From positions 4,216,001-4,280,000 of the forward strand of contig NZ_CP132938.1 in NCBI RefSeq assembly GCF_040358255.1: 64,000 nt of DNA, in the 5' to 3' direction. Below, piece by piece: positions 1 to 64,000 of this stretch. The notes beneath the pieces are model-generated. The model saw nothing but the letters and a program-made list of their open reading frames with translations. It was not told where the DNA came from and ran no database searches. The stretch is from Tunturibacter gelidoferens (GTDB lineage: Bacteria > Acidobacteriota > Terriglobia > Terriglobales > Acidobacteriaceae). Each line of letters starts with the position of its first letter. Within the stretch, counting starts at the first letter, position 1. Both the position numbers and the translations under genes were made by a program.

Positions 1-543
1 CTCCGAGATCCGAGCAGCATCAACTCCAAATCCCCGCAACAGCTCTCCCACACCAAGCGAGGTCACCCACCTCGCCTCACGCATCGACGCCAGCCGCGCC
101 AATCCTCGAATCGTAACCTCGCCCAGGTGGTCGTAGTGGTCATGCGACACCAACACCACATCCACAGGCGGCAACTCCTCCAGGCGCATCGGAGCAGCAA
201 AAAACCTCTTCGGGCCCGCCCATCGCGTCGGAGAAGCCCGCTCATCCCACATCGGGTCCATCAGCACTCGCAGCCCATCAATCTCCATCAGCATCGAGGA
301 GTGCCCCATCCAGGTCACCCGGAGCCCACTCGCAGGAGCCGCGTCATACATCGAAACATCAGTGTGGAACGGCCCCAGCGCCCTCACCGGCACCGTCTCC
401 GCTTTATTCATCAAATAATGCGGCAGCACTTTGAACATCGTACTCAACCCACCGATCACGGTAGGCACCGGATTTAAAAACCTCCGCCCCGCCTTACGCG
501 CCCGCCGCAACACCGTCCTATCGCCGGATACTAAAGTCCCCAA
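1..543 (-). CDS. MBL-fold metal-dependent hydrolase, C-terminus outside window
   Basis: The minus-strand frame reads through the window edge, so only the N-terminal part is present. It contains VTWMGHSSMLMEIDG followed by LMDPMW and then SHDHYDHLG, the HxHxDH zinc-binding signature of metallo-beta-lactamase-fold hydrolases. The pattern GHSS plus SHDHYDHL is typical of the UlaG/NAPE-PLD-like branch, which hydrolyses phosphodiester or lactone bonds; the substrate cannot be read from this fragment. The start is uncertain: a TTG at 543 has an AGGGGG tract about six bases upstream, and another TTG lies at 561. The gene follows the phosphatase on the same strand with about 20 bp between, so the two may be cotranscribed. 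Confidence 0.85.
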   Translation of the reverse strand, partial: MGTLVSGDRTVLRRARKAGRRFLNPVPTVIGGLSTMFKVLPHYLMNKAETVPVRALGPFHTDVSMYDAAPASGLRVTWMGHSSMLMEIDGLRVLMDPMWDERASPTRWAGPKRFFAAPMRLEELPPVDVVLVSHDHYDHLGEVTIRGLARLASMREARWVTSLGVGELLRGFGVDAARISE

Positions 544-563
544 ATCAAGCCCCCTGCACAATC

Positions 564-1370
564 CTAAGGCAAATAGTAAAAGGGATTCGGCAGTTTCACG
601 CTGATTTCCGCCCTGGGTTCCCCATTCAAGTCACTCCACTGGTCCCCAACGCTCATCACGATCCGATACCCCGCATCCACAATCTTCTTTCGCTCCTCAC
701 TCTTGTAAGCGACTGTAGCCATTGTCTTCTGAGGCCCCTCTCGCAGCGCGAGCCCCTTCCATCCCTTATACCCTGCAGCCTCGAGATTCTTCGCCGTAGC
801 TGCCCTCTGCTCCCCAGGCCGCCCCGTGATAAAGAAAACTTCCAACCCCGCTGCCCGAGCTTCATTGAACAACCTAAGCGTCCCCGCTATCGGCATGTCC
901 GCCTCCGGTGAGACCGCCCACTCGTTGAACGGCACCGAGATAAATCCGTAGTCCTCCCGCTTCATCTCGCAGTAGTTCGTCAGCGACGTCTCATCAATAT
1001 CCAAGACCAGCGCCAGCTTCTCGCCCACCTTCTCCGCAGCGATCAGCCTCTTCAACCCGGCCTCTGCCCGCTTAGCCTGAGCATCCAGATCCGCCCAGTA
1101 GCACCCACCCGTCCCCACGCAATCGGCGTAGTCCTCCAGCCGATATCGCGCCACCCCAAAGTTCTCCATCGGCTCTGCCGCCACCACCATCGTCGGATCT
1201 GCCGCCGCGGTCTCCCCCGTAGCCACCGCGGCCTCCACCGTAGGCCTCGGTCCTACTTGAGGCCGCAAACTGGCAACCTGCTTTCCCGCCGGCACCGCGC
1301 AAACCGGCGGTCCCATCTGCGCCAGACAAACTCCACCAGCAAGCGCCATCACACCCATGACGCGCAACAC
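564..1370 (-). CDS. HAD-superfamily acid phosphatase (class III/IIIB), exported
   Basis: About 268 residues. The catalytic HAD motif is VLDIDETSLTN, with both aspartates and the glutamate of the acid phosphatase (lipoprotein e(P4)/class B-like, subfamily IIIB) pattern; ITGRPGEQR is the second motif and GDQWSDL the acidic motif near the C-terminus. The family removes phosphate from nucleotides and other organic phosphates outside the cytoplasm. The N-terminus is hydrophobic (VMGVMALAGGVCLAQ) and looks like a signal peptide. The frame is open to an ATG at 1436 inside the upstream ligase gene, but AGGGGG at 1375-1380 favours the GTG at 1370 (or TTG at 1367), just after the ligase stop. No good lipobox is seen, so attachment as a lipoprotein is not supported. 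Confidence 0.85.
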   Translation of the reverse strand: MLRVMGVMALAGGVCLAQMGPPVCAVPAGKQVASLRPQVGPRPTVEAAVATGETAAADPTMVVAAEPMENFGVARYRLEDYADCVGTGGCYWADLDAQAKRAEAGLKRLIAAEKVGEKLALVLDIDETSLTNYCEMKREDYGFISVPFNEWAVSPEADMPIAGTLRLFNEARAAGLEVFFITGRPGEQRAATAKNLEAAGYKGWKGLALREGPQKTMATVAYKSEERKKIVDAGYRIVMSVGDQWSDLNGEPRAEISVKLPNPFYYLP

Positions 1371-1392
1371 ACCGCCCCCTAAACCATCTAAC

Positions 1393-3186
1393 TCACCCCT
1401 TCGATGCAGTCGCCTCATCCGCATAGAAATCTCCAATCTCCTTCGCGTACTTCTGCTCCACCACCCGGCGCTTCAACTTCATACTCGGAGTCAGTGTTCC
1501 ATCCTCCACGCTCCACTCCTCGGCAACCACGCTCATCCGCTTCATACTCTCAAAGTTCGCCAGGCCCATATTCACTTTATCTACGATCTCCTGGTAAGCC
1601 TTCACCACCTTCGCATCCTTCACCAGCGCCGCATGATCACCGGCGTTGATGCCCTGCCCCTTCGCCCATCCTTCAAGCGCCGCGAAGTTCGGAGAAATCA
1701 GCACACACGCAAACTTGTGCTTATCGCCCACCAGAGCCGCCTGCGCCACCAGAACATTCGCCTTCAGCTTATTCTCAATCGGCTGCGGAGCAATCAGCTT
1801 TCCTCCGCTCGTCTTCAGCAGCTCCTTCTTCCTGTCCGTAATCGACAGGTACCCATCCTTATCGATATTCCCGATATCCCCAGTCTTGAACCACCCATCC
1901 GCAGTAAATGCTTCCTTGGTCGCTTCCTCCTTCTTCCAGTACCCCACAAACACCGAAGGCCCCCGCACCTCCAGCTCGCCGTCTTCCGCAAATCGGCACT
2001 CCACATTCTTCAAAGCCTGCCCAACCGTCCCAATCCGATGCGCCTCCGGAAAGTTCAGCGCAATCACCGGCGAGGTCTCCGTCAACCCATACCCCTCAAA
2101 AATCCGGATCCCAACATCCGCGAACCACCCCGCCGAATCCATCCCAAGCGGCGCGCCGCCCGAGATGAACACCTCAGCGCTCCCGCCAAACGCCTCGCGA
2201 ATCTTCGAGTACACCAGCTTGTTCGCAATCTTCCAGCTCACCGAACCAGGCGTCGTCCCTGCCAGGATCTCCGGCCGATGTTTCTTCCCCACGCCCAACG
2301 CCCAGCGCAGTATCTTCAACTTCGCCGGCGACGCAGCCGACTTGCCCTCCACCGCCTGCCGAATCTTCTCATACACCCGCGGCACCGCAACAAACACCGT
2401 CGGCTTCACCTCCTTCATCGCCGCCGCCAGCTGGTCAAACTTCGGACAATATGCCAGCCGCGCCCCATGGCACATCATCGAGTAATCCAGATGCCGCGCC
2501 GTCACATGCGACAGCGGCAGAAAAGAGATGCAGCTATCCTTCTCAGAAAATCCCATCTTGCCCGTCGAGAAGTTCACATTGCTCGTCAGGTTTCCATGCG
2601 TCAGCATCACGCCCTTCGACTCTCCCGTTGTACCCGACGTGTAAATAATCGTCGCCAGATCCTCCGGCTTCACCGTCTTCAGCATCCCATCGAAGCCCAC
2701 ATCCCTCTGCTGCTTCGCCTTCGCCCCCTCCATCAGCGCGCCAAAGCTCTCCGCGTTCGGAAACTCTCCCGCGTCCATCACCACCACATGCTCCAGCTCG
2801 GGCAGCTCCCCCGCAGCCGACAACTTGTCATACTGGTCCTGCGACGACAGCACCGCCACCTTCGCCCCCGAGTCCCGCAACATATACCCAATCTGTTCCG
2901 GCGTCAGCGTCGGATAGAGCGGCACATCCACTGCCCCAATCGCCAGCGTAGCAAAGTCCGTCACAGGCCACTCCCACCTGTTCTCCGAAACAATCGCCAC
3001 GCGATCGCCCTTCCCCACACCCCATCCGCGAAACACATCCGCCAGCGCCCTCACCCGCCCATAAAGCTCATCAGATGTAATCGGATTCCAAACCCCATCC
3101 ACACCCTGCCCCATCATCACAGCTCGACCGCCCCGCCCCGTCGCCTGCTCCAAAACATCATTCAAAGTCACAAAATCAAACATCAT
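1393..3186 (-). CDS. Long-chain fatty acid-CoA ligase (AMP-forming)
   Basis: 597 residues with the ANL-superfamily motifs in order: YTSGTTGESKGVMLTHGN (P-loop, about residue 180), GYGLTETSPVI, TGDIGNIDKDGYLSITDR, and KELLKTSGGK with the C-terminal catalytic lysine region. Length and the DRKKELLKTSGGK form match the long-chain acyl-CoA synthetases of the FadD15/ACSL type, which adenylate a fatty acid and transfer it to CoA. The start is the ATG at 3186, preceded by GGAG at 3191-3194; a second ATG follows at 3183. The TetR regulator upstream on the same strand carries FadR-like features, which fits control by acyl-CoA. Substrate chain length is inferred from family only. Confidence 0.93.
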   Translation of the reverse strand: MMFDFVTLNDVLEQATGRGGRAVMMGQGVDGVWNPITSDELYGRVRALADVFRGWGVGKGDRVAIVSENRWEWPVTDFATLAIGAVDVPLYPTLTPEQIGYMLRDSGAKVAVLSSQDQYDKLSAAGELPELEHVVVMDAGEFPNAESFGALMEGAKAKQQRDVGFDGMLKTVKPEDLATIIYTSGTTGESKGVMLTHGNLTSNVNFSTGKMGFSEKDSCISFLPLSHVTARHLDYSMMCHGARLAYCPKFDQLAAAMKEVKPTVFVAVPRVYEKIRQAVEGKSAASPAKLKILRWALGVGKKHRPEILAGTTPGSVSWKIANKLVYSKIREAFGGSAEVFISGGAPLGMDSAGWFADVGIRIFEGYGLTETSPVIALNFPEAHRIGTVGQALKNVECRFAEDGELEVRGPSVFVGYWKKEEATKEAFTADGWFKTGDIGNIDKDGYLSITDRKKELLKTSGGKLIAPQPIENKLKANVLVAQAALVGDKHKFACVLISPNFAALEGWAKGQGINAGDHAALVKDAKVVKAYQEIVDKVNMGLANFESMKRMSVVAEEWSVEDGTLTPSMKLKRRVVEQKYAKEIGDFYADEATASKG

Positions 3187-3203
3187 TCATCTCCAAATCT
3201 CTT

Positions 3204-3265
3204 TTGTTGTCATTCCGCAACGCATTTATTGTTGTCATTCCGCAGCGCAGCGGAGGAATCTGCTT
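3204..3265. repeat. GTCATTCC palindromic intergenic repeat, one partial and one full copy
   Basis: TTGTTGTCATTCCGCA occurs at 3204-3219 and again at 3229-3244, 25 bp apart. The second copy continues into GCGGAGGAATCTGC and can fold (ATTCC pairing with GGAAT). It matches the style of the elements at 15395 and 31271. It lies between the ligase and its regulator and is probably a REP-like dispersed hairpin. Confidence 0.6.
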
Positions 3266-3305
3266 TTGCGACCCTTTCCCAAATCACCACAACCATGACA
3301 GGTGT

Positions 3306-3899
3306 TCACTTCGTCTGAATCCCACTCAGCAGCACATCCATAACCTGCGCCGCAGTCGCCTTCGAATCATAGACCCGTCCCGTAAACACAGCAGAACTCA
3401 GCAGCTCATCAATCGCCCCGAACATGCAGTGAGCCACCACGCCGTCGGACACATCCCTCCGGAAGATACCCTCCTGCTGCCCCCGCCGCACCACCTCGCG
3501 CACCACCTGGATGTACTTCACGAGATGATGATGCGAAAACTCCGCGATAAACTTCGCGCTCTGCCTCACCTCGGTCTGCATCAGCACCGCCATGCTACGA
3601 TTCACCGCATGGCTCTCCAGGTGAACCTGCGCGATGTACTCCAGCTGCTCCCGCGGCCCATGCAGCGTCTTGAACTCCTCCTCCACCTGCCGATGAAACT
3701 TGTCGAAGGTCGAGTCGATCGCCGTCCGCAGCACGTCATCCTTACTCTTGAAGTAGAGATAGATCGTCCCATCCGCCACCCCGGCGCGCTTCGCAATCGC
3801 ACTTACCGGCGAACTGAAATAACCGTGCTCGGCGATGACCTCCACCGCCGCATCCAGAATGCGTTGATATTTTTCGCTTCCGGGTCCCGTTGCCGGCAC
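3306..3899 (-). CDS. TetR/AcrR-family regulator, FadR-like
   Basis: The N-terminal helix-turn-helix (KYQRILDAAVEVIAEHGY, then GVADGTIYLYFKSKDDVL) is a textbook TetR DNA-binding domain, followed by an all-helical ligand domain. GTIYLYFKSKDDVL and the neighbouring acyl-CoA ligase resemble the Bacillus FadR (TetR type) group, which senses long-chain acyl-CoA and represses fatty-acid degradation; that role is inference. The frame is open to an ATG at 4028, but this ATG lies inside a 20-bp palindrome that looks like an operator. The GTG at 3899 has AAGG five bases upstream and gives a normal length of about 198 residues, so I prefer it. The longer form would add 43 residues of no recognisable domain. 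Confidence 0.88.
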   Translation of the reverse strand: MPATGPGSEKYQRILDAAVEVIAEHGYFSSPVSAIAKRAGVADGTIYLYFKSKDDVLRTAIDSTFDKFHRQVEEEFKTLHGPREQLEYIAQVHLESHAVNRSMAVLMQTEVRQSAKFIAEFSHHHLVKYIQVVREVVRRGQQEGIFRRDVSDGVVAHCMFGAIDELLSSAVFTGRVYDSKATAAQVMDVLLSGIQTK

Positions 3900-3986
3900 A
3901 TCTGCCTTAATCGAATCAGGCCTCGTCTTCTTCGCTAATCGTTTCAGTCCAGGCCTCAAACCGGAAATCTCCGGTGCCGCCACTCT

Positions 3987-4043
3987 AATGAATCCACACG
4001 ACTTTGCCAAGAATGAATTACGATTCATTCCTCCAAAATGAAT
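3987..4043. promoter_or_regulatory. Cluster of AATGAAT half-sites, likely operator of the TetR gene
   Basis: Four copies of AATGAAT: plus strand at 3987-3993, 4012-4018 and 4037-4043, minus strand at 4023-4029. The middle two form the perfect palindrome GAATGAATTACGATTCATTC at 4011-4030. The half-site GAATGA/TCATTC is the same as in operators of Bacillus TetR-type FadR, though the spacing here is 8 rather than 4 bases. Autoregulation is inferred. Confidence 0.5.
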
Positions 4044-4121
4044 CTTTATGCAATCCCTGTCTCACGGAAGTGCATCGCCGAACACATCTACGGCGTAGCC
4101 GCAATCTAACCAGTCGTCCTC

Positions 4122-4169
4122 TCAGGCTGCTGCGGCGCGCCATCCCAACGCCACACCACAGCAGCCTGA
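4122..4169 (-). terminator. Hairpin downstream of gltB, possible terminator
   Basis: TCAGGCTGCTG at 4122-4132 pairs perfectly with CAGCAGCCTGA at 4159-4169 across a 26-base loop, eight bases beyond the gltB stop. There is no T-run on the minus strand after it, so this may be a mRNA-stabilising stem or a Rho-assisted end rather than an intrinsic terminator. Confidence 0.4.
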
Positions 4170-4176
4170 TCAGCGT

Positions 4177-7100
4177 CTAAGCCTGGGGACGCGGAGTCAA
4201 CCGAATGAACTCCGCAGCCCGCGCAGGCCAATCCGCCAGCATCGCCTGCCCCAGCCCGCTCCCTGACTCCTTCACATGCTCCGCAATCAACGCCCGCAGA
4301 CTCTCCTGCGCTTCAGCGCCAACGACATCAAACGGCTCCGCATCAATGAACTCCGGGTGATACCTCAGCCCCGACACGAAGGAACCATCCGCATCCAAAA
4401 CCCACGCCAGGCCCCCCGTCATCCCAGCGCCAAAGTTAATGCCAACCCTGCCAAGAATCGCCACCACACCACCAGTCATGTACTCGCACCCATGGTCACC
4501 CACCCCCTCGACAACGGCAATCGCGCCCGAGTTGCGAACCGCAAACCGCTCTCCAGCACGTCCTGCTGCAAACAACCGCCCGGACGTCGCGCCATAGAGA
4601 GCGACGTTGCCAAGAATCACATGCTTCCCGCTGTCCTTCGCCGCCAGACCACGCGCTCGAATCACGAGCTCGCCACCCGACAGGCCCTTCCCGACGAAAT
4701 CGTTCGCCTGTCCATCGAGTACCAGCTTCATCCCATCCACCGTGAACGCGCCAAACGACTGTCCAGCCGTTCCCGTCAGGTTGAACGTAATATCCGCCGC
4801 AAGCTCTCCCTGCGCTCGACGCAGCGCCAGCTCTCCCGCCAACCGAGAACCCACCGCACGATCAGAGTTAGCAATCTTCGAGTCCACAACAAAAGGCTCT
4901 CCAGCATCCGTCGCCGTCATCGCCGGCCCAACCCAGGGCTCATCGAGCGGTGGCCCCGCCACCGGCTGCGTATTCCGCACGCCCATAAACCGGCTCGGCC
5001 CATCCGACACCTTCGCCAACATCGGCTGCAGATCAAGATTCCCATCGAACCGAACCTGCTCCAACAGATCCGAGCGCCCAATCGCCGCCTCCATCGAAGG
5101 AAGTCCATACCGAGCTAACAGATGCTGCAGATCCCCCGAAAGCTGCTCGAAGAACCGCACCACATGCTCCGGCTTTCCACGGAACTTCGCCCGCAGCTCC
5201 GGCTTCTGTGTCGCAATCCCCGTCGGACAAGTATTCAAATGACACTGCCGCGCCATGTCGCAGCCCAGCACCACCAGCACCGCCGTCCCGAACGCATACT
5301 CATCCGCGCCCAGCAGCGCCGCAATCAAAATATCCCGCGCCGTAGCCAGCCCGCCGTCGGTGCGCAGCCTCACGCGTCCGCGCATGCCGTTCTGCATCAG
5401 CACCTGCTGCGCCTCAGCAAGCCCCAGCTCCCACGGATTCCCCGCATACTTGATGCTCGAAAGCGCAGCCGCACCAGTCCCGCCAGTGTTCCCAGCGATC
5501 ACGATGTAATCCGCATAAGCCTTCGCCACACCAGCAGCCACCGTACCCACGCCACAACCCGACACCAGCTTCACCCCAATCGCAGCCTTCGGGTTCACGC
5601 GCTTCAAGTCATAGATCAGCTGCGCCAAGTCCTCGATCGAGTAAATATCATGGTGCGGCGGCGGCGAGATCAGCGCCACTCCCGGCTGCGCATGACGCAA
5701 CCGCGCAATCAGCCCGCTCACCTTGTGCCCAGGCAACTGTCCACCCTCGCCTGGCTTCGCACCCTGCGCCACCTTGATCTCAATCTCCTCCGCATGCACG
5801 AGATACTCCGCCGTCACGCCAAACCGTCCCGACGCAATTTGCTTGATCTTGTTGTTCAGCGACACATGCACCGCGGGCGCTTCCACTGCGGCCTCGGCCA
5901 CCGCCGCTCCTCCACCCGACCGCGCAGCAAGGCTCATCCCTCCGCCTGCATCGACCCTCTCCGCGCCCTCAGGATGCACCCGATAAACCGCAGAATCCTC
6001 CCCACCCTCGCCAGTATTCGACCGGCCGCCCAGCATATTCATCGCAGCCGTAATCGTCTGGTGAGCCTCCGGGCTCAAAGACCCTAGCGACATCGCACTA
6101 GCCACAAACCGCTTGCACAGACTCGCAGGCGTCTCCACATCACTCAACGCCAGCTCAGGCCCCGCCGGACGAATCTCCAACAGATCCCGCAACACCGCAG
6201 GATCACGCGCAATTACATCCCGCGTATAGATCGCAAATGCACCCGCGGGGTCCGTAGGCTGCGGAACATTCCGCGCACTCCCCACCACCGACTGCAACGC
6301 CTTCACCGTAGGCGGCTGCCACGCATGCGGCTCCGAAACATCAGCCTTCCGGAATCGCACCCACCCATAGTCCGGCAGCTCTGCCGAAGCTGCAGCCACA
6401 GACTCACCCGGAGTCCACGTCTGTCGCAGCTGCCGCTCCACCTCCGCAAATCCGACACCGGACAACGGAGCCGGCGTCCCAAAGAAGCATCGCGCCACCA
6501 CACTCGAGTGCAACCCGAGAATGTCGAACAGATGGGCCCCACGGTAGCTGTCCACCACCGAGATCCCCATCTTCGACATCACCTTCGCCAGCCCGGCATC
6601 GAGCGACTTCATCATCTTCCGCTCAGCATCCGCCGCGTCAGTACCCGCAGGCGCAAGACTCCTGCCCGTCTCCAGTGCAAGCCACGGACAGACTGCTCCA
6701 GCGCCATAACCAATCAGCACCGCAGCATGATGAATATCCCTGCAGTCTCCCGCCTCAACAGCAAGCCCAGCGAGCGTACGCAACCCCGCATCCACCAGCG
6801 CATGATGTACCGCACCCGTAGCCATCGCCATCGGAATCGGCAGCCTCTCCGCACTCGCACTGCGATCAGACAGCAGCAGAATACGAGCCCCCTCCCGCAC
6901 CAGCTTGATCGCCTGCATGCACAGCTCGTCGATCCCCTGCGTCAGCGTTTTCTCCGCACCAAACACCGCCTGCAACTCCGCAAGCTTCAACTCTTCCCGA
7001 TGCGGATACTCACCCTTCCGCAGCGCCTCCACCTGCCCCAGCGTCAGAAACGGAGAAGGCAGCGAAACTCCGGGCAGCGGCGCATTTTTATCCAGCATGT

Positions 7101-8721
7101 GAGGCCACGGCCCAAGCCGCGTATGCAGCGACACCACGCAGGACTCGCGCAGCGAATCAATCGGCGGATTGGTCACCTGCGCAAACCTCTGTCGAAAGTA
7201 CGCATATATCGGACGCGGCGACCGGGCAAGAAACGCCAGCGGCGTATCGTCCCCCATCGAATACACAGCGTCCTTCCCCTCCAGCGCCATCGGCTGCAGA
7301 ATCATCTTCACGTCTTCACGCGTATAGCCAAACCCACGCTGCACCGCAGCCAGCGCTGCCAAATCCACCACTGGCGCCTCAGCCGCAATCAGAGGACTAT
7401 CTTCCACCAGCTTGGCGTACGTCGCTCCCACGTCGAACAGCTCCAGCAGCTCCTCATCCTCATAAACCTTGTGCTTCTCCAGATCCACCAGAAGCATCTG
7501 CCCCGGCCCCAGCCGTCCGCTATGCGTCACCTCTTCCGGATCGAGATCCACCAACCCCGCCTCCGACCCAGCAACCACCAGCCCCGCGCTCGTAATCGCA
7601 AATCGACAAGGCCGCAGCCCATTCCGATCCAACGCCGCACCCACAACACGCCCATCGCTGAACGCAAGCGCAGCCGGACCATCCCACGGCTCCGCGCAAT
7701 CCGTGTGGTACCTCAAAAAAGAAGATTCATGATGCCCATCGGTCGCTGGCGGCAGCAGCATACGAACCGCCTCAGCCAGCGTCCTGCCATTCTGCGACAG
7801 CAGCTCCACCGCCTCGTCCAGACTCGTAGAGTCGGTCCCATCCTTCGTCAGCACCGGCTTGCACTCCACCGGCAGCGTCGAGTCGCGAGCATCCATCCGC
7901 GCCCGGTTTCCCCATACCGTATTGATCTCGCCGTTGTGCCCCAGCTTCCGCCCCGGTTGCGCGCGATGCCACGTCGGCAGCGTATTCGTCGCATAGCGCT
8001 GATGAAATACCGCGAACGGCGTAACGTAATCTTCCGAATCCAGATCCGGATAAAAATCCCGCAGGAAAACTCCCGTACACATCGCCTTATAAACAATCGT
8101 CTGTGACGATAGCGAGCATACGTACCCCGTAACGTCGCCCTGCTCATGCGCCCGCTCAAACTGCTTCCGCGCCAGATACAGCCGCCGCTCCATCGTCTCC
8201 GGCTCTGCATCTACACCGTCGACAATCAGCACCTGCCGAATCTTCGGCATCGTCTCCAGCGCCGTCTCCCCTAGGAACTCCGTCCGCACCGGAACATCGC
8301 GCCAACAAAGAATCTCGAAGTCATGCGAGAGCAGGCACCGTCCCAGGACCTCCTCGGCACGCGTCTCCGCTACCGGAATCAACAGCATCCCCACACCCAG
8401 CAGCTGCTTGTCGCCAATTTTGTTGTCGGTCGAGAGGTTCGCAGCCTTCACCAGCAGCGACCGCGGAACCGCGGTCATCACGCCCACTCCGTCGCTGCTC
8501 TTGCCATCAGCCGCCGTCGCCCCACGATGAGCCAGCCTGCCCAGCGCCGTCAGCGCCTGCTCCAGAATTACATGCGAAGGCAAAGCCTCTACCGAAGCCA
8601 CAAATCCCACGCCACACGAGTCGTGGTCAAAACGCTCGTCAACTAATGACGGCGAAACCGAGGAAGACACACCCGCATCTCGGCGAGTTGGGTTCAAACT
8701 AGCTGCCAGGGACCGTTCCAT
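4177..8721 (-). CDS. gltB: Glutamate synthase (GOGAT) large subunit
   Basis: 1514 residues, normal for the large subunit. It makes two glutamates from glutamine and 2-oxoglutarate. Domains in order: N-terminal Ntn-type glutaminase with the nucleophile cysteine in HDSCGVGF (residue 36, implying cleavage of a propeptide), a central linker, the FMN-binding synthase barrel with the [3Fe-4S] motif CHLNTCPTGIATQ, and the C-terminal GXGXG beta-helix (GNVALYGATSGRLF). No gltD lies in the window. The gene diverges from argR, with paired ARG boxes between them. In E. coli ArgR takes part in gltBDF control, so shared control of glutamate and arginine synthesis is plausible. The ribosome site before the ATG at 8721 is weak. 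Confidence 0.97.
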   Translation of the reverse strand: MERSLAASLNPTRRDAGVSSSVSPSLVDERFDHDSCGVGFVASVEALPSHVILEQALTALGRLAHRGATAADGKSSDGVGVMTAVPRSLLVKAANLSTDNKIGDKQLLGVGMLLIPVAETRAEEVLGRCLLSHDFEILCWRDVPVRTEFLGETALETMPKIRQVLIVDGVDAEPETMERRLYLARKQFERAHEQGDVTGYVCSLSSQTIVYKAMCTGVFLRDFYPDLDSEDYVTPFAVFHQRYATNTLPTWHRAQPGRKLGHNGEINTVWGNRARMDARDSTLPVECKPVLTKDGTDSTSLDEAVELLSQNGRTLAEAVRMLLPPATDGHHESSFLRYHTDCAEPWDGPAALAFSDGRVVGAALDRNGLRPCRFAITSAGLVVAGSEAGLVDLDPEEVTHSGRLGPGQMLLVDLEKHKVYEDEELLELFDVGATYAKLVEDSPLIAAEAPVVDLAALAAVQRGFGYTREDVKMILQPMALEGKDAVYSMGDDTPLAFLARSPRPIYAYFRQRFAQVTNPPIDSLRESCVVSLHTRLGPWPHMLDKNAPLPGVSLPSPFLTLGQVEALRKGEYPHREELKLAELQAVFGAEKTLTQGIDELCMQAIKLVREGARILLLSDRSASAERLPIPMAMATGAVHHALVDAGLRTLAGLAVEAGDCRDIHHAAVLIGYGAGAVCPWLALETGRSLAPAGTDAADAERKMMKSLDAGLAKVMSKMGISVVDSYRGAHLFDILGLHSSVVARCFFGTPAPLSGVGFAEVERQLRQTWTPGESVAAASAELPDYGWVRFRKADVSEPHAWQPPTVKALQSVVGSARNVPQPTDPAGAFAIYTRDVIARDPAVLRDLLEIRPAGPELALSDVETPASLCKRFVASAMSLGSLSPEAHQTITAAMNMLGGRSNTGEGGEDSAVYRVHPEGAERVDAGGGMSLAARSGGGAAVAEAAVEAPAVHVSLNNKIKQIASGRFGVTAEYLVHAEEIEIKVAQGAKPGEGGQLPGHKVSGLIARLRHAQPGVALISPPPHHDIYSIEDLAQLIYDLKRVNPKAAIGVKLVSGCGVGTVAAGVAKAYADYIVIAGNTGGTGAAALSSIKYAGNPWELGLAEAQQVLMQNGMRGRVRLRTDGGLATARDILIAALLGADEYAFGTAVLVVLGCDMARQCHLNTCPTGIATQKPELRAKFRGKPEHVVRFFEQLSGDLQHLLARYGLPSMEAAIGRSDLLEQVRFDGNLDLQPMLAKVSDGPSRFMGVRNTQPVAGPPLDEPWVGPAMTATDAGEPFVVDSKIANSDRAVGSRLAGELALRRAQGELAADITFNLTGTAGQSFGAFTVDGMKLVLDGQANDFVGKGLSGGELVIRARGLAAKDSGKHVILGNVALYGATSGRLFAAGRAGERFAVRNSGAIAVVEGVGDHGCEYMTGGVVAILGRVGINFGAGMTGGLAWVLDADGSFVSGLRYHPEFIDAEPFDVVGAEAQESLRALIAEHVKESGSGLGQAMLADWPARAAEFIRLTPRPQA

Positions 8722-8815
8722 GCTTCACTATACGTCGCACCCGGCACCAAAATCCCGGCTACAACCCTTCCTTTTTTGTGGAGCGCTCGTCAACGAAAAA
8801 GAAGACGAAGCAACG

Positions 8816-8833
8816 TGTGTATAAATATACACA
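8816..8833. promoter_or_regulatory. ARG box 1 (ArgR operator)
   Basis: TGTGTATAAATATACACA, an 18-bp near-palindrome with symmetric arms TGTGTAT/ATACACA, matches the form of ARG boxes. It lies 95 bp upstream of gltB and, with box 2, 3 bp away, makes the two-box operator expected for an ArgR hexamer. Confidence 0.82.
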
Positions 8834-8836
8834 GAT

Positions 8837-8854
8837 AATGTATATTTATACAGA
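8837..8854. promoter_or_regulatory. ARG box 2 (ArgR operator) over the argR promoter
   Basis: Contains TGTATATTTATACA at 8839-8852, the exact reverse complement of the core of box 1 (TGTATAAATATACA, 8818-8831). The 18-bp boxes are separated by 3 bp (8834-8836) and their centres are 21 bp apart, two helical turns. A possible -10 element TATAAC at 8862-8867 would place this box over the -35 region of the argR promoter, consistent with repression. Confidence 0.82.
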
Positions 8855-8920
8855 TGGGCTCTATAACAAATTGAGCCACAATTGACGACTTAACTACGCG
8901 AACACAGGTACAACAAACTC

Positions 8921-9361
8921 ATGAAACAACAGCGTCACGCCGTAATTCGAGAGTTGCTGGTAAAGACCGCGGTCACCAGCCAGGACGAGCTACGTCGAAA
9001 ACTAGCCGGACGCGGATTTCATGTCACTCAAGCAACATTATCGCGCGATATCCATGAATTGAGATTAAATAAAGGACCGAACGGCTACTCTCTTCCCAAC
9101 GGAAACGACTCCGACGAAGATGCACTCCCCGGCATCCGCGAGGTTCTCGAAAGCTTCGGCCTCGAGGTGCGCCAGGCCATCAACCTCCTCGTCCTCGTCA
9201 CCACCACCGGAAGCGCTCAACCCATCGCCGCCGGCATCGACTATGAGGACTGGCCCGAGGTCGTAGGAACCATCGCAGGCGACGACACCGTCCTCATCAT
9301 CTGCCCGGACGAAAAACAAGCAAACCTGTTAAAGACACGAATCGAAGGCTACCTTGGCTAA
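8921..9361 (+). CDS. argR: Arginine repressor
   Basis: 146 residues, usual family length. The N-terminal winged helix carries TQATLSRDIHELRLNK, the ArgR DNA-binding signature; the C-terminal hexamerisation and arginine-binding domain carries GTIAGDDTVLIIC, in which the two aspartates contact L-arginine. With arginine bound the hexamer binds paired ARG boxes; such a pair lies 67 bp upstream, so the gene probably represses itself and the genes behind it. It is first in a tight operon: argC starts 8 bp before its stop. Confidence 0.97.
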   Translation: MKQQRHAVIRELLVKTAVTSQDELRRKLAGRGFHVTQATLSRDIHELRLNKGPNGYSLPNGNDSDEDALPGIREVLESFGLEVRQAINLLVLVTTTGSAQPIAAGIDYEDWPEVVGTIAGDDTVLIICPDEKQANLLKTRIEGYLG

Positions 9362-10478
9362 CGCAACTTCTCACTCCACCATCACCGACCTCCTCGAACA
9401 ACCCGCCGCCCGCACCACCGCGCCCCGCACTGCCATCGCCGGCATCGGCGGCTATGCAGGCGGCGAGCTCGCGCGCCTGCTCCTGCATCATCCCAGACTC
9501 CGCGGAACCGCACCCACGTTCCTCGGCCGCGCCGGCGAACCGGAGTCCACCACCCCGCACTCCCTCGAAGACATCCATCCCCAGCTTGCTGTCGCGGGCA
9601 AAGATCACGCCCACGAGATCCTCCCCTTCTCATGGGACCGCATCGTCGACTCCGGAACCGAAGTCCTCCTCCTCGCCACACCACACGAGCAGTCCCGTGA
9701 GTGGGTTCCCCAAGCCATCGAACGCGGCATCAAGGTCATCGACCTCAGCGGCGCATGGCGGCTCCAACACCACGCCAACCGCGACATCTACAAGCTGAAG
9801 GACACCAACGCCGATCACGCCGCACAGCTTCAATCAGAAGCCGTCTATGGCTGCCCCGAGCTGCATCGCGACGAGATTCGCAAAGCCCGTCTAGTCGCCA
9901 ACCCCGGTTGCTACGCCACCTCGATCATCCTCGCCCTCGCGCCGCTCGTACAGGCTGGCCTCGTCGACCTCGACCACGGCATCATCTGCGACGCCAAATC
10001 GGGAGTCAGCGGCGCAGGCAAAGCACCCACATCCAAAACCCACTTCATGTACGCAGCCGACAATCTCTCCGCATACAACGTCTTCGGCCACCGCCATACG
10101 GGCGAGCTGCTCGAGCAGCTTCACATCACCTCGGATCAAATCCAGTTCACCCCGCATCTACTCCCCATACCACGCGGGATCCTGTCCACGATCTACCTTC
10201 GCCTCAAAACCAAAACCGAAGCCGCTGCCATCAGCACCGTGCTCCAGAACTTCTATCAACACAGCCCGCTGGTCCGGCTTCGCACCACGCCGCACCTGCC
10301 AGAGATACAACACATCGTTCGCACCAACTTCTGCGACCTCGGCTTTGCGCTCGCTCCCGACGGAAAGCGTCTCATCATGGTCTCCTGCCTCGACAATCTT
10401 CTCAAGGGAGCCTCCGGCCAGGCCGTTCAAAACCTCAACCTGATCTGCGGATGGAACGAAGAGGAGGGCTTGCTGTGA
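9354..10478 (+). CDS. argC: N-acetyl-gamma-glutamyl-phosphate reductase
   Basis: 374 residues. It reduces N-acetylglutamyl phosphate with NADPH to the semialdehyde, third step of arginine synthesis. The Rossmann loop GIGGYAGGEL (about residue 30) binds NADP; the catalytic cysteine is in VANPGCYATS. GVSGAGKAPTSKTHF and GHRHTGEL are the conserved C-terminal motifs of the long (about 340-residue) ArgC type. It starts with TTG at 9354, with GAAGG five bases before, and overlaps the argR stop by 8 bp. An N-terminal tail of about 25 residues precedes the domain. Confidence 0.96.
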   Translation: MANATSHSTITDLLEQPAARTTAPRTAIAGIGGYAGGELARLLLHHPRLRGTAPTFLGRAGEPESTTPHSLEDIHPQLAVAGKDHAHEILPFSWDRIVDSGTEVLLLATPHEQSREWVPQAIERGIKVIDLSGAWRLQHHANRDIYKLKDTNADHAAQLQSEAVYGCPELHRDEIRKARLVANPGCYATSIILALAPLVQAGLVDLDHGIICDAKSGVSGAGKAPTSKTHFMYAADNLSAYNVFGHRHTGELLEQLHITSDQIQFTPHLLPIPRGILSTIYLRLKTKTEAAAISTVLQNFYQHSPLVRLRTTPHLPEIQHIVRTNFCDLGFALAPDGKRLIMVSCLDNLLKGASGQAVQNLNLICGWNEEEGLL

Positions 10479-11257
10479 GATTTGTGGTCAAACTAGGCGG
10501 TGCCGCTCTCGAGGACAAGAAGATCCTCCACGCCTGCGGCAAAGCCATCGCCGACCTCGTCGCAGACGGAAACCAGGTCGCCGTCGTCCACGGTGGGGGC
10601 GTTCAGTTAACCCGCACCCTTGCCCTCATGGGCAAAAAGAGCGAGTTCATCTCCGGCCTCCGCATCACCGATGCCGAAACCCGTGACGCCGCACTCATGG
10701 TCCTCGCCGGCCGCGTCAACAAATCGCTCGTCGCCGCCATCGGCTCGCACGGCCAATCCGCCGTCGGCCTCTCCGGTGGCGACGGACACGTCTTCCGCGC
10801 ACGCAAGAAAAAGACCAACCCCGACCTCGGCTTCGTAGGCGAGATCGCCGCCATGGACCCCAAGTGGCTCGAGGCCATCTGGGCCATGGGCGCAGTCCCC
10901 GTCATCTCCTCCATCGCCCTTGGTTTCGACGGTGAGTACTACAACATCAACGCCGACGAGATGGCCGCAGCTTGCGCCATCGGCACCAAAGCCGACACCC
11001 TCGTCTTCCTCACCGACGTCCCCGGCGTCAAAGGCGCAGACGGCAACGTCATGCGCTGGCTCACCCTCGCACAGATTCCCGCCATGGAGCAGGCGCAGGT
11101 CGTCTCAGGCGGTATGCTCCCCAAACTGAACGCCTGCCGCGACGCACTCACTCACGGCGTCAAGCGCGTACGCATTCTTCCCGCAGAAGCAGCATCTCTA
11201 CTACCTGACCTCGTCTCCACACGGGTCAACGACGGAACGGAGGTCATGGTCGCATGA
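10475..11257 (+). CDS. argB: Acetylglutamate kinase
   Basis: 260 residues, amino-acid kinase fold. It phosphorylates N-acetylglutamate. VVKLGGAAL at the N-terminus and VVHGGGVQL form the phosphate-binding loops; NINADEMAAACA and LTDVPGVKGADG are the acetylglutamate and ATP site motifs. The start is the GTG at 10475, overlapping the argC TGA by 4 bp (GTGA), with GAGGAGG seven bases upstream. The short length and the lack of the N-terminal helix of arginine-inhibited hexameric enzymes suggest the dimeric E. coli type, which would leave feedback control to other steps; this last point is inference. Confidence 0.95.
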   Translation: MRFVVKLGGAALEDKKILHACGKAIADLVADGNQVAVVHGGGVQLTRTLALMGKKSEFISGLRITDAETRDAALMVLAGRVNKSLVAAIGSHGQSAVGLSGGDGHVFRARKKKTNPDLGFVGEIAAMDPKWLEAIWAMGAVPVISSIALGFDGEYYNINADEMAAACAIGTKADTLVFLTDVPGVKGADGNVMRWLTLAQIPAMEQAQVVSGGMLPKLNACRDALTHGVKRVRILPAEAASLLPDLVSTRVNDGTEVMVA

Positions 11258-12510
11258 ACGCAACACCCAACTTGCAATCCATCCAGGCAGCAGAAAAGAA
11301 ACTGCTCCTCAACACCTACGAGCGCAACCCCATCCTCTTCGTCAGCGGCGAGGGCGTTCACCTGCGCGACGAGAACGGCAACGACTACCTCGACCTCCTC
11401 AGCGGCATCGGCGTCTGCGGGCTAGGCTACAACCACCCCGCCATCGAAGAGGCCATCGCGCACCAGTCGAAGCGCCTCATCCACACCTCAAACCTCTTCT
11501 TCCACCAGCACACCGCCGAACTCGCCCTTCACCTCACCGAGATCTCCGGCCTCGACCGCGCCTTCTTCACCAACAGCGGCACCGAAGCCTGGGAGGCCGC
11601 CCTCAAGCTGGCCCGCGCCCACTCCGGTCTCCTCCGCTCGAAGGGCCGCACCATCGGCACAAAGTTCCTAGCCCTCGACCACAGCTTCCACGGCCGCACC
11701 ATGGGCTCCGTCGCGACCACCGCTAAGGACAAGTACCGCGAGCCCTTCATGCCCGTCATGCCCGGCGTCGACTTCGTCCGCTTCAACGACGTAGCCGACC
11801 TCCGCGCAAAGTTCTCCTCCGAAATATGCGCCATCTGCATCGAACCCATCCAGGGCGAAGGCGGAATCCATCCCGTCTCGCAGGAGTTCTTCGCAGCCGC
11901 ACGCGAACTCTGCGACTCCACCGGCGCCCTCCTCATCGCCGACGAGATTCAGTCCGGCATGGGCCGCACCGGAAGATGGTTCGCCTACCAGCACTACAAC
12001 ATCCTCCCTGACGTAACCACCCTCGCCAAGCCCATCGCCAACGGCATCCCCATGGGCGCGATGCTCTGCACCAACGCCGCCGCCGAGGCCATCACCCCCG
12101 GCATGCACGGCACCACCTTCGGCGGCAATCCACTCGCATGCGCCGTAGCCATCGCTGTCATCGACACCATCAAACGCGACAACCTTCTCGCCCACATCAA
12201 CGAAGTAGGCGCATACTTCCACGATCAACTCACGCAACTAGCCAAGCGCCACGACTGCATCACGGACGTTCGCGGTAAAGGCCTCATGCTCGGCATCGAA
12301 ATCAACTCCGCCGACCTTGCCCAGCGCGTCGCCGCACAGATGCTAGAGCGCCGCATCATCATCAACCGCACCAGCGAGACAGTCCTCCGGCTCCTCCCGC
12401 CCTTCCTTCTGGAGCGTCAACACGTCGACACCGCCATCAAAGCCTTCGACGAGATCTTCACTGCAGCACTGGCCGGAGCAGTTCCGGCAGGAGACAAAGC
12501 CAATGGGTAG
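11254..12510 (+). CDS. argD: Acetylornithine aminotransferase
   Basis: 418 residues, class III PLP-dependent aminotransferase. It converts N-acetylglutamate semialdehyde and glutamate to N-acetylornithine. FTNSGTEAWEAALKLAR binds the cofactor phosphate, LIADEIQSGMGRTG holds the aspartate under the PLP ring, and TTLAKPIANGIPMGA contains the Schiff-base lysine; TTFGGNPLACAVA follows. The ATG at 11254 overlaps the argB stop by 4 bp (ATGA). Family members often also serve in lysine synthesis as succinyl-DAP aminotransferase; nothing here decides that. Confidence 0.95.
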   Translation: MNATPNLQSIQAAEKKLLLNTYERNPILFVSGEGVHLRDENGNDYLDLLSGIGVCGLGYNHPAIEEAIAHQSKRLIHTSNLFFHQHTAELALHLTEISGLDRAFFTNSGTEAWEAALKLARAHSGLLRSKGRTIGTKFLALDHSFHGRTMGSVATTAKDKYREPFMPVMPGVDFVRFNDVADLRAKFSSEICAICIEPIQGEGGIHPVSQEFFAAARELCDSTGALLIADEIQSGMGRTGRWFAYQHYNILPDVTTLAKPIANGIPMGAMLCTNAAAEAITPGMHGTTFGGNPLACAVAIAVIDTIKRDNLLAHINEVGAYFHDQLTQLAKRHDCITDVRGKGLMLGIEINSADLAQRVAAQMLERRIIINRTSETVLRLLPPFLLERQHVDTAIKAFDEIFTAALAGAVPAGDKANG

Positions 12511-13594
12511 CAAAACCGTCATCATGAACTCGAAGTCCGAAGCCGAAGACTTCGTCCCCACGCGCCACGCCGCCCTCGGCATCCAGTCCGACACCGCCTT
12601 CAGCGAAGCCTCCAAGCGCCTCCACGGCCGCGACCTCTGCTCCATCGCCGACCTCACCGTCGAGGAGATGGCAGCCCTCATGGAGCTCGCTCACGCCGTC
12701 AAGAACAATCCCGAAGACTTCCGTCACGCCCTCGACGCGCGCCAGATGGTCATGTTCTTCGAGAAGGCCTCCCTCCGCACCCGCCTCACCTTCGAGACCG
12801 CCATCAACACCCTCGGCGGCAACGCCATCTTCGTCGACCAGACCCAGTCCCCCCTCGGCGAGCGCGAATCCCTCTCCGACATGGCCCACAACATCGAGCG
12901 CTGGATGGCAATCATGGTCCTCCGCACCTACGCCCACGACACCATCACCGAGATCGCCGCCTGCTCCAAGATCCCCGTCATCAACGCCCTCTCCGACCTC
13001 GAGCACCCCTGCCAAGCCATCGCCGACTTCTTCACCCTCGAAGAGCGCTTCGGCTCCGCAGAGGGCCTCCACTTCACCTACGTCGGCGACGGCAACAATG
13101 TCTGCCACTCCCTCATGCTCACCGCCGCACAGCTCGGCGCCCACTGCACCGTAGCCACGCCAAAGGGTTTCGCCCCTAAACTCGAAATCATCCACAAAGC
13201 CATCGAGATCGCCGAGACCACCGGCGGCAGCATCACCCTCATGCACGACCCCGTCAAAGCCGTCACCGGAGCCGACGCCGTCTACACCGACGTCTGCACC
13301 AGCATGGGCTTCGAGCACGAGGCCACCAAGCGCGCTCCCATCTTCAAGCCCTACCAGGTCAACGAAGCCCTCATGGCCAACGCGCAAGCCGACGCCGTCT
13401 TCATGCACTGCCTCCCCGCGCATCGCAACGCCGAAGTCACCGACGCCGTCCTCGACGGCCCCCAATCCGTCGTCTTCGACCAGGCCGAAAACCGCATGCA
13501 CGCCCAAAAAGCCATCCTGCTCATGCTCCTCGGCGGAGCCAAGCGCACCTCCAACAGCCGCAGCCGCGGAATCCAACCCCGGAAGAGAAGCTAA
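12503..13594 (+). CDS. argF: Ornithine carbamoyltransferase
   Basis: 363 residues; makes citrulline from ornithine and carbamoyl phosphate. The carbamoyl-phosphate site is SLRTR (residues 90-94) instead of the usual STRTR, followed by DLEHPCQAIAD; the ornithine loop is DVCTSMG, with the SMG triplet that separates ornithine from N-acetylornithine transferases, and HCLPAHR carries the catalytic cysteine. The ATG at 12503 overlaps argD by 8 bp and has AGGAGA nine bases before; an in-frame ATG at 12524 is an alternative. The N-terminus is about 35 residues longer than in E. coli. Last gene of the argR operon. Confidence 0.93.
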   Translation: MGSKTVIMNSKSEAEDFVPTRHAALGIQSDTAFSEASKRLHGRDLCSIADLTVEEMAALMELAHAVKNNPEDFRHALDARQMVMFFEKASLRTRLTFETAINTLGGNAIFVDQTQSPLGERESLSDMAHNIERWMAIMVLRTYAHDTITEIAACSKIPVINALSDLEHPCQAIADFFTLEERFGSAEGLHFTYVGDGNNVCHSLMLTAAQLGAHCTVATPKGFAPKLEIIHKAIEIAETTGGSITLMHDPVKAVTGADAVYTDVCTSMGFEHEATKRAPIFKPYQVNEALMANAQADAVFMHCLPAHRNAEVTDAVLDGPQSVVFDQAENRMHAQKAILLMLLGGAKRTSNSRSRGIQPRKRS

Positions 13595-13959
13595 CTGGAA
13601 TTATCAGCCTTAGCTAAAACTAGATTTCTGCAAGCGATGAGCACGGCATATTCCAAGATGAGGATCGGATACCACGCAGGTTTGAATAAACCGGCGCGAT
13701 ATGCAATCCACCAAAAGCACATGGAGTGCAGGACAAACAGCAATCCGGCAAGCGACCAAAACAGCGGCTTTTTCCACCAACGCCGACTGCTTTCAACGAA
13801 GAATCCGAAAAGTGGGAGCGTAAAGAATGCAAACCCAGTTCCGTTCATAAAGGTTCTTCGGTCGACTCCAAGCTCGATCACAACTACAAGCAAAGCGATG
13901 ATAGCTCCGCTAATCAGCACATAAAGAAACAGGTCTTTCGCGCGGCTTTTTCGATTCAC
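13591..13959 (-). CDS. Small membrane protein of unknown function
   Basis: About 122 residues with four predicted hydrophobic segments (LFLYVLISGAIIALLVVV, GTGFAFFTLPLFGFF, PLFWSLAGLLFVLHSMCFWW, YPILILEYAVLIAC). I do not recognise a family. It lies on the opposite strand between argF and argG, its stop overlapping that of argF by 4 bp, and it diverges from argG. Base composition is less GC-rich than the arg genes, which hints at a different history. The frame opens with ATG at 13974, but GAGGGG seven bases before the GTG at 13959 makes the latter the better start. A role in arginine metabolism is not supported by anything beyond position. Confidence 0.72.
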   Translation of the reverse strand: MNRKSRAKDLFLYVLISGAIIALLVVVIELGVDRRTFMNGTGFAFFTLPLFGFFVESSRRWWKKPLFWSLAGLLFVLHSMCFWWIAYRAGLFKPAWYPILILEYAVLIACRNLVLAKADNSS

Positions 13960-13994
13960 CCGACGGCCCCTCATTCGTGAGCAATATTTTCTAA

Positions 13995-15380
<1,386 letters not shown>

Positions 15381-15394
15381 CACCCATTTTGTTT

Positions 15395-15416
15395 GTCATT
15401 CCCGAAGGGAATCTGC
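15395..15416. repeat. GTCATTCC-type hairpin repeat after argG
   Basis: GTCATTCCCGAAGGGAATCTGC. ATTCCC (15398-15403) pairs with GGGAAT (15407-15412) around a GAA loop. It shares GTCATTCC and the AATCTGC ending with the element at 3234-3262. It lies between argG and the GIY-YIG gene and may also help end the argG transcript. Confidence 0.6.
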
Positions 15417-15456
15417 GTTTCACCAATCAAGCCGCAGCGCCAACCGGAGAGCCACA

Positions 15457-15756
15457 GTGCCAGGACACGAATACCAGTTTTGGGTCTACATCCTCTCCAA
15501 CCGTTCACATATCCTCTACATCGGCGTCACCAACAACCTTCGCAAGAGAATCTACCAACACCGCAAACAAGCACCAAGCAGCTTCACCGCACGCTACAAA
15601 GTCCACCGGCTCGTTTACTTCGAGCGCCACCAGTACGTCAATAACGCCATTGCTCGTGAGAAGGAACTCAAGCATTGGACACGGGCACAGAAGATCGCTT
15701 TGATTGAATCGAATAACGCAACCTGGGAAGAGCTCATGCCAGAAGGACACGCATAG
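15457..15756 (+). CDS. GIY-YIG domain protein (small, YhbQ/UPF0213-like)
   Basis: 99 residues consisting of one GIY-YIG nuclease domain: WVYILSN is the GIY strand, HILYIGVTNNLRKRIYQH the YIG strand and the conserved arginine helix, and REKELKHWTRAQKIALIE the glutamate helix. The stand-alone small proteins of this family have no settled function; nuclease or repair activity is possible. The start is GTG at 15457 with GGAGAG six bases upstream. It sits 40 bp after a palindromic repeat and is followed directly by a lipoprotein gene, all inside the arg region, so the trio looks like an insertion between argG and argH. Confidence 0.88.
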   Translation: MPGHEYQFWVYILSNRSHILYIGVTNNLRKRIYQHRKQAPSSFTARYKVHRLVYFERHQYVNNAIAREKELKHWTRAQKIALIESNNATWEELMPEGHA

Positions 15757-16161
15757 ATGTCGATCAACCTGAGAGACAATCTGTGCAAGCTCTCCCTCTG
15801 TTCATTCCTCGTATTTGCACTTACTGGCTGCCGTAGCAAACGCGACATTAGTTGGTCTACCCAAGCTTATTCGTCTGACAAACACTGGCTCGCCACTGCT
15901 CACGGCGAAGCGGGCGGTAGCTTCGGCGGAGGATATGAAGCCACCATTGTTTACCTCAGTCAGGCCGAGCAACAGCCAGTCGAAATTCTCGAATTTGATC
16001 GCTTATTATCTAAATCAAGTCTTCACCTTAATTGGGCAGGCCCGAGATACTTGGCAGTTGTGATTGATCCAGGAACAGATCCAATCAACTCAACCGAAGT
16101 ACATTTTCAAGCCATTAAGTGTGGGGATGTCACGATCACTTTAGAGCCTATGCCTCATTAG
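15757..16161 (+). CDS. Putative lipoprotein, unknown function
   Basis: 134 residues. The N-terminus has a charged start, a hydrophobic stretch (LCSFLVFALTGC) and a lipobox LTGC with cysteine near residue 25, so it should be lipidated and anchored in a membrane. The remainder has no family that I recognise. The ATG follows the GIY-YIG stop after one base, suggesting cotranscription. Codon use is less GC-rich than that of argG and argH on either side, which supports separate acquisition. Confidence 0.7.
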   Translation: MSINLRDNLCKLSLCSFLVFALTGCRSKRDISWSTQAYSSDKHWLATAHGEAGGSFGGGYEATIVYLSQAEQQPVEILEFDRLLSKSSLHLNWAGPRYLAVVIDPGTDPINSTEVHFQAIKCGDVTITLEPMPH

Positions 16162-16196
16162 AATCCATCACCGACCCAATAGGGATAGAACACACG

Positions 16197-17615
16197 ATGA
16201 CTGATCAATCCGCAAAAATGTGGTCCGGCCGCTTCCGCGAACCACTCGACGCCACCTTCGAATCGTGGCAGCGCTCCTTCCCCTTCGACTGGCGCCTGGT
16301 CCCCTACGAAGTCGAAGCCAGCATAGCCCACGCCCGCGCCATCGAAGCCGCAGGCATCCTCACCAGCGAAGAGCTCCTGCAAATGGAAGAAGGCCTCCGC
16401 GCCGTAGCCAAGCAGCAAGCCGAACAAGGCGAAGCCATCGTCACCGCCAACCCCCAGGCCGAAGACGTCCACCACTACGTCGAACTCGAACTCACCAAAC
16501 AAATCGGCGACCTCGCCCTCAAGCTCCACACCGGCCGCAGCCGCAACGAGCAGATCGCCACCGACATGCGCCTCTTCGTCCGCGAAGCCATCGACAACAC
16601 CCTCGCTGGCCTCACCGCATGGCGAAAAGCCCTCATCGACCTAGCCGAATCCGCAGGCGAAGCCACCATGCCCTCGTACACCCACCTCCAGCGCGCCGAA
16701 CCCGTCCTCGTAGCCCACTGGCTCCTAGCCTATGTAACGATGATCGAGCGCGACGCCAGCCGACTCACGGACGCCCGCAAGCGCATGAACCTCTGCCCCC
16801 TCGGCTCCGGCGCAGTAGCAGGCGCAACCCTCACCCTCGACCGCACCATCGCCGCCCGCGCCCTCAACTTCGACGCCCCCACCCCCAACAGCATGGACGC
16901 AACCAGCGACCGCGACTTCGCCCTCGAATTCACCCAAGCCATCGCCACTCTAGGCATCCACATCTCCCGCTTCGCCGAAGAACTAACCCTCTACTCAACA
17001 GCCGAGTTCGGCTTCCTAGACCTCCCCGAACGCTTCTCCACCGGCTCAAGCGCCATGCCGCAAAAGAAGAACCCTGACCTCACCGAACTCATCCGCGGCA
17101 AATCCGGACGCCTCCTAGGCGCAGCCACAACACTAGCCACACTCATCAAAGGCCTACCCCTCGCCTACAACAAAGACCTTCAAGAAGGCCAGGAGCCAGT
17201 CTTCGACGCAGCCGACACCATCGCCGGCATCCTAAGCGTTCTCCCAGCCTTCACCGCCTCCCTCAAGTTCCGCTACGACATCATGAAGACCGCCGCCCAC
17301 TCCGGCTACCTCAACGCCATGGCCGCCGCCACCTACCTCACCGACAAAGGCATCCCCTTCCGCAAGGCCCACGAGCACATCGGCAACGCCGTCCGCCTAG
17401 CGATGGGAGACGGGGGCCTCGAAACCCACCGCGAACTCCAGCAATTAACCCTCGAAGAACTCCGCACCATCTGCCCCCAGTTCGGCGAAGACTTCTTCTC
17501 AGCCATCACCCTCGAAGCCACCCTCGACTGCCACGACGTAATCGGAGGCACCGCCCGTCCCCGCGTCGCCACAGCCCTCGCTGAAGCCAAGGTCCGTCTC
17601 ACGGAGCACGCGTGA
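16197..17615 (+). CDS. argH: Argininosuccinate lyase
   Basis: 472 residues, normal length. It splits argininosuccinate to arginine and fumarate, the last step of the pathway. MWSGRF near the N-terminus, HTGRSRNEQIATD, the TYTHLQ-equivalent SYTHLQRAEPV, and the fumarase/aspartase signature GSSAMPQKKNPD (with the catalytic serine) are all present. The frame is open back to 16119, but the ATG at 16197 gives the family N-terminus and has AGGGA upstream; the longer form would run into the lipoprotein gene. Confidence 0.96.
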   Translation: MTDQSAKMWSGRFREPLDATFESWQRSFPFDWRLVPYEVEASIAHARAIEAAGILTSEELLQMEEGLRAVAKQQAEQGEAIVTANPQAEDVHHYVELELTKQIGDLALKLHTGRSRNEQIATDMRLFVREAIDNTLAGLTAWRKALIDLAESAGEATMPSYTHLQRAEPVLVAHWLLAYVTMIERDASRLTDARKRMNLCPLGSGAVAGATLTLDRTIAARALNFDAPTPNSMDATSDRDFALEFTQAIATLGIHISRFAEELTLYSTAEFGFLDLPERFSTGSSAMPQKKNPDLTELIRGKSGRLLGAATTLATLIKGLPLAYNKDLQEGQEPVFDAADTIAGILSVLPAFTASLKFRYDIMKTAAHSGYLNAMAAATYLTDKGIPFRKAHEHIGNAVRLAMGDGGLETHRELQQLTLEELRTICPQFGEDFFSAITLEATLDCHDVIGGTARPRVATALAEAKVRLTEHA

Positions 17616-17642
17616 CGACAAAGCCGGTTCAATCTCTCGCAT

Positions 17643-17868
17643 CCCCAAAGATTCGTCATCTCGACCGAAGCGATAGACAGTTCCATCGTCTATCGCGCAG
17701 TGGAGAGACCCCCGTATTTCGTCTGTTGCCGCTGCGAATGCCCACTCATGCAGTCTCATCCAATCCCGCTTCCCCAAAGATTCGTCATCTCGACCGAAGC
17801 AATAGACAGTTCCATCGTCTATTGCGTAGTGGAGAGACCCCCGTATTTCGTCTGTTGCCGTTGCGAAC
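17643..17868. repeat. Two tandem copies (129-bp period) of a hairpin element
   Basis: Copy 1 runs from about 17643 to 17739 and copy 2 from 17772 to 17868, both starting CCCCAAAGATTCGTCATC and ending near GTCTGTTGCCG. Each contains a 9-bp stem with a 9-base loop: GCGATAGAC/GTCTATCGC (17670-17678, 17688-17696) and GCAATAGAC/GTCTATTGC (17799-17807, 17817-17825). The third stem base differs between copies but pairing is kept. The element shares CGTCATC and CCCCGTATTT with the repeat at 31271. The rest of 17616-18000 shows only AAGGAG at 17985-17990 for the next gene. Confidence 0.75.
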
Positions 17869-18000
17869 GCTACTTACCCAGTCTCACCGCATGAGTGAGC
17901 ATTCGCGCCACACGCGAACCGCACTCTTCAACCCCCGCACCAAACCGAATCATCAAATCATCCAATACTCTGCGAAAATAAAGTAAGGAGCTAAACGCAG

Positions 18001-18624
18001 TTGCCCACTACCCCCTTGATGACCGTGAGTGAATCCACCTCCTCATCCCGCCTCCGCGTAGGCGGCGCAACCGTGCGCAAGGCCAAGCTCCCTGACGCCG
18101 TCAACATCTTCGATCTCGTCAACTCCCTCTCCGGCGACGGCACCCTCCTCCGCCGCAACTACGCCGAGATCTGCGAGAACATCCGCGACTTCGCCGTAGC
18201 CGAATCCCCCGTCGATGGAGACTCAGGCGGCGTCTTCCTCGGCTGCGGAGCACTCCACCTCTACGGCCCCCACCTCGCCGAAGTCCGCTCCATCGTCGTC
18301 AAGCCCGAAGCCAAGGGCCAGGGCGCAGGGGGCCGTCTCCTCCGCGCCCTCCTTGAAGAAGCCGAAGAGCAAAAGGTCACCGCCGTCTGCCTCTTCACCC
18401 GCATCCCCGACTTCTTCTTCCACTTCGGCTTCCGCGTAGTCGACCGCACCACCCTGCCCGACAAGATCTACAAGGACTGCCAGACCTGCCCGCGCCTCTA
18501 CGCCTGCGACGAGGTAGCCATGGTCCGCGGCCCCCTACCCAAAATCGCGGTCCTCGGCCCATCACGCATAGCCCAGCCAGAACTAGTCAAGCTCCAAACC
18601 GGCGTAATCCCCCAAGCAGACTAA
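18001..18624 (+). CDS. argA: Short N-acetylglutamate synthase (GNAT type)
   Basis: 207 residues: a GNAT acetyltransferase without the amino-acid kinase half of classical ArgA. VRKAKLPDAVNIFDLVN, FLGCGALHLYGPHLAEVRSI and VKPEAKGQGAGGRLL (acetyl-CoA loop) match the stand-alone synthases known from Mycobacterium and other bacteria. It would acetylate glutamate, the first step of arginine synthesis. KDCQTCPRLYACDE is a cysteine cluster also common in this subgroup. The start is TTG at 18001 with AAGGAG ten bases before; an in-frame ATG lies at 18019. Position just after argH supports the role. Confidence 0.85.
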   Translation: MPTTPLMTVSESTSSSRLRVGGATVRKAKLPDAVNIFDLVNSLSGDGTLLRRNYAEICENIRDFAVAESPVDGDSGGVFLGCGALHLYGPHLAEVRSIVVKPEAKGQGAGGRLLRALLEEAEEQKVTAVCLFTRIPDFFFHFGFRVVDRTTLPDKIYKDCQTCPRLYACDEVAMVRGPLPKIAVLGPSRIAQPELVKLQTGVIPQAD

Positions 18625-18635
18625 AGCGCTTCTCC

Positions 18636-18796
18636 GCCCTGCGCGGGCAGCGGTCACTTCGTGACGCGTATTGGGCTTCGCGTAATGCTGCCGCTGGTCG
18701 CAAGCAGAAAGTCGCTCCGACCAACGGGAGGAGCCAAATGCCAGTCCCACCAAGACGAGGTATACCCGTCACGAAGTGACCGCCCCACGCGCAGTG
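18636..18796. repeat. MITE-like inverted-repeat element
   Basis: CGGTCACTTCGTGACG at 18651-18666 recurs as its exact reverse complement at 18767-18782. Each arm is itself a small hairpin (GTCAC-TTC-GTGAC). The similarity extends outward imperfectly (GCCC..TGCGCG..) to about 18636 and 18796, giving terminal repeats of roughly 30 bp around a core of about 100 bp with no gene. Confidence 0.6.
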
Positions 18797-18831
18797 GGCC
18801 CGTCCGGCAGGACATCTCTTTCAACCACTCA

Positions 18832-18985
18832 AAAATAAATCTCAAAACCGTGGCGCATTTTTCATCACCCAAAAACCGACTGCTAACCCACCACGTCTAC
18901 CATGCAAAAACACCACGTTTCACCACCCAAAACACCACGCAACGCACCCACTTTTCTCAAAATACCCCTGTAAAAACCCCAAATC
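18832..18985. repeat. CACCACG-rich non-coding element, copy 1
   Basis: Starts AAAATAAATCTCAAAAC, then GGCGCATTTTTC, CGACTGC, several CACCACG units, and ends near AATACCCCTGTAAAAAC. The same order of motifs is found at 43336-43484. No open frame fits. It fills the space between the argA region and the stop of the ABC ATPase gene at 19006. Confidence 0.65.
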
Positions 18986-19005
18986 ACCACGCCAGAAAAA
19001 ATCCC

Positions 19006-19797
19006 TCACCAAGCGTGATAAAAACCATCCCGCTCCGAAAGCTGAACCTCCGTCTTAAACAGATCACTCAGCCTCTCTGCGGTCAGCAGCTCCGCCTTCG
19101 ACCCATCCGCCACAATCCGCCCCTCCCGCATCATCAAAATCCGATCAATCTCCGGTGGAATATCCGCAATATGGTGCGTAATCAGCATGATCCCAGTCCC
19201 CTGCTCCGCTAACCTTCGCAACAACCCTCGCAACTCCGCCTGAGCCGCCAGATCCAGCGCATTCGAAGGCTCGTCCAACAACAACATCCCCGCCGACGCC
19301 ACGAGCGCCCGCCCAATCATAATCCGCCTCTGCTGCCCCGCCGACATCTCTCCCACCAGCTTCTCCGCAAACCCCACCGCATCAATCTGCCCCAACACCT
19401 CCTCCGCAGAAGCCCGCATAGCCTCCGTCACCACAAGATTCGGCCACAGCGTACTACTCGAAAAAAAGCCAGTAATCACGGCATCGCGCCCCGTAGTCTG
19501 TAGCGTCTGTTTCCCTGGCAACTCCGCAGAAACAACCCCGAGCCGCTTCTTCAACTCCGTTAGATCCCACCGTTCGCGCCCAAAGATTCTCACCTTCATC
19601 TCCGGTTGCACCAGCGGATAACACTTGCACGTTATGGTCTTGATCAGCGTCGACTTGCCACATCCGTTCGGGCCGAGAATCGCTATATGTTCCCCCGCAT
19701 TAACCGACAGGTTGATGTCGTGAAGAACGACACTATCTCCGCGGGCTACATTGACATGAGCGAGATGAAGAAAAGGTTCTGTTGAGTTTCCTTGCAT
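19006..19797 (-). CDS. ABC transporter ATP-binding protein (orphan)
   Basis: 263 residues, one ABC ATPase domain. Walker A is GPNGCGKST (residues 42-50), the Q-loop region follows, the signature is MSAGQQRR in place of LSGGQ, Walker B is MLLLDEPSNALD, and the switch histidine is in LITHHIADIPPEI. HHIADIPPEI resembles ATPases of the ModF/YlmA group. No permease or binding-protein gene is adjacent, so the transported substrate is unknown and a non-transport role cannot be excluded. The ATG at 19797 is used; the next gene is divergent. Confidence 0.9.
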   Translation of the reverse strand: MQGNSTEPFLHLAHVNVARGDSVVLHDINLSVNAGEHIAILGPNGCGKSTLIKTITCKCYPLVQPEMKVRIFGRERWDLTELKKRLGVVSAELPGKQTLQTTGRDAVITGFFSSSTLWPNLVVTEAMRASAEEVLGQIDAVGFAEKLVGEMSAGQQRRIMIGRALVASAGMLLLDEPSNALDLAAQAELRGLLRRLAEQGTGIMLITHHIADIPPEIDRILMMREGRIVADGSKAELLTAERLSDLFKTEVQLSERDGFYHAW

Positions 19798-19926
19798 TGC
19801 TCCAGAATATAGAGCCCCGCACTCAACTTATGCATCCCTCGACAATTCCTTATACCGTTCCGTCAGCTTTGGCATCTGAAGAAATAATGCGATCCCGAGT
19901 TGAGCGCACCACTAAGCGGGGACCCA

Positions 19927-20349
19927 ATGGTTGAAGAATTGAATTTTTCTGACGAGCGCACAGCATATGCCCTACTGCGCATAGTGGTCGGCGTAAATTT
20001 GATGATGCACGGCGTAAGCCGCATGATTGCCGGCCCAGGCGAGTTCGCCGCAAAGCTAGTCATTCAGTTCGGCCATGCACCACTTCCCGCATGGAGCGTC
20101 TGGTTCTTCGGATTGATCCTGCCGTCAATTGAAGGTCTCTTTGGTCTCCTGATTCTAACCGGCCTCAGAACGCGAGCAGCGCTCATCGCGGCAAGTCTCC
20201 TCATCGTCGTGCTGACGTTTGGATCCGCACTTTTGCAGGATTGGGCCGCAGCAGCAATTCAACTGACCTATGCATTGGTCTACTCCATATTGATCTTTCT
20301 ACACCGCCACAACGGATACTCGATCGACTCCTGGATGGAGGGGCGCTAG
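19927..20349 (+). CDS. DoxX-like small membrane protein
   Basis: About 140 residues with four hydrophobic helices: YALLRIVVGVNLMMHGVSR, WFFGLILPSIEGLFGLLIL, ALIAASLLIVVLTFGSALL and QLTYALVYSILIFL. The first helix with its R..VG.N...HG pattern is that of the DoxX/DUF417-like family, whose members are membrane proteins linked to redox or thiosulfate metabolism in some cases. The frame opens with a TTG at 19900; the ATG at 19927 has GGGGA just upstream and is preferred. Its stop overlaps that of the convergent P450 gene by 4 bp. Confidence 0.75.
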   Translation: MVEELNFSDERTAYALLRIVVGVNLMMHGVSRMIAGPGEFAAKLVIQFGHAPLPAWSVWFFGLILPSIEGLFGLLILTGLRTRAALIAASLLIVVLTFGSALLQDWAAAAIQLTYALVYSILIFLHRHNGYSIDSWMEGR

Positions 20350-21740
20350 CCTCTTCGTTCCATCAATAACGGAACTCCATGCTTCGGTCGCAGGCTAATT
20401 GCAGGATTGACCGCGATCTGAGCCGGTGCTCCAGATGGCAGGCTAAGCCTCCAGTCACGGGCGATCGTAGCCAGAGAAAGCACTCCCTCCATCCAGGCCA
20501 ACCCTTCTCCGATACACTGCCGGCTTCCCGCCGCGAAAGGAAAGAAGGCGAAACGCGGGCGCGACCTTACAGTCTCCTTCTTATCCACTGCAAAACGCTC
20601 AGGATCAAATCGAAGTGGATCCGGATAAAAACGCTCATCGCGGTGGACGACGAACTGAGGCGCGATAAGAATAGCTCCCTTGGCGATTGCATAGCCGGCG
20701 ATGTCATAAGGTTCGACACAGCTACGGGCAATCACCCAGACCGGTGGATAAAGCCGCATCGTCTCGGAAAAAACCTGAGTAGCATAAGGAAGACGGGAGT
20801 AGTCGGCTGCTGTCGGCGCACGATCTCCGAGAACCATACGGGCTTCTTCATACAAACGCGTCTGCACCTCCGGGTACTTGGCGAGCAGCCACAGCGCAAA
20901 GCTCAGCGCATTCGCAGTGGTCTCGTGCCCCGCCAGCATAATCGTCAGACACTCATCATGCACCTGCTGGTCCGACATGCGGCCACTGGATCCTTCCGTA
21001 TCGACCGCCTCAATCAGCATCGAGAGTAGATCGCCGCGATCCCCCGGCGACTGGCGTCGCTCACGGATCATTCCGTAAATGATCGTATCGAGGTCCGCCT
21101 GTCCCTTCCGTATCCGCCTCATGGCAGGCAGCGGCAATCGCTGAATCTGTTCCGAGAATGGCAGTATGGCCAGCGGAAGAAACCCCATGAACGCATCTAC
21201 CGCAGCCGAAACCTTCTTCACCTCTTCGTGCGACTGAACGTCCAGATCGAAGAGGCACTTGCCGACAATCCGCAACGCCAGCTCGAGCATATCTTCATGC
21301 ACATCACGAATCGAACCAGGCTTCCAACTTTGTGAAATCGCGGCAGCATTCTCTCCAATCACCTCTCCATAGTTCGCGATTCGATGACGCAAAAACGCCG
21401 GCTGCGCAAGCCTTCGCTGACGCATGTGCAGTGGCTCTTCACTGGTCAGCAGCCCTTCTCCTAGAACAGTCTTTGACCGTTGCATCACGATCCCGCGGTG
21501 ATGCTTGCCCGCGTCCTTGATAAGAAAATCCTCAATAAGCTCAGGATGATTCAGTTGATAGATATGGCGACCAAAGACGGTGTAGTGGACAAGGTCTCCG
21601 TAACGCCGCGCAGACTCCACCATAGACTCAACCGCTGTCTGTCGAAACATGCGGCCTGTCAAAAACCTTGGAAGAAACGAGGGGCCAGCAGGAAATCTCT
21701 TCGAGCGTCCTGGATGAATATCGAGCGCAACTACTGTCAT
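20346..21740 (-). CDS. Cytochrome P450
   Basis: 464 residues, complete. The I-helix oxygen-activation motif is AGHETTANA, the K-helix ExxR is ETMR, the following PERF-type motif is FDPERF, and the haem loop FFPFAAGSRQCIGEG contains the axial cysteine. The spacing resembles CYP4/CYP102-like bacterial monooxygenases acting on fatty acids or terpenoids; the substrate cannot be told. No ferredoxin or reductase gene adjoins. The ATG at 21740 has GAGG six bases upstream, and the inverted repeat TCGAG-N6-CTCGA at 21741-21756 overlaps that site, so it may be an operator. Confidence 0.95.
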   Translation of the reverse strand: MTVVALDIHPGRSKRFPAGPSFLPRFLTGRMFRQTAVESMVESARRYGDLVHYTVFGRHIYQLNHPELIEDFLIKDAGKHHRGIVMQRSKTVLGEGLLTSEEPLHMRQRRLAQPAFLRHRIANYGEVIGENAAAISQSWKPGSIRDVHEDMLELALRIVGKCLFDLDVQSHEEVKKVSAAVDAFMGFLPLAILPFSEQIQRLPLPAMRRIRKGQADLDTIIYGMIRERRQSPGDRGDLLSMLIEAVDTEGSSGRMSDQQVHDECLTIMLAGHETTANALSFALWLLAKYPEVQTRLYEEARMVLGDRAPTAADYSRLPYATQVFSETMRLYPPVWVIARSCVEPYDIAGYAIAKGAILIAPQFVVHRDERFYPDPLRFDPERFAVDKKETVRSRPRFAFFPFAAGSRQCIGEGLAWMEGVLSLATIARDWRLSLPSGAPAQIAVNPAISLRPKHGVPLLMERRG

Positions 21741-21895
21741 TCGAGCCTCTACTCGAGTTTAGCCCCGGCTGGCAGGGGCTGCAGCATCTGGTCGAAATGA
21801 CTTTGACCCACTCGAAGAAGCGCTTTTACGACTTTCTTATCCGCGACATGGTCCTCTATGTAGAGCTGTCCTTAAGAGTCTCATCACATAGAAAC

Positions 21896-22231
21896 ATGAG
21901 CCGCATCGCCACAGTTTTGATCTTGCTTGCCGCCGCAGCTCTCGAAGCCGGCGGCGATGCTCTAATTCGTGCAGGCCTTCATTCGAATTCAGCCCGGGCC
22001 CGCATTCTAATGTTCGGCGCAGCCGCAATCATCCTCTTTGCATACGGTTGGACCGTCAACGCACCACCGTGGGACTTTGGAAGACTACTTGGTTTGTACG
22101 TCGTCTTCTTCTTCGTAGTCGCCCAACTGCTCTCATGGCTAATCTTCAAACAGGTTCCCTCACCAACGATCCTTATAGGAGGAACGCTGATCGTTGTCGG
22201 GGGCATAGTCGTTTCACTTGCTAAAACCTAA
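21896..22231 (+). CDS. SMR/EamA-like four-helix membrane protein
   Basis: 111 residues, four hydrophobic segments (IATVLILLAAAALEAGGDALI, ILMFGAAAIILFAYGWTV, LLGLYVVFFFVVAQLLSWLIF, PTILIGGTLIVVGGIVVSLA). A glutamate in the first helix (AAALEAGGDA) and the overall size resemble the small multidrug resistance branch of the drug/metabolite transporter superfamily. A longer open frame reaches 21668 but would cover the P450 promoter; the ATG at 21896 gives a clean first helix. Transport activity and substrate are unproven. Confidence 0.7.
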   Translation: MSRIATVLILLAAAALEAGGDALIRAGLHSNSARARILMFGAAAIILFAYGWTVNAPPWDFGRLLGLYVVFFFVVAQLLSWLIFKQVPSPTILIGGTLIVVGGIVVSLAKT

Positions 22232-22286
22232 ACATCTCACCCATCACGAACAGGGAGAAGAATGTCGTCAATTCAGCTAATCGCGA

Positions 22287-23042
22287 CTACATTCCCTTCA
22301 GGATGGAACCCACTATACCGCCAACGACCCCGCCCTCAGCAGCCTGCTGCGCGCGTTCCTTCGGCAGATACTCCTGAATCTGATGTGCGAGCCGCGAAAT
22401 AGGCAGGGTCTGCAGCCACACGCGGCCAGGTCCGGTAAGCGCCGCAAGAAAGACACCGTCACCACCGAAGATCATGTTTTTAATGCCAGGAACCCGCTGG
22501 ATCTGGAACGCAACGGTAGACTGAAACGCGCCCACATGACCGGGATGGACACGCAGCGTCTCGCCGGCAGCAAGATCCTTGATGACAAGCTCCCCAGATA
22601 GCTCCAGCCAGGCGATGCCCTGTCCGCTGATCTTCTGCAACAGAAAACCGTCACCACCGAAGATCCCCGCGCCAAGCGACTGCTGAAAACCAACCCCTAG
22701 TTCTATCGCGGCGGTGGCGCAGAGAAACCCATGACGGTGAACGAGGTACTCATGCCCCGGACCAACCTCCACAGGTACGATGTGTCCTGGAACTCGCGTC
22801 GCGAACGCAACCTCGCCGGGACCGCCAACCGCCCTGTACTCAGTCATAAAGAGCGATCCGCCGCCCGCGACCCGCGCAATTGCCCCGAAGAAGCCGCCGC
22901 CACCCGCGTATTGAGTGTGCGTGGTCATCTGAACAGAAGAAGTCATCCACGAGAGCTCCCCTGCTTCCGAGATGACCGCGTCATTCGGACCGAGGGCGAA
23001 CTCGAGAACGGGCATAGTGGTGCCGAGAATACGACTTTGCAT
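22287..23042 (-). CDS. AIM24-family protein (TIGR00266-like)
   Basis: 251 residues, glycine-rich beta-sandwich family. Features: MPVLEFALGPNDAVISEAGELSWM at the start in outline, YAGGGGFFGAIARVAGGGSLFMTEY, PGHIVPVEVGPGHEYLVHRHGFL and IFGGDGFLLQKISGQG, all of the AIM24/DUF124 pattern. The molecular role of the family is unknown; the yeast namesake affects inner-membrane organisation. The ATG at 23042 with AGGAGA five bases upstream is chosen over the frame's earlier start. It is the last gene of a seven-gene same-strand cluster, 64 bp after the GT2 gene. Confidence 0.9.
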   Translation of the reverse strand: MQSRILGTTMPVLEFALGPNDAVISEAGELSWMTSSVQMTTHTQYAGGGGFFGAIARVAGGGSLFMTEYRAVGGPGEVAFATRVPGHIVPVEVGPGHEYLVHRHGFLCATAAIELGVGFQQSLGAGIFGGDGFLLQKISGQGIAWLELSGELVIKDLAAGETLRVHPGHVGAFQSTVAFQIQRVPGIKNMIFGGDGVFLAALTGPGRVWLQTLPISRLAHQIQEYLPKERAQQAAEGGVVGGIVGSILKGM

Positions 23043-23105
23043 AATGTCTCCTGACAACTTGACGCAACAAGTATACGTTGGAACTTTCCTTCTTCTGCGC
23101 AATCC

Positions 23106-23804
23106 CTAGCTCAGTTTGCGCGAAAGACCCGCGCGAAACAGAACCTTGAGGATGCGAATCGCAGCTTTCATACTCGCTCTCACATCACCCGAAACTTTGG
23201 AGGTTCCGCCCATGCGTTTACGATAATCGACTGGAATCTCCCGAATGCGAAGTTTGTTCTGAGCAGCGCGAATCTGCATCTCTAGATTCCATCCGTAGGT
23301 CAGCTCCGACATCTGTAACCCATTGAGTGACGTTCTACGAATTGCACGAAAGGGCCCCATGTCGGTATAGTGCACGCCTTGAAAGAGACGCAAAAGAGTG
23401 CTGACCAGATGTGCAGCGAAGACCTGCGAACCGAGCATAGATCCCGCCTCACGCGTGCCGCGAATTCGCGAGCCGAGAACGAAGTCCGCCTCGTTGGCCT
23501 CTATCGGACCCACCAGTCGTGGCAGGTCCGCAATAACGTCGGATCCATCGCCGTCCATGTAGACCAGAATAACGCTCGTGGAAAGTGCCGCCTCGCCGCC
23601 CGCTTTACAGGCAGCTCCATATCCACGCGGAGATCGAACGACGCGCGCGCCTGCCGCCTCCGCAACAGCGGCAGTCTCATCGGAGCTCCCGTTGTCGACG
23701 ACGATGCATTCGGCAATGAGTTGCCAGGGCATCTCGGAGACAACATGCCCGATCGACTCGGCTTCATTCAGCGCCGGAATGATGACAGAAATTGTTGGTT
23801 GCAT
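23106..23804 (-). CDS. Family 2 glycosyltransferase, Dpm1-like
   Basis: 232 residues, GT-A fold. ISVIIPALNEAESIGHVV opens the nucleotide-sugar domain, VDNGSSDETAAVAEAAGA binds the nucleotide, and YMDGDGSD is the DXD metal motif. No transmembrane helix follows the catalytic domain, as in soluble polyprenyl-phosphate mannose or glucose synthases (Dpm1 type); it would move a sugar from a nucleotide to a polyprenyl phosphate. This is a natural donor for the GT87-like enzyme three genes upstream. The acceptor is inferred, not shown. GT2 proteins with the PRGYGAACKAGG form are frequent beside such membrane enzymes. Confidence 0.9.
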   Translation of the reverse strand: MQPTISVIIPALNEAESIGHVVSEMPWQLIAECIVVDNGSSDETAAVAEAAGARVVRSPRGYGAACKAGGEAALSTSVILVYMDGDGSDVIADLPRLVGPIEANEADFVLGSRIRGTREAGSMLGSQVFAAHLVSTLLRLFQGVHYTDMGPFRAIRRTSLNGLQMSELTYGWNLEMQIRAAQNKLRIREIPVDYRKRMGGTSKVSGDVRASMKAAIRILKVLFRAGLSRKLS

Positions 23805-23855
23805 TCTGATTCTTTACTTCGAGTCAATCCTGAAATTCAGTGCGTATGGATGCGT

Positions 23856-24332
23856 CTAGCGAAGACCGACATACACTTCGATCTGGGCCTTCTCCGGATC
23901 GGTCGAACGCTGGTCGTAAACCTCGTAGTCGGCACGGAAGGATCGCGAGCCACCTAATTCGCCGGCCGACATAGAACAGATCCGGTCCCATATCTCCGGA
24001 ACCACCCGTGTCACAGGCCCTCTGCTCGACGTAACAACTGCGTAGCGGCCTCCGGGAACATGTTTCGCGACGAACTTCGCGGGTATGTTGTGAATGGAAG
24101 AGACAGGCAATCCAAGAAGGTAGGTGTAGTAACCGTCACGGCCGGCTTCATAGTCGGTATACACCGCGATCAGATCAATCCCAAGCTTGTTCGGGATCTT
24201 CGCGGCGAGATTGTCTCGCAGCAGGGTATGCCAGATCTCCCCGATCTTTCCCTTGCCATTCTTCTCAGCCGCATTATGCGTGCGCGCCGCTACGCCTACC
24301 ACGTAGAAGCCGGAGTGCTGCTGGATATTCAT
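23856..24332 (-). CDS. GyrI-like small-molecule-binding domain protein
   Basis: 158 residues. The pattern GFYVVGVAARTHN, then IYDWV-like EIWHTLL, and YEAGRDGYYTYLLGLPV matches the GyrI-like/AraC effector-binding fold used in multidrug sensors and the bacterial GyrI proteins. There is no DNA-binding domain, so it would act as a stand-alone ligand binder or hydrolase. The open frame extends to 24494 inside the radical SAM gene, but the ATG at 24332 has AGAGG five bases upstream and starts directly at the domain. It stands between the radical SAM and GT2 genes on the same strand. Its role there is unknown. Confidence 0.82.
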   Translation of the reverse strand: MNIQQHSGFYVVGVAARTHNAAEKNGKGKIGEIWHTLLRDNLAAKIPNKLGIDLIAVYTDYEAGRDGYYTYLLGLPVSSIHNIPAKFVAKHVPGGRYAVVTSSRGPVTRVVPEIWDRICSMSAGELGGSRSFRADYEVYDQRSTDPEKAQIEVYVGLR

Positions 24333-24397
24333 CGCATCCTCTCTGTCTTTCGCAGGTGCGATTATAAGGCGTTGCCGCAAAGGTGCAAGAGCGATCG

Positions 24398-25540
24398 TCA
24401 AAGGCTCCAGCGAAGTCCGCAATTGACACAGGCCGGCGGCGGAGCGCTGGTCAGAAGGCCCTCGCGGAAATGTTGATATTCCGCCCCATTCCATATCTCG
24501 CGGAGGCTACTCTGCGTAGCATCACCCAGAGTGAAGCTGCCATAGCCCTTCATGCTGAAAGGCGCGATGCAGCACGGCAGCACACGCCCGTTCGCCGTGA
24601 TGTACATCAGCGACCAGGGCCGACGGCACAGGGACCACGGACTATCTGAGCGCTGCATCTTGATTGACTCGCCAGGATCGACTGCGCCGGATGCAGAGAA
24701 CATCACACCGAGTTCTTGAGCAACCGATTCAGCCTCACGAATCAAAGCCTCTTCTCGCTCGGTAGTGTGTTCAAAGAGCGCCGACTCCGCACGCGCGAGA
24801 GAGTGTTCATCCATCGGGACATCGAAGAATACCAGCCGCTGTAGATAAACCTCGGTCACCCCGATAGAGTGGGCCAGACGCACAAAATTAGGTAGCTGAT
24901 CCACCGTCTCACGCAGACCAGTTAGCCACAATGACACGCGCGGTTTGGGAGCATCAAGCTCGCGCTGCAGTCGCGTGAAATTTTTGACGTTAGCAACGAT
25001 CTTGTCGAAGAAGTCCTTGCCGCGAACCATCTGAAAGACCTCAGACTCCGCGGCGTCGAGTGACACGCGAAGCTCATCCAGACCCGCTTCAATGAGAGCC
25101 CGCCCATTCGCCTTCGTGAGCAAAGTCCCATTCGTGTTGAACAAAACATAGATGTTTCGATCCTTCAAATACTTCACTCGCTGAGCAATGTCCTTGACTA
25201 GCATGGGCTCGCCGATGCCGTGCAGCACAACCCGCGCAATATTCGGATACTGATCGATGAGAGACGTGAAAAGCTCCCACGGCATATCGGCCTCGGGCTC
25301 CAGCTCCTCGTAGGTGCGCGGGCAGGTCGTGCACAGCAGATTGCATCGGTTCGTCGTCTCGAGGTAAAGACAAACCGGCTCGTGAGCGGCGATCGCAGCA
25401 AGATGTGCGTCCGACTCAGGCTTCTCGAAGTACCGGCGCATGCGGTTCTTCTCCTCCTCAGCCTGCTGCGCCGCGGGGCTAAGCCTCTCCTTGTCATGGA
25501 GCAGGTCGTTGGGAGGAAGAATCGGAAGAAGTGTACTCAT
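24398..25540 (-). CDS. Radical SAM protein with SPASM/twitch-type C-terminus
   Basis: 380 residues. LETTNRCNLLCTTCPRTYE holds the CxxxCxxC motif (C66, C70, C73) for the SAM-binding [4Fe-4S] cluster; GIGEPML and LFNTNGTLLTKANG follow as SAM-binding elements of the MoaA/SPASM class. The C-terminus has further cysteines in SLCRRPWS, RVLPCCIAP and ACVNCGLRW, fitting an auxiliary cluster. Such enzymes modify peptides or carbohydrates, or form carbon-carbon bonds; no precursor peptide is visible. The ATG at 25540 overlaps the stop of the GT87-like gene (ATGA), so translation is coupled. It is not of the ArsS type. Confidence 0.93.
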   Translation of the reverse strand: MSTLLPILPPNDLLHDKERLSPAAQQAEEEKNRMRRYFEKPESDAHLAAIAAHEPVCLYLETTNRCNLLCTTCPRTYEELEPEADMPWELFTSLIDQYPNIARVVLHGIGEPMLVKDIAQRVKYLKDRNIYVLFNTNGTLLTKANGRALIEAGLDELRVSLDAAESEVFQMVRGKDFFDKIVANVKNFTRLQRELDAPKPRVSLWLTGLRETVDQLPNFVRLAHSIGVTEVYLQRLVFFDVPMDEHSLARAESALFEHTTEREEALIREAESVAQELGVMFSASGAVDPGESIKMQRSDSPWSLCRRPWSLMYITANGRVLPCCIAPFSMKGYGSFTLGDATQSSLREIWNGAEYQHFREGLLTSAPPPACVNCGLRWSL

Positions 25541-26997
25541 AGAGATTCACTCGCCACCACTGGTTGAATAAACAACTTGCGATGAATCGGCCATCGCTTG
25601 AAAGCTAACTGAATTATGAACGCTGCAAACACCGAAGCGTAGAGAATTTTATTAGCCAGAAACATCTTAGGCCCCGGCTCAGCCAAATCCGTTGTGTACA
25701 GGTAGAAGAAGCCGAGAACGTAAGTCAGGATTGGCAGGTTCGGCATCAAACTGAAAAACGGAATCAACCAGAGGATGTACCACGCATAGTGAGGTGAAAA
25801 CAAAAACATCAGCGCACTCGCCAGCGCAAACGCAGGCGGAAGAAAACCCGCAACCCCATCCGAAGCAAACGGCTTTTTACGGTTGCTCCCGTCGCGGCCC
25901 GCGATCTGCCCGCACCGCCAGACGATCCCCGCGAAGACCGCAGCACAAAAAACGATGTAGGCGGCAGTAGAGAGACCGTGCAGACCAGGGATTTGTTGCG
26001 CTAGCTCCAGTAAGAAGTATCGCGAGCCCGTCGCCAGACCCTCTTCCTTTACATAACCCCCAAGAAATCCAAAGACGAGAAGACCAACGTTCGAATATGC
26101 CGCGTAGCCCACCGCTACAACGGTGGCAACAGCGGCAGGCATCTTGAAATCCCCGCGTCGATAGAGCGCAGGGAGCAGCACAAGCGGATAGAGCTTCAGC
26201 AGAATAGCGACGCCGAGAAAGATTCCTGTCAGCACTGGATGTTTCCGAAAGCGCGCCAGCAAAGCAAGCCCAATGAACGCCATCGCCACAGAATCAAGAT
26301 GCCCCGAGCCGGCGATCTCCCACACAAGCATCGGACACCATGCATAGAGCAGCGTCTGCTCGCGACGAAAACCCAACGAGTGCAGCAGGGTCACGAGCGC
26401 ATACATCGTAATCCCTTCAAACAAGACCATCACGGACTTCATGAAAATGATCGTCGGAGAGATCCAGGTAATCAAATAGAAGAGCGCCTGAGCCGCGGGC
26501 GGATAAATAGTGTGGGCATAGTCGCGCCGGTTGATTTTGTCGAAGACACTCTGAAAAGGCTCGCGCAGAAAAGCGAGTACAGCATCCCCGGGAACATAGC
26601 GATACGGGCTGATGTGAGCATGTTGGACCACGCCATCCCACACATATCGATAGACATCGCTCGAAAGAAAAGGCGGACCCAGCAGCGCAACCAGACGGCA
26701 CGCGATCGCCACAGTCACAATAATAGGAAAAGTGAATCTATCGACTGGCTGGGTCAGCACTATCAACGCCGCGCCAAGATAAAGAATGCACGACCACCCC
26801 GACACGCCTGAAAACCCAATCCTGAAATGATCGTACTCGCTGACTAATTGTCGCGTCAGTAAGAATAGAGCAATCCCTATCAGAACCAGTGCAGCGTTGG
26901 TCTGCCAGGCGCGAGCAACCGACCAGTGTCGACGAACACCAGCGTCTATCCCAACGCTCGCGGCGGATTTTGCAGCACGGTCGGTCGTTGCGATCAT
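25537..26997 (-). CDS. GT-C glycosyltransferase, GT87/DUF2029-like, multi-span membrane protein
   Basis: 486 residues with about eleven hydrophobic segments. LLGPPFLSSDVYRYVWDGVVQ contains the acidic residues in the first large loop typical of GT-C enzymes, and SPYRYVPGDA, NRRDYAHTIYPPAAQALF and AGSGHLDSVAMAFIGLALL match the alpha-mannosyltransferase (GT87/PIG-M-like) pattern. It would use a polyprenyl-phosphate sugar on the outer face of the cytoplasmic membrane. The Dpm1-like GT2 gene in the same cluster could make that donor. It shares one base with the DUF2064 stop (TGATG) and four with the radical SAM start. Confidence 0.88.
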   Translation of the reverse strand: MIATTDRAAKSAASVGIDAGVRRHWSVARAWQTNAALVLIGIALFLLTRQLVSEYDHFRIGFSGVSGWSCILYLGAALIVLTQPVDRFTFPIIVTVAIACRLVALLGPPFLSSDVYRYVWDGVVQHAHISPYRYVPGDAVLAFLREPFQSVFDKINRRDYAHTIYPPAAQALFYLITWISPTIIFMKSVMVLFEGITMYALVTLLHSLGFRREQTLLYAWCPMLVWEIAGSGHLDSVAMAFIGLALLARFRKHPVLTGIFLGVAILLKLYPLVLLPALYRRGDFKMPAAVATVVAVGYAAYSNVGLLVFGFLGGYVKEEGLATGSRYFLLELAQQIPGLHGLSTAAYIVFCAAVFAGIVWRCGQIAGRDGSNRKKPFASDGVAGFLPPAFALASALMFLFSPHYAWYILWLIPFFSLMPNLPILTYVLGFFYLYTTDLAEPGPKMFLANKILYASVFAAFIIQLAFKRWPIHRKLFIQPVVASESL

Positions 26998-27776
26998 CAG
27001 CTTTCGCCTCCCCTAGATCGCAGCGAACGAAGGTAAGCGCGCGTATGTTCAGCGCGATACCCAGCCAGCGTGGCAAACGGTGGCTGGGCATCGCCAAGCA
27101 GTTCGGCAGTCAACAATTCAAGCGTCTCTCCATCATCCACGTCGTACCAAAGCGGCAGAACTACGACCTCAATGTCAGCCTTCTTCGCCGCAGCCACCGT
27201 CTCAGATAACACAGACGGCGTACTCCACGTAATCTCGGCGAAGAGTTCGGGATGAGCTCGTTTGAGACCGATCAAGTAGTAGCCACCGTCCATTGCCGGC
27301 CCAATAACAATGCGGTCACCTTCCCTCTGCAACTCAGCGATGGCCTGTTCAAACGCGGCCACCGGAACGGTGGGCGAATCGGAGTCAATAAGACAAACGC
27401 TGCCGTAGCCGCAGGAGAGAAGATCCTGTGCAGTCGCAAACAGCCTTTCGCCAAAGCCATCACCACGCTGCGGAATCAACGTAAAGTCGACAGGCAGAAG
27501 ATTGTCGAAGAGGCCCTCATCGCCCGCCGGAGTATAAGAGATCACCCCAACCGCGCCACCCGGCACGGAAGCCGAAGCGATATTTTCAGCAGTGTCCTTC
27601 AGAAAACAGATGTTGAGATCCGCAGCCTGTTCCGGCGTCAGAGGAGGCGAGAGGCGGGTCTTCACCTTACCAGCGCGCGGAGCCTTCGCCATCACAGCGA
27701 GAGCCGTCTGCCCGGCTCTTACCGCCACCGGCTTCCCAGGATCAAGAATCGGGTAGGACATCGTTGAAGGAGTCAT
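26997..27776 (-). CDS. DUF2064/TIGR04282-family glycosyltransferase-like protein
   Basis: 259 residues, GT-A-like nucleotidyl/glycosyltransferase fold. VMAKAPRAGKVKTRLSPPLT is the family N-terminal loop; LIDSDSPTVP is the metal-site region, and GPAMDGGYYLIGL the conserved core. The family is named in databases for arsenosugar gene clusters but is much wider; its reaction is mostly unproven. It lies between the methyltransferase (stop 4 bp upstream) and the GT87-like gene, with a one-base stop/start overlap. The ATG at 27776 is used, with an alternative at 27761. A sugar-activating or transferring role in the same pathway is inferred. Confidence 0.88.
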   Translation of the reverse strand: MTPSTMSYPILDPGKPVAVRAGQTALAVMAKAPRAGKVKTRLSPPLTPEQAADLNICFLKDTAENIASASVPGGAVGVISYTPAGDEGLFDNLLPVDFTLIPQRGDGFGERLFATAQDLLSCGYGSVCLIDSDSPTVPVAAFEQAIAELQREGDRIVIGPAMDGGYYLIGLKRAHPELFAEITWSTPSVLSETVAAAKKADIEVVVLPLWYDVDDGETLELLTAELLGDAQPPFATLAGYRAEHTRAYLRSLRSRGGES

Positions 27777-27780
27777 AAGA

Positions 27781-28542
27781 CTAAACCGCCCTCCATTCGA
27801 CCCGCCTCTCCAGCCATGCGGAGTCGATCAGAGCCTCAGCTCGTTTCTCGCAGACCGCGTACTGATACCAGCCATCATATTGCAGGTCGACCTCGCCCCA
27901 CGGTTGCGAATGAATCAACTCCGAAAAATCCGTCGCCGTCATTACATCAGCTTGTCGCGGCTCGCGATATCTTCCGGCCGGGCTGTTGCTCACCTTTGAG
28001 AGCAGCCACATGCAGCCAAGTGGTATGCGGGTACGAAAGCCCGAGGTCGGTTCTGCGATAAAGCAGCGTCCCCCCGGCCGCAAAACCCGAAAGATCTCAC
28101 CCAACACAGCCTCCCTGTTCGCAACAATCAGAAAAAGCCGCGAGACAACAATTGCGTCGACAGAGTTGGAATCATCCGGGAGAGAGTGGGCGTCGCCATG
28201 CGCGAACGTGCAGTTCTGAAGACTTCTACTCGCAGCCCGGGACTTCGCTCTCGCCAGCAATCGACGCGAGAGGTCGACACCTGTGGTATGAATCTGCGGA
28301 TACTCCTGCGAGAGTCGACAGGCATAGAAGCCAGGGCCACAACCCAGCTCAAGAACCCTGGTACCAGGAGCCGGTCCCGCAGAAGGAAACAGCGCTCGAC
28401 TGATCTCCGGCGTGTGATCGCGAAACAAATATTCACGGCAAAGAGCGTAAAACCACGAGCAGCTCTCAAAGAGGCTGTCCGGCTGATGCGCAGGAGGATG
28501 CGCAAGGGTTCGGCCGGGCATTTCGCAGTCGCTTGTTTCCAT
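27781..28542 (-). CDS. Class I SAM-dependent methyltransferase
   Basis: 253 residues. VLELGCGPGFYACRLSQ is motif I that binds SAM, TGVDLSRRLLARAKSR motif II, AHGDAHSLPDDSNSVDAIV the adenine region, and IFRVLRPGGRCFIAEP motif IV (UbiE/Methyltransf_11 type). The C-terminal third has little similarity that I can place and may set substrate choice. The ATG at 28542 with AGGG upstream is preferred over the TTG at 28557. It is the first gene of the minus-strand cluster that continues through DUF2064, GT87-like, radical SAM, GyrI-like, GT2 and AIM24 genes, so the promoter should lie in 28543-28950. Confidence 0.92.
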   Translation of the reverse strand: METSDCEMPGRTLAHPPAHQPDSLFESCSWFYALCREYLFRDHTPEISRALFPSAGPAPGTRVLELGCGPGFYACRLSQEYPQIHTTGVDLSRRLLARAKSRAASRSLQNCTFAHGDAHSLPDDSNSVDAIVVSRLFLIVANREAVLGEIFRVLRPGGRCFIAEPTSGFRTRIPLGCMWLLSKVSNSPAGRYREPRQADVMTATDFSELIHSQPWGEVDLQYDGWYQYAVCEKRAEALIDSAWLERRVEWRAV

Positions 28543-28950
28543 TCTTGGCCCTGTCAAGGTGTGAACGTGCGCTTCGGTCGAGAACTCCCGGGTTTGCGAT
28601 GACTCAGATAATAGACGCTTAATGGTCTGGAATGTGCACCGTTCTGCTCCTGCGTAGTTTGATTCACATCTCCCATTAAAGTTACGGCCGCCGTACTAAT
28701 GTCGTAGATTGCCCGCTTCCGCTACAGATAGCAGCCATCCGGCAGATAACACGGGCGACAGCCCACCACATGCAATCGAAAATTGTATGAATTTTGTTGA
28801 CCGTAGAGAACGCCCAACTTACGAATCCCGACATGTATCTCAGGCCGGCGGACCCATAACGCAGTTCCACCACGATCCGCCCTCTCAGACCGAGGGAAAA
28901 CCGTGGTGGGATGCGAGCTCTACACCTACCTCAACTCAAGCGCGGACAAC
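28543..28950. other. 408-bp intergenic region upstream of the seven-gene cluster
   Basis: No convincing gene: short frames on both strands lack ribosome sites and family features. It should hold the promoter of the minus-strand cluster and the 3' end of tdh. Composition is nearer 50% GC around 28600-28830 than in the flanking genes. I see no clear operator or terminator. Confidence 0.5.
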
Positions 28951-29985
28951 CTAAGCAACGTCGCTCCAATCGAGAATCACCTTGCCCGAGTTCCCCGATC
29001 GCATCGCCGCAAAGCCGTCTTCATAGTCACGCCAGTTCATCCGATGCGTAATCACTCCCGAAATATCCAATCCACTCTCAAGCATCACGGTCATCTTGTA
29101 CCAGGTCTCATACATCTCCCGTCCGTAAATGCCGCGAATCGTAAGCTGGTTGAACACCACCTGGTTCCAGTTGATCGAGATATCCTCCGACGGAATCCCA
29201 AGCATCGCAATCTTCGCGCCGTGGCTCATGTTCGCAAGCATATCCCGAAACGCGTTCGGATTTCCCGACATCTCAAGCCCCACATCGAAGCCCTCCTGCA
29301 TATGCAGCTTCTGCTGAATCTCCTTCAGAGGTGTAGCCCGAGGATCCACTGCAAGAGTCACCCCGACCTTTTCCGCCAGCGCCCTGCGATACTCATTCGG
29401 GTCTGAGATCACCACATGCCGAGCTCCGGCATGCCGCGCCACCGCCGCAGCCATAATCCCGATCGGCCCCGCGCCTGTAACCAGCACATCCTCGCCAAGC
29501 ACCGGAAACGCCAGCGCTGTATGCACCGCATTTCCCAGCGGATCAAAGATCGCCGCGATCTCATGCGGCACCCCTGGACTATGAATCCAGATGTTCGACA
29601 TGGGCAGCACAATGTACTCCGCGAACGCCCCGTTACGATTCACCCCGACACCAAGCGTGAACGCGCAAAGATGCCTCCGCCCAGCAAGACAATTGCGGCA
29701 GCGCCCACAGACCACATGCCCCTCGCCGCTCACCAGCTGCCCGATCGGAATGTCGTTTACGTTCGACCCCACCGCCACCACTTCGCCGACAAACTCATGC
29801 CCAATCGTCAGCCCCTGCTTGATCGTCGAACGGGCCCACGCATCCCACTCATAAATGTGGAGGTCGGTACCGCAAATCCCGGTAGCCAGAACACGAATCT
29901 TAACGTCATTGATGCCCATCTCAGGCTCGGGAACATCCTCTAGCCACAGGCCGCGTTCTTCGCGGCTCTTCACTAATGCTTTCAC
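28951..29985 (-). CDS. tdh: L-threonine 3-dehydrogenase
   Basis: 344 residues, against 341 in E. coli. It oxidises threonine to 2-amino-3-ketobutyrate with [19 protein letters not shown] carries the catalytic zinc cysteine, [12 protein letters not shown] the zinc glutamate, [15 protein letters not shown] the four structural-zinc cysteines, [12 protein letters not shown] and [20 protein letters not shown] the NAD site; [14 protein letters not shown] is highly characteristic of Tdh. The open frame extends to 30069, but the GTG at 29985 gives the family N-terminus. The usual partner kbl is not adjacent. It diverges from the DAHP synthase gene. Confidence 0.95.
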
Positions 29986-30120
29986 TTGGGGGAAACCTTT
30001 CCTGTTGCATCTCGCAGATGAATCGCGGCTTCGTCGAAGACAACCCGCAGCTACTATTCTAGTCTGCACCCGATCGTCCGCCAGTACACAGCAGCCATCA
30101 GGCTATAAGATTGAGGGGAC

Positions 30121-31239
30121 GTGATACTTTCACAAGACTCACAGCGGAATGCCGCTCCATCTGATCCGACTCAAGCGAGACCCATGCTCTTTCCCACCGA
30201 TGACCTTCGCATCACCTGGACCAAAGTCGTCCTTCCGCCCGTCGCCCTCGAAGAAGAGCTCCCCATCACCGAAGCCGCCTCTGCAACCGTCTACAAGGCT
30301 CGCACCGAGATCATCAAAATCCTCCACGGCGAAGACCATCGCCTCCTAGTAGTCGTCGGCCCCTGCTCCATCCACGACACCGAAGCCGCCCGCGAGTACG
30401 CCGAGCTCCTCAAATCCGCCATCGCCGAGCACTCCCGCGAACTCTGCATCATCATGCGCGTCTACTTCGAGAAACCCCGCACCACACTCGGCTGGAAGGG
30501 CCTCATCAACGACCCCTACCTCGACGAGTCCTTCAAGATTAACGACGGCCTCCGCAAAGCCCGCCATCTCCTCCTCGACCTCGCCGAGATGGGCGTCCCC
30601 GCCGGCACCGAGTTCCTCGACATGATCTCCCCCCAGTACGTCTCCTCGCTTGTCAGCTGGGGAGCCATCGGCGCCCGCACCACCGAAAGCCAGGTCCACC
30701 GCGAACTCGTCTCCGGACTCTCCTGCCCCGTTGGCTTCAAAAACGGAACCTCCGGAAATGTCCAGATCGCCATCGAAGCCATCCTCTCCGCCGGCCAGGC
30801 GCACAACTTCCTCGGCCACACCAAACACGGCCAGACCGCAATCTTCGTCACCAAAGGCAATCACGACACCCACATCATCCTGCGCGGCGGACGCAACACC
30901 ACCAACTACGACGCCACCGCCGTCGAAGACACCTGCAAGCAGATGGAGAAGGCCGGCATCCGCCCCCAGGTCATGATCGACTGCAGCCACGCCAACAGCC
31001 ACAAAGACCACACCCAGCAGTCAGGCGTCGCCAGCAACGTGGCCGCCCAGATCGCCGCCGGAGACAAGCGCATCATAGGAGTCATGCTCGAAAGCAACCT
31101 CGTAGCCGGCGCCCAAAAACTAGTCCCCGGCAAACCCCTCGTCTACGGCCAGTCCATCACAGACGCCTGCATCGACTGGCCCGAAACTAAAACCGCCCTG
31201 GCCGAACTAGCCGCCGCCGTCCGCTCCGCCCGCAGCTAA
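30121..31239 (+). CDS. 3-Deoxy-7-phosphoheptulonate (DAHP) synthase, type I alpha
   Basis: 372 residues. First step of aromatic amino-acid synthesis, from phosphoenolpyruvate and erythrose 4-phosphate. The AroF/AroG/AroH pattern is clear: DDLRI at the start of the domain, VVVGPCSIHD (metal cysteine), MRVYFEKPRTTLGWKGLI, GARTTESQVHRE and IDCSHANSHKDH. The N-terminal segment that carries feedback control in E. coli enzymes is present (TWTKVVLPPVALEEELP), so inhibition by an aromatic amino acid is likely; which one is not readable. The GTG at 30121 has GAGGGG only two bases away; the ATG at 30184, just before DDLRI, is a fair alternative. Confidence 0.95.
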   Translation: MILSQDSQRNAAPSDPTQARPMLFPTDDLRITWTKVVLPPVALEEELPITEAASATVYKARTEIIKILHGEDHRLLVVVGPCSIHDTEAAREYAELLKSAIAEHSRELCIIMRVYFEKPRTTLGWKGLINDPYLDESFKINDGLRKARHLLLDLAEMGVPAGTEFLDMISPQYVSSLVSWGAIGARTTESQVHRELVSGLSCPVGFKNGTSGNVQIAIEAILSAGQAHNFLGHTKHGQTAIFVTKGNHDTHIILRGGRNTTNYDATAVEDTCKQMEKAGIRPQVMIDCSHANSHKDHTQQSGVASNVAAQIAAGDKRIIGVMLESNLVAGAQKLVPGKPLVYGQSITDACIDWPETKTALAELAAAVRSARS

Positions 31240-31270
31240 CCAAGCCACCTTCCCAACCGATATCCAAGAA

Positions 31271-31350
31271 GTCGTCATCCTGAGCGGAGCGAAGGATCCC
31301 CGTATTTTGTCCTCGCGGATCCATCCGTTCACCTGTCGCAAGATGACGAC
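31271..31350. repeat. 80-bp GTCATCC palindromic element
   Basis: Bounded by GTCGTCATC (31271-31279) and GATGACGAC (31342-31350), exact inverted repeats. Inside are CTGAGCGGAGCGAAGGATCC, where ATCC can pair with GGAT, and CCCCGTATTTTGTC, shared in form with the repeats at 17643-17868. Lies between the DAHP synthase and DUF1080 genes. REP-like dispersed element by appearance. Confidence 0.6.
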
Positions 31351-31396
31351 GCTCTCAGGCAGCGCACGATTGGGTATATTCTCTTCTAGAAAAATC

Positions 31397-32185
31397 ATGC
31401 GCATTCAACCTTCGAACTTCCTCGCACTCGCAGCCCTGATCGCCGCCACTTCCCTCACCGCCCAACAGCCTGCCGCACCAAAACACCAGGACACCGAAGT
31501 CTACGAGCCGGTCCCCCCAATCGTCACACCCGGCATCACCGACTCCGCGCCCCCCTCCGACGCCATCGTCCTCTTCGACGGAAAAAACCTAGACCAATGG
31601 GTCTCCACCAAAGACAAATCCCCCGCCGCATGGACCGTCGCCGACGGCATCCTCACCGTCAGCAAAGCACCCGGCTCCGGCAACATCGAAACCAAACGAA
31701 CCTTCAAGAACTATCAGCTCCACATCGAGTGGAGAATTCCCGAAAACATTACCGGCACCGACCAGGCACGCGGCAACAGCGGCGTCTTCCTCGCCTCCAC
31801 CGGCACCGGCGACGCCGGATACGAACTCCAGATCCTCGACTCCTACAACAACAAGACCTACGTCAACGGCCAGGCCGGAAGCATCTACAAGCAAGCCATC
31901 CCGCTCGCCAACCCAAACCGCAAACCCGGCGAGTGGCAGACCTACGACGTAATCTGGACCGCACCAACCTTCAACGCCGACGCCACCGTCAAAACTCCCG
32001 CCTACGCCACCGTCCTCTTCAACGGCGTCCTCGTCGAGAATCACTTCGAACTAAAAGGTGAAACGCTCTACATCGGCCAGCCCTTCTACAAAAAGTACGA
32101 TACCGCGCCCATCAAACTGCAAGCCCACGGCGACAAGAGCGAACCCATCAGCTTCCGCAACATCTGGGTCCGCGAACTCAAATAG
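31397..32185 (+). CDS. Secreted DUF1080 (3-keto-disaccharide hydrolase-like) protein
   Basis: 262 residues. A signal peptide (SNFLALAALIAATSLTAQ) leads to a concanavalin-like beta-sandwich: AIVLFDGKNLDQWVS, FKNYQLHIEWRIPE, RGNSGVFLAS, YELQILDSYNNKTY and the end ISFRNIWVREL are the DUF1080 pattern. Family members include glycoside hydrolases that act on 3-keto-glucosides, and many proteins of Acidobacteria, Planctomycetes and Bacteroidetes of unknown substrate. The ATG at 31397 is chosen because the signal peptide begins there; upstream sequence belongs to the palindromic element. Confidence 0.9.
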   Translation: MRIQPSNFLALAALIAATSLTAQQPAAPKHQDTEVYEPVPPIVTPGITDSAPPSDAIVLFDGKNLDQWVSTKDKSPAAWTVADGILTVSKAPGSGNIETKRTFKNYQLHIEWRIPENITGTDQARGNSGVFLASTGTGDAGYELQILDSYNNKTYVNGQAGSIYKQAIPLANPNRKPGEWQTYDVIWTAPTFNADATVKTPAYATVLFNGVLVENHFELKGETLYIGQPFYKKYDTAPIKLQAHGDKSEPISFRNIWVRELK

Positions 32186-32228
32186 CAACCTTCCCACACC
32201 GAAGAGATAGTGTTGATCTCCTCGCAAA

Positions 32229-32855
32229 CTAACGTGTCGGAACTTCCAGCAGAGCGTCAAATATTCGGTTAGCAACCTTTTTGATGACATTCTTATTCAT
32301 AAGATGGTTTTCCAATTGAGATTCGAGAACGAGAGCAGAGATCACGGGTCCCAGGGTTTGGACCGCGACCGCCCGACTGATCGCATCTTTTCCTTTCGCG
32401 GCTGCACCTAGTATGTCGGCAAGCTTCTTTTCATCAGTCCGGTAGAGGATTCCGGCGTACAACGTCTGCAGCCGCTTCTTCGATTCGGGATGCCGCAAGG
32501 CAAAAAGTTTGAATTCCAATACTAAAAGGGACCACGCCTGGTCTTCAGTGCGCTCCAGGAAAAAATTCCGAACAGCATTCATATTCCCGTCAACGGTCGT
32601 TGATGCGGCCAAAATCTTTTCCATTCGAGCGCGGTAGCAATTCGTGCGCTCCTCAATGAGCGCGAGAAAGATATCCTCTTTGCTCTTGAATTGCGCGTAG
32701 ATTGCACCCTTGGTGCGCCCGGCAAGGGCCGCAATCTCTCCCAGTTCTGCCCCTTCGTATCCGTCCCGCACGAAGATCGTTTCAGCAGCCTGGAGCAAAA
32801 GTGCCCGCGTCTCTCTTGTCCTGAGTTCGTGCTTGTTGGCTGTTTTGACTGTCAT
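32229..32855 (-). CDS. TetR/AcrR-family regulator
   Basis: 208 residues from the ATG at 32855. RTRETRALLLQAAETIFVRDGYEGA and GRTKGAIYAQFKSKEDIF in outline form the TetR helix-turn-helix; the rest is helical with no family that I recognise. The open frame runs up to 33179, but the extra sequence would overlap the small coiled-coil gene and has no domain. No effector or target is apparent; the neighbouring small gene and secreted protein gene are on the same strand upstream. An alternative start is the ATG at 32870. Confidence 0.88.
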   Translation of the reverse strand: MTVKTANKHELRTRETRALLLQAAETIFVRDGYEGAELGEIAALAGRTKGAIYAQFKSKEDIFLALIEERTNCYRARMEKILAASTTVDGNMNAVRNFFLERTEDQAWSLLVLEFKLFALRHPESKKRLQTLYAGILYRTDEKKLADILGAAAKGKDAISRAVAVQTLGPVISALVLESQLENHLMNKNVIKKVANRIFDALLEVPTR

Positions 32856-33054
32856 CTTCTCTGGTCTCATGTTCGTGAAGTAAAGCCCTTCCTCGGCGGT
32901 TGAAACGCGCTCTGCGCAATGGCGAAGACTATTCATCATCATAATTTGGTTTGAGTACGACGCTTCGACGGCTCCAACTCGATGGAGCCAACTCACTATC
33001 TGCAGACTAGTGCCGGCCACGTTGGTAAAGGTGGTGATACCTGATTCTGATTGA

Positions 33055-33273
33055 TCAAAGTTCGCTCTTCGCTCCCAAAGCATCTGACGACCGCGAGCCC
33101 TGATCCTCAGATACGCCTGACCTCGCCTCCAGAAGAGCCTGACGGAGCTCCTGATTGGTCTTGAGAAGATCACAAACAAGCGAGCGCAAGGAATTGAGCC
33201 TGTGGTCCATCTCCAGGTACGAATCGTTACTCCAACGATTGTCAGTCGTGTGCGGTACTTCGCCGGTGTTCAT
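33055..33273 (-). CDS. Small coiled-coil protein, unknown function
   Basis: 72 residues. The ATG at 33273 has GAGAGG four bases upstream, one of the best ribosome sites in this part of the window. The middle (LEMDHRLNSLRSLVCDLLKT, then NQELRQALLEAR) is amphipathic and likely a coiled coil; the tail is polar. No signal peptide or membrane segment, and no family known to me. It lies between the TetR gene and the secreted-protein gene, all on one strand, so cotranscription is possible. Confidence 0.55.
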   Translation of the reverse strand: MNTGEVPHTTDNRWSNDSYLEMDHRLNSLRSLVCDLLKTNQELRQALLEARSGVSEDQGSRSSDALGAKSEL

Positions 33274-33403
33274 GTTTCCTCTCTGTTTTTCGCTCAAAGC
33301 TCAGAAAGTGAAGCTCTTGGGTGCTTACAGTGTAGAAAGGAGCAAGGAACTCTGCTAAGAGCGCCGTCACGCAGCCTCCATGACGGACGACGCTTCTGCG
33401 GAT

Positions 33404-34414
33404 TTACGAAGCAGGGTCGACGATGTTCTTCGCTGAGTTGCTCTTGTCGGCGCTCTTCAGCACGGTAGCGTAATGCTTGGCAATACTTTTGGCGACGTGA
33501 TCCGCGACGTTTGTGCTCTCGGACTCGCCCCGCATCGTCGCCGTGATCTGTTCGCTCGTATTCAGCCTTCCCGACGAATCGGTGAAAGTGACATCGAACT
33601 TCATCTGCGTGGTCCCAACGAACATTCCGGCAGGGCCCAGAGCTGCACGCATCACCGAGCTTCCCTCCTTGAAAGTCGCAATCGAGATGTGAACCTTGTA
33701 CTGTGGGCACACACCTTGGCCATTATCTTCGCCACCCCGATAGACATGCGCGACTTCTTTCGTACTCTGAATACGATCGATCAGGTGCTCGTATACGAGT
33801 GCTCGATAGGCAGCCGGCACCTCAGCTTGATCCCAGTTGGGAGCGGACACAAGCACACTCTTCGGTTCAATCGGGGCGTTATGACAGACCGTCTCCGAAA
33901 ATTTCCGTGGCGGCACAGGACTTAAAACGAAGCTCTCCAGCGCACGGTCTGCCTCTTTGGCTGGTAGTAAGAAGACAGCAGCGTGATAGCCGCCGCTGCT
34001 GTCGTTGAACTCAACCGTCAGCATGTCTACCCGGTGATGCATGATGGCAGCCGCTGCGACGCCGCCGCCATCAGGGATCGTCATTCTCAAGAGCCTTCCG
34101 CCGATACCCCAGATCTCGACTCTCTGGTTGCCGGCGCTCACGGCCGTTACAGAACTGCGCTGAATGGACGTATTGCCCGACTTTCCTGTGAACGTAAGGG
34201 CATCCGCACCGAGCGTCAATGTGCCTTTTTTATTGGGCTTCATATCTGGTAGCCCATACACATGTTCAGCCTTGGTGGACTTCCAGGTTGCGACAGTGGC
34301 AAGAACGGCATGATCTTGGGAAACAACCTGGATGGTTGCAGCCGAGAGATGGGTTGGCACGCATAAAGACGCGTGAAGGATAAGCACGAACGCAGCACCG
34401 GATAGATGTTTCAT
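33404..34414 (-). CDS. Secreted protein of unknown function
   Basis: 336 residues with a signal peptide (LSGAAFVLILHASLCVPTHLSA) and no other membrane segment. The N-terminal half is beta-rich (TLTLGADALTFTGKSGNTSI resembles a PH-like sheet), the C-terminal half (KYKVHISIATFKEGSSVMRA in form, with FDVTFTDSSGRL) resembles DUF4410-type proteins, but this is weak. GC is lower than in neighbouring housekeeping genes. The upstream region 34415-34620 contains AT-rich sequence near 34430-34455 suitable for a promoter and the inverted repeat ATTGATGTCAAT at 34462-34473. Confidence 0.7.
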   Translation of the reverse strand: MKHLSGAAFVLILHASLCVPTHLSAATIQVVSQDHAVLATVATWKSTKAEHVYGLPDMKPNKKGTLTLGADALTFTGKSGNTSIQRSSVTAVSAGNQRVEIWGIGGRLLRMTIPDGGGVAAAAIMHHRVDMLTVEFNDSSGGYHAAVFLLPAKEADRALESFVLSPVPPRKFSETVCHNAPIEPKSVLVSAPNWDQAEVPAAYRALVYEHLIDRIQSTKEVAHVYRGGEDNGQGVCPQYKVHISIATFKEGSSVMRAALGPAGMFVGTTQMKFDVTFTDSSGRLNTSEQITATMRGESESTNVADHVAKSIAKHYATVLKSADKSNSAKNIVDPAS

Positions 34415-34620
34415 AACCCTCCTAAAAAATACGTACTAGTAGGTATATATATTAAGACTCGATTGATGTCAATTGCGCTATCTCGAATGGACCCCTCTTG
34501 AAGGACCCTAAATAACCTGAGCGCCCGAAACAAATCGCCAACGCGCCCTTGCAAACCAGCTGAAATCTAAGTGCGCGATTAAAATTCAACTCCTCGATTC
34601 CCCGGTGCTATCCTCCGGGT

Positions 34621-35397
34621 GTGCCACGCACGTCCGTACTGCGCGAATCCGAAGATCCCCGACACTCCGCACTCGTTCGCCTTACTCACTGGATAACCAC
34701 CGCAGCTTTCTTCGCCCTGCTGTTGACCGGCATTGAGATCGTCATCTCTCATCCCCGTTTCTACTGGGGCGAGACCGGCAACGTGAACATGGCTCCCCTC
34801 GTCAACCTGCATATCCCTTCATCACGAGGCACCGTGCCGACTGGCTATCGTGTCCTCCCCGACCAGAACGGCTGGAGTCGTTACCTCCACTTTGAGGCCG
34901 CATGGGTCCTCGTTCTCACGGGGCTGCTCTACCTCGGGGCAAGCCTGTGGAACGGACACCTCCGCAACCACCTGCTCCCTCCCCGTGGCCAGCGCACCTG
35001 GCAAGCCTACCGCGACGTGATCGCAATGTACCTCCACCGCCGCCCATCCTCTGAGGAACCCGGGGCCAATGCTTACAACGTGATCCAGCGGACCGCCTAT
35101 CTGACTGTAATCTTCGTGTTATTCCCGCTCATAATCTGGACCGGCCTCGCTCAGTCGCCGTCGCTTGTCTCCGCCTATCCCTTCCTCGCAAGCGCACTCG
35201 GAGGCCGGCAGTCCGCACGCACGCTGCACTTCCTCGTCTCCGGAGCAATCCTGCTCTTTGTCCTGACTCACATCGCCATGGTCATCCACGCAGGCTTCCG
35301 CAGCCATGTCCGGGCGATGATCACAGGCCGGACCGACAACCCAGCACCCACGCAGGCAGCCCACCCAACAGTCGCATCCCTACCGGAGCAGCCATGA
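34621..35397 (+). CDS. Cytochrome b561-type membrane subunit
   Basis: 258 residues, four or five membrane helices. RLTHWITTAAFFALLLTGIEI has the first haem-ligand histidine, YLHFEAAWVLVLTGLLYL another, and TLHFLVSGAILLFVLTHIAMVIHAGF the last pair, as in the cytochrome b of Ni/Fe-hydrogenase and formate-dehydrogenase type. It would pass electrons between the quinone pool and a partner enzyme. The next gene starts inside its stop codon (ATGA), making the molybdoenzyme the clear partner. It starts with GTG at 34621; no strong ribosome site is visible. Confidence 0.9.
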   Translation: MPRTSVLRESEDPRHSALVRLTHWITTAAFFALLLTGIEIVISHPRFYWGETGNVNMAPLVNLHIPSSRGTVPTGYRVLPDQNGWSRYLHFEAAWVLVLTGLLYLGASLWNGHLRNHLLPPRGQRTWQAYRDVIAMYLHRRPSSEEPGANAYNVIQRTAYLTVIFVLFPLIIWTGLAQSPSLVSAYPFLASALGGRQSARTLHFLVSGAILLFVLTHIAMVIHAGFRSHVRAMITGRTDNPAPTQAAHPTVASLPEQP

Positions 35398-36152
35398 CTC
35401 CTATCTCACGACGCAAGCTCATCACCTCTGGCTTGGCCGCGACCGCCGGCGTCTCAGGCCTGGCCGTCGCCTCCCATCTCTCTCGCCGCTTCGGACTCAT
35501 CCCACCCGACTGCGCCGGCCCTTATGGCCTCGGCACCACACTCACCTACGCCGCGCAACGCCTCATCACCGCGCACTCGCCGGCACGTCAGTTCCCACGC
35601 GGAATGATCTCGAAGATGCCGTTCGCCAACGCCATCGCCCCACCAAACGACGCCTTCAAGGCTCATCAGGCGAGCGGATTCGCCAACTGGAAGCTGGACG
35701 TAGATGGAATGGTTGCGCATCCCACCAGCTTCTCGCTCCCCGACCTCCGCAGCATGGCTCTTAGCAGCCAGATCACCGAGGTCGCCTGCGAAGAGGGTTG
35801 GTCCTACATCGCCGAGTGGATCGGCACGCCGCTCACCGACGTGCTCCACAGCGCAGGGATCCTGCCGCAGGCGCGTTACATCGTCTACCACTCCATCGAG
35901 AGCGACTGGTGGGACAGCATCGACATGGCCGACGCCCTGCACCCTCAAACGCTCCTCACCTGGGGCATGAACGACGGGGACCTCCCGGTCTCCTTCGGTG
36001 GCCCTCTTCGCCTCCGCGTCCCCCGCCAGCTCGGCTACAAGAGTGTGAAGTTCATCCACCGCATCACAGCCACCGATTCGCTCAAAAGCTTCGGAAAGGG
36101 TCTGGGCTCCTCGGAGCCCGAATTCGGCTATGCCTGGTATGCAGGTATCTAA
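35394..36152 (+). CDS. Tat-exported molybdopterin oxidoreductase (sulfite oxidase family)
   Basis: 252 residues. The twin-arginine signal SRRKLITSGLAATAGVSGLA sends the folded enzyme across the membrane. LDVDGMVAHPTSFSLPDL and VACEEGWSYIAEWIGTPL are the sulfite oxidase/MsrP fold, with the molybdenum-ligand cysteine in VACEE; DSIDMADALHPQTLLTWGMNDGDLP in outline and GGPLRLRVPRQLGYKSVKF follow. It overlaps the cytochrome b start-stop, so the two likely form a quinone-linked reductase or dehydrogenase resembling MsrPQ in layout. The substrate (sulfoxide, sulfite or other) is not evident. Confidence 0.92.
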   Translation: MTPISRRKLITSGLAATAGVSGLAVASHLSRRFGLIPPDCAGPYGLGTTLTYAAQRLITAHSPARQFPRGMISKMPFANAIAPPNDAFKAHQASGFANWKLDVDGMVAHPTSFSLPDLRSMALSSQITEVACEEGWSYIAEWIGTPLTDVLHSAGILPQARYIVYHSIESDWWDSIDMADALHPQTLLTWGMNDGDLPVSFGGPLRLRVPRQLGYKSVKFIHRITATDSLKSFGKGLGSSEPEFGYAWYAGI

Positions 36153-36189
36153 AGGCATCGGCGCGTCACCGCACCTCCAAACCGACCGG

Positions 36190-36210
36190 CAACTGACAAC
36201 TGACAACTGA
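36190..36210. repeat. Three tandem CAACTGA units
   Basis: A 7-bp unit repeated three times without change, in the gap between two convergent genes. Likely a slippage product. Confidence 0.7.
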
Positions 36211-36251
36211 AGACACGTTCGTGTTATCGCGTCCCGCGCAACGGCAACCTC

Positions 36252-36947
36252 CTAAGCATCGAGGACACTGGCCGCTCCCGCTTCGTCGCGGCTCTTCGTC
36301 AACTTCACCGCCGCAAGCAACAGCCAAATGAACCCCAGGTATCGAGTGATTGGGATCAGAAAGTTCGCCGGGTATGCGACCAGGCCGAGCGAGGAGAACT
36401 CTCCCGCAACTGCGACAAGCATTCCCAGTGCAATCAACCAACGTGGAAGGAGACGGTAAAAATAGCTCGTGACGCACACCCCTGCAGCCAGCAAGCCGAA
36501 CCCAACCGCGTAGGCGGCCCCTCCAAACAGAAAACTGAGAAAGAGGATAGCCCGAACCATCGGCACAGACGCGGCAACATCAGGCAAAGACAACACCCAG
36601 CCGAATAGTCCGGAAAGAATCAACGCGCTGGCCGCCGTCAATCCGCCGAAGAGCGCAATGTTCGTACCCGCAGCCCGAACCCCCAGAAACCGCAACCGGC
36701 TGACCATCGTGACGGCAAAGAGCCCAAGAGGTACGGCGGAGGCAAATAAGAAGAAGTTGCTTACACGGACAGCGGTGGGATTTTGTTCAAAAAAAGCGCG
36801 GACAGTCTCACCCGCCGCAAAAGGGTTGATATAAGGCGCCCCGTGCCGGAGCGTCGCGGCTGCTACGAGACCCGCTGCGAACAGCAGGATGTGTATCGTC
36901 CCGAGCAGAATTAACGAAGGTCCACGAAATTTCGGAGATACTTTCAT
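36252..36947 (-). CDS. Multi-span membrane protein, unknown function
   Basis: 231 residues with six or seven hydrophobic helices, for example LILLGTIHILLFAAGLVAA, NFFLFASAVPLGLFAVTMV, AILFLSFLFGGAAYAVGFGLL and YLGFIWLLLAAVKL. It resembles DUF4386-like membrane proteins, but only in general shape. The frame begins at 37076, overlapping the divergent MarR gene; the ATG at 36947 gives a normal membrane-protein N-terminus. It diverges from the MarR gene and is probably its target, as is common for such pairs. Substrate or function unknown. Confidence 0.78.
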   Translation of the reverse strand: MKVSPKFRGPSLILLGTIHILLFAAGLVAAATLRHGAPYINPFAAGETVRAFFEQNPTAVRVSNFFLFASAVPLGLFAVTMVSRLRFLGVRAAGTNIALFGGLTAASALILSGLFGWVLSLPDVAASVPMVRAILFLSFLFGGAAYAVGFGLLAAGVCVTSYFYRLLPRWLIALGMLVAVAGEFSSLGLVAYPANFLIPITRYLGFIWLLLAAVKLTKSRDEAGAASVLDA

Positions 36948-36957
36948 AATGTAATCG

Positions 36958-36970
36958 TTTATATTATAAA
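36958..36970. promoter_or_regulatory. AT-rich palindrome, possible MarR operator
   Basis: TTTATATTATAAA, six-base arms around one base, in a very AT-rich 54-bp gap between the divergent membrane-protein and MarR genes. MarR proteins usually bind such palindromes over shared promoters. Confidence 0.5.
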
Positions 36971-37001
36971 TGAATATTAAATGCAATGATATTCTTACGA
37001 C

Positions 37002-37502
37002 ATGGACCGCAAAGAGATGGAAAACGGACAGCCGGCATTTCTGCTCGCGCAGTTGGGCGCGCATGCCGCGAATCAATTCACCGAGCGATTAGCTGTGTTG
37101 CAACTTACTCCGGCAGATGCGGGGATCCTGCGGTTGCTGCGCGTCGCGGCGGCGATCAGCCAGCAGGAACTCTCCGAGAAGTTGCGCATCCATCCAAGCC
37201 GCCTGGTGGCCATCCTGGACAATCTGGAACGCCGGCAACTTGTCGAGCGGAAGCCAAACCCCAACGACCGAAGGCTGTATTCGCTCCATCTCACCAGGGC
37301 AGGAGGCGAAATCCTGGAGCGAATTGGCAAGGTGGCCCGTGAGCATCAGGATGCGCTCCTCTCCGCACTGAGCGCCGGCGATCGCAAAAAGTTAACCGAG
37401 TTGCTGCAGCAGGTTGCAGACCAGCAGAAGCTCACTCGCGGTGTTCACCCTGGGTATCAGCGGCTGGGCAAGACGAAGCCTTCCGACCTCAGGCATTCCT
37501 AA
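37002..37502 (+). CDS. MarR-family regulator
   Basis: 166 residues. The winged helix is complete: LTPADAGILRLLRVAAAISQ, then ELSEKLRIHPSRLVAILDNLE as helix-turn-helix and RKPNPNDRRLYSLHLT as the wing with its DxR motif. Flanking helices should form the dimer and ligand site. It probably represses itself and the divergent membrane-protein gene through the palindrome at 36958-36970. The ligand is unknown. An alternative start is the ATG at 37017. Confidence 0.93.
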   Translation: MDRKEMENGQPAFLLAQLGAHAANQFTERLAVLQLTPADAGILRLLRVAAAISQQELSEKLRIHPSRLVAILDNLERRQLVERKPNPNDRRLYSLHLTRAGGEILERIGKVAREHQDALLSALSAGDRKKLTELLQQVADQQKLTRGVHPGYQRLGKTKPSDLRHS

Positions 37503-37714
37503 TGCTCTACCGGACCATTCGATTCTTCGAGTGCTCCAACAGAAAACTTAAACCCCGGCAGAGCAGAATGAGCCTGTCCCGATGAAAGCGCGCGATCCGG
37601 CAAAGCGGCCGGCGTCATCAAAGAGCAGCCCACCGCGCGCCTGCATCCCTCCCGGCCAACGCCATGAATCCCCGGACCTGCCGCCCGCTCTGCTAGCATT
37701 AACTCTTGGCCTTT

Positions 37715-39235
37715 ATGACGAATAGCACTAGCACCACCGAAGCCCCCATCCGCGTCCGCATCGCTCCCTCCCCCACCGGCGACCCCCACGTAGGCACCGC
37801 CTACATCGGCCTCATCAACTATCTCTACGCCCGCCAGCGCAACGGAAAATTCGTCCTCCGCATCGAGGACACCGACCGCGCCCGCTTCGTCGCCACCTCC
37901 GAGCAGGAGATCTTCAACTCCCTCCGCTGGCTCGGCCTCACCTGGGACGAAGGCCCCGACCTCGGCGGCCCCTACGGCCCCTATCGCCAGTCCGAGCGCA
38001 CCGAAATCTATCGCGAGCACGTCCAGCTCCTCCTCGCGAACGGCACCGCCTACCGCTCCTTCGAAACCCCCGAAGAGCTCGAAGACCTGCGCCAACGCCA
38101 GATCGCCGCCAAGCTCCCACCACGCTACGACGGCGCCCACCGCGAACTCTCCCAGGCACAAATCGACACGTACCTCGCCGAAGGCCGCCCCTACACTGTC
38201 CGCCTCAAAGTTCCTGCCGGCGACCCCGCCTTCACTGAGTTCCGAGACGAACTCCGCGGCGTCATCCGCTTCGAGCACTCCAACGTCGACGACCAGGTCC
38301 TCATGAAGTCCGACGGCTTCCCCACCTACCACCTCGCCAACGTCGTCGACGACCACCTCATGCGCATCACCGACGTCATCCGCGCCGAAGAGTGGATCTC
38401 CTCCACTCCCAAGCACGTCCTCCTCTACAAAGCCTTCGGCTGGCAGATCCCCCGCTTCTGGCACATGCCCCTCCTGCGCAATCTCGACAAATCCAAAATC
38501 TCCAAGCGCAAAAATCCCGTCTCCCTCATCTACTACCGCCAGGCCGGCTTCCTCCCCGAAGCCATGATCAACTTCCTCGGACTCATGGGCGGCGGCATGC
38601 CCGCACCCACCGCCGAATCCACACCCACCCAAGCCGCCACCAAGCAAAGCGAGACCGACATCTTCACCCTCCCCGACATGGTCGCCCGCTTCGACGTCAA
38701 AAACATTCGCCTCGGCGGCCCCGTCTTCGACCTCACCAAACTCAAGTGGCTCAACGGCGAATACATCCGCGCCCTCACGCCAGAAAAGTTCTACGCTGCC
38801 CTACGCGAAACCATCCTCAGCGACGCCTACCTGCAACAAATAGCCCCACTAGTCCAAACCCGCATCGAAACCCTCGGCGAGTTCGGCAACCTCACCCACT
38901 TCCTCTTCGCCGACGACATCATGCCGCCCGCTGAAGTCTTCGTGCCCAAAAAACGCACCCCCGAAGAGACCCTCGCCTTTGCCGCCGAGCAACTCACCGT
39001 GCTCGAAGCCACCGACTGGACCCACGAAGCCCTCGAGCCCGCCCTAAAAAAACTAGGCGAAGAAAAGCAGTGGTCCGTCAAAGAAAACTTCATGCTCCTC
39101 CGCGCGATCCTCACGGGCAGCACCATGTCCCCGCCGCTCTTGGAAAGCATGGTAGTCTTCGGCAAATCCCGCACCCTCGACCGCGTCCGCCGCTTCCTCG
39201 AAACCCAAAAGAAACTCGCCAACGCAAAAAAGTAG
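37715..39235 (+). CDS. gltX: Glutamyl-tRNA synthetase
   Basis: 506 residues, class I synthetase. It charges tRNA(Glu). APSPTGDPHVGTAY is the HIGH-type motif, RIEDTDRAR follows, and the KMSKS equivalent is DKSKISKRK; GLMGGGMPAP and the C-terminal anticodon-binding helical domain are in order. The protein is ordinary for non-discriminating or discriminating GltX; a few bacteria need a second copy for glutamine, which cannot be judged here. The frame begins with TTG at 37706; the ATG at 37715 is preferred. The 212-bp gap before it shows no gene. Confidence 0.96.
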   Translation: MTNSTSTTEAPIRVRIAPSPTGDPHVGTAYIGLINYLYARQRNGKFVLRIEDTDRARFVATSEQEIFNSLRWLGLTWDEGPDLGGPYGPYRQSERTEIYREHVQLLLANGTAYRSFETPEELEDLRQRQIAAKLPPRYDGAHRELSQAQIDTYLAEGRPYTVRLKVPAGDPAFTEFRDELRGVIRFEHSNVDDQVLMKSDGFPTYHLANVVDDHLMRITDVIRAEEWISSTPKHVLLYKAFGWQIPRFWHMPLLRNLDKSKISKRKNPVSLIYYRQAGFLPEAMINFLGLMGGGMPAPTAESTPTQAATKQSETDIFTLPDMVARFDVKNIRLGGPVFDLTKLKWLNGEYIRALTPEKFYAALRETILSDAYLQQIAPLVQTRIETLGEFGNLTHFLFADDIMPPAEVFVPKKRTPEETLAFAAEQLTVLEATDWTHEALEPALKKLGEEKQWSVKENFMLLRAILTGSTMSPPLLESMVVFGKSRTLDRVRRFLETQKKLANAKK

Positions 39236-39242
39236 TCAAAGC

Positions 39243-39255
39243 CCTGGGCCCCAGG
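39243..39255. terminator. Short hairpin between convergent genes
   Basis: CCTGG-GCC-CCAGG in the 25-bp gap between gltX and the DUF1569 gene. It could end transcripts on both sides, but no T-run follows on either strand, so intrinsic activity is doubtful. Confidence 0.3.
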
Positions 39256-39260
39256 AAGCA

Positions 39261-39713
39261 CTAAGCCCCAAACTGCCGCAGATGATGATCCAGGTGCTTA
39301 TACATCCACGCGGACCACTCCTCCGGCGTCAACCGCCCGAAGAAACTATGCGGATGGTCAGTACATCCCTCCGGCCCACCCGCGGCAAACCGGTCGATCA
39401 GCCCGCATAACCGGCTACGTTCCGCCTCAAGGTCCCGTTCGTCCTCCACCGCCAGCCCCGGCACCGTAGGCGAGTTTTTGCGCATCGGCTCACCGTCTCG
39501 AAACGCCATCGGCTTCACCAACGGCCCCAGAATCCGCCCGATCAACACCCGCGGCGGACGCCGATCCCCCAACGCCAGTTCCATTCCCCTCGCACAATGC
39601 TCCACCGCCTGCGCAGCATTCATCTTGCCCCAATGCGCAGCGCTATCAGGCCGCAACTGCCCCATCCGTCCCTTCACCTCTTCCACTGCCGACCGTTCAA
39701 AGAGATTTTTCAT
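39261..39713 (-). CDS. DUF1569/DinB-like domain protein
   Basis: 150 residues. WGKMNAAQAVEHCARGMELALGD near the N-terminus and TDHPHSFFGRLTPEEWSAWMYKHLDHHLRQFG at the end, given here in outline, carry the three histidine positions of the DinB-like four-helix metal-binding bundle as found in DUF1569 proteins. Such proteins are thought to be metal-dependent, some with thiol-transferase activity; this one is unassigned. No conserved neighbours are suggested by the surroundings. The start ATG at 39713 begins directly with the domain. Confidence 0.82.
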   Translation of the reverse strand: MKNLFERSAVEEVKGRMGQLRPDSAAHWGKMNAAQAVEHCARGMELALGDRRPPRVLIGRILGPLVKPMAFRDGEPMRKNSPTVPGLAVEDERDLEAERSRLCGLIDRFAAGGPEGCTDHPHSFFGRLTPEEWSAWMYKHLDHHLRQFGA

Positions 39714-39930
39714 GCGAAAAGTCTACTCCAGAAAAAAACCTGCCCCAGTCGCGATCCAACTCCCGCTCAAAGCCTCCCGAACTCTTCGTTTGTACATGGC
39801 ACAATCGTGGCACGTTACCGCCGCAACTGTTCTCTCGCAAAATCTATTAGAGTTCCCGCCAGCTCCTCTGCTAGTCTCTTGTCTGTTTCCCCCAACGCGT
39901 TCAGGCCCAAGAAAAGAGTAATAGCTCCAT

Positions 39931-42828
39931 ATGAAGCACCTTCGTCGAGTACTCCTGCCACTCCTTACCGTGGCCCTGCTGGTCTCCTCTCTGCCCTCGT
40001 TCTCCCAAACCCCTGCCTCCCAAACCACTTTCTCCCAAACTCCGGAGCCCCGAATAAAAGGCCCCATCACCGAGGCATCTCGCGTAGTCCTTTCCAACTC
40101 ACGCACCCCCAGAGTCCACACCGCTGACGACCTCGGCGCCCTCTCCTCCGAGACACCCATCCCCGGCATCACGCTCGTCTTCAAGCGCTCCGCCACGCAG
40201 GAAGCCACCCTGCAAGAGCTTCTCTCCGCCCAGCAGAACCCAGCCTCGCCCCTCTATCACCAATGGCTCACCCCGGAGACCTTCGCCACCCGCTTCGGTG
40301 TCGCCGACCAGGACATCGCCGCAACTCAAAGCTGGCTCGTATCCCGCGGCTTTCACATCGACAGCGTCTCCCGCAGCCGCGACCGCATCACCTTCTCCGG
40401 CACCGCCGCGCAGGTCCAGGCCGCCTTCGGCACTGAGCTCCACAACTACCGCACCGAAGGCGAGCTACACTTCGCCCCCGCCGCCGACCTCACCCTCCCC
40501 GCCGAACTCACCCCCGTCACCGCCGCCGTCCTCCACCTCTCCGACTTCCGCCCCAAGCCAAACCTAAAAGTACAAACCCACCCCCATCCCGACTACACAA
40601 CACTGGCAACCCAAACCCACTACCTCGGCCCACAAGACATCGCCACAATGTACGACCTGAACACGCTCTACAGCAGCGGGTTCACGGGTTCGGGCCAAGG
40701 CCTCGCTGTGGTCGGTCAGTCCGATGCGGATACTACCTCCGCGGTCTCGTTCTTCAAGGGAAACCTCTCGCCGGGCAGCATCGGTAACATCAGCTTTGTC
40801 CTGGTTCCAGGCTCAGGTGTCGAGGCCATCTCGCCAGGCGATGAGGGGGAGTCCGAGATCGACCTCGAATACTCCTCCGGTATCGCAACAGAGGCCAACA
40901 TATTCTTCGTTCATGTAGGTGCCAACCAGAACTACGATGTCTTTGACGCCCTGGCGTTCACGATCGACCAGAATATAGCCCCCGTAATCAGCATCAGTTA
41001 TGGCGTCTGCGAATCGCTGATGAGCGCGACAGATCTCGATCAGGGAAATGCGCTCTTCGAACGAGCGGCCGCCCAAGGACAAACCATTGTCGCTGCTGCG
41101 GGTGACAGCGGCTCCACAGCTTGCGTCGATTTCACCTCTTCAGGGCTCTCGCTCACGCAGCAACAGGCTCTCTCGGTCTCCTATCCTGCGGACAGTCCCT
41201 ATGTCACAGCAATTGGCGGAACCCAGATGGCAACGGGAACCTTTGCCCCAGGGTCCAGTCAATATTGGTCAGCCGCCACCAACGAAAACCTGAGCAGTTC
41301 TCTACTTTCCTACGTTCCAGAGGTGGTTTGGAACGAGGGTTCGTCTTCGTTCGGCATCGCCGCGGGTGGGGGTGGGGCCAGCACCCACTTCTCCAGACCC
41401 ACATGGCAGTCCGCCGTTCCCGGGATACCTTCTGGAGCCTATCGCCTATTGCCCGACGTCGCGCTTCAGTCCTCCATCGCCAGTCCCGGCTTTCTGTTCT
41501 GCTCCGGCGACCCTTCCCTGACGAACTCACAAGGGGAGACAGCCAGTTGTGCCAATGGACTGGGAGGTAGCAACACGAACTTCCCCGTAGCCGGAGGAAC
41601 TAGCTTTGCCACGCCCATCTTCGCTGGTCTAATCGCCATCCTCAACCAGGCCCAGCAGGAAACAGGACAGGGAAACATCAACCCCATCCTGTACGGCCTG
41701 GCATCAAATCCTGCATCGTATGCAGCGGTATTTCACGATATTGTCTCGGGCACGAATGCCTGCGCTTCCACCACTCCCTCTTGCGCAGCGCCCGGCGAGT
41801 CAGGATATGCGGCAACCCCGGGGTATGACGAGGCCACCGGCCTGGGCAGCGTCGATTTCGGCCAGTTGGCCAAGGCGTTACCTCCGAGCCCAACCACGAA
41901 ACTAGTGCCGACCACAATCCGGATCAATTCTGTCTATACCGATAATCCGGGAGACATCGCTGTTCAAATCAGCGTGGAACCGGCCATCTCTGCTGTCAAT
42001 GCCGCCGCTCTCACCGGCAGCATTTCGGTGTCCCTCGATGGCACTGTCTTGAACCCTTTGCTTGCGTTCCCGTCGACTCCTTACTATAACGACGGCGGCC
42101 AACTCATCACCTTTCCTTTTCCGCAGCCGTCGACCCCCGGATCGCATCTGCTGACGGTCGCCTATCCGGGCGACGCAACGCTTTCACCTTCCATCGCAAC
42201 CTACGCCTTCCAGGTCGGGAACCTGACAGCGACCGGCAGTTTCACGGTGGCAGCCGCAAACATCACGGTCGCAAACGGCAGCCAGGGCAGCATTCCAATC
42301 AGCGCAACACCCGCTGGAGGCTACAGTGGCAGGGTCGCCTGGTCTCTCGCCGCCGCTACGTCTACTGGCACCTCTGAGGTGTGTTATTTCATCAGCGCAT
42401 CGACCACCAACAATCCGAACGCGGCCACACTGAACATCGGCGTCGGCTCGGCATGTACTCGCGTAGTTTCGGGCGAACCTACGAGCTTTCGCACTCTCAC
42501 CTCACACGCATCTTCGAGACGAGAAACGTCATCGAAGTGGCGCAGCACGCCAGGAATTGTCATCTATGCAGGCCTGCTGGTCGGCGGATCCTTCTTTACG
42601 AGAAGACGAAGAAGACTCAGCCCATCACTGTGGCTCGCTGTCGCGTTCATCACAATAGCGAGCCTGGGACTCTCGGGCTGCGGAGGAAGTGGAGGTGGAA
42701 GTTCCGGCGGAACCGGCAATACAACACCCCCGCCCAACGCGAGCACCTACACCCTCACACTGACCGGAACCGATTCCGTGAACACCGCAATCAAAGCTTC
42801 AACCAACTTCACCCTCACGGTAAATTAG
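39931..42828 (+). CDS. S53-family (pro-kumamolisin) serine protease with Ig-like domains
   Basis: 965 residues. Signal peptide (residues 1-25), pro-kumamolisin activation domain (about 60-205), sedolisin catalytic domain with E307/D311 (GESEID), the oxyanion region AAGDSGSTAC and the catalytic S558 in GGTSFATPIFAG. After about 660 come Ig-like repeats (GSHLLTVAYPGDATLSPS). Near residues 875-917 is an unusual stretch: a hydrophobic segment, RRRRR, a second hydrophobic segment and LSGCGG, followed by a Gly/Ser-rich linker and a short beta segment. The enzyme is an acid-active endopeptidase by family, secreted or surface-anchored, suited to an acidic soil habitat (inference). Confidence 0.93.
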   Translation: MKHLRRVLLPLLTVALLVSSLPSFSQTPASQTTFSQTPEPRIKGPITEASRVVLSNSRTPRVHTADDLGALSSETPIPGITLVFKRSATQEATLQELLSAQQNPASPLYHQWLTPETFATRFGVADQDIAATQSWLVSRGFHIDSVSRSRDRITFSGTAAQVQAAFGTELHNYRTEGELHFAPAADLTLPAELTPVTAAVLHLSDFRPKPNLKVQTHPHPDYTTLATQTHYLGPQDIATMYDLNTLYSSGFTGSGQGLAVVGQSDADTTSAVSFFKGNLSPGSIGNISFVLVPGSGVEAISPGDEGESEIDLEYSSGIATEANIFFVHVGANQNYDVFDALAFTIDQNIAPVISISYGVCESLMSATDLDQGNALFERAAAQGQTIVAAAGDSGSTACVDFTSSGLSLTQQQALSVSYPADSPYVTAIGGTQMATGTFAPGSSQYWSAATNENLSSSLLSYVPEVVWNEGSSSFGIAAGGGGASTHFSRPTWQSAVPGIPSGAYRLLPDVALQSSIASPGFLFCSGDPSLTNSQGETASCANGLGGSNTNFPVAGGTSFATPIFAGLIAILNQAQQETGQGNINPILYGLASNPASYAAVFHDIVSGTNACASTTPSCAAPGESGYAATPGYDEATGLGSVDFGQLAKALPPSPTTKLVPTTIRINSVYTDNPGDIAVQISVEPAISAVNAAALTGSISVSLDGTVLNPLLAFPSTPYYNDGGQLITFPFPQPSTPGSHLLTVAYPGDATLSPSIATYAFQVGNLTATGSFTVAAANITVANGSQGSIPISATPAGGYSGRVAWSLAAATSTGTSEVCYFISASTTNNPNAATLNIGVGSACTRVVSGEPTSFRTLTSHASSRRETSSKWRSTPGIVIYAGLLVGGSFFTRRRRRLSPSLWLAVAFITIASLGLSGCGGSGGGSSGGTGNTTPPPNASTYTLTLTGTDSVNTAIKASTNFTLTVN

Positions 42829-42937
42829 CCGGATTCACCCGAACCCCGAAGCGTCACGGCTACCGTAATCAGGAAATTTGAAACCCTGAGCCACGCTAGA
42901 CTATCTCCATCTCTGAAACTGCCGAAATGGTTTCATT

Positions 42938-43342
42938 ATGCAAATCGCCGACCACCTGAAGTCCCTCGAAGAACATCTCCTCGACCCCACCGTCCGCCGC
43001 GACTCGGAAACCGTCGCCTCCTATCTCGCCGACGACTTCCTCGAGTTCGGTGGCTCAGGCCGAGTCTTCGACAAAGCCGCCATCCTCGAAGACCTCGCAA
43101 AAGAGTTTCAAGACGAACCACCCCGCCCAGCCTCCCTCCTCTCTGACTTCAAAACCAGAGAACTAGCCCCCAACGTCATCCTCGCAACCTACAAAGCTAC
43201 CCGGCGCAACGCGGCGGGAGAACCAATCGGCCAGTCCTTGCGAAGCTCCATCTGGACGCACGTCAACGGCCAATGGCAGATCACCTTCCACCAAGGCACC
43301 CCGATACCCGCCACTCAAAACCCACCCGCAACCCGAAAATAA
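42938..43342 (+). CDS. DUF4440 / NTF2-like protein
   Basis: 134 residues of the nuclear transport factor 2-like fold: HLKSLEEHLLDPTVRRDSETVASYLADDFLEFGGSG in outline, then KAAILEDLA and SSIWTHVNGQWQITFHQGTP, the pattern of small DUF4440/SnoaL-like proteins. These bind or transform small molecules in a conical pocket; no catalytic residue can be assigned. It stands alone on the plus strand. The 3' end runs into the start of the CACCACG-rich element. Confidence 0.85.
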   Translation: MQIADHLKSLEEHLLDPTVRRDSETVASYLADDFLEFGGSGRVFDKAAILEDLAKEFQDEPPRPASLLSDFKTRELAPNVILATYKATRRNAAGEPIGQSLRSSIWTHVNGQWQITFHQGTPIPATQNPPATRK

Positions 43343-43484
43343 ACCTCAAAACATGGCGTATTTTTCGCGCCTGAAAATGCGACTGCAAAACACCACGTCC
43401 CCACCACAATCCACCACGTTCCTCACCACAACTCACCATCGCCAAACACCACATTTTCCCAAAACACCCCTCAAAAACACCAGC
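43336..43484. repeat. CACCACG-rich non-coding element, copy 2
   Basis: Begins AAAATAAACCTCAAAAC, then TGGCGTATTTTTC, GCGACTGC, repeated CACCACG, and ends near AAACACCCCTCAAAAAC, matching the order of copy 1 at 18832-18985. No gene fits. It overlaps the last codons of the DUF4440 gene. Confidence 0.65.
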
Positions 43485-43496
43485 AAAAAAGCAAAA

Positions 43497-43516
43497 GCCC
43501 TGGCTCTCACCAGGGC
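43497..43516 (-). terminator. Intrinsic terminator of alaC
   Basis: GCCCTGG (43497-43503) pairs with CCAGGGC (43510-43516). On the minus strand the stem is followed by TTTTGCTTTTTT, a good T-tract, 25 bp after the alaC stop. On the plus strand AAATATTTTT follows, so it may work both ways. Confidence 0.85.
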
Positions 43517-43540
43517 AAATATTTTTGCAAAATTCGATCT

Positions 43541-44722
43541 TCAACCAGCCTTAAACATCTGCTTAATCCCCCGCAGCGCCTGCCGTGTCCGCTCCTCATT
43601 TTCAATCAACGAAAACCGAACATGCCCGTCCCCATGCTCGCCAAAACCCACGCCAGGGCTCACCGCAACCTTAGCCTCCAGCAGCAGCTTTTTCGAAAAC
43701 TCAACAGATCCAAGCCCCTTGTACTGTTCCGGAATCCTCGCCCACGCAAACATCGTAGCCTTCGGCAGATCCACCGGCCATCCCAGCTTATTCAACCCCG
43801 GCACCAGAACATCCCGCCGTTCCTTGTAAATATCGCGAATCTCCGCCACACACTCCTGCGGCCCATCCAGCGCGCAGATTGCCGCCACTTGAATCGGCGT
43901 AAAAGTCCCATAGTCGAAGTAGCTCTTGATGCGTCCCAAAGCCGCGACCAGCTTGGTGTTTCCCACCATGAAGCCGACCCGCCAGCCCGGCATATTGTAA
44001 CTCTTCGAGAGCGTAAAGAACTCCACCGCAATCTCCTTAGCTCCAGGAACTTCAAGGATGCTCGGAGCACGATAGCCATCGAAAACTATATCCGCGTAAG
44101 CAAGATCGTGAACAATGTAGATCCCCAACTCCCTGCACAGCGCGACGATCCGCTCAAAGAAAGAAAGCTCCACGCACTGCGCCGTAGGGTTCGAAGGAAA
44201 GTTCAGAATCAGCAGCTTCGGTCGCGGCTCCATACGCGGCAGATCATGTTCCAACTCCTCCAGCAGCGCCTCCGCAGTCCCGCCCCGCATAGGAATGCTC
44301 TGCACCTTCGAGCCCGCAATAACCGGCCCAAAGATGTGAATCGGATAGCTCGGATTCGGAACAGCTACCGTGTCCTCATCATCCAGCACCGCCAGACAAA
44401 GATGCGCAATCCCCTCCTTCGAACCGATCGTAACAATCGCCTCGGTCTCAGGATCGAGATCCACATCGTAGCGCCGCTTGTACCAGTTACAAATCGCTTT
44501 CCGCAGCCGCGGCACCCCTCGCGACAACGAGTAGCGATGCGTAGCCGTCCGCTGCGCCGCTTCAATCAGCTTGTCGACAATATGCTTCGGCGTGGCACCG
44601 TCGGGATTCCCCATCCCGAAATCAATGATGTCTTCCCCACGCTTGCGTGCCGCAGCCTTCAGCTCACTTGTAATGTTGAATACGTACGCCGGCAGCCGTG
44701 TCAGCCTTCGAAATTCTTCCAT
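43541..44722 (-). CDS. alaC: Alanine transaminase, AlaC-type
   Basis: 393 residues, class I/II PLP aminotransferase. It very closely follows E. coli AlaC: LPAYVFNITSELKAAARKRG, IIDFGMGNPDGATP, TIGSKEGIAHL, FPSNPTAQCVELSFFE, and TLSKSYNMPGWRVGFMVGN with the Schiff-base lysine. It moves the amino group between glutamate and pyruvate to make alanine. The frame starts with GTG at 44770; the ATG at 44722 leaves the N-terminus of the family and is preferred, although its ribosome site (AGGAG) is 13 bases away. Single gene with its own terminator. Confidence 0.93.
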   Translation of the reverse strand: MEEFRRLTRLPAYVFNITSELKAAARKRGEDIIDFGMGNPDGATPKHIVDKLIEAAQRTATHRYSLSRGVPRLRKAICNWYKRRYDVDLDPETEAIVTIGSKEGIAHLCLAVLDDEDTVAVPNPSYPIHIFGPVIAGSKVQSIPMRGGTAEALLEELEHDLPRMEPRPKLLILNFPSNPTAQCVELSFFERIVALCRELGIYIVHDLAYADIVFDGYRAPSILEVPGAKEIAVEFFTLSKSYNMPGWRVGFMVGNTKLVAALGRIKSYFDYGTFTPIQVAAICALDGPQECVAEIRDIYKERRDVLVPGLNKLGWPVDLPKATMFAWARIPEQYKGLGSVEFSKKLLLEAKVAVSPGVGFGEHGDGHVRFSLIENEERTRQALRGIKQMFKAG

Positions 44723-44842
44723 TTCCGTCCGCCCGCTCCTGTCTGTCCTGTTCCTCCATGATGCCACCACTCCATGAAAAAAACCGTCAGACGTATCGAG
44801 CCTACCAACAGAAATCTTCCAGCTTGACGCACAAGCCCGAAG

Positions 44843-45328
44843 CTACTTCGCCGTAAAGATTACCTGTACCGGCAGGCTCTTCGGCGGATAGCACGCCGCA
44901 TGATCGCATGCTTGATACCGAAGCGTTCCATCCACACTATGCGTCCCCGCCTCAGCCACCACCGGCAGCCTCACGGTAAACGTCCCCGTGTAAACGTCAA
45001 GCTTCTCCGTCGGATCGAAGCTAAAGCTGTAGGACGTACCAGTCGGATACTCAACCGCCTCAGCCTTCACTCCAGTCGCCGGCTGCAACTCTATCCTGGT
45101 CGGAATCAACAGCTCCGACTTGGGCGTGTGCGAGTTCACATGGTAGCCATCCAGCACGCGAAAGTGCAGCTCCACCACGCTGCGCTTGCCTGCAACGACA
45201 TTCTGCTGATCAGCCCCATACACAACATACGACTTCGGCTTCACGACCGGAGCATCAAGATTGCCCACCTGCTGCGCCGCCAACCCGATTGGCAACGCGA
45301 TCAACAACCCCGCAAACAATCCCGTCAC
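44843..45328 (-). CDS. Exported DsbD N-terminal-domain-like protein
   Basis: 161 residues. A signal peptide (MTGLFAGLLIALPIGLAAQ form) precedes an immunoglobulin-like domain; VVELHFRVLDGYHVNSHTPKSE in outline and TLRYQACDHAACYPPKSLPV match the DsbD-alpha domain, in which the two cysteines (ACDHAACYPP) form the redox pair. The transmembrane and thioredoxin parts of DsbD are absent. The GTG start overlaps the stop of the TlpA-like gene by 4 bp (GTGA), so the two are made together and likely exchange electrons in the periplasm. Confidence 0.87.
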   Translation of the reverse strand: MTGLFAGLLIALPIGLAAQQVGNLDAPVVKPKSYVVYGADQQNVVAGKRSVVELHFRVLDGYHVNSHTPKSELLIPTRIELQPATGVKAEAVEYPTGTSYSFSFDPTEKLDVYTGTFTVRLPVVAEAGTHSVDGTLRYQACDHAACYPPKSLPVQVIFTAK

Positions 45329-45981
45329 TGTCCACCCGCCGCCGTCGTCGCTCCCGAAGCAACAATCTTCTTGATGTGCGCTTCGATCTCATCCTTGCTT
45401 CCGAGCCCAGCCGTCTCCTCGACGATCACGCCGTTCTTGTCGACATAGAACGACATCGGCAGATAGTCCATCCCATCCGGTCCGCCATAAGCCTTTTGGA
45501 TCTTCCCATCGGTGAGCAAAATGGGATAAGTCACCCCTGTCTTCTGCGCCACCTTTGCGATCGCATCCTTGCCCGCATCGACATCATCCGCCAGCCCGAG
45601 TATCTCCAAACCCTGCGCCGCATACTGTTTGCGAAACTCTTCAAACCACGGCATCTCCACCTTGCAGGGCCCGCACCAAGTCGCCCAGAAGTTCACCAGA
45701 ACGGGCCGGCCCTTATAGTCGCTCAGCGAAACCTTCTTACCATCCAGCGTCACGAGCGTGAAGCCAGGGGCAACCTTGCCACGCATCTGCATCGCCTCTG
45801 CTTCGGGCGACTGGGAATCTGTCTGCGCCGCCGGCCCCGCCTTCTCCGGCACAAGAACCACGTGGTTCTCCTGGGCCTGCTGCATCGCAAGCCTCCGCTC
45901 GCGCAGATTGTGCCATCCCGCCCACAACAGCAGCGCAATCCCAACCACCATCACACCAAAGACCAATCCACTCCGCTTCAC
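45325..45981 (-). CDS. Membrane-anchored TlpA/ResA-like thioredoxin
   Basis: 218 residues. One N-terminal membrane helix (GLVFGVMVVGIALLLWAGW) then a periplasmic thioredoxin domain: FTLVTLDGKKVSLSDYKGRP, VNFWATWCGPCKVEMPWFEE with the CxxC pair, and the cis-proline in YLPMSFYVDKNG. It is of the redoxin/AhpC-TSA type that reduces target disulfides, often for cytochrome c maturation. The frame extends to 46152, but the GTG at 45981 with AAAGGA upstream puts the membrane helix right at the start. Overlap with the DsbD-N gene suggests a redox couple. Confidence 0.92.
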   Translation of the reverse strand: MKRSGLVFGVMVVGIALLLWAGWHNLRERRLAMQQAQENHVVLVPEKAGPAAQTDSQSPEAEAMQMRGKVAPGFTLVTLDGKKVSLSDYKGRPVLVNFWATWCGPCKVEMPWFEEFRKQYAAQGLEILGLADDVDAGKDAIAKVAQKTGVTYPILLTDGKIQKAYGGPDGMDYLPMSFYVDKNGVIVEETAGLGSKDEIEAHIKKIVASGATTAAGGQ

Positions 45982-46164
45982 GTGAGAAATCCTTTCAGCA
46001 CGAACCTCGCGCCACACCAGTAGTTTAGACGCAAAGACCCCATAAACGATGCACCGGCAGCTTTCTCTGCAAGTTACACGACCCTCTCGTAGCCGAACCT
46101 CGAAAACGCACATCAGTCTTGCTCCGACGCAGACCTCTGCTAGCATCGACATGGTTCAGCCACT

Positions 46165-47166
46165 ATGTCCAGCAAAGCCACCGCCCCATCCGATTCCCCG
46201 CGTCCCTCCGAGTTCGTCCGCATCGAAGCCGCCGCGCTCAACGAGCTAGCCCACCGCCTCGACACCACGCTGCTCGCCCCGTTTACCGAGGCGATCAATC
46301 ATCTGCTTCAAGCCGCTACCAATCAAAGCCGAGTCATCGTCACCGGCATCGGCAAGAGCGGCATCATCGCGCGCAAGATCGCCGCCACTCTACGCTCCAC
46401 CGGGACCCCGGCACACTTCCTGCACGCTGCCGAAGCGATTCACGGCGACCTCGGCATGCTCACCTCCGGCGGTGTCGTCCTGGCCCTCTCTTACAGCGGC
46501 GAAACGGAAGAGCTGCTCCGTCTCCTCCCCACGCTCAAGCGCCTCAACACCACACTGGTCGCCATCAGCGGCTGCGGCACCTCCACCCTCGCCCAGGCCA
46601 GCAACATCTTCCTCGACGCGAGCGTCTCTGTCGAAGCCTGCACCCTCAACCTCGCGCCCACCGCCTCCACCACCGTCATGCTCGCTCTCGGCGACGCCCT
46701 CGCCCTCGAAGTAAGCCGCCTCCGTCAATGGAAGGTCGAAGACTTCGCCGACCTCCATCCCGGCGGCCGCATCGGCAGACGGCTCGCCCGCGTCCGCGAG
46801 CTGATGCACACCGGCGATGCCCTCCCACAGGTCAGCGAATCCACGCCCATGCCGCAGGTCATCTATGAGATGTCGCGAAAAAAGCTCGGCATGACCACCG
46901 TCCTAAAAGACGGTCATTTAGCCGGTATGATCTCCGATGGCGACCTCCGCCGACTCCTCGAGCGCGACGGATCCCACGCCCTCGAACACACAGCCGCCGA
47001 AATCATGAACTCCCATCCCCACACGATTGAAGGCAGCGCCCTGGCCTCCTCAGCACTGGCCCTCATGGAGGACAAAAAGATCACCTCACTCATCGTCGTA
47101 GGCCCGGGTAGTCAGGTAGAAGGCGTCGTCCATCTCCACGACCTATGGACCCTGCAACTCACCTGA
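46165..47166 (+). CDS. kdsD: Arabinose-5-phosphate isomerase (KpsF/GutQ family)
   Basis: 333 residues. A SIS sugar-isomerase domain (VIVTGIGKSGIIARKIAATLRS in outline, HGDLGMLTSGG, LSYSGETEELL) is followed by two CBS domains (EIMNSHPHTIEGSALASSALALM in outline). It converts ribulose 5-phosphate to arabinose 5-phosphate, first step to Kdo of lipopolysaccharide. Length and motifs are full. The usual neighbours kdsC and lpt genes are not here. No clear ribosome site stands before the ATG at 46165. Confidence 0.93.
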   Translation: MSSKATAPSDSPRPSEFVRIEAAALNELAHRLDTTLLAPFTEAINHLLQAATNQSRVIVTGIGKSGIIARKIAATLRSTGTPAHFLHAAEAIHGDLGMLTSGGVVLALSYSGETEELLRLLPTLKRLNTTLVAISGCGTSTLAQASNIFLDASVSVEACTLNLAPTASTTVMLALGDALALEVSRLRQWKVEDFADLHPGGRIGRRLARVRELMHTGDALPQVSESTPMPQVIYEMSRKKLGMTTVLKDGHLAGMISDGDLRRLLERDGSHALEHTAAEIMNSHPHTIEGSALASSALALMEDKKITSLIVVGPGSQVEGVVHLHDLWTLQLT

Positions 47167-47213
47167 TCCCGAAGCCGCATCGAACAATCAGTGTCATGTA
47201 ATCTCGGCACCAA

Positions 47214-47735
47214 TCAGGGAGCCAGCGTTGCCTCTCCATTGCCCTTCATTCCCTGCACACAATGGGGTAGAGGCCCACCCAGCAACCCCTTTGCACAAGC
47301 GATGAGTCGATCAGGACGTGACAAACAAATCGCATCAAACTTTCCATCCTGAAGCGGAAATTCAGTCCCCGCTTCGGATAGAACCATCAAAACTTTCGTC
47401 GTCTTGCAACACTTACGGATATCATCTGCGATCGACTCCACCTCACCCTCCAGAAGCGAATGACAGAGGACCACAAGATCCGGCCGTTCACTCTTTACCC
47501 TTCCGACCGCCTGCGACCCCAGGCAGTAGTTCACTTCGGCGCGGGTCTTCCTGAGCACGGCAGCCCGCGTTCCTAACAAGCGAACGTCCTGTCCCACCAA
47601 AAGAATCTTCGGCACGGTCGTCTCCGAATGGGCGTCTTCGACGCGTTTGAGCAAATCAAGAAGTGTGTTGGGTCTACGCAATCGCCCAGTGAGCCTAACA
47701 GAATACGAGCATCCTTTCAATCTCCTATTCGACAT
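47214..47735 (-). CDS. Degenerate receiver-domain protein
   Basis: 173 residues. PKILLVGQDVRLLGTRAAVLRK to PDLVVLCHSLLEGEVESIADDI, given in outline, follows the fold of a CheY-like receiver, but the phospho-acceptor aspartate is replaced by C91 (VVLCHS), the acidic pair near the start reads GQD, and the conserved lysine is arginine in LSRPDRL. Phosphorylation in the usual way therefore seems excluded. A 40-residue basic extension precedes the domain. Its start overlaps the stop of the Crp/Fnr gene by 11 bp, so it may serve as a partner of that regulator. Confidence 0.75.
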   Translation of the reverse strand: MSNRRLKGCSYSVRLTGRLRRPNTLLDLLKRVEDAHSETTVPKILLVGQDVRLLGTRAAVLRKTRAEVNYCLGSQAVGRVKSERPDLVVLCHSLLEGEVESIADDIRKCCKTTKVLMVLSEAGTEFPLQDGKFDAICLSRPDRLIACAKGLLGGPLPHCVQGMKGNGEATLAP

Positions 47736-48480
47736 AACTCAATTCTGCTAAAAATTTTTTGGTAATGATCCGATCGTACGCAGAAGTAACAATGCTGTAG
47801 CACTCGCACGCCCTCCCGATCAGCGCCGGGCGATCCAAAATGTTGATCTTTCCGCGGCTGTACCCGATGACACCGGCTCTCTGCAGATCTCCGGCCGCCA
47901 CCGTCACCGTCGACCGCTGCACCCCCAGCATTTGCGCCAGAAACTCCTGCGTCAGGTTCAACGACTCCGATTCCATCCGGTCGGCAGAGGTGAGCAGCCA
48001 TCGCGCCAGCCTCGCATCCACCTCGTGCATCCGGTTGCACAGCACCGACTGAGACGTCTGTGCAAGTTGTAAATAGGCGAACGAATGTACGAGCCGCTGT
48101 AGCATTCCACCCTTCAAAAACTGATCGCGCACGATGGAAGATCGGATTCGTAGCCCCTCGCCTACTCCCTGCATCAACACCGAGTGCGACATTTGAGGCT
48201 GATCCAGAAGCGCCGGCAGCCCCGAGAATCCCTCACGGCCAATCACTCCAACCTCTACTGATTCGCCTTTCTCGGTTAGCGCATCGGTCGAGATCAGGCC
48301 GCTATTCAAAAAATAGATAAACTCGACAGGTTCGTTGGGTTCGGAGAGACGCGTGCCTAACGGCAGTTCCACAGGCACAAGAAACTTGGCCAACGCCTCA
48401 TACTCGGCATCCGGCAACTGAGCCAGCATGAGATTTCTTGGTCGCGGTAGTGACTCAGTCATAGTGTGGTTATTTCGCAC
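47725..48480 (-). CDS. Crp/Fnr-family transcription regulator
   Basis: 251 residues. The N-terminal cyclic-nucleotide-binding fold (VPVELPLGTRLSEPNEPVEF, FLNSGLISTDALTEKG, VEVGVIGREGFSGLPALL) lacks the RS pair that binds cAMP, so another ligand or none is expected; no cysteine cluster of the Fnr type is present. The C-terminal winged helix is LTQEFLAQMLGVQRSTVTVAAGDLQ in outline. It starts with GTG at 48480 with AAAGGA upstream. A CooA-like palindrome TGTCG-N6-CGACA lies 114 bp upstream, a likely site of its own action. It overlaps the receiver gene by 11 bp. Confidence 0.9.
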   Translation of the reverse strand: MRNNHTMTESLPRPRNLMLAQLPDAEYEALAKFLVPVELPLGTRLSEPNEPVEFIYFLNSGLISTDALTEKGESVEVGVIGREGFSGLPALLDQPQMSHSVLMQGVGEGLRIRSSIVRDQFLKGGMLQRLVHSFAYLQLAQTSQSVLCNRMHEVDARLARWLLTSADRMESESLNLTQEFLAQMLGVQRSTVTVAAGDLQRAGVIGYSRGKINILDRPALIGRACECYSIVTSAYDRIITKKFLAELSYVE

Positions 48481-48593
48481 CCCGAGGTCCTTTGCACGAG
48501 AGTCGCCTCTCTAGCCGCAAAGACGAGTTGCCCACACATTGCAGGGCGGGTAGATGCGATTGATTGGACTCTACGCTTTATCAAGATAGAAAG

Positions 48594-48613
48594 TATGTCG
48601 CATGAACGACATA
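48594..48613. promoter_or_regulatory. Crp/Fnr-type palindrome TGTCG-N6-CGACA
   Basis: TATGTCGCATGAACGACATA: 7-base arms around six bases. The 5-6-5 layout is that of the Crp/Fnr family and the half-sites equal those known for CooA. It lies in the 290-bp gap between the Crp/Fnr gene and proS; nothing else is apparent in that gap. Confidence 0.6.
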
Positions 48614-48770
48614 GCGAATAGAATGCAGACCTAACCCCATTGCATGCCCCATCAACCCGAACAAACCTCGTCCCCAAATAAATCCGAAGTCACCCGGTTT
48701 AGAATGGAGGCTCATCTTAAAATGCTCACGCAGCCACGATGCGATGGGCCGGAAAGCGCCTTTTTTGACA

Positions 48771-50570
48771 ATGCATCGTTGGTCTCAACTTTTTATCCCC
48801 ACCCTCCGTGAAGCACCCGCAGATGCCGAAGTCGCCAGCCACAAGCTTCTCCTCCGCGCCGGTTATATCCGCCAACTCGGCGCTGGCATCTACAGCTACC
48901 TCTTCCTCGGCAATCGTTCCGTCAACAAGATCGTCGCCATCGTGCGCGAAGAGATGGACCGCATCGGCCAGGAGTTCCTGCTCCCCGCACTGAACCCTAA
49001 AGAAGTCTGGGAGGCCAGCGGCCGGTGGTCCGGCATGGGCGAAAACATGTTCCGTCTCAAGGACCGCAAGGGCGCCGAGCTCTGCCTCGCAATGACCCAC
49101 GAGGAGATCGTCACCGACATCGCTCGCAAGGAACTCCGCAGCTACAAACAGCTCCCCCAGATCTGGTACCAGATCCAAACCAAGTTCCGCGACGAGCCCC
49201 GTCCCAAATCCGGCCTGCTTCGCGTCCGCCAGTTCCTCATGAAGGACGCCTACTCCTTCGACATCGATGAAGCCGGCCTCGACATCTCCTACAACAAACA
49301 CGATCAGGCCTACCGCCGCATCTTCACTCGCTGCGGCCTGCAGTTCGTCGCCGTCGACGCCGACTCCGGCGCCATGGGCGGCTCCGCCTCGCAGGAGTTC
49401 ATGGTCTACACCGACGCAGGCGAAGATCTCATAGCCAGCAGCGCCTCAGGCTACGCCGCCAACCTCGAAAAGGCCACCTCGCAGCTTGCTCCCGTCGATG
49501 ACCTCGCCCCCACCGGCGACGGCCTCCCCGAGCTTGTCCATACCCCAGGCCAGCGCACCATCGACGAGGTCGGAGCCTTCCTCAACCTCGCCCCGGTCCA
49601 TCAGATCAAGACCATGGCCTATATGGCCGAACTCAAAGAATCAGACCACGCCAAACTCGGCAAACTCCGCCCCGTCGTAGTCTTCCTGCGCGGCGACCAC
49701 TCCATCAACGAAGCAAAGCTCCTTCTCCTGGCCGGCGGTGAACTCCGCCCCATGGTCACCGAAGAGATCGAAGCCACCTTCAAAGCACCCGCAGGATATC
49801 TCGGTCCCATCGGCCTCGAAGCCGCTCCGCACCCAAAGAAACCCGGCACCCTGGTCATCCTCGACAAAGCCCTCGAAGGCCGCACCAACCTTATCGCCGG
49901 AGCCAACAAAGAGGAGTATCACCTCCGCAACGTCACGCCCACCCGCGACTTCAAGTCCACCCTCGTCGCCGACGTCCGCAACATCATCGAAGGCGAACTC
50001 GATCCCATCGGCGGTCAGCCCCTGCGTCTCGGCACGGCGGTCGAGATCGGCCACATCTTTAAACTAGGCAACAAATACACGACAAGCATGGGAGCCTCTG
50101 TCCTCAACCGTGACGGCAAAGAGGTCACTCCGATCATGGGCTGCTACGGCATCGGCATCGAACGCATCCTCACCGCGGCGATCGAAACTTCCGCCGCCGC
50201 CAACCAGGGTGCAAGCTACGTTCTTCACCCCGCCATCGCCCCCTTCCAGGTCGTCGTCACCATCACCAACGTTGGTGACGAGGCCCTCCTCGCCGCAGGT
50301 GAAAAAATAGCAGCGGACCTCGAAGCCGCTGGTGTTGACGTCCTCCTCGACGACCGCGACGAGCGCGCAGGCGTCAAGTTCAAAGACGCCGATCTCGTTG
50401 GAATCCCTTACCGAATCAATATTGGTCGCGGAGTCGCCGAGGGCAAGGTAGAATTTCTCGACCGTCTCCGGAGCGTCACCGAAGACGTCGCCATCAACGA
50501 GGTTACCGCGAAGGTATCCGGCCAGATAACCTCTACGCTGAACAACTCGCTCCCCGCAGCTGGCCTCTAA
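48771..50570 (+). CDS. proS: Prolyl-tRNA synthetase, bacterial type with editing domain
   Basis: 599 residues. Class II synthetase: motif 1 region [20 protein letters not shown], motif 2 [24 protein letters not shown] in outline, an inserted YbaK-like editing domain (about 220-400, [10 protein letters not shown] to [11 protein letters not shown]) and motif 3 [11 protein letters not shown], then the anticodon domain. It charges tRNA(Pro) and clears Ala-tRNA(Pro). The frame opens at an ATG at 48744; the ATG at 48771 ([12 protein letters not shown]) agrees with the family. The next gene starts 20 bp after its stop. Confidence 0.96.
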
Positions 50571-50590
50571 ACGTCCAACGAAAGAGCATC

Positions 50591-53197
50591 TTGCCAGTCA
50601 AACTCAAATACGGCAGCAACGCCCGCACCGGCACCAAAGCTCTAGCTCTGGAGTCACGTCTTCTACGCATCGCGCTCATCACGTTGCTTGCCATTCTGGT
50701 AGTCGGCTGCAGCGTCTTCGGCTACTTCTACTACCACTACCAACGCGTTGTCGATGACCGCATCGCCGCCGGCCCCATCTTCGCCAGCGTCTCGCAGATC
50801 TACGCCGCGCCGCGCGAGGTCCGTGCCGGACAGAAGCTCTCCGCCGCAGCCATTGCCGCCGACCTGCGTCAGGCAGGCTACAACGCCAACTCCCACCTCG
50901 GCACCTACCAGCTCAACGCTGACAACATCTTCATCAAACCCGGCCCCGAGAGCTACCACAACACCGACGGCGCCACCATCAACACCTCCGGCGGAGTCGT
51001 CCAAAGCATCACTGCCGAAAACGGAGTGACCCTCAGCGCCTACGAGCTTGAGCCTCAACTCATCACCGCCCTCTCCGAAGACAAAAACCGCACCAAGCGC
51101 CGCCTCGTCTCCTACGACGAGATCCCTCCCCGCATGGTGCAGGCCGTCATCGCCATCGAAGACCGCGACTTCTTCAACCACGGCGGTATCAACTATCTCC
51201 GTATCGCCAAATGCGCCTTCTCCGACCTCGTCACTCACCATCGCACCTGCGGCGGCTCCACACTCACCCAGCAGCTCGCGAAAAATCTCTTCCTCTCGCC
51301 CGAAAAGCGCATCAAGCGCAAGATGATCGAGATCCTCATCACCTTCCAGCTCGAAGCCCGCTTCAACAAAAAGCAGATCTTCGAGATGTACGCGAATGAG
51401 ATCAACCTCGGCCAGCGCGGCAGCTACGCTATCAACGGCTTCGGTGAGGCCGCACAGACCTTCTTCGGCAAGAACCTCCAGCAGCTCGACCTCGCCGAGT
51501 CCGCTCTCCTCGCCGGCACCATCCAGTCACCCACTCGCCTCAACCCCTACCGGCATCCCGAGCGCGCCATGGAGCGCCGCAACGTAGTCCTCGACTCCAT
51601 GGTCGAAACCGGCGCCATCACCGCCAGTCAGGCGCAAGCCGCAAAGGCCGAGCCCCTCCGCCTCGCGCCGCCCAACATTGACGCCAGTGAAGCCCCCTAC
51701 TTCGTCGACCTCGTCCACGACCAGCTCGTCAAGCACATCGGCGACCAGGACATCGCCCACCAGAGCCTCCGCATCTACACCTCGCTCGATCCCGAACTTC
51801 AACGCGTCGCCTCCGAGGCCGTCGAGATCGGAATGAAGAACGTTGACGAGCTCGTCCGCAAACTGCACAAGACGCCCAAGGGCGAACAGCCCGGCCCCAT
51901 CACTTATCCCCAGGTTGCCCTCGTCGCCATCAACCCCCACACCGGACAGATCCTCGCCCTCGTAGGCGGCCGCAACTACGGCCTCTCCCAGCTCAACCAC
52001 GCCGTCTCCCAGCGCCCCACCGGCTCCATCTTCAAACCCTTCGTCTACGCCGCGGCCTACAACAGCTCCCTCAACGGCCTCTCGCTCAGCAGCGAAGACG
52101 GCGGCGGGGGCGTCTTCACTGCTCTCACACAACTCAACGATGAAGAGACCACCTTCACCTACGACAATGGCCGCCAAACCTACACGCCAAAGAACCTCAT
52201 CAGCGGCTATAAAGGCGACGTCACCGCAGCATACGCTCTCGCTCACTCCCTCAACGCGGCCACTGTTCAGCTGGGCCAGATGGTAGGTTTCGACAACGTT
52301 GCCGCGCTGGCCCGTTCTTCCGGCATCACCAACGCCCGCGGCACTCCTTCGGTTGCCATCGGCACCTACAATGCCACACCAATCGACATGGCGGGCGCCT
52401 ACACGGTCTTCGCCAACAACGGCGTCCACCTTACCCCGTGGATGCTCGCCTCCGTCCGTAACGCGAGCGGCGACATCGTCTCCGACTTCTCTCCCGAGGC
52501 CAAGCAAGTCATGGATCCTCGCGCCGCCTACCTCACCCAGTCGCTGCTCGAAGGCGTAATGAACTACGGCACCGCCGCCGCCGTCAGAGGCCATGGCTTC
52601 ACCGCACCAGCCGCCGGCAAGACCGGAACCAGTCACGACGCCTGGTTCGCCGGCTACACCTCCAACCTCATCTGCATCATCTGGGTCGGCAACGACGACT
52701 ACACCGACGTCAAGATCGAGGGCGCACACGCCGCCGAACCGATCTGGACCGAGTTCATGAAGCGCGCCATCCAACTCCCCCAGTACTCCGACGTCAAGCC
52801 CTTCTCCCCACCCGAGGGCATCACCACCGCCCGCATCGACAAGACCTCGAACCTCCTGGCCGACTCCACCTGCCCCAGCAACATCCTCTACGCCGCCTTC
52901 CTCGACGGCACTGCCCCAACCAACACCTGCAGCCAGATGAGCGAAAGCCCCCAAAACCTCATCCAGAAGATCCTCGGCATAGGCGGCAGCAAATCAGAGA
53001 CACCCCCACCGCCGCCCACCACCGGCGCCCCCATCGTGCGCGTCACACCTAACACCCCACCCGACGGCAACGCCCCCGACACCACCCAGCAGCCTGTCCA
53101 ACCCAAGAAGAAAAACTTCCTGCAGAAGATCTTCGGCGGCGGCAAAGATAAAGACAAACAGCAACCGCAGCCGCAACCCACCCCGCCACCGCAATAA
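50591..53197 (+). CDS. Class A penicillin-binding protein (PBP1-type)
   Basis: 868 residues. A cytoplasmic tail, one membrane helix ([23 protein letters not shown]), a UB2H-like region, the GT51 glycosyltransferase ([51 protein letters not shown]) and the transpeptidase with SxxK in [16 protein letters not shown], the SxN region and [14 protein letters not shown]. It polymerises and crosslinks peptidoglycan. The C-terminus is rich in proline and lysine/glutamine and probably disordered in the periplasm. The TTG at 50591 follows proS after 20 bp, so the two may be cotranscribed. Confidence 0.94.
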
Positions 53198-53223
53198 ACA
53201 ATCGTGCCCTCAAGCTCAGCTAT

Positions 53224-53330
53224 CTAGCACCCAATCTTCCCGCGCCGCACAGCCCTCGCCCTTCCCACTGGAGCAGCCGACTCCCCATCCCCACCCAAGG
53301 CTGACACTCCGGACACCAATACGTCGACCG
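53224..53330 (-). pseudogene. Decayed duplicate of the nei2 3' end
   Basis: 107 bp closely matching 53440-53547, the last codons and stop of nei2, in the same orientation 216 bp away. It keeps the second zinc-finger pair (TYWCPECQPWVGMG) but has lost one base after the ATGGG, so the original frame is broken. It has no start or promoter of its own. Confidence 0.8.
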
Positions 53331-53340
53331 AGCCGGGTGC

Positions 53341-53423
53341 CCCATATCTCGATCTTGAGATGTGGGCATTCGCGCGAAGTCGCGAACCGTCGTAACTCGT
53401 TTCCGCAGCGATCCTCGGAAACG
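53341..53423. repeat. Three consecutive hairpins beside nei2
   Basis: CCCATATCTC/GAGATGTGGG (53341-53350 with 53357-53366, one wobble), TTCGCG/CGCGAA (53369-53374 with 53381-53386) and CGTTTCCG/CGGAAACG (53398-53405 with 53416-53423). They fill the space between the two copies of the nei2 3' end. Confidence 0.7.
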
Positions 53424-53439
53424 TCATGACTACAGACAG

Positions 53440-54366
53440 CTAGCACCCAATCTTCCCCCGCCGGACCACAGCCACCCTCCCCACCGGAGCAGCCGTCTCG
53501 CCCATCCCCACCCAAGGCTGGCACTCCGGACACCAATAGGTAGACCGCGCCTGCAGCCCCTGCTTCCGCATCATCACGGTCGCGCCACACCGCCGGCACT
53601 CTTGCCCCTGCCGTCCATACACCCACAGCCTCTCCTCGCGATTCGACGAGTGCGTCGTCCGCCGGTTCCCCGAATAAGTCACAATCCCGTCCTCTCCTCC
53701 CAGAGAAGAAGACCCATCCACCACATTCGCCTTCATGTATCTCCGAGACACCTCCACCATCACCTCCCTCTCTAGCGAAGTAATCGTCCTCATCGCGCGA
53801 AACGGATTCACTCCCGCCGCAAACGCCACCTCGCTCTTATAAACGTTCCCCAACCCCGCCAGCACCCGCTGATTCAGCAACACCACAGCAATCTCCGCCT
53901 CAGGATTCTCCCTCCCATACCCAGCCAGCCGAGCCACCCCACCTTCCACAGTAAAGTCATCGCTCAGCACATCCGGCCCCAACTTCGGCACCTGACTTGA
54001 ACGCTCCAAAGATCGCGCCGTATGAAACTCCGCTACTGGGATATTAAATCCCACAGCCTCCCACTCCGCCGTCCGAACCACCACCCGCATCCGATCCCTA
54101 CCCATCCACCACTTCTCTCCTGGCCGATAGAGATGCCAGCTGCCGCTCATCAACATATGCGTAACCAGAATCAAATCGCCCGAAAAAAATATCAGGCACC
54201 ACTTCCCCCGCGACTCCACCCTCTCCACCGTTCTTCCCACAAGTGGCGCATCGTCATTCACCCGAGCCAGCTTCGCCAGCCCAGTCTCAAACCCCGTCAC
54301 TACCTTGCCACCAATCGCCTTCTGAAGCGCCCGCGCCGCCCGATAGATTGTGTCCCCTTCAGGCAT
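53440..54366 (-). CDS. nei2: Endonuclease VIII-type DNA glycosylase (Nei2/Fpg family)
   Basis: 308 residues. The N-terminal PEGDTIYRAARAL gives the catalytic Pro2 and Glu3 after methionine removal; PEGDT is the Nei form, against PELPE in Fpg. LNQRVLAGLGNVYKSEVAFAAGVNP is the helix-two-turn-helix, and CRRCGATV with YWCPECQPW is the C-terminal zinc finger. It removes oxidised bases and cuts the strand. A tail of about 30 residues follows the finger. It overlaps the upstream lhr gene by 8 bp, which joins the two in one repair operon. Confidence 0.93.
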   Translation of the reverse strand: MPEGDTIYRAARALQKAIGGKVVTGFETGLAKLARVNDDAPLVGRTVERVESRGKWCLIFFSGDLILVTHMLMSGSWHLYRPGEKWWMGRDRMRVVVRTAEWEAVGFNIPVAEFHTARSLERSSQVPKLGPDVLSDDFTVEGGVARLAGYGRENPEAEIAVVLLNQRVLAGLGNVYKSEVAFAAGVNPFRAMRTITSLEREVMVEVSRRYMKANVVDGSSSLGGEDGIVTYSGNRRTTHSSNREERLWVYGRQGQECRRCGATVMMRKQGLQARSTYWCPECQPWVGMGETAAPVGRVAVVRRGKIGC

Positions 54367-57300
54367 TCGCTCTCACCTCACCCCTCATACCCGGCAGCGG
54401 CGGCAATCCTCTCCGCACATTGAACCCCATAGCCCCCGCCGCAAACCCCGCATCGAGCAAAATCCGCGCCATCCAATGCTCCGCCACCGCAACCCCATTC
54501 ACGCTCGCAATCAACATCCCACCCCTGCCCTGCGCATCCTCCTGGTCCTGCACGCGCGACACCAGAAACTCCGCCAGACTCCGCGCCACCTGCGATCGCT
54601 GCGGCTCCTCCTCCGGCAAAAACACCTGTAGATTCGGATTCCCCCTCCGCAGATAAGTCACCAACGCCCCATCGCAAAGAATCACCCGAGCCCCAACACT
54701 CCGCGTCAAAGAAGTTCCCTCCTCGGGAGCCGCAGGCCACCGCATCAAAGCCCCATAAGGATTCGCCGGATCGGTCGCCGCAAGTTGCAGCATCTCCGTC
54801 TTATCGCCCTGGTTCGAAACCCGCAGCGACCGCAGCAGATCCACGGCAGCCGGCAGCGCAAACTGCGTCGCCCCCAGATCCGCTGCAAAATATCCCCGCC
54901 GAATCTTTCCACTCTCCTCCAGCGCCTTCATCACGTCATAGATCGCCGAAAACCCACCCGGCAGATTCTCCGCATGCGCCGTCTCGCGAAACACCACGCC
55001 ATAGCGCGTCAGCAACTGTTGCGCAATCGCATGACTCCACTCCGTCGCCGATCTCTCCATCGCAAACGCAGCAGGATTCAACGCCCATCGTCCCTGCGCC
55101 GTAGGCGGAGTCGTCCTTCTCGACCTGAACCCCGTCTGCTGATGCACCCTCCGCGCTGGCTTTCTCGAGCCACTCGCCGCCGGCCTCTCGCAGTACGCAC
55201 GCAACGCCGCCAAGCCATCATTAGTCAGCATCCCGCGCCACACCAGGCTCCAAAGTGCCTCCAGCGTCTCACCCGGATACCCGCCCCCCACTCCATCATG
55301 CAGATCCTGAAAAAACGAAGCTCCGCGCCCCTTCAAATACTCCACAATCGCGGTCTCTCTCTCATTCAGCGCAGCTGGGTCATCGCTCTGAGTAGAACCA
55401 ACTCCCCGCTCCTTCTGCTGCATCACCGACCGTCCAATCGGCCAAAGCATCGGCAGCTTCTCTGCAAGATAAAGCCCAATCCGACCATCTCTCTCGCCAA
55501 TCGGATCAAACCCAACCCAGACCACCTCTCCCGCGGCGATCAACGTGTCCAGATCTGAACTCTTATACCCCACCAATCGCGTCGGCAGAATCTCCGTCTC
55601 CAGAATCGAAGCCGGCAACGGTGCTCCTTGCAGATTCTCAATCACATCCAGCAGCGCATCCAGTCCCCGCCGCGGCTGCACCACACCCTGCCACCGCGTA
55701 AACAGCCGCGCCAGCGTCCTCTGCTCCACCGGCTCGACCTCCTTCCGCAACCGAGCCAGCGACCTCCGCCGAATCGATCGCAGCACCTCGTTGTCGCACC
55801 ACTCCCGATGAATTCCACCCGGCCGGAATCCACCCTCCACCACCTTGCCACTCTCAATTAACCGCTGCAGCACAGCCTCCACACTCTCCATCGGCAGGTC
55901 AAATCGCCCCGCCGCCTCAGGCGTCGTAAATGGACCATGCGTCCGCGCAAATCTCCTCATCAAGTCCAGCAGCGCATCCGGCATCTCCTGCAAAAACGCA
56001 CCCGGCAATCCTGGCGGCAGCGGCACACCCAACGCATCCCGATACCGCGCCGCATCCTCCACCGCAATCAACCGCTTCTCCCTTACAATCTGAACCTCGA
56101 GCACTCGACGAGCCCGCATCAGCTTCCCTACCGCTTCTGCAACCTCATCCGTTACACATCGAGAGCGCAGTTCCTCCCGCGTCAGGTCCCCAAGCCGCAG
56201 CAACAGATCATGCACGCCATCCATATTCCGCGCACGATAACCCTCAGCCACACACTGCAGCTGCTCCTCCGTCTCCTCAATCGCATTAATATCAAGCAAC
56301 TCCCGAAGATCCGCATCCCCCATCAGCTCGCGCAACTGATCCTGATCGATCGAAAGCGCCTGCGCCCGTCTCTCAGCCAGCGGAGCATCCCCGTCATAGA
56401 TATAGTTCGCCACATAGCTGAACAACAACGCCGAAGCAAACGGTGAAGGCGTCCGCGAATCCACCGTATGCACTCGCAGCGCCCGGCTACCAATATTCCT
56501 CAACGTCTCCATCAATGCCGGCATATCAAATACATCCCGCAGACACTCCCGGTAAGCCTCCAGCACAATCGGAAACGAAGCATACTGGCTCGCCACACTC
56601 AACAAGTCATACGCTCTCTTCCTCTGCTGCCACAGCGGAGTCCGTCCATCCGCCCTCCTCCTCGGCAGTAACAGAGCCCGCGCCGCGCTCTCCCGGAACT
56701 TCGCCGCAAACAAAGCCGTCGACCCCAACTGCCGCAACACCAGCTCAGCCGCCTCCTCAGCCTCCAGCAAAATCGGCTCAATCGCAGGAGCCTCTTCGGT
56801 CTCGGGAAAGCGCAACACAAAGCCATCCTCCGACCACATCGTCTCCACCTCCTGCCCGTTCCCCGCGCGTAGTTTCGCCGTCACCGCCATCGCCCACGGC
56901 GCATGCACCCGACTGCCAAAGGGAGTCAGCACGCACACCCGCCAATCCCCCAGCTCATCCCTGACGCGCTCAATCACAATATTCCGGTCATCAGGAACAA
57001 CGACAGTAGCCAACTCCTGGTCCGCCAGATAGCGCAACACGTTCTCCGCCGCCCCCGGCTCCAGATCATGCTCCGTCGTCAGCCGAGCCATCGCCACGCT
57101 CCGCGGAGCATCCCGCAACTCCCTCACCAGCGCCCCAATCCTTCGTCCAAACTCCAGCGGCCGCCCAGCCTGATCCCCATGCCAGAATGGCATCTTCCCC
57201 GCCTCACCCGGCGCCGGCGTCACCAGCACCCGGTCATGCGTAATCTCGTCGATCCTCCACGTCGAAGCCCCAAGGATGAAGGTATCCCCCGTCCGACTCT

Positions 57301-59227
57301 CGAAGACCATCTCCTCATCCAGCTCACCCACCCGCACCGGTTTCGATCGCTGCCCTGCCAGAAACACCCCATACGTCCCACGATCAGGAATCGTCCCACC
57401 GTTCAAAATCGCAATCCGCTTCACCCCTGCCCGAGGAGTAATCCAGTTCCTTGTCCTGTCCCACGTAATCCTCGGACGCAGCTCAGCAAACTCATCCGAC
57501 GGATACCGCCCCGCCAGCATATCCAGCACTCCATCGAAGACACTCTGGATCAACCCCGCAAACGGAGCCGCACCCCGCACCAGCGCAAACAGCGCAGCGT
57601 AGCTGATCCCCGGGCTCTCCTCTTCCTCCGTCTTATGCTTCGTCCGTCGCTCCGCATCTCCGACGTTCAACGGTGGATGAGCGATCACTGCCACCATCTG
57701 CTGCGCCAGCACATCCAGCGGGTTCCGCAGAAATCGCGTCGACTCCACATGGCCCTCATGCATCGCCCGCGTTACCGCCGCGCACGCAATCAAATCAGCC
57801 CGATACTTCGGAAAGATAATCCCATGCGACGGCGCGCCCACCTGGTGCCCCGCTCTTCCAATCCGCTGCATCCCGCTAGCCACAGAGGGCGGCGCCTCAA
57901 TCTGAATCACCAGATCGATCGCCCCCATGTCGATCCCCAGCTCCAAAGAAGACGTAGCCACCAGCGCCTTGATCTTTCCCGCCTTCAGCAGCTCCTCAAT
58001 CTCCGTCCTCTGTGTAGCCGCAAGCGAGCCATGGTGCGCCCGTGCAATCTGCTCTCCCGCAAGCTCATTCAGCGCGCCGGCCAACCGCTCCGCCACCCTT
58101 CGCGCATTCACAAAGATCAGCGTAGAGGTCCGCCCCTGAATAATCTCCAGCAGTCGCGGATGAATCGACTGCCAGATCGAAGTCCTCTTCGGCCCCTGCG
58201 AAGCAGGCCCGCTTGGCTGCTCCTGAATCTCCCCCAGCCGCGCCATATCCTCAACTGGAACCTCGACCTTCAACTCCAGCAGCTTTCGAGCACCGGCGTT
58301 CACCACAGTCACCGCACGAAATCTCGCCGCACCAGCCCCCACATCTACCTGCGTGTCCTCTCGACCAGCCACCTCCATCAACACACTGGCAGTCTCCGCG
58401 TCGGCCTCCGCAGCGTGGCTCAAATTTGTATCTTTCTTCGCTACATATTCAGTGGTCTCCGCACCGCCAAGAAAACGCGCCACCTCCTCAAGCGGCCTCT
58501 GCGTCGCAGACAGCCCAATCCGCTGCAGCCTCCTCCCAGTCAACGCCTCCAGCCTCTCCAGCGACAGCGCCATATGCGCCCCGCGTTTGCTCGGAACCAG
58601 CGCATGAATCTCATCCACAATCACCGTCTCTACCGCCCGCAGCGACTCACCCGCCTCTGAGGTCAGCAACAGATACAGACTCTCCGGCGTAGTAATCAGA
58701 ATGTCGCCAGGATGCTTGCGAAACCGCGCACGCTCCTTCTGCGACGTGTCCCCCGTTCGCACACTAATCTCCGGCATCCGCACCGCGACGCCCTCGCGCT
58801 TCGCCATGTTCGCGATCCCCACAAGAGGAGACCTGAGATTGCGCTCCACATCCGCCGCCAGCGCCTTCAGCGGTGAAAGATACACCACCCTGCACCCTCT
58901 CTCAGCCTCAAGAGCCGTCCGCATCATCAATCTGTCGAGACACCACAGAAACGCCGTCAGCGTCTTCCCCGTGCCCGTCGGCGCAAGTATCAGCGTCGAC
59001 TCTCCACGAGCAATCACCGGCCAACCCTCCACCTGCGGAGCCGTCGGCGCATCAAACACAGCCCGAAACCACTTCGCCGTTATCGGATGAAACAGCGCAA
59101 GCGCCGCCTCACCGCTGAGATTCTCAGGCAGCAACGGCTCCGTCTTCTCCGGTACGATCTTCTTCTTCGACTTAGAAGGCTTAGTAGTCTTTGGCGGCAT
59201 GGTCAAAGTGTGCGCTCTCGGCAGCAT
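54359..59227 (-). CDS. lhr: Large Lhr-type ATP-dependent helicase
   Basis: 1622 residues, the full-length Lhr type. SF2 motifs: APTGTGKT (Walker A), LSPLKALAADVERNL, VDEIHALVPSKRGAH (DEIH), SATQRP, FVNARRVAERLAGALNELA in outline, SSLELGIDMGAIDLVIQIE in outline and QRIGRAGHQVG (motif VI). A winged-helix and beta-sheet core follow, then the long Lhr C-terminal region to about residue 1600. Known Lhr proteins are 3'-5' helicases for DNA and RNA:DNA duplexes, induced by DNA damage in mycobacteria. Pairing with nei2 supports repair. ATG at 59227 is used; another at 59200. Confidence 0.95.
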   Translation of the reverse strand: MLPRAHTLTMPPKTTKPSKSKKKIVPEKTEPLLPENLSGEAALALFHPITAKWFRAVFDAPTAPQVEGWPVIARGESTLILAPTGTGKTLTAFLWCLDRLMMRTALEAERGCRVVYLSPLKALAADVERNLRSPLVGIANMAKREGVAVRMPEISVRTGDTSQKERARFRKHPGDILITTPESLYLLLTSEAGESLRAVETVIVDEIHALVPSKRGAHMALSLERLEALTGRRLQRIGLSATQRPLEEVARFLGGAETTEYVAKKDTNLSHAAEADAETASVLMEVAGREDTQVDVGAGAARFRAVTVVNAGARKLLELKVEVPVEDMARLGEIQEQPSGPASQGPKRTSIWQSIHPRLLEIIQGRTSTLIFVNARRVAERLAGALNELAGEQIARAHHGSLAATQRTEIEELLKAGKIKALVATSSLELGIDMGAIDLVIQIEAPPSVASGMQRIGRAGHQVGAPSHGIIFPKYRADLIACAAVTRAMHEGHVESTRFLRNPLDVLAQQMVAVIAHPPLNVGDAERRTKHKTEEEESPGISYAALFALVRGAAPFAGLIQSVFDGVLDMLAGRYPSDEFAELRPRITWDRTRNWITPRAGVKRIAILNGGTIPDRGTYGVFLAGQRSKPVRVGELDEEMVFESRTGDTFILGASTWRIDEITHDRVLVTPAPGEAGKMPFWHGDQAGRPLEFGRRIGALVRELRDAPRSVAMARLTTEHDLEPGAAENVLRYLADQELATVVVPDDRNIVIERVRDELGDWRVCVLTPFGSRVHAPWAMAVTAKLRAGNGQEVETMWSEDGFVLRFPETEEAPAIEPILLEAEEAAELVLRQLGSTALFAAKFRESAARALLLPRRRADGRTPLWQQRKRAYDLLSVASQYASFPIVLEAYRECLRDVFDMPALMETLRNIGSRALRVHTVDSRTPSPFASALLFSYVANYIYDGDAPLAERRAQALSIDQDQLRELMGDADLRELLDINAIEETEEQLQCVAEGYRARNMDGVHDLLLRLGDLTREELRSRCVTDEVAEAVGKLMRARRVLEVQIVREKRLIAVEDAARYRDALGVPLPPGLPGAFLQEMPDALLDLMRRFARTHGPFTTPEAAGRFDLPMESVEAVLQRLIESGKVVEGGFRPGGIHREWCDNEVLRSIRRRSLARLRKEVEPVEQRTLARLFTRWQGVVQPRRGLDALLDVIENLQGAPLPASILETEILPTRLVGYKSSDLDTLIAAGEVVWVGFDPIGERDGRIGLYLAEKLPMLWPIGRSVMQQKERGVGSTQSDDPAALNERETAIVEYLKGRGASFFQDLHDGVGGGYPGETLEALWSLVWRGMLTNDGLAALRAYCERPAASGSRKPARRVHQQTGFRSRRTTPPTAQGRWALNPAAFAMERSATEWSHAIAQQLLTRYGVVFRETAHAENLPGGFSAIYDVMKALEESGKIRRGYFAADLGATQFALPAAVDLLRSLRVSNQGDKTEMLQLAATDPANPYGALMRWPAAPEEGTSLTRSVGARVILCDGALVTYLRRGNPNLQVFLPEEEPQRSQVARSLAEFLVSRVQDQEDAQGRGGMLIASVNGVAVAEHWMARILLDAGFAAGAMGFNVRRGLPPLPGMRGEVRANA

Positions 59228-59253
59228 AACTACCGCACACTATTGGATGCGCG

Positions 59254-59267
59254 CCTAAGCCCTTAGG
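59254..59267. terminator. Short palindrome between cheR and lhr
   Basis: CCTAAG-CC-CTTAGG in the 68-bp gap between the cheR stop and the lhr start, both on the minus strand. It could end the che transcript. No T-run follows, so the call is weak. Confidence 0.3.
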
Positions 59268-59295
59268 TCCAGTCCTAGACCTGTCATCGATCCAC

Positions 59296-60123
59296 TCAAC
59301 TCGCGCTCACCGGACTATAGAAATAGCAGTCCGCCCCAAACTCCACCTCAAAAAGATTCGTAGAATCCTCCGCCTGCTCCGCATTCCCCAACACCAGGTA
59401 CCCGGCAGGAGACAGCTTCCGGTAAATCTCCCCGAACAGCGCCCTTCGATCCTGCTGAGAAAAATAAAGCAGCACATTTCTCAACAACACCAAATCAAAA
59501 GTCGGCAACAAAGGCAACGGAGCACACAGGTTGGCATAGTGAAACTCGCACATCGACCGGATCTGCGGACTAACCTCCCACTCCTCTCCATGCCGGGTCA
59601 TGTACTTCAGCAGCATCCGCGCAGGCAGACCTCGATTCACCTCCAGCCGACGATATCTCCCCTTCTGGGCATAGTCGACAACCTGCCGCGAGATATCGGT
59701 GCCGACAATCTTTAAATCCCAGCTCGCCAGCTCAGGAAAATGCTCCGAGATCATCATCGCCAGACTGTAAGCCTCTTGCCCCGTCGAACTCGCCGCGCTC
59801 CATATGCGCAGCCGCCGCGTCTCCGCTCGCCGTTCGATCAGTCGCGGAATAACAATCTGCCGCAGCATCTCAAACGGCCTCATATCGCGAAAGAAGCTCG
59901 TCTCGTTGATCGTCATCGCCTCAGCAACCGCGCGATGTAGATGAGCCGGCCTTCCCGCCTTCAACATATTCACAAAATCCTCGAGATTATCCGCGCCCGA
60001 CAACCGCGCAATCGGTGTCAACCTCGTGTCAAATAGAGCATTGCGCGACGGATCAATCAGATTCGCCGACTGCTCCAGCACCAGCTCACGAAGGTAGGCG
60101 TAGTCCGTATCAGAGCAGGCCAT
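59296..60123 (-). CDS. cheR: Chemotaxis protein methyltransferase
   Basis: 275 residues. The all-helical N-terminal domain (YAYLRELVLEQSANLI and on) is followed by the SAM-dependent domain: TINETSFFRDMRPFE, RIWSAASSTGQEAYSLAM (motif I), KIVGTDISRQVVDYA and LVLLRNVLLYFSQQDRR. It methylates glutamates of chemoreceptors. The ATG at 60123 lies within the end of cheB (14-bp overlap) and has GGAGGG upstream. Last gene of the che operon. No receptor gene is in the window. Confidence 0.95.
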   Translation of the reverse strand: MACSDTDYAYLRELVLEQSANLIDPSRNALFDTRLTPIARLSGADNLEDFVNMLKAGRPAHLHRAVAEAMTINETSFFRDMRPFEMLRQIVIPRLIERRAETRRLRIWSAASSTGQEAYSLAMMISEHFPELASWDLKIVGTDISRQVVDYAQKGRYRRLEVNRGLPARMLLKYMTRHGEEWEVSPQIRSMCEFHYANLCAPLPLLPTFDLVLLRNVLLYFSQQDRRALFGEIYRKLSPAGYLVLGNAEQAEDSTNLFEVEFGADCYFYSPVSAS

Positions 60124-61339
60124 CGTTCATCTCCCTCCGCGGCACCATCGCCGATGCCGCATGGCGTGCTATATCCATCTTCGTCAATCTTCCCACGTCA
60201 ACTCTCTGCTTCAGCACGTCCGCAATCTCCGAAAGCGGAAGCGTTGCACTGGCGATACCAGCCTCGGCCACCTTCGCCGGCATGCCCCACACGGCGGAAC
60301 TTGCCTCATCCTGCGCCAACACCACCCCCCCGCGTTCATGAACAGCTCGCGCTCCATCCAGCCCATCGGCGCCCATGCCCGTCATCACCAGCGCCAGCGT
60401 CGATGCACCGTACATCCGCGCCGCAGAAAAAAACAGATAGTCCACCGCCGGCCTGCAGTGATTCAACGGTTCCCGCTGATGCAGCCGAACCCTGCTGCTC
60501 CGTCCCGCGAGACTTCCCTCCCGCCTGTCCGTCAATCCGTTGCCCGGGCCGACCTCCATGTGCGCATCTCCAGGCGCCAGCCAGATCGTGCCCGGCCGAA
60601 TCATCGCGTTCTCATAGGCCTCTTTCACTCGCAGAGAACAGCATTTGTCCAACCGCTCTGCCAACGCGCCCGTGAACAGCTTAGGCATATGCTGCACGAT
60701 CAACACAGGAACAGGAAAATCTGCGGGCAGTCTCGGCAACAACTGCTCCAGTGCAGAAGGCCCTCCAGTAGACAATCCAATCACCACCACCTCAATCGGA
60801 GAGGACGTCTTCGACGGCACCCCTCCAGTCGGAGCCTCGCGGGCATCGCCCGCCCCACCCCGCGCGACACCACTTTCCTGCTTCCGTTTCGCGCCTCTGG
60901 CCAGCGCAGCAATCCGCGGCAGCAGTTGCTGCGACAGCGAAAGCATCGCCGAGGCAAAGTCACGCTGCTCCGCCGGCTTGGTCACATAGTCTCCGGCCCC
61001 ACACGCCAGCGCCTCCAGTGTTGACCTCGCTCCCCGTTCCGTATGCGCGCTGCACATGATCACCGGCAGACCCGGACTCTCCACCTGCAAGCGACGCAAG
61101 ACCTCCAGCCCATTCAGCCTCGGCATCTCGAGATCCAGCACAAGCACATCCGGCGACAGTCGCTTTACCGACTCCAGGCAATCAACCCCGTCCAACGCAA
61201 CGCCGCACAACTCCATGCGCGGCAGTTCGCTCGACCGATCCTCCGCGTGCATCTGAAACAGCTTCCACATCACGCCGCGCATCACCGCCGAGTCGTCCGC
61301 TGCAAGAATGCGGAGCGGCCGCTCCTCCATGGGTCCCAT
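60110..61339 (-). CDS. cheB: Chemotaxis protein-glutamate methylesterase
   Basis: 409 residues. A receiver domain (ILAADDSAVMRGVMW, VLVLDLEMPRLNGLE, YVTKPAEQ) with intact phospho-acceptor aspartate is joined by a long linker (about 145-190) to the esterase: IGLSTGGPSAL (catalytic serine), VQHMP (histidine) and TGMGADGLDGA (aspartate). It removes methyl groups from receptors when phosphorylated by CheA. The ATG at 61339 has GAGGA eight bases upstream; the frame's earlier start at 61372 is less likely. The receiver has an insertion around AEDRSSELPRME. Confidence 0.95.
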   Translation of the reverse strand: MGPMEERPLRILAADDSAVMRGVMWKLFQMHAEDRSSELPRMELCGVALDGVDCLESVKRLSPDVLVLDLEMPRLNGLEVLRRLQVESPGLPVIMCSAHTERGARSTLEALACGAGDYVTKPAEQRDFASAMLSLSQQLLPRIAALARGAKRKQESGVARGGAGDAREAPTGGVPSKTSSPIEVVVIGLSTGGPSALEQLLPRLPADFPVPVLIVQHMPKLFTGALAERLDKCCSLRVKEAYENAMIRPGTIWLAPGDAHMEVGPGNGLTDRREGSLAGRSSRVRLHQREPLNHCRPAVDYLFFSAARMYGASTLALVMTGMGADGLDGARAVHERGGVVLAQDEASSAVWGMPAKVAEAGIASATLPLSEIADVLKQRVDVGRLTKMDIARHAASAMVPRREMNDGLL

Positions 61340-61376
61340 ATCTGCTTTCCTCAGCCTTTCTCTTCCACCCACAACT

Positions 61377-61748
61377 TCAAGCTGCGATCACACCAAGCAG
61401 AAGCATCTTCTCCCGAAGGCTCTCAGGGGTAAACGGCTTCATCAAAAACTCGTCCGCGCCATTATCCAGCGCCGTCGTGATAAACGAGTGATCTGCCTCG
61501 GTGGTCACCATCATCACCTTCATCTCAGGCCCCAGCTTCGCCTCGCGTAGCTTCTTCACACACTCCAACCCATTCATCACCGGCATGTTGACGTCCAGCA
61601 GCATCAGGTCGAACGACTCCTCCGCCCGAAGCACCGCCAGCGCATCGCTCCCATCCTTCGCCTCTTCACACACAACATCCATGCGACCCAGCAGGTGCCG
61701 CAAATACTCGCGGATAAAGCTCGAATCATCAACGATCAGGGCTCGCAT
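61377..61748 (-). CDS. cheY: CheY-type single-domain response regulator
   Basis: 123 residues. MRALIVDDSSFIREYLRHLL (acidic pair and metal site), FDLMLLDVNMPVMNGLE with the phospho-acceptor aspartate, MMVTTEADHSF with the conserved threonine, and FLMKPFTPE with the lysine are all intact. As a single receiver within a che operon it should be the output carrier to the motor or another device. GGAGG five to six bases before the ATG at 61748 fixes the start inside the end of cheW (20-bp overlap). Confidence 0.95.
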   Translation of the reverse strand: MRALIVDDSSFIREYLRHLLGRMDVVCEEAKDGSDALAVLRAEESFDLMLLDVNMPVMNGLECVKKLREAKLGPEMKVMMVTTEADHSFITTALDNGADEFLMKPFTPESLREKMLLLGVIAA

Positions 61749-62262
61749 CTGTACCTCCATTCGAACTGTTTTTGAACAATCCCACCTCAGACAAACGCGA
61801 CGGCGACAGCTTCTGCGGATCCAGCTGCACCATAAGACCCGCCTCCATCTTGTAGGCTCCATCGAACAACCACTTGCCCCTGGCCTCCAGCGTGCAAGGA
61901 TTGGCCTCCAACGCCCGCCGGCTCACCGTCACCACGCCTCCCACCGCATCCACCACCAGCCCAAACCGTTCCGCAGCCTCATCGTCCGCCATCACCAGCA
62001 CGCAGCATTTACCGGAGTGTGCCTCCAGCCCCAGCAGCGCCCGAAGATTCACTGTCGTCAGCACCTCGCCGCGGTAAGGGACAACTCCCGCGATGAACGC
62101 CGGCGACATCGGCACTCGTTGCAGATCCCGCTCCCCAAGCACCTCGCGTATCTTCCTTGTATCGATGCCGAACATCTCACTACCCGCATACAGTGAACAA
62201 AGCGAGACGGCATCATTCTCGTCCTGAATCTCGTCGACCTTCTCCCGACCGGCTATTCTCAC
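61729..62262 (-). CDS. cheW: CheW-type scaffold protein
   Basis: 177 residues, one CheW domain: VSLCSLYAGSEMFGIDTRKIREV in outline, PMSPAFIAGVVPYRGEVLTTVNLRALL in outline and RFGLVVDAVGGVVTVSR. It couples receptors to CheA. Two starts compete: the ATG at 62277 and the GTG at 62262. The GTG has AGGAGG four bases before it and overlaps the cheA stop as GTGA, so it is preferred. A C-terminal tail of about 25 residues is polar and overlaps cheY. Confidence 0.93.
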   Translation of the reverse strand: MRIAGREKVDEIQDENDAVSLCSLYAGSEMFGIDTRKIREVLGERDLQRVPMSPAFIAGVVPYRGEVLTTVNLRALLGLEAHSGKCCVLVMADDEAAERFGLVVDAVGGVVTVSRRALEANPCTLEARGKWLFDGAYKMEAGLMVQLDPQKLSPSRLSEVGLFKNSSNGGTDASPDR

Positions 62263-64000
62263 GCGACCTCCTGCCATGCAGCCTTCGCCTTCACGCCAAA
62301 CTCACGATGAACCTGCGTCAGCTTCTCCTTCACCAGGGCAAGCTCCATCCCCATCCCTTGGCTAGCCTCATCCTGATCGATCAACGTTCCGGTCGAAACA
62401 TCCAGCACCTGCCGCACGACCATGCCGCCCCGCTGCGCTCCTCCCACACTGGCATCGCCACAAATCAGCACCGTTACCATCGTTTCCTCGCCGGCATGAC
62501 GGGCAGCCTCCATCTCCATCAGCACATTCCCTTCATCTCTCAGCGGCAGCAGCTCGCCGCGATACTGCAGCAACGGCCTCCCACCCGCATACTCAATCTG
62601 TCCCAGCGGAACGCTTTCAATCCGCTCCACCGCATCCAGCGGCAACGCTGTTCTCTCTCTCACTCGATCCTCAAAGATCAGGAATGATGTACCCGTGGCC
62701 TCCTGCACCGCAGCCTCTCCCGCTCCAATTTCGGCAACCTCCTCTTCAATTGGCTTCACTCCTGCACGCGCAGCAGTTGCACCGATATCCAGAATCAAAG
62801 CGAGCGTTCCATTCCCCAGCACTGTCGCGCCAGAGAACAAGCCGATCTCTCGCAGCACCGGCGAAAGCGGCTTCACCACAATCTCCTCAGGAGACATCAG
62901 GTCATCAACTACCAGACCGTACCTGCAACCTTCGGCCTCAAGCACCGCCAGGTAGTGTCCCTTCGATTGGTCCGGATTATCAGCCTCCAATCCAAGCAGC
63001 CGGTCCAGCCACACCATTGGCAACAGACGCTCTCGCAGCCGGTACAGTTCGGACGAACCAATTCGCTGCACCACCTGCGCAAACTCTCGCTCCGGTATGT
63101 CCACCAGCTCCACCAGCGTGCTTTGCGGCAGCGCAAACGCCTGCCCTCCGCTCTTCACCACCAGCGAAGGAACAATCGCCAATGTCAGCGGCACCCTAAG
63201 GCGAAGCGTAGTACCCACACCTCTGCGCGATTCGACCTCAACGCTCCCGCCAACCTTCTCCACGTTGGCACGCACCACATCCATGCCGACGCCACGTCCC
63301 GAAACCGTAGTCACCGCAGCAGCAGTCGAAAATCCGGGCAGAAAAATAAGCTGCAGCGCCTCCCGCTCCGACATCCCCGCAGCATCTTCCGCCGTCACCA
63401 GATTGCGCTCGATCGCCTTCTGCAACACCCGCTCAATCGGAATTCCGGCGCCATCATCTTCAATCTCAATGACTACGGATCCACTCTGGTGGAATGCCTT
63501 CAGCCGCAGACACCCCTCAGCCGACTTCCCCGCCAGCACACGGTCCGCAGGAGACTCGATCCCATGATCGACCGCATTCCTCACCGCATGGGTCAGCGGA
63601 TCCTTGATCGCCTCCAGAAGACTCTTATCCAGCCCCGTCTCCTGCCCGCTGAACTCAACCCGCACCTCACGTCCGCACGTCCGCGCAAGATCCCGCACCA
63701 TCCGCGGAAACTTCCCAAACAGATTCCCTACCGGCTGCATCCGAGCCTGCATCACCGTCTCGCGCAGATCCGCCGTAACGCTATCCAGCCGCCGTGCCAG
63801 CTCAGGAAAGTTTGCCGCCTCCATCCCGCTCTGCAGCATCTGGTTGCGCGTCAACACCAGCTCGCCCACCAGGTTCATCATGCGGTTCAGCACATCCACA
63901 TCAATCCGCAGTGTCTTATCCGCGCTCGCCTTCTCGGTCACCACGGTCGGCTGCAAAGCAGGCGGGGCGCTACTGTTCGAAGCAACCGGCGCAGCACCCT
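62259..64000 (-). CDS. cheA: Chemotaxis histidine kinase CheA, N-terminus outside window
   Basis: The frame is open to the window edge with a Pro/Ala/Ser-rich linker there, so the phosphotransfer (P1) and P2 domains lie beyond. Present: the dimerisation helices (LRIDVDVLNRMMNLVGELVLTR in outline), the ATPase domain with N-box HAVRNAVDHGIES, G1 IEDDGAGIP and G2 GRGVGMDVVRANV, then a CheW-like domain (SLVVKSGGQAFALPQS) and, after a short linker, what looks like a second CheW-like domain (SFLIFEDRVRERTALPLDAV, PLLQYRGELLPLRDEG). First of five overlapping che genes. The double regulatory end is not standard for E. coli CheA. Confidence 0.95.
   Translation of the reverse strand, partial: GAAPVASNSSAPPALQPTVVTEKASADKTLRIDVDVLNRMMNLVGELVLTRNQMLQSGMEAANFPELARRLDSVTADLRETVMQARMQPVGNLFGKFPRMVRDLARTCGREVRVEFSGQETGLDKSLLEAIKDPLTHAVRNAVDHGIESPADRVLAGKSAEGCLRLKAFHQSGSVVIEIEDDGAGIPIERVLQKAIERNLVTAEDAAGMSEREALQLIFLPGFSTAAAVTTVSGRGVGMDVVRANVEKVGGSVEVESRRGVGTTLRLRVPLTLAIVPSLVVKSGGQAFALPQSTLVELVDIPEREFAQVVQRIGSSELYRLRERLLPMVWLDRLLGLEADNPDQSKGHYLAVLEAEGCRYGLVVDDLMSPEEIVVKPLSPVLREIGLFSGATVLGNGTLALILDIGATAARAGVKPIEEEVAEIGAGEAAVQEATGTSFLIFEDRVRERTALPLDAVERIESVPLGQIEYAGGRPLLQYRGELLPLRDEGNVLMEMEAARHAGEETMVTVLICGDASVGGAQRGGMVVRQVLDVSTGTLIDQDEASQGMGMELALVKEKLTQVHREFGVKAKAAWQEVA

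Follow-up and report, generated by a model that had tools for sequence, protein, structure and literature searches.

The repeats most similar to those analysed here are the CGTC-REPs, described by Di Nocera et al. (2013; PMC3733652) as having a CGTC, TGTC or CCTC tag, a stem of 8-9 bp that opens with AT, a loop of 4-5 nt and a CCA-like tail. In the sections of that paper used here, the CGTC-REPs include neisserial dRS3, are dispersed and mostly intergenic, and form subfamilies with complementary stem changes. In the same sections, the repeats are listed for five phyla, from which Acidobacteria are absent, no partner gene is reported, and the authors report no association with transposase genes while leaving the question open. 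Hairpin ends and a strand preference at replication forks have been described for the IS200/IS605 elements (sections of PMC6006769).

Two hairpins of a similar kind follow argH in the window, the 64,000-nucleotide stretch of Tunturibacter gelidoferens DNA that was analysed, which belongs to a 5.58-Mb genome in two contigs. Comparison of the aligned copies, both on the plus strand, placed them at 17643-17739 and 17772-17868, in agreement with the original prediction of two 97-bp copies with a period of 129 bp. Copy 1 comprises a GTCAT tag (17655), an outer stem (17659-17662 paired with 17705-17708), a nested inner stem (17670-17678 with 17688-17696), a loop (17679-17687) and a tail (17709-17723). 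The corresponding elements of copy 2 are the tag at 17784, the outer stem at 17788-17791 with 17834-17837, the inner stem at 17799-17807 with 17817-17825, the loop at 17808-17816 and the tail at 17838-17852. The copies differ at five bases over 97 bp, namely at stem position 3 in both arms, at one base directly past the stem and at two bases toward the 3' end. The third pair of the 9-bp inner stem is G-C in copy 1 and A-T in copy 2, and the 9-nt loop is identical in both, as had been predicted. In a simulation of five random substitutions in 97 bp, a compensated stem pair arose with a probability of 0.0064. DNA-folding z-scores were -2.96 and -2.45 for the plus strand, and -1.12 and -1.57 for the minus strand. 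The tail CCCCCGTATTTCGTC has four exact occurrences in the genome, two of them in this pair; its suspected similarity to a repeat at 31271 was also correct. The repeat there is of a different type but the same kind, and it shares the CCCCGTATTT tail.

At the corresponding site past argH, a second genome of the species (G073) has two copies, and G091 has a single copy with the A-T stem; no copies were found in the 420 bp read at this site in G088, G061 and G084. The two window copies therefore represent a local tandem duplication, either whole or in remnant form, inside one lineage, and the paired change between G-C and A-T may have gone either way. Elsewhere in the same genome, three tandem copies with a period of about 109 bp are found at 4304699-4304994, where G073 (C2, 629645-629856) has one, a difference that represents a recent tandem gain or loss.

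The hairpins share with the CGTC-REPs, as these are presented in the sections of PMC3733652 used here, the CGTC or TGTC end tag, dispersal, a mostly intergenic location and complementary stem changes among subfamilies. The unpaired CGTC or TGTC tag precedes the stem in nearly all of the 37 copies aligned below (one row, L055, has CTC instead of GTC). Unlike the CGTC-REPs of that description, the window type nests a variable 9-bp hairpin within an outer stem of 4 bp, with a 9-nt loop and a CCCC tail, and it does not match the stem, loop and tail of CGTC families 1-4. Because the nested variable hairpin, the 9-nt loop and the CCCC tail differ from these four families, the window hairpins are classified as CGTC-REP-like and are assigned to none of them. 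Three shorter types (CCT, TTCC and TTCCC) combine the CGTC-REP tag and AT start with shorter stems. The AT at stem positions 1-2 is complementary in the CCT and TTCCC types; in the window type the T pairs and the A faces C. All three short types are represented on the plus strand of the window: a CCT-type repeat, identified by pattern match, at 31274-31308; a TTCC-type repeat at 3234-3269, with a partial copy ahead of it at 3209; and a TTCCC-type repeat at 15395-15419. The CCT type has 32 pattern matches in the genome (control, 0). The hairpins are not GTAG REPs with a RAYT, the tag being CGTC or TGTC and the sole Y1 gene of the genome lying beside another repeat.

At a cut-off of E = 10, BLAST gave 45 matches in the genome, of which 43 had an E value below 1e-7; a strict pattern gave 27 (reversed control, 0), and a covariance model gave at least 112 matches, including related types. 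In the 37 aligned copies, little variation is seen in the tag, the outer stem, the proximal tail and most of the loop. The inner 9-bp stem is highly diverse, yet 98.0% of the 550 cells are paired. Two-sided changes occur at 10 of the 15 pairs, and none of 500 shuffles matched this pairing. Unpaired changes are far from being as frequent as paired ones, with 97 two-sided, 5 wobble and 11 unpaired cells among the 550. A second alignment, of 96 distinct rows drawn from genomes of the genus, this one included, was fitted to the model and so leans toward it. In these rows the outer stem covaries as well: at three pairs, both sides changed in 14, 31 and 19 rows. The CC/GG pairs enclosed by the outer stem received no support in the 96 rows, being unpaired in 19 rows each. 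Thus, base pairing matters across copies, a conclusion that is strongly supported. A comparison of two strains of one species initially yielded 26 pairs of copies, or 25 after removal of one duplicate; since three of these represent one tandem site, 23 sites were compared. The stems were identical at 19 of these sites and differed on one side at four, and no two-sided difference was seen. The original claim that folding is under selection is only partly supported: the pairing kept across copies, in both the 37 and the 96 rows, agrees with it, and the resident copies do not lend it support. On these small numbers, the constraint seems to act during the spread of copies and not on resident copies, which seem to drift.

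A small nuclease gene accompanies the repeats. The genome has four matches to the GIY-YIG profile PF01541, one in a long uvrC-type frame and three in solo genes. One solo gene, encoding 99 aa, is located in the window (15457-15756, plus strand; PF01541 E = 1.2e-14). The match is above the curated cut-off and the motif residues are conserved: Y8, Y18, G20, R28, E66 and N85, which we take to be the catalytic residues, are identical in all 22 of the aligned proteins. The three solo genes each adjoin a different type of repeat. The L064 gene is bracketed by two CTC-type copies whose stems are identical and the L066 gene by two CCT-type copies; the window gene follows the TTCCC copy at 15395-15419, which forms the 5' end of its unit and has no matching downstream end left in the genome.

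A survey of 60 genomes of the family, 58 of which have some PF01541 match, extended this association. Scanning of 113 loci (solo and uvrC) gave 75 solo matches and one long-frame match; several other matches, which had long frames or lay close to a contig edge, were left out of the family set, as were five PF01541 loci (L111, L140, L143, L145 and L147) that did not match a three-sequence profile. The 75 solo loci were compared with the 28 of 32 uvrC control loci that have usable flanks. Direct repeats between the two flanks (score at least 20) were found at 36/75 solo loci, 0/28 uvrC loci and 5/297 permuted flanks, and inverted repeats at 28/75, 0/28 and 6/297, respectively. Because the motif searched for (GTCAT with four stem bases that match, followed by T or C) also turns up by chance, shuffled controls were used; the motif was present within 300 bp at 59/75 solo loci, 2/28 uvrC loci and 23/375 shuffled sequences. 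Most of these solo loci belong to the clade whose proteins end in N-(P/S/A)-x-x-x-D-L, where 52 of 59 loci have the motif (Fisher p = 1e-13 against uvrC) and seven have no repeat inside 300 bp; other solo loci have it in 7 of 16 cases. By one further method, the counts were 16/23 for GIY-YIG genes, 0/27 for Y1 transposase genes and 6/28 for argH. A RAYT was rejected as the mobiliser, because the single Y1 gene of this genome adjoins a different repeat and none of 27 Y1 genes in relatives has the motif within 300 bp. That only Y1 transposase gene is situated between palindromic repeats, CCCACATCTC...GAGATATGGG (L005, 1801-1870 and 440-530), and a similar repeat also occurs after argH in G088 and G091. 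At L081, L084 and L095, solo GIY-YIG genes that belong to another subfamily directly follow a tRNA-Val gene, whose 3' end is repeated on the far side of the GIY-YIG gene; these are perhaps a separate type of element that uses tRNA genes.

A GTDB protein scan took the arrangement beyond the family. The titles of the best 80 of at least 576 relatives included Acidobacteria, Planctomycetes, Bacteroidetes, Ignavibacteria, Chloroflexi, Proteobacteria, Clostridia, Cloacimonadota, Atribacteria, Kiritimatiellae and candidate phyla. Eleven of these 80 lacked 200 bp on both sides, which left 69 loci. Among these, the motif was present within 350 bp at 61 loci and on both sides at 42 (shuffled, 36/345 and 1/345); eight loci had no repeat inside 350 bp. 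Motif density was 6.1 and 6.5 per kb on the two sides within 150 bp of the gene and 0.29-0.65 past 600 bp. Within 150 bp, the upstream repeat runs along the gene strand in 49 of 71 cases and the downstream repeat against it in 53 of 76, and inverted (upstream plus, downstream minus) is the commonest layout of the locus (25/44 GTDB loci and 20/40 family loci). The ends also match in type: the nearest repeats on both sides have the same first five stem bases at 30/40 family loci, where permutations gave 11.9 on average and 21 at most, and at 26/44 GTDB loci, where they gave 6.9 on average and 16 at most; the closest protein has the same repeat type in 27/59 family cases (expected 14.4) and 23/67 GTDB cases (expected 10.0), all four comparisons ignoring host relatedness. 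By eye, 19 of 30 loci of the genus have same-type repeats on both sides, and classical CGTC-1 repeats flank the GIY-YIG genes at L213, L230 and L244. Seven loci, two of which (L366 and L384) are the same site of a single genome, were aligned end to end and gave units of 392-473 bp. L400, L370, L366/L384 and L182 have inverted ends about 27-34 bp long, and L362 and L251 have longer imperfect end matches; L251 is titled Rudaea and the others are acidobacterial. A simple-sequence TTGY tail past the repeats was rejected, as TTGY was not significantly enriched downstream (2.16 per 100 nt, against 1.57 upstream; p = 0.16).

The window unit is present in some strains and absent from others. Among eight argG-argH gaps read, a TTCCC-type GIY-YIG gene occurs in five (this genome, G091, G061, G082 and G080); the other three (G088, G084 and G073) contain other sequence instead. 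The whole unit is thus missing from a genome of the same species, G073. The gap in G084 contains two REPs and no GIY-YIG gene. Neither movement, excision nor cutting was seen in the analysis, and neither a clean empty site nor a target duplication was found. In the window, the gap (15381-16190) also contains a small lipoprotein-like gene, and other strains have different genes there. Across genomes, copy number correlates with gene number (rho = 0.55 in 41 genomes, with kinship ignored and with counts near 118 being lower bounds, since at most 118 candidates per genome were scored with the covariance model). Eight genomes at least 90% complete lack the solo nuclease; the covariance model matches nothing in three of them and 15, 36, 37, 52 and 78 sequences in the other five. 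The matches in these eight do not differ significantly from those in the 25 genomes with the nuclease (p = 0.12; p = 0.025 for all 41 genomes). Repeats may outlive their nuclease, or other movers may act.

The repeats are also strongly oriented with respect to base composition. GC skew in this genome reaches about 0.3 per 20 kb, with many sign changes along the genome; skew blocks are visible, for instance, at 4.06-4.46 Mb (L288-L307), a region that includes the window. Tests based on ORFs gave ambiguous answers on whether gene orientation causes the skew, but in the window two genes encoded on the minus strand have the same C-rich plus strand, so gene orientation was rejected and the skew is taken as regional. 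In 400 kb, all 34 motif matches, two of them probably due to chance, have GTCAT on the C-rich strand. The same holds for 51/52 matches in other loci of this genome, 69/71 in G073 (largely the same sites), 44/46 in 28 loci of the genus, 51/67 in its GIY-YIG loci and 23/26 in its argH loci. Family GIY-YIG loci gave 73/119 and GTDB loci, where skew is weak, 87/161; mean absolute skew is about 0.23-0.27 in the loci of this genome and genus and 0.05 in those of the family. The strand bias is, therefore, near complete in the genus and not seen in the wider sets, and it would fit movement via one strand of replicating DNA.

We consider it probable that the hairpins are CGTC-REP-like mobile DNA served by a clade of solo GIY-YIG nucleases, whose units are bounded by the same repeats. 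The link to the GIY-YIG genes is established by position and by matching ends, and the mechanism suggested by these would be as follows. The repeats would be short non-autonomous mobile DNA that is recognised in folded form, so that the tag and flanks are conserved and the inner stem sequence is free provided that pairing holds. The cognate enzyme would be the solo clade of about 100 aa, whose gene occupies a unit some 390-470 bp long with the same repeats at its ends; the enzyme would nick or cut the hairpin, in a single strand or a cruciform, and thereby spread the repeats. Pairing would be enforced when a copy moves, and settled copies would then drift.

It is very unlikely that the hairpins work in RNA, within the 3' UTR of the gene that precedes them. 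Such a role would agree with the position of 28 of 36 copies of this genome downstream of a gene in the sense orientation (p = 0.0012; median distance to the ORF end, 74.5 bp), but orientation tracks the C-rich strand more closely (51/52), and resident copies tolerate one-sided changes in their stems. One-sided transitions produce G-T or A-C cells, and selection on a single RNA strand should leave an excess of G-T; G-T and A-C cells numbered 5 and 8 in the 37 copies and 12 and 11 in the 96 distinct rows. Because G-T cells are not in excess, DNA pairing fits the hairpins better than RNA. Of the two options in the original prediction, folding as RNA or as single-stranded DNA, folding as DNA is thus the better fit and folding as RNA is not supported. 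A search of positions 17000-18600 with the Rfam covariance models likewise found nothing at E values of 1 or below. A purely mutational origin of the covariation, in which template switching in the hairpin copies one arm onto the other and selection is unnecessary, would account for the predominance of two-sided cells (97) over intermediates (16). We regard it as improbable, however, given that all four stem changes between strains are one-sided and uncorrected and that template switching leaves the constant flanks and loop beside a variable stem unexplained.

Two further alternatives concern the nuclease gene. The repeats could be landing sites or homology arms for a homing-like GIY-YIG gene, which cuts them and is copied by repair without spreading them. 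The same association of gene and repeat would then be expected, and in two units of this genome the ends do point the same way, an outcome that recombination between repeats could produce. The inverted layout, which is the commonest, and the matching types of the ends are rather those of a unit with its own ends, and the spread of the repeats would be left without an explanation, so that we regard this possibility as unlikely, though less so than an RNA role or template switching. Simple co-residence, with GIY-YIG genes and repeats both gathering in variable intergenic regions, finds some support in the differing contents of the argG-argH gap among strains, but it hardly deserves credence: end types match far above permutation, repeat density drops steeply with distance from the gene, and Y1 transposase genes, which are also of a mobile type, lack the repeats nearby (0/27).

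In view of these comparisons, mobile DNA moved by a solo GIY-YIG nuclease remains our preferred interpretation, and the placement of small solo GIY-YIG genes between CGTC-REP-like repeats is the new observation. In the open-access literature, preprints excluded, no paper linking GIY-YIG to REPs was found among those listed, nor any that combines GIY-YIG with dRS3, CGTC REPs, extragenic palindromic repeats or UPF0213. The only solved structures matching the clade profile are the UPF0213 solo GIY-YIG proteins 1zg2 (E = 1.7e-10) and 1ywl (E = 9.5e-7), and we know of no association of UPF0213 proteins with repeats. Among eukaryotic mobile elements, the Penelope-like retroelements combine a GIY-YIG nuclease with a reverse transcriptase. 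The units described here are different, with space for a single gene about 100 codons long. A nuclease gene flanked by type-matched repeats is a concrete candidate for the missing partner of the CGTC-REPs, and covariation in a DNA repeat can be read as selection during spread instead of an RNA role. A broader proposal, for and against which the balance appears to us even, is that of a new class of minimal mobile elements found in many phyla, about 400 bp long, with one GIY-YIG gene between hairpin ends. The CGTC-REPs would be their non-autonomous offspring, moved strand-specifically as DNA, with the competence to fold checked at each move and the stem free to change. Similar hairpin ends and a strand preference at the fork are known from IS200/IS605 (sections of PMC6006769), although the enzyme there is a different one and the strand preference here is a correlation with GC skew only. 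The closest parallel is the RAYT/TnpA-REP system with GTAG REPs, in which, as presented in the sections of PMC3733652 used here, a small nuclease gene is likewise flanked by repeats that it is thought to mobilise. The RAYT enzyme is a Y1 HUH transposase and the one described here a GIY-YIG nuclease; if the proposed role is correct, an unrelated enzyme fold joins the known arrangement of REPs and nuclease.
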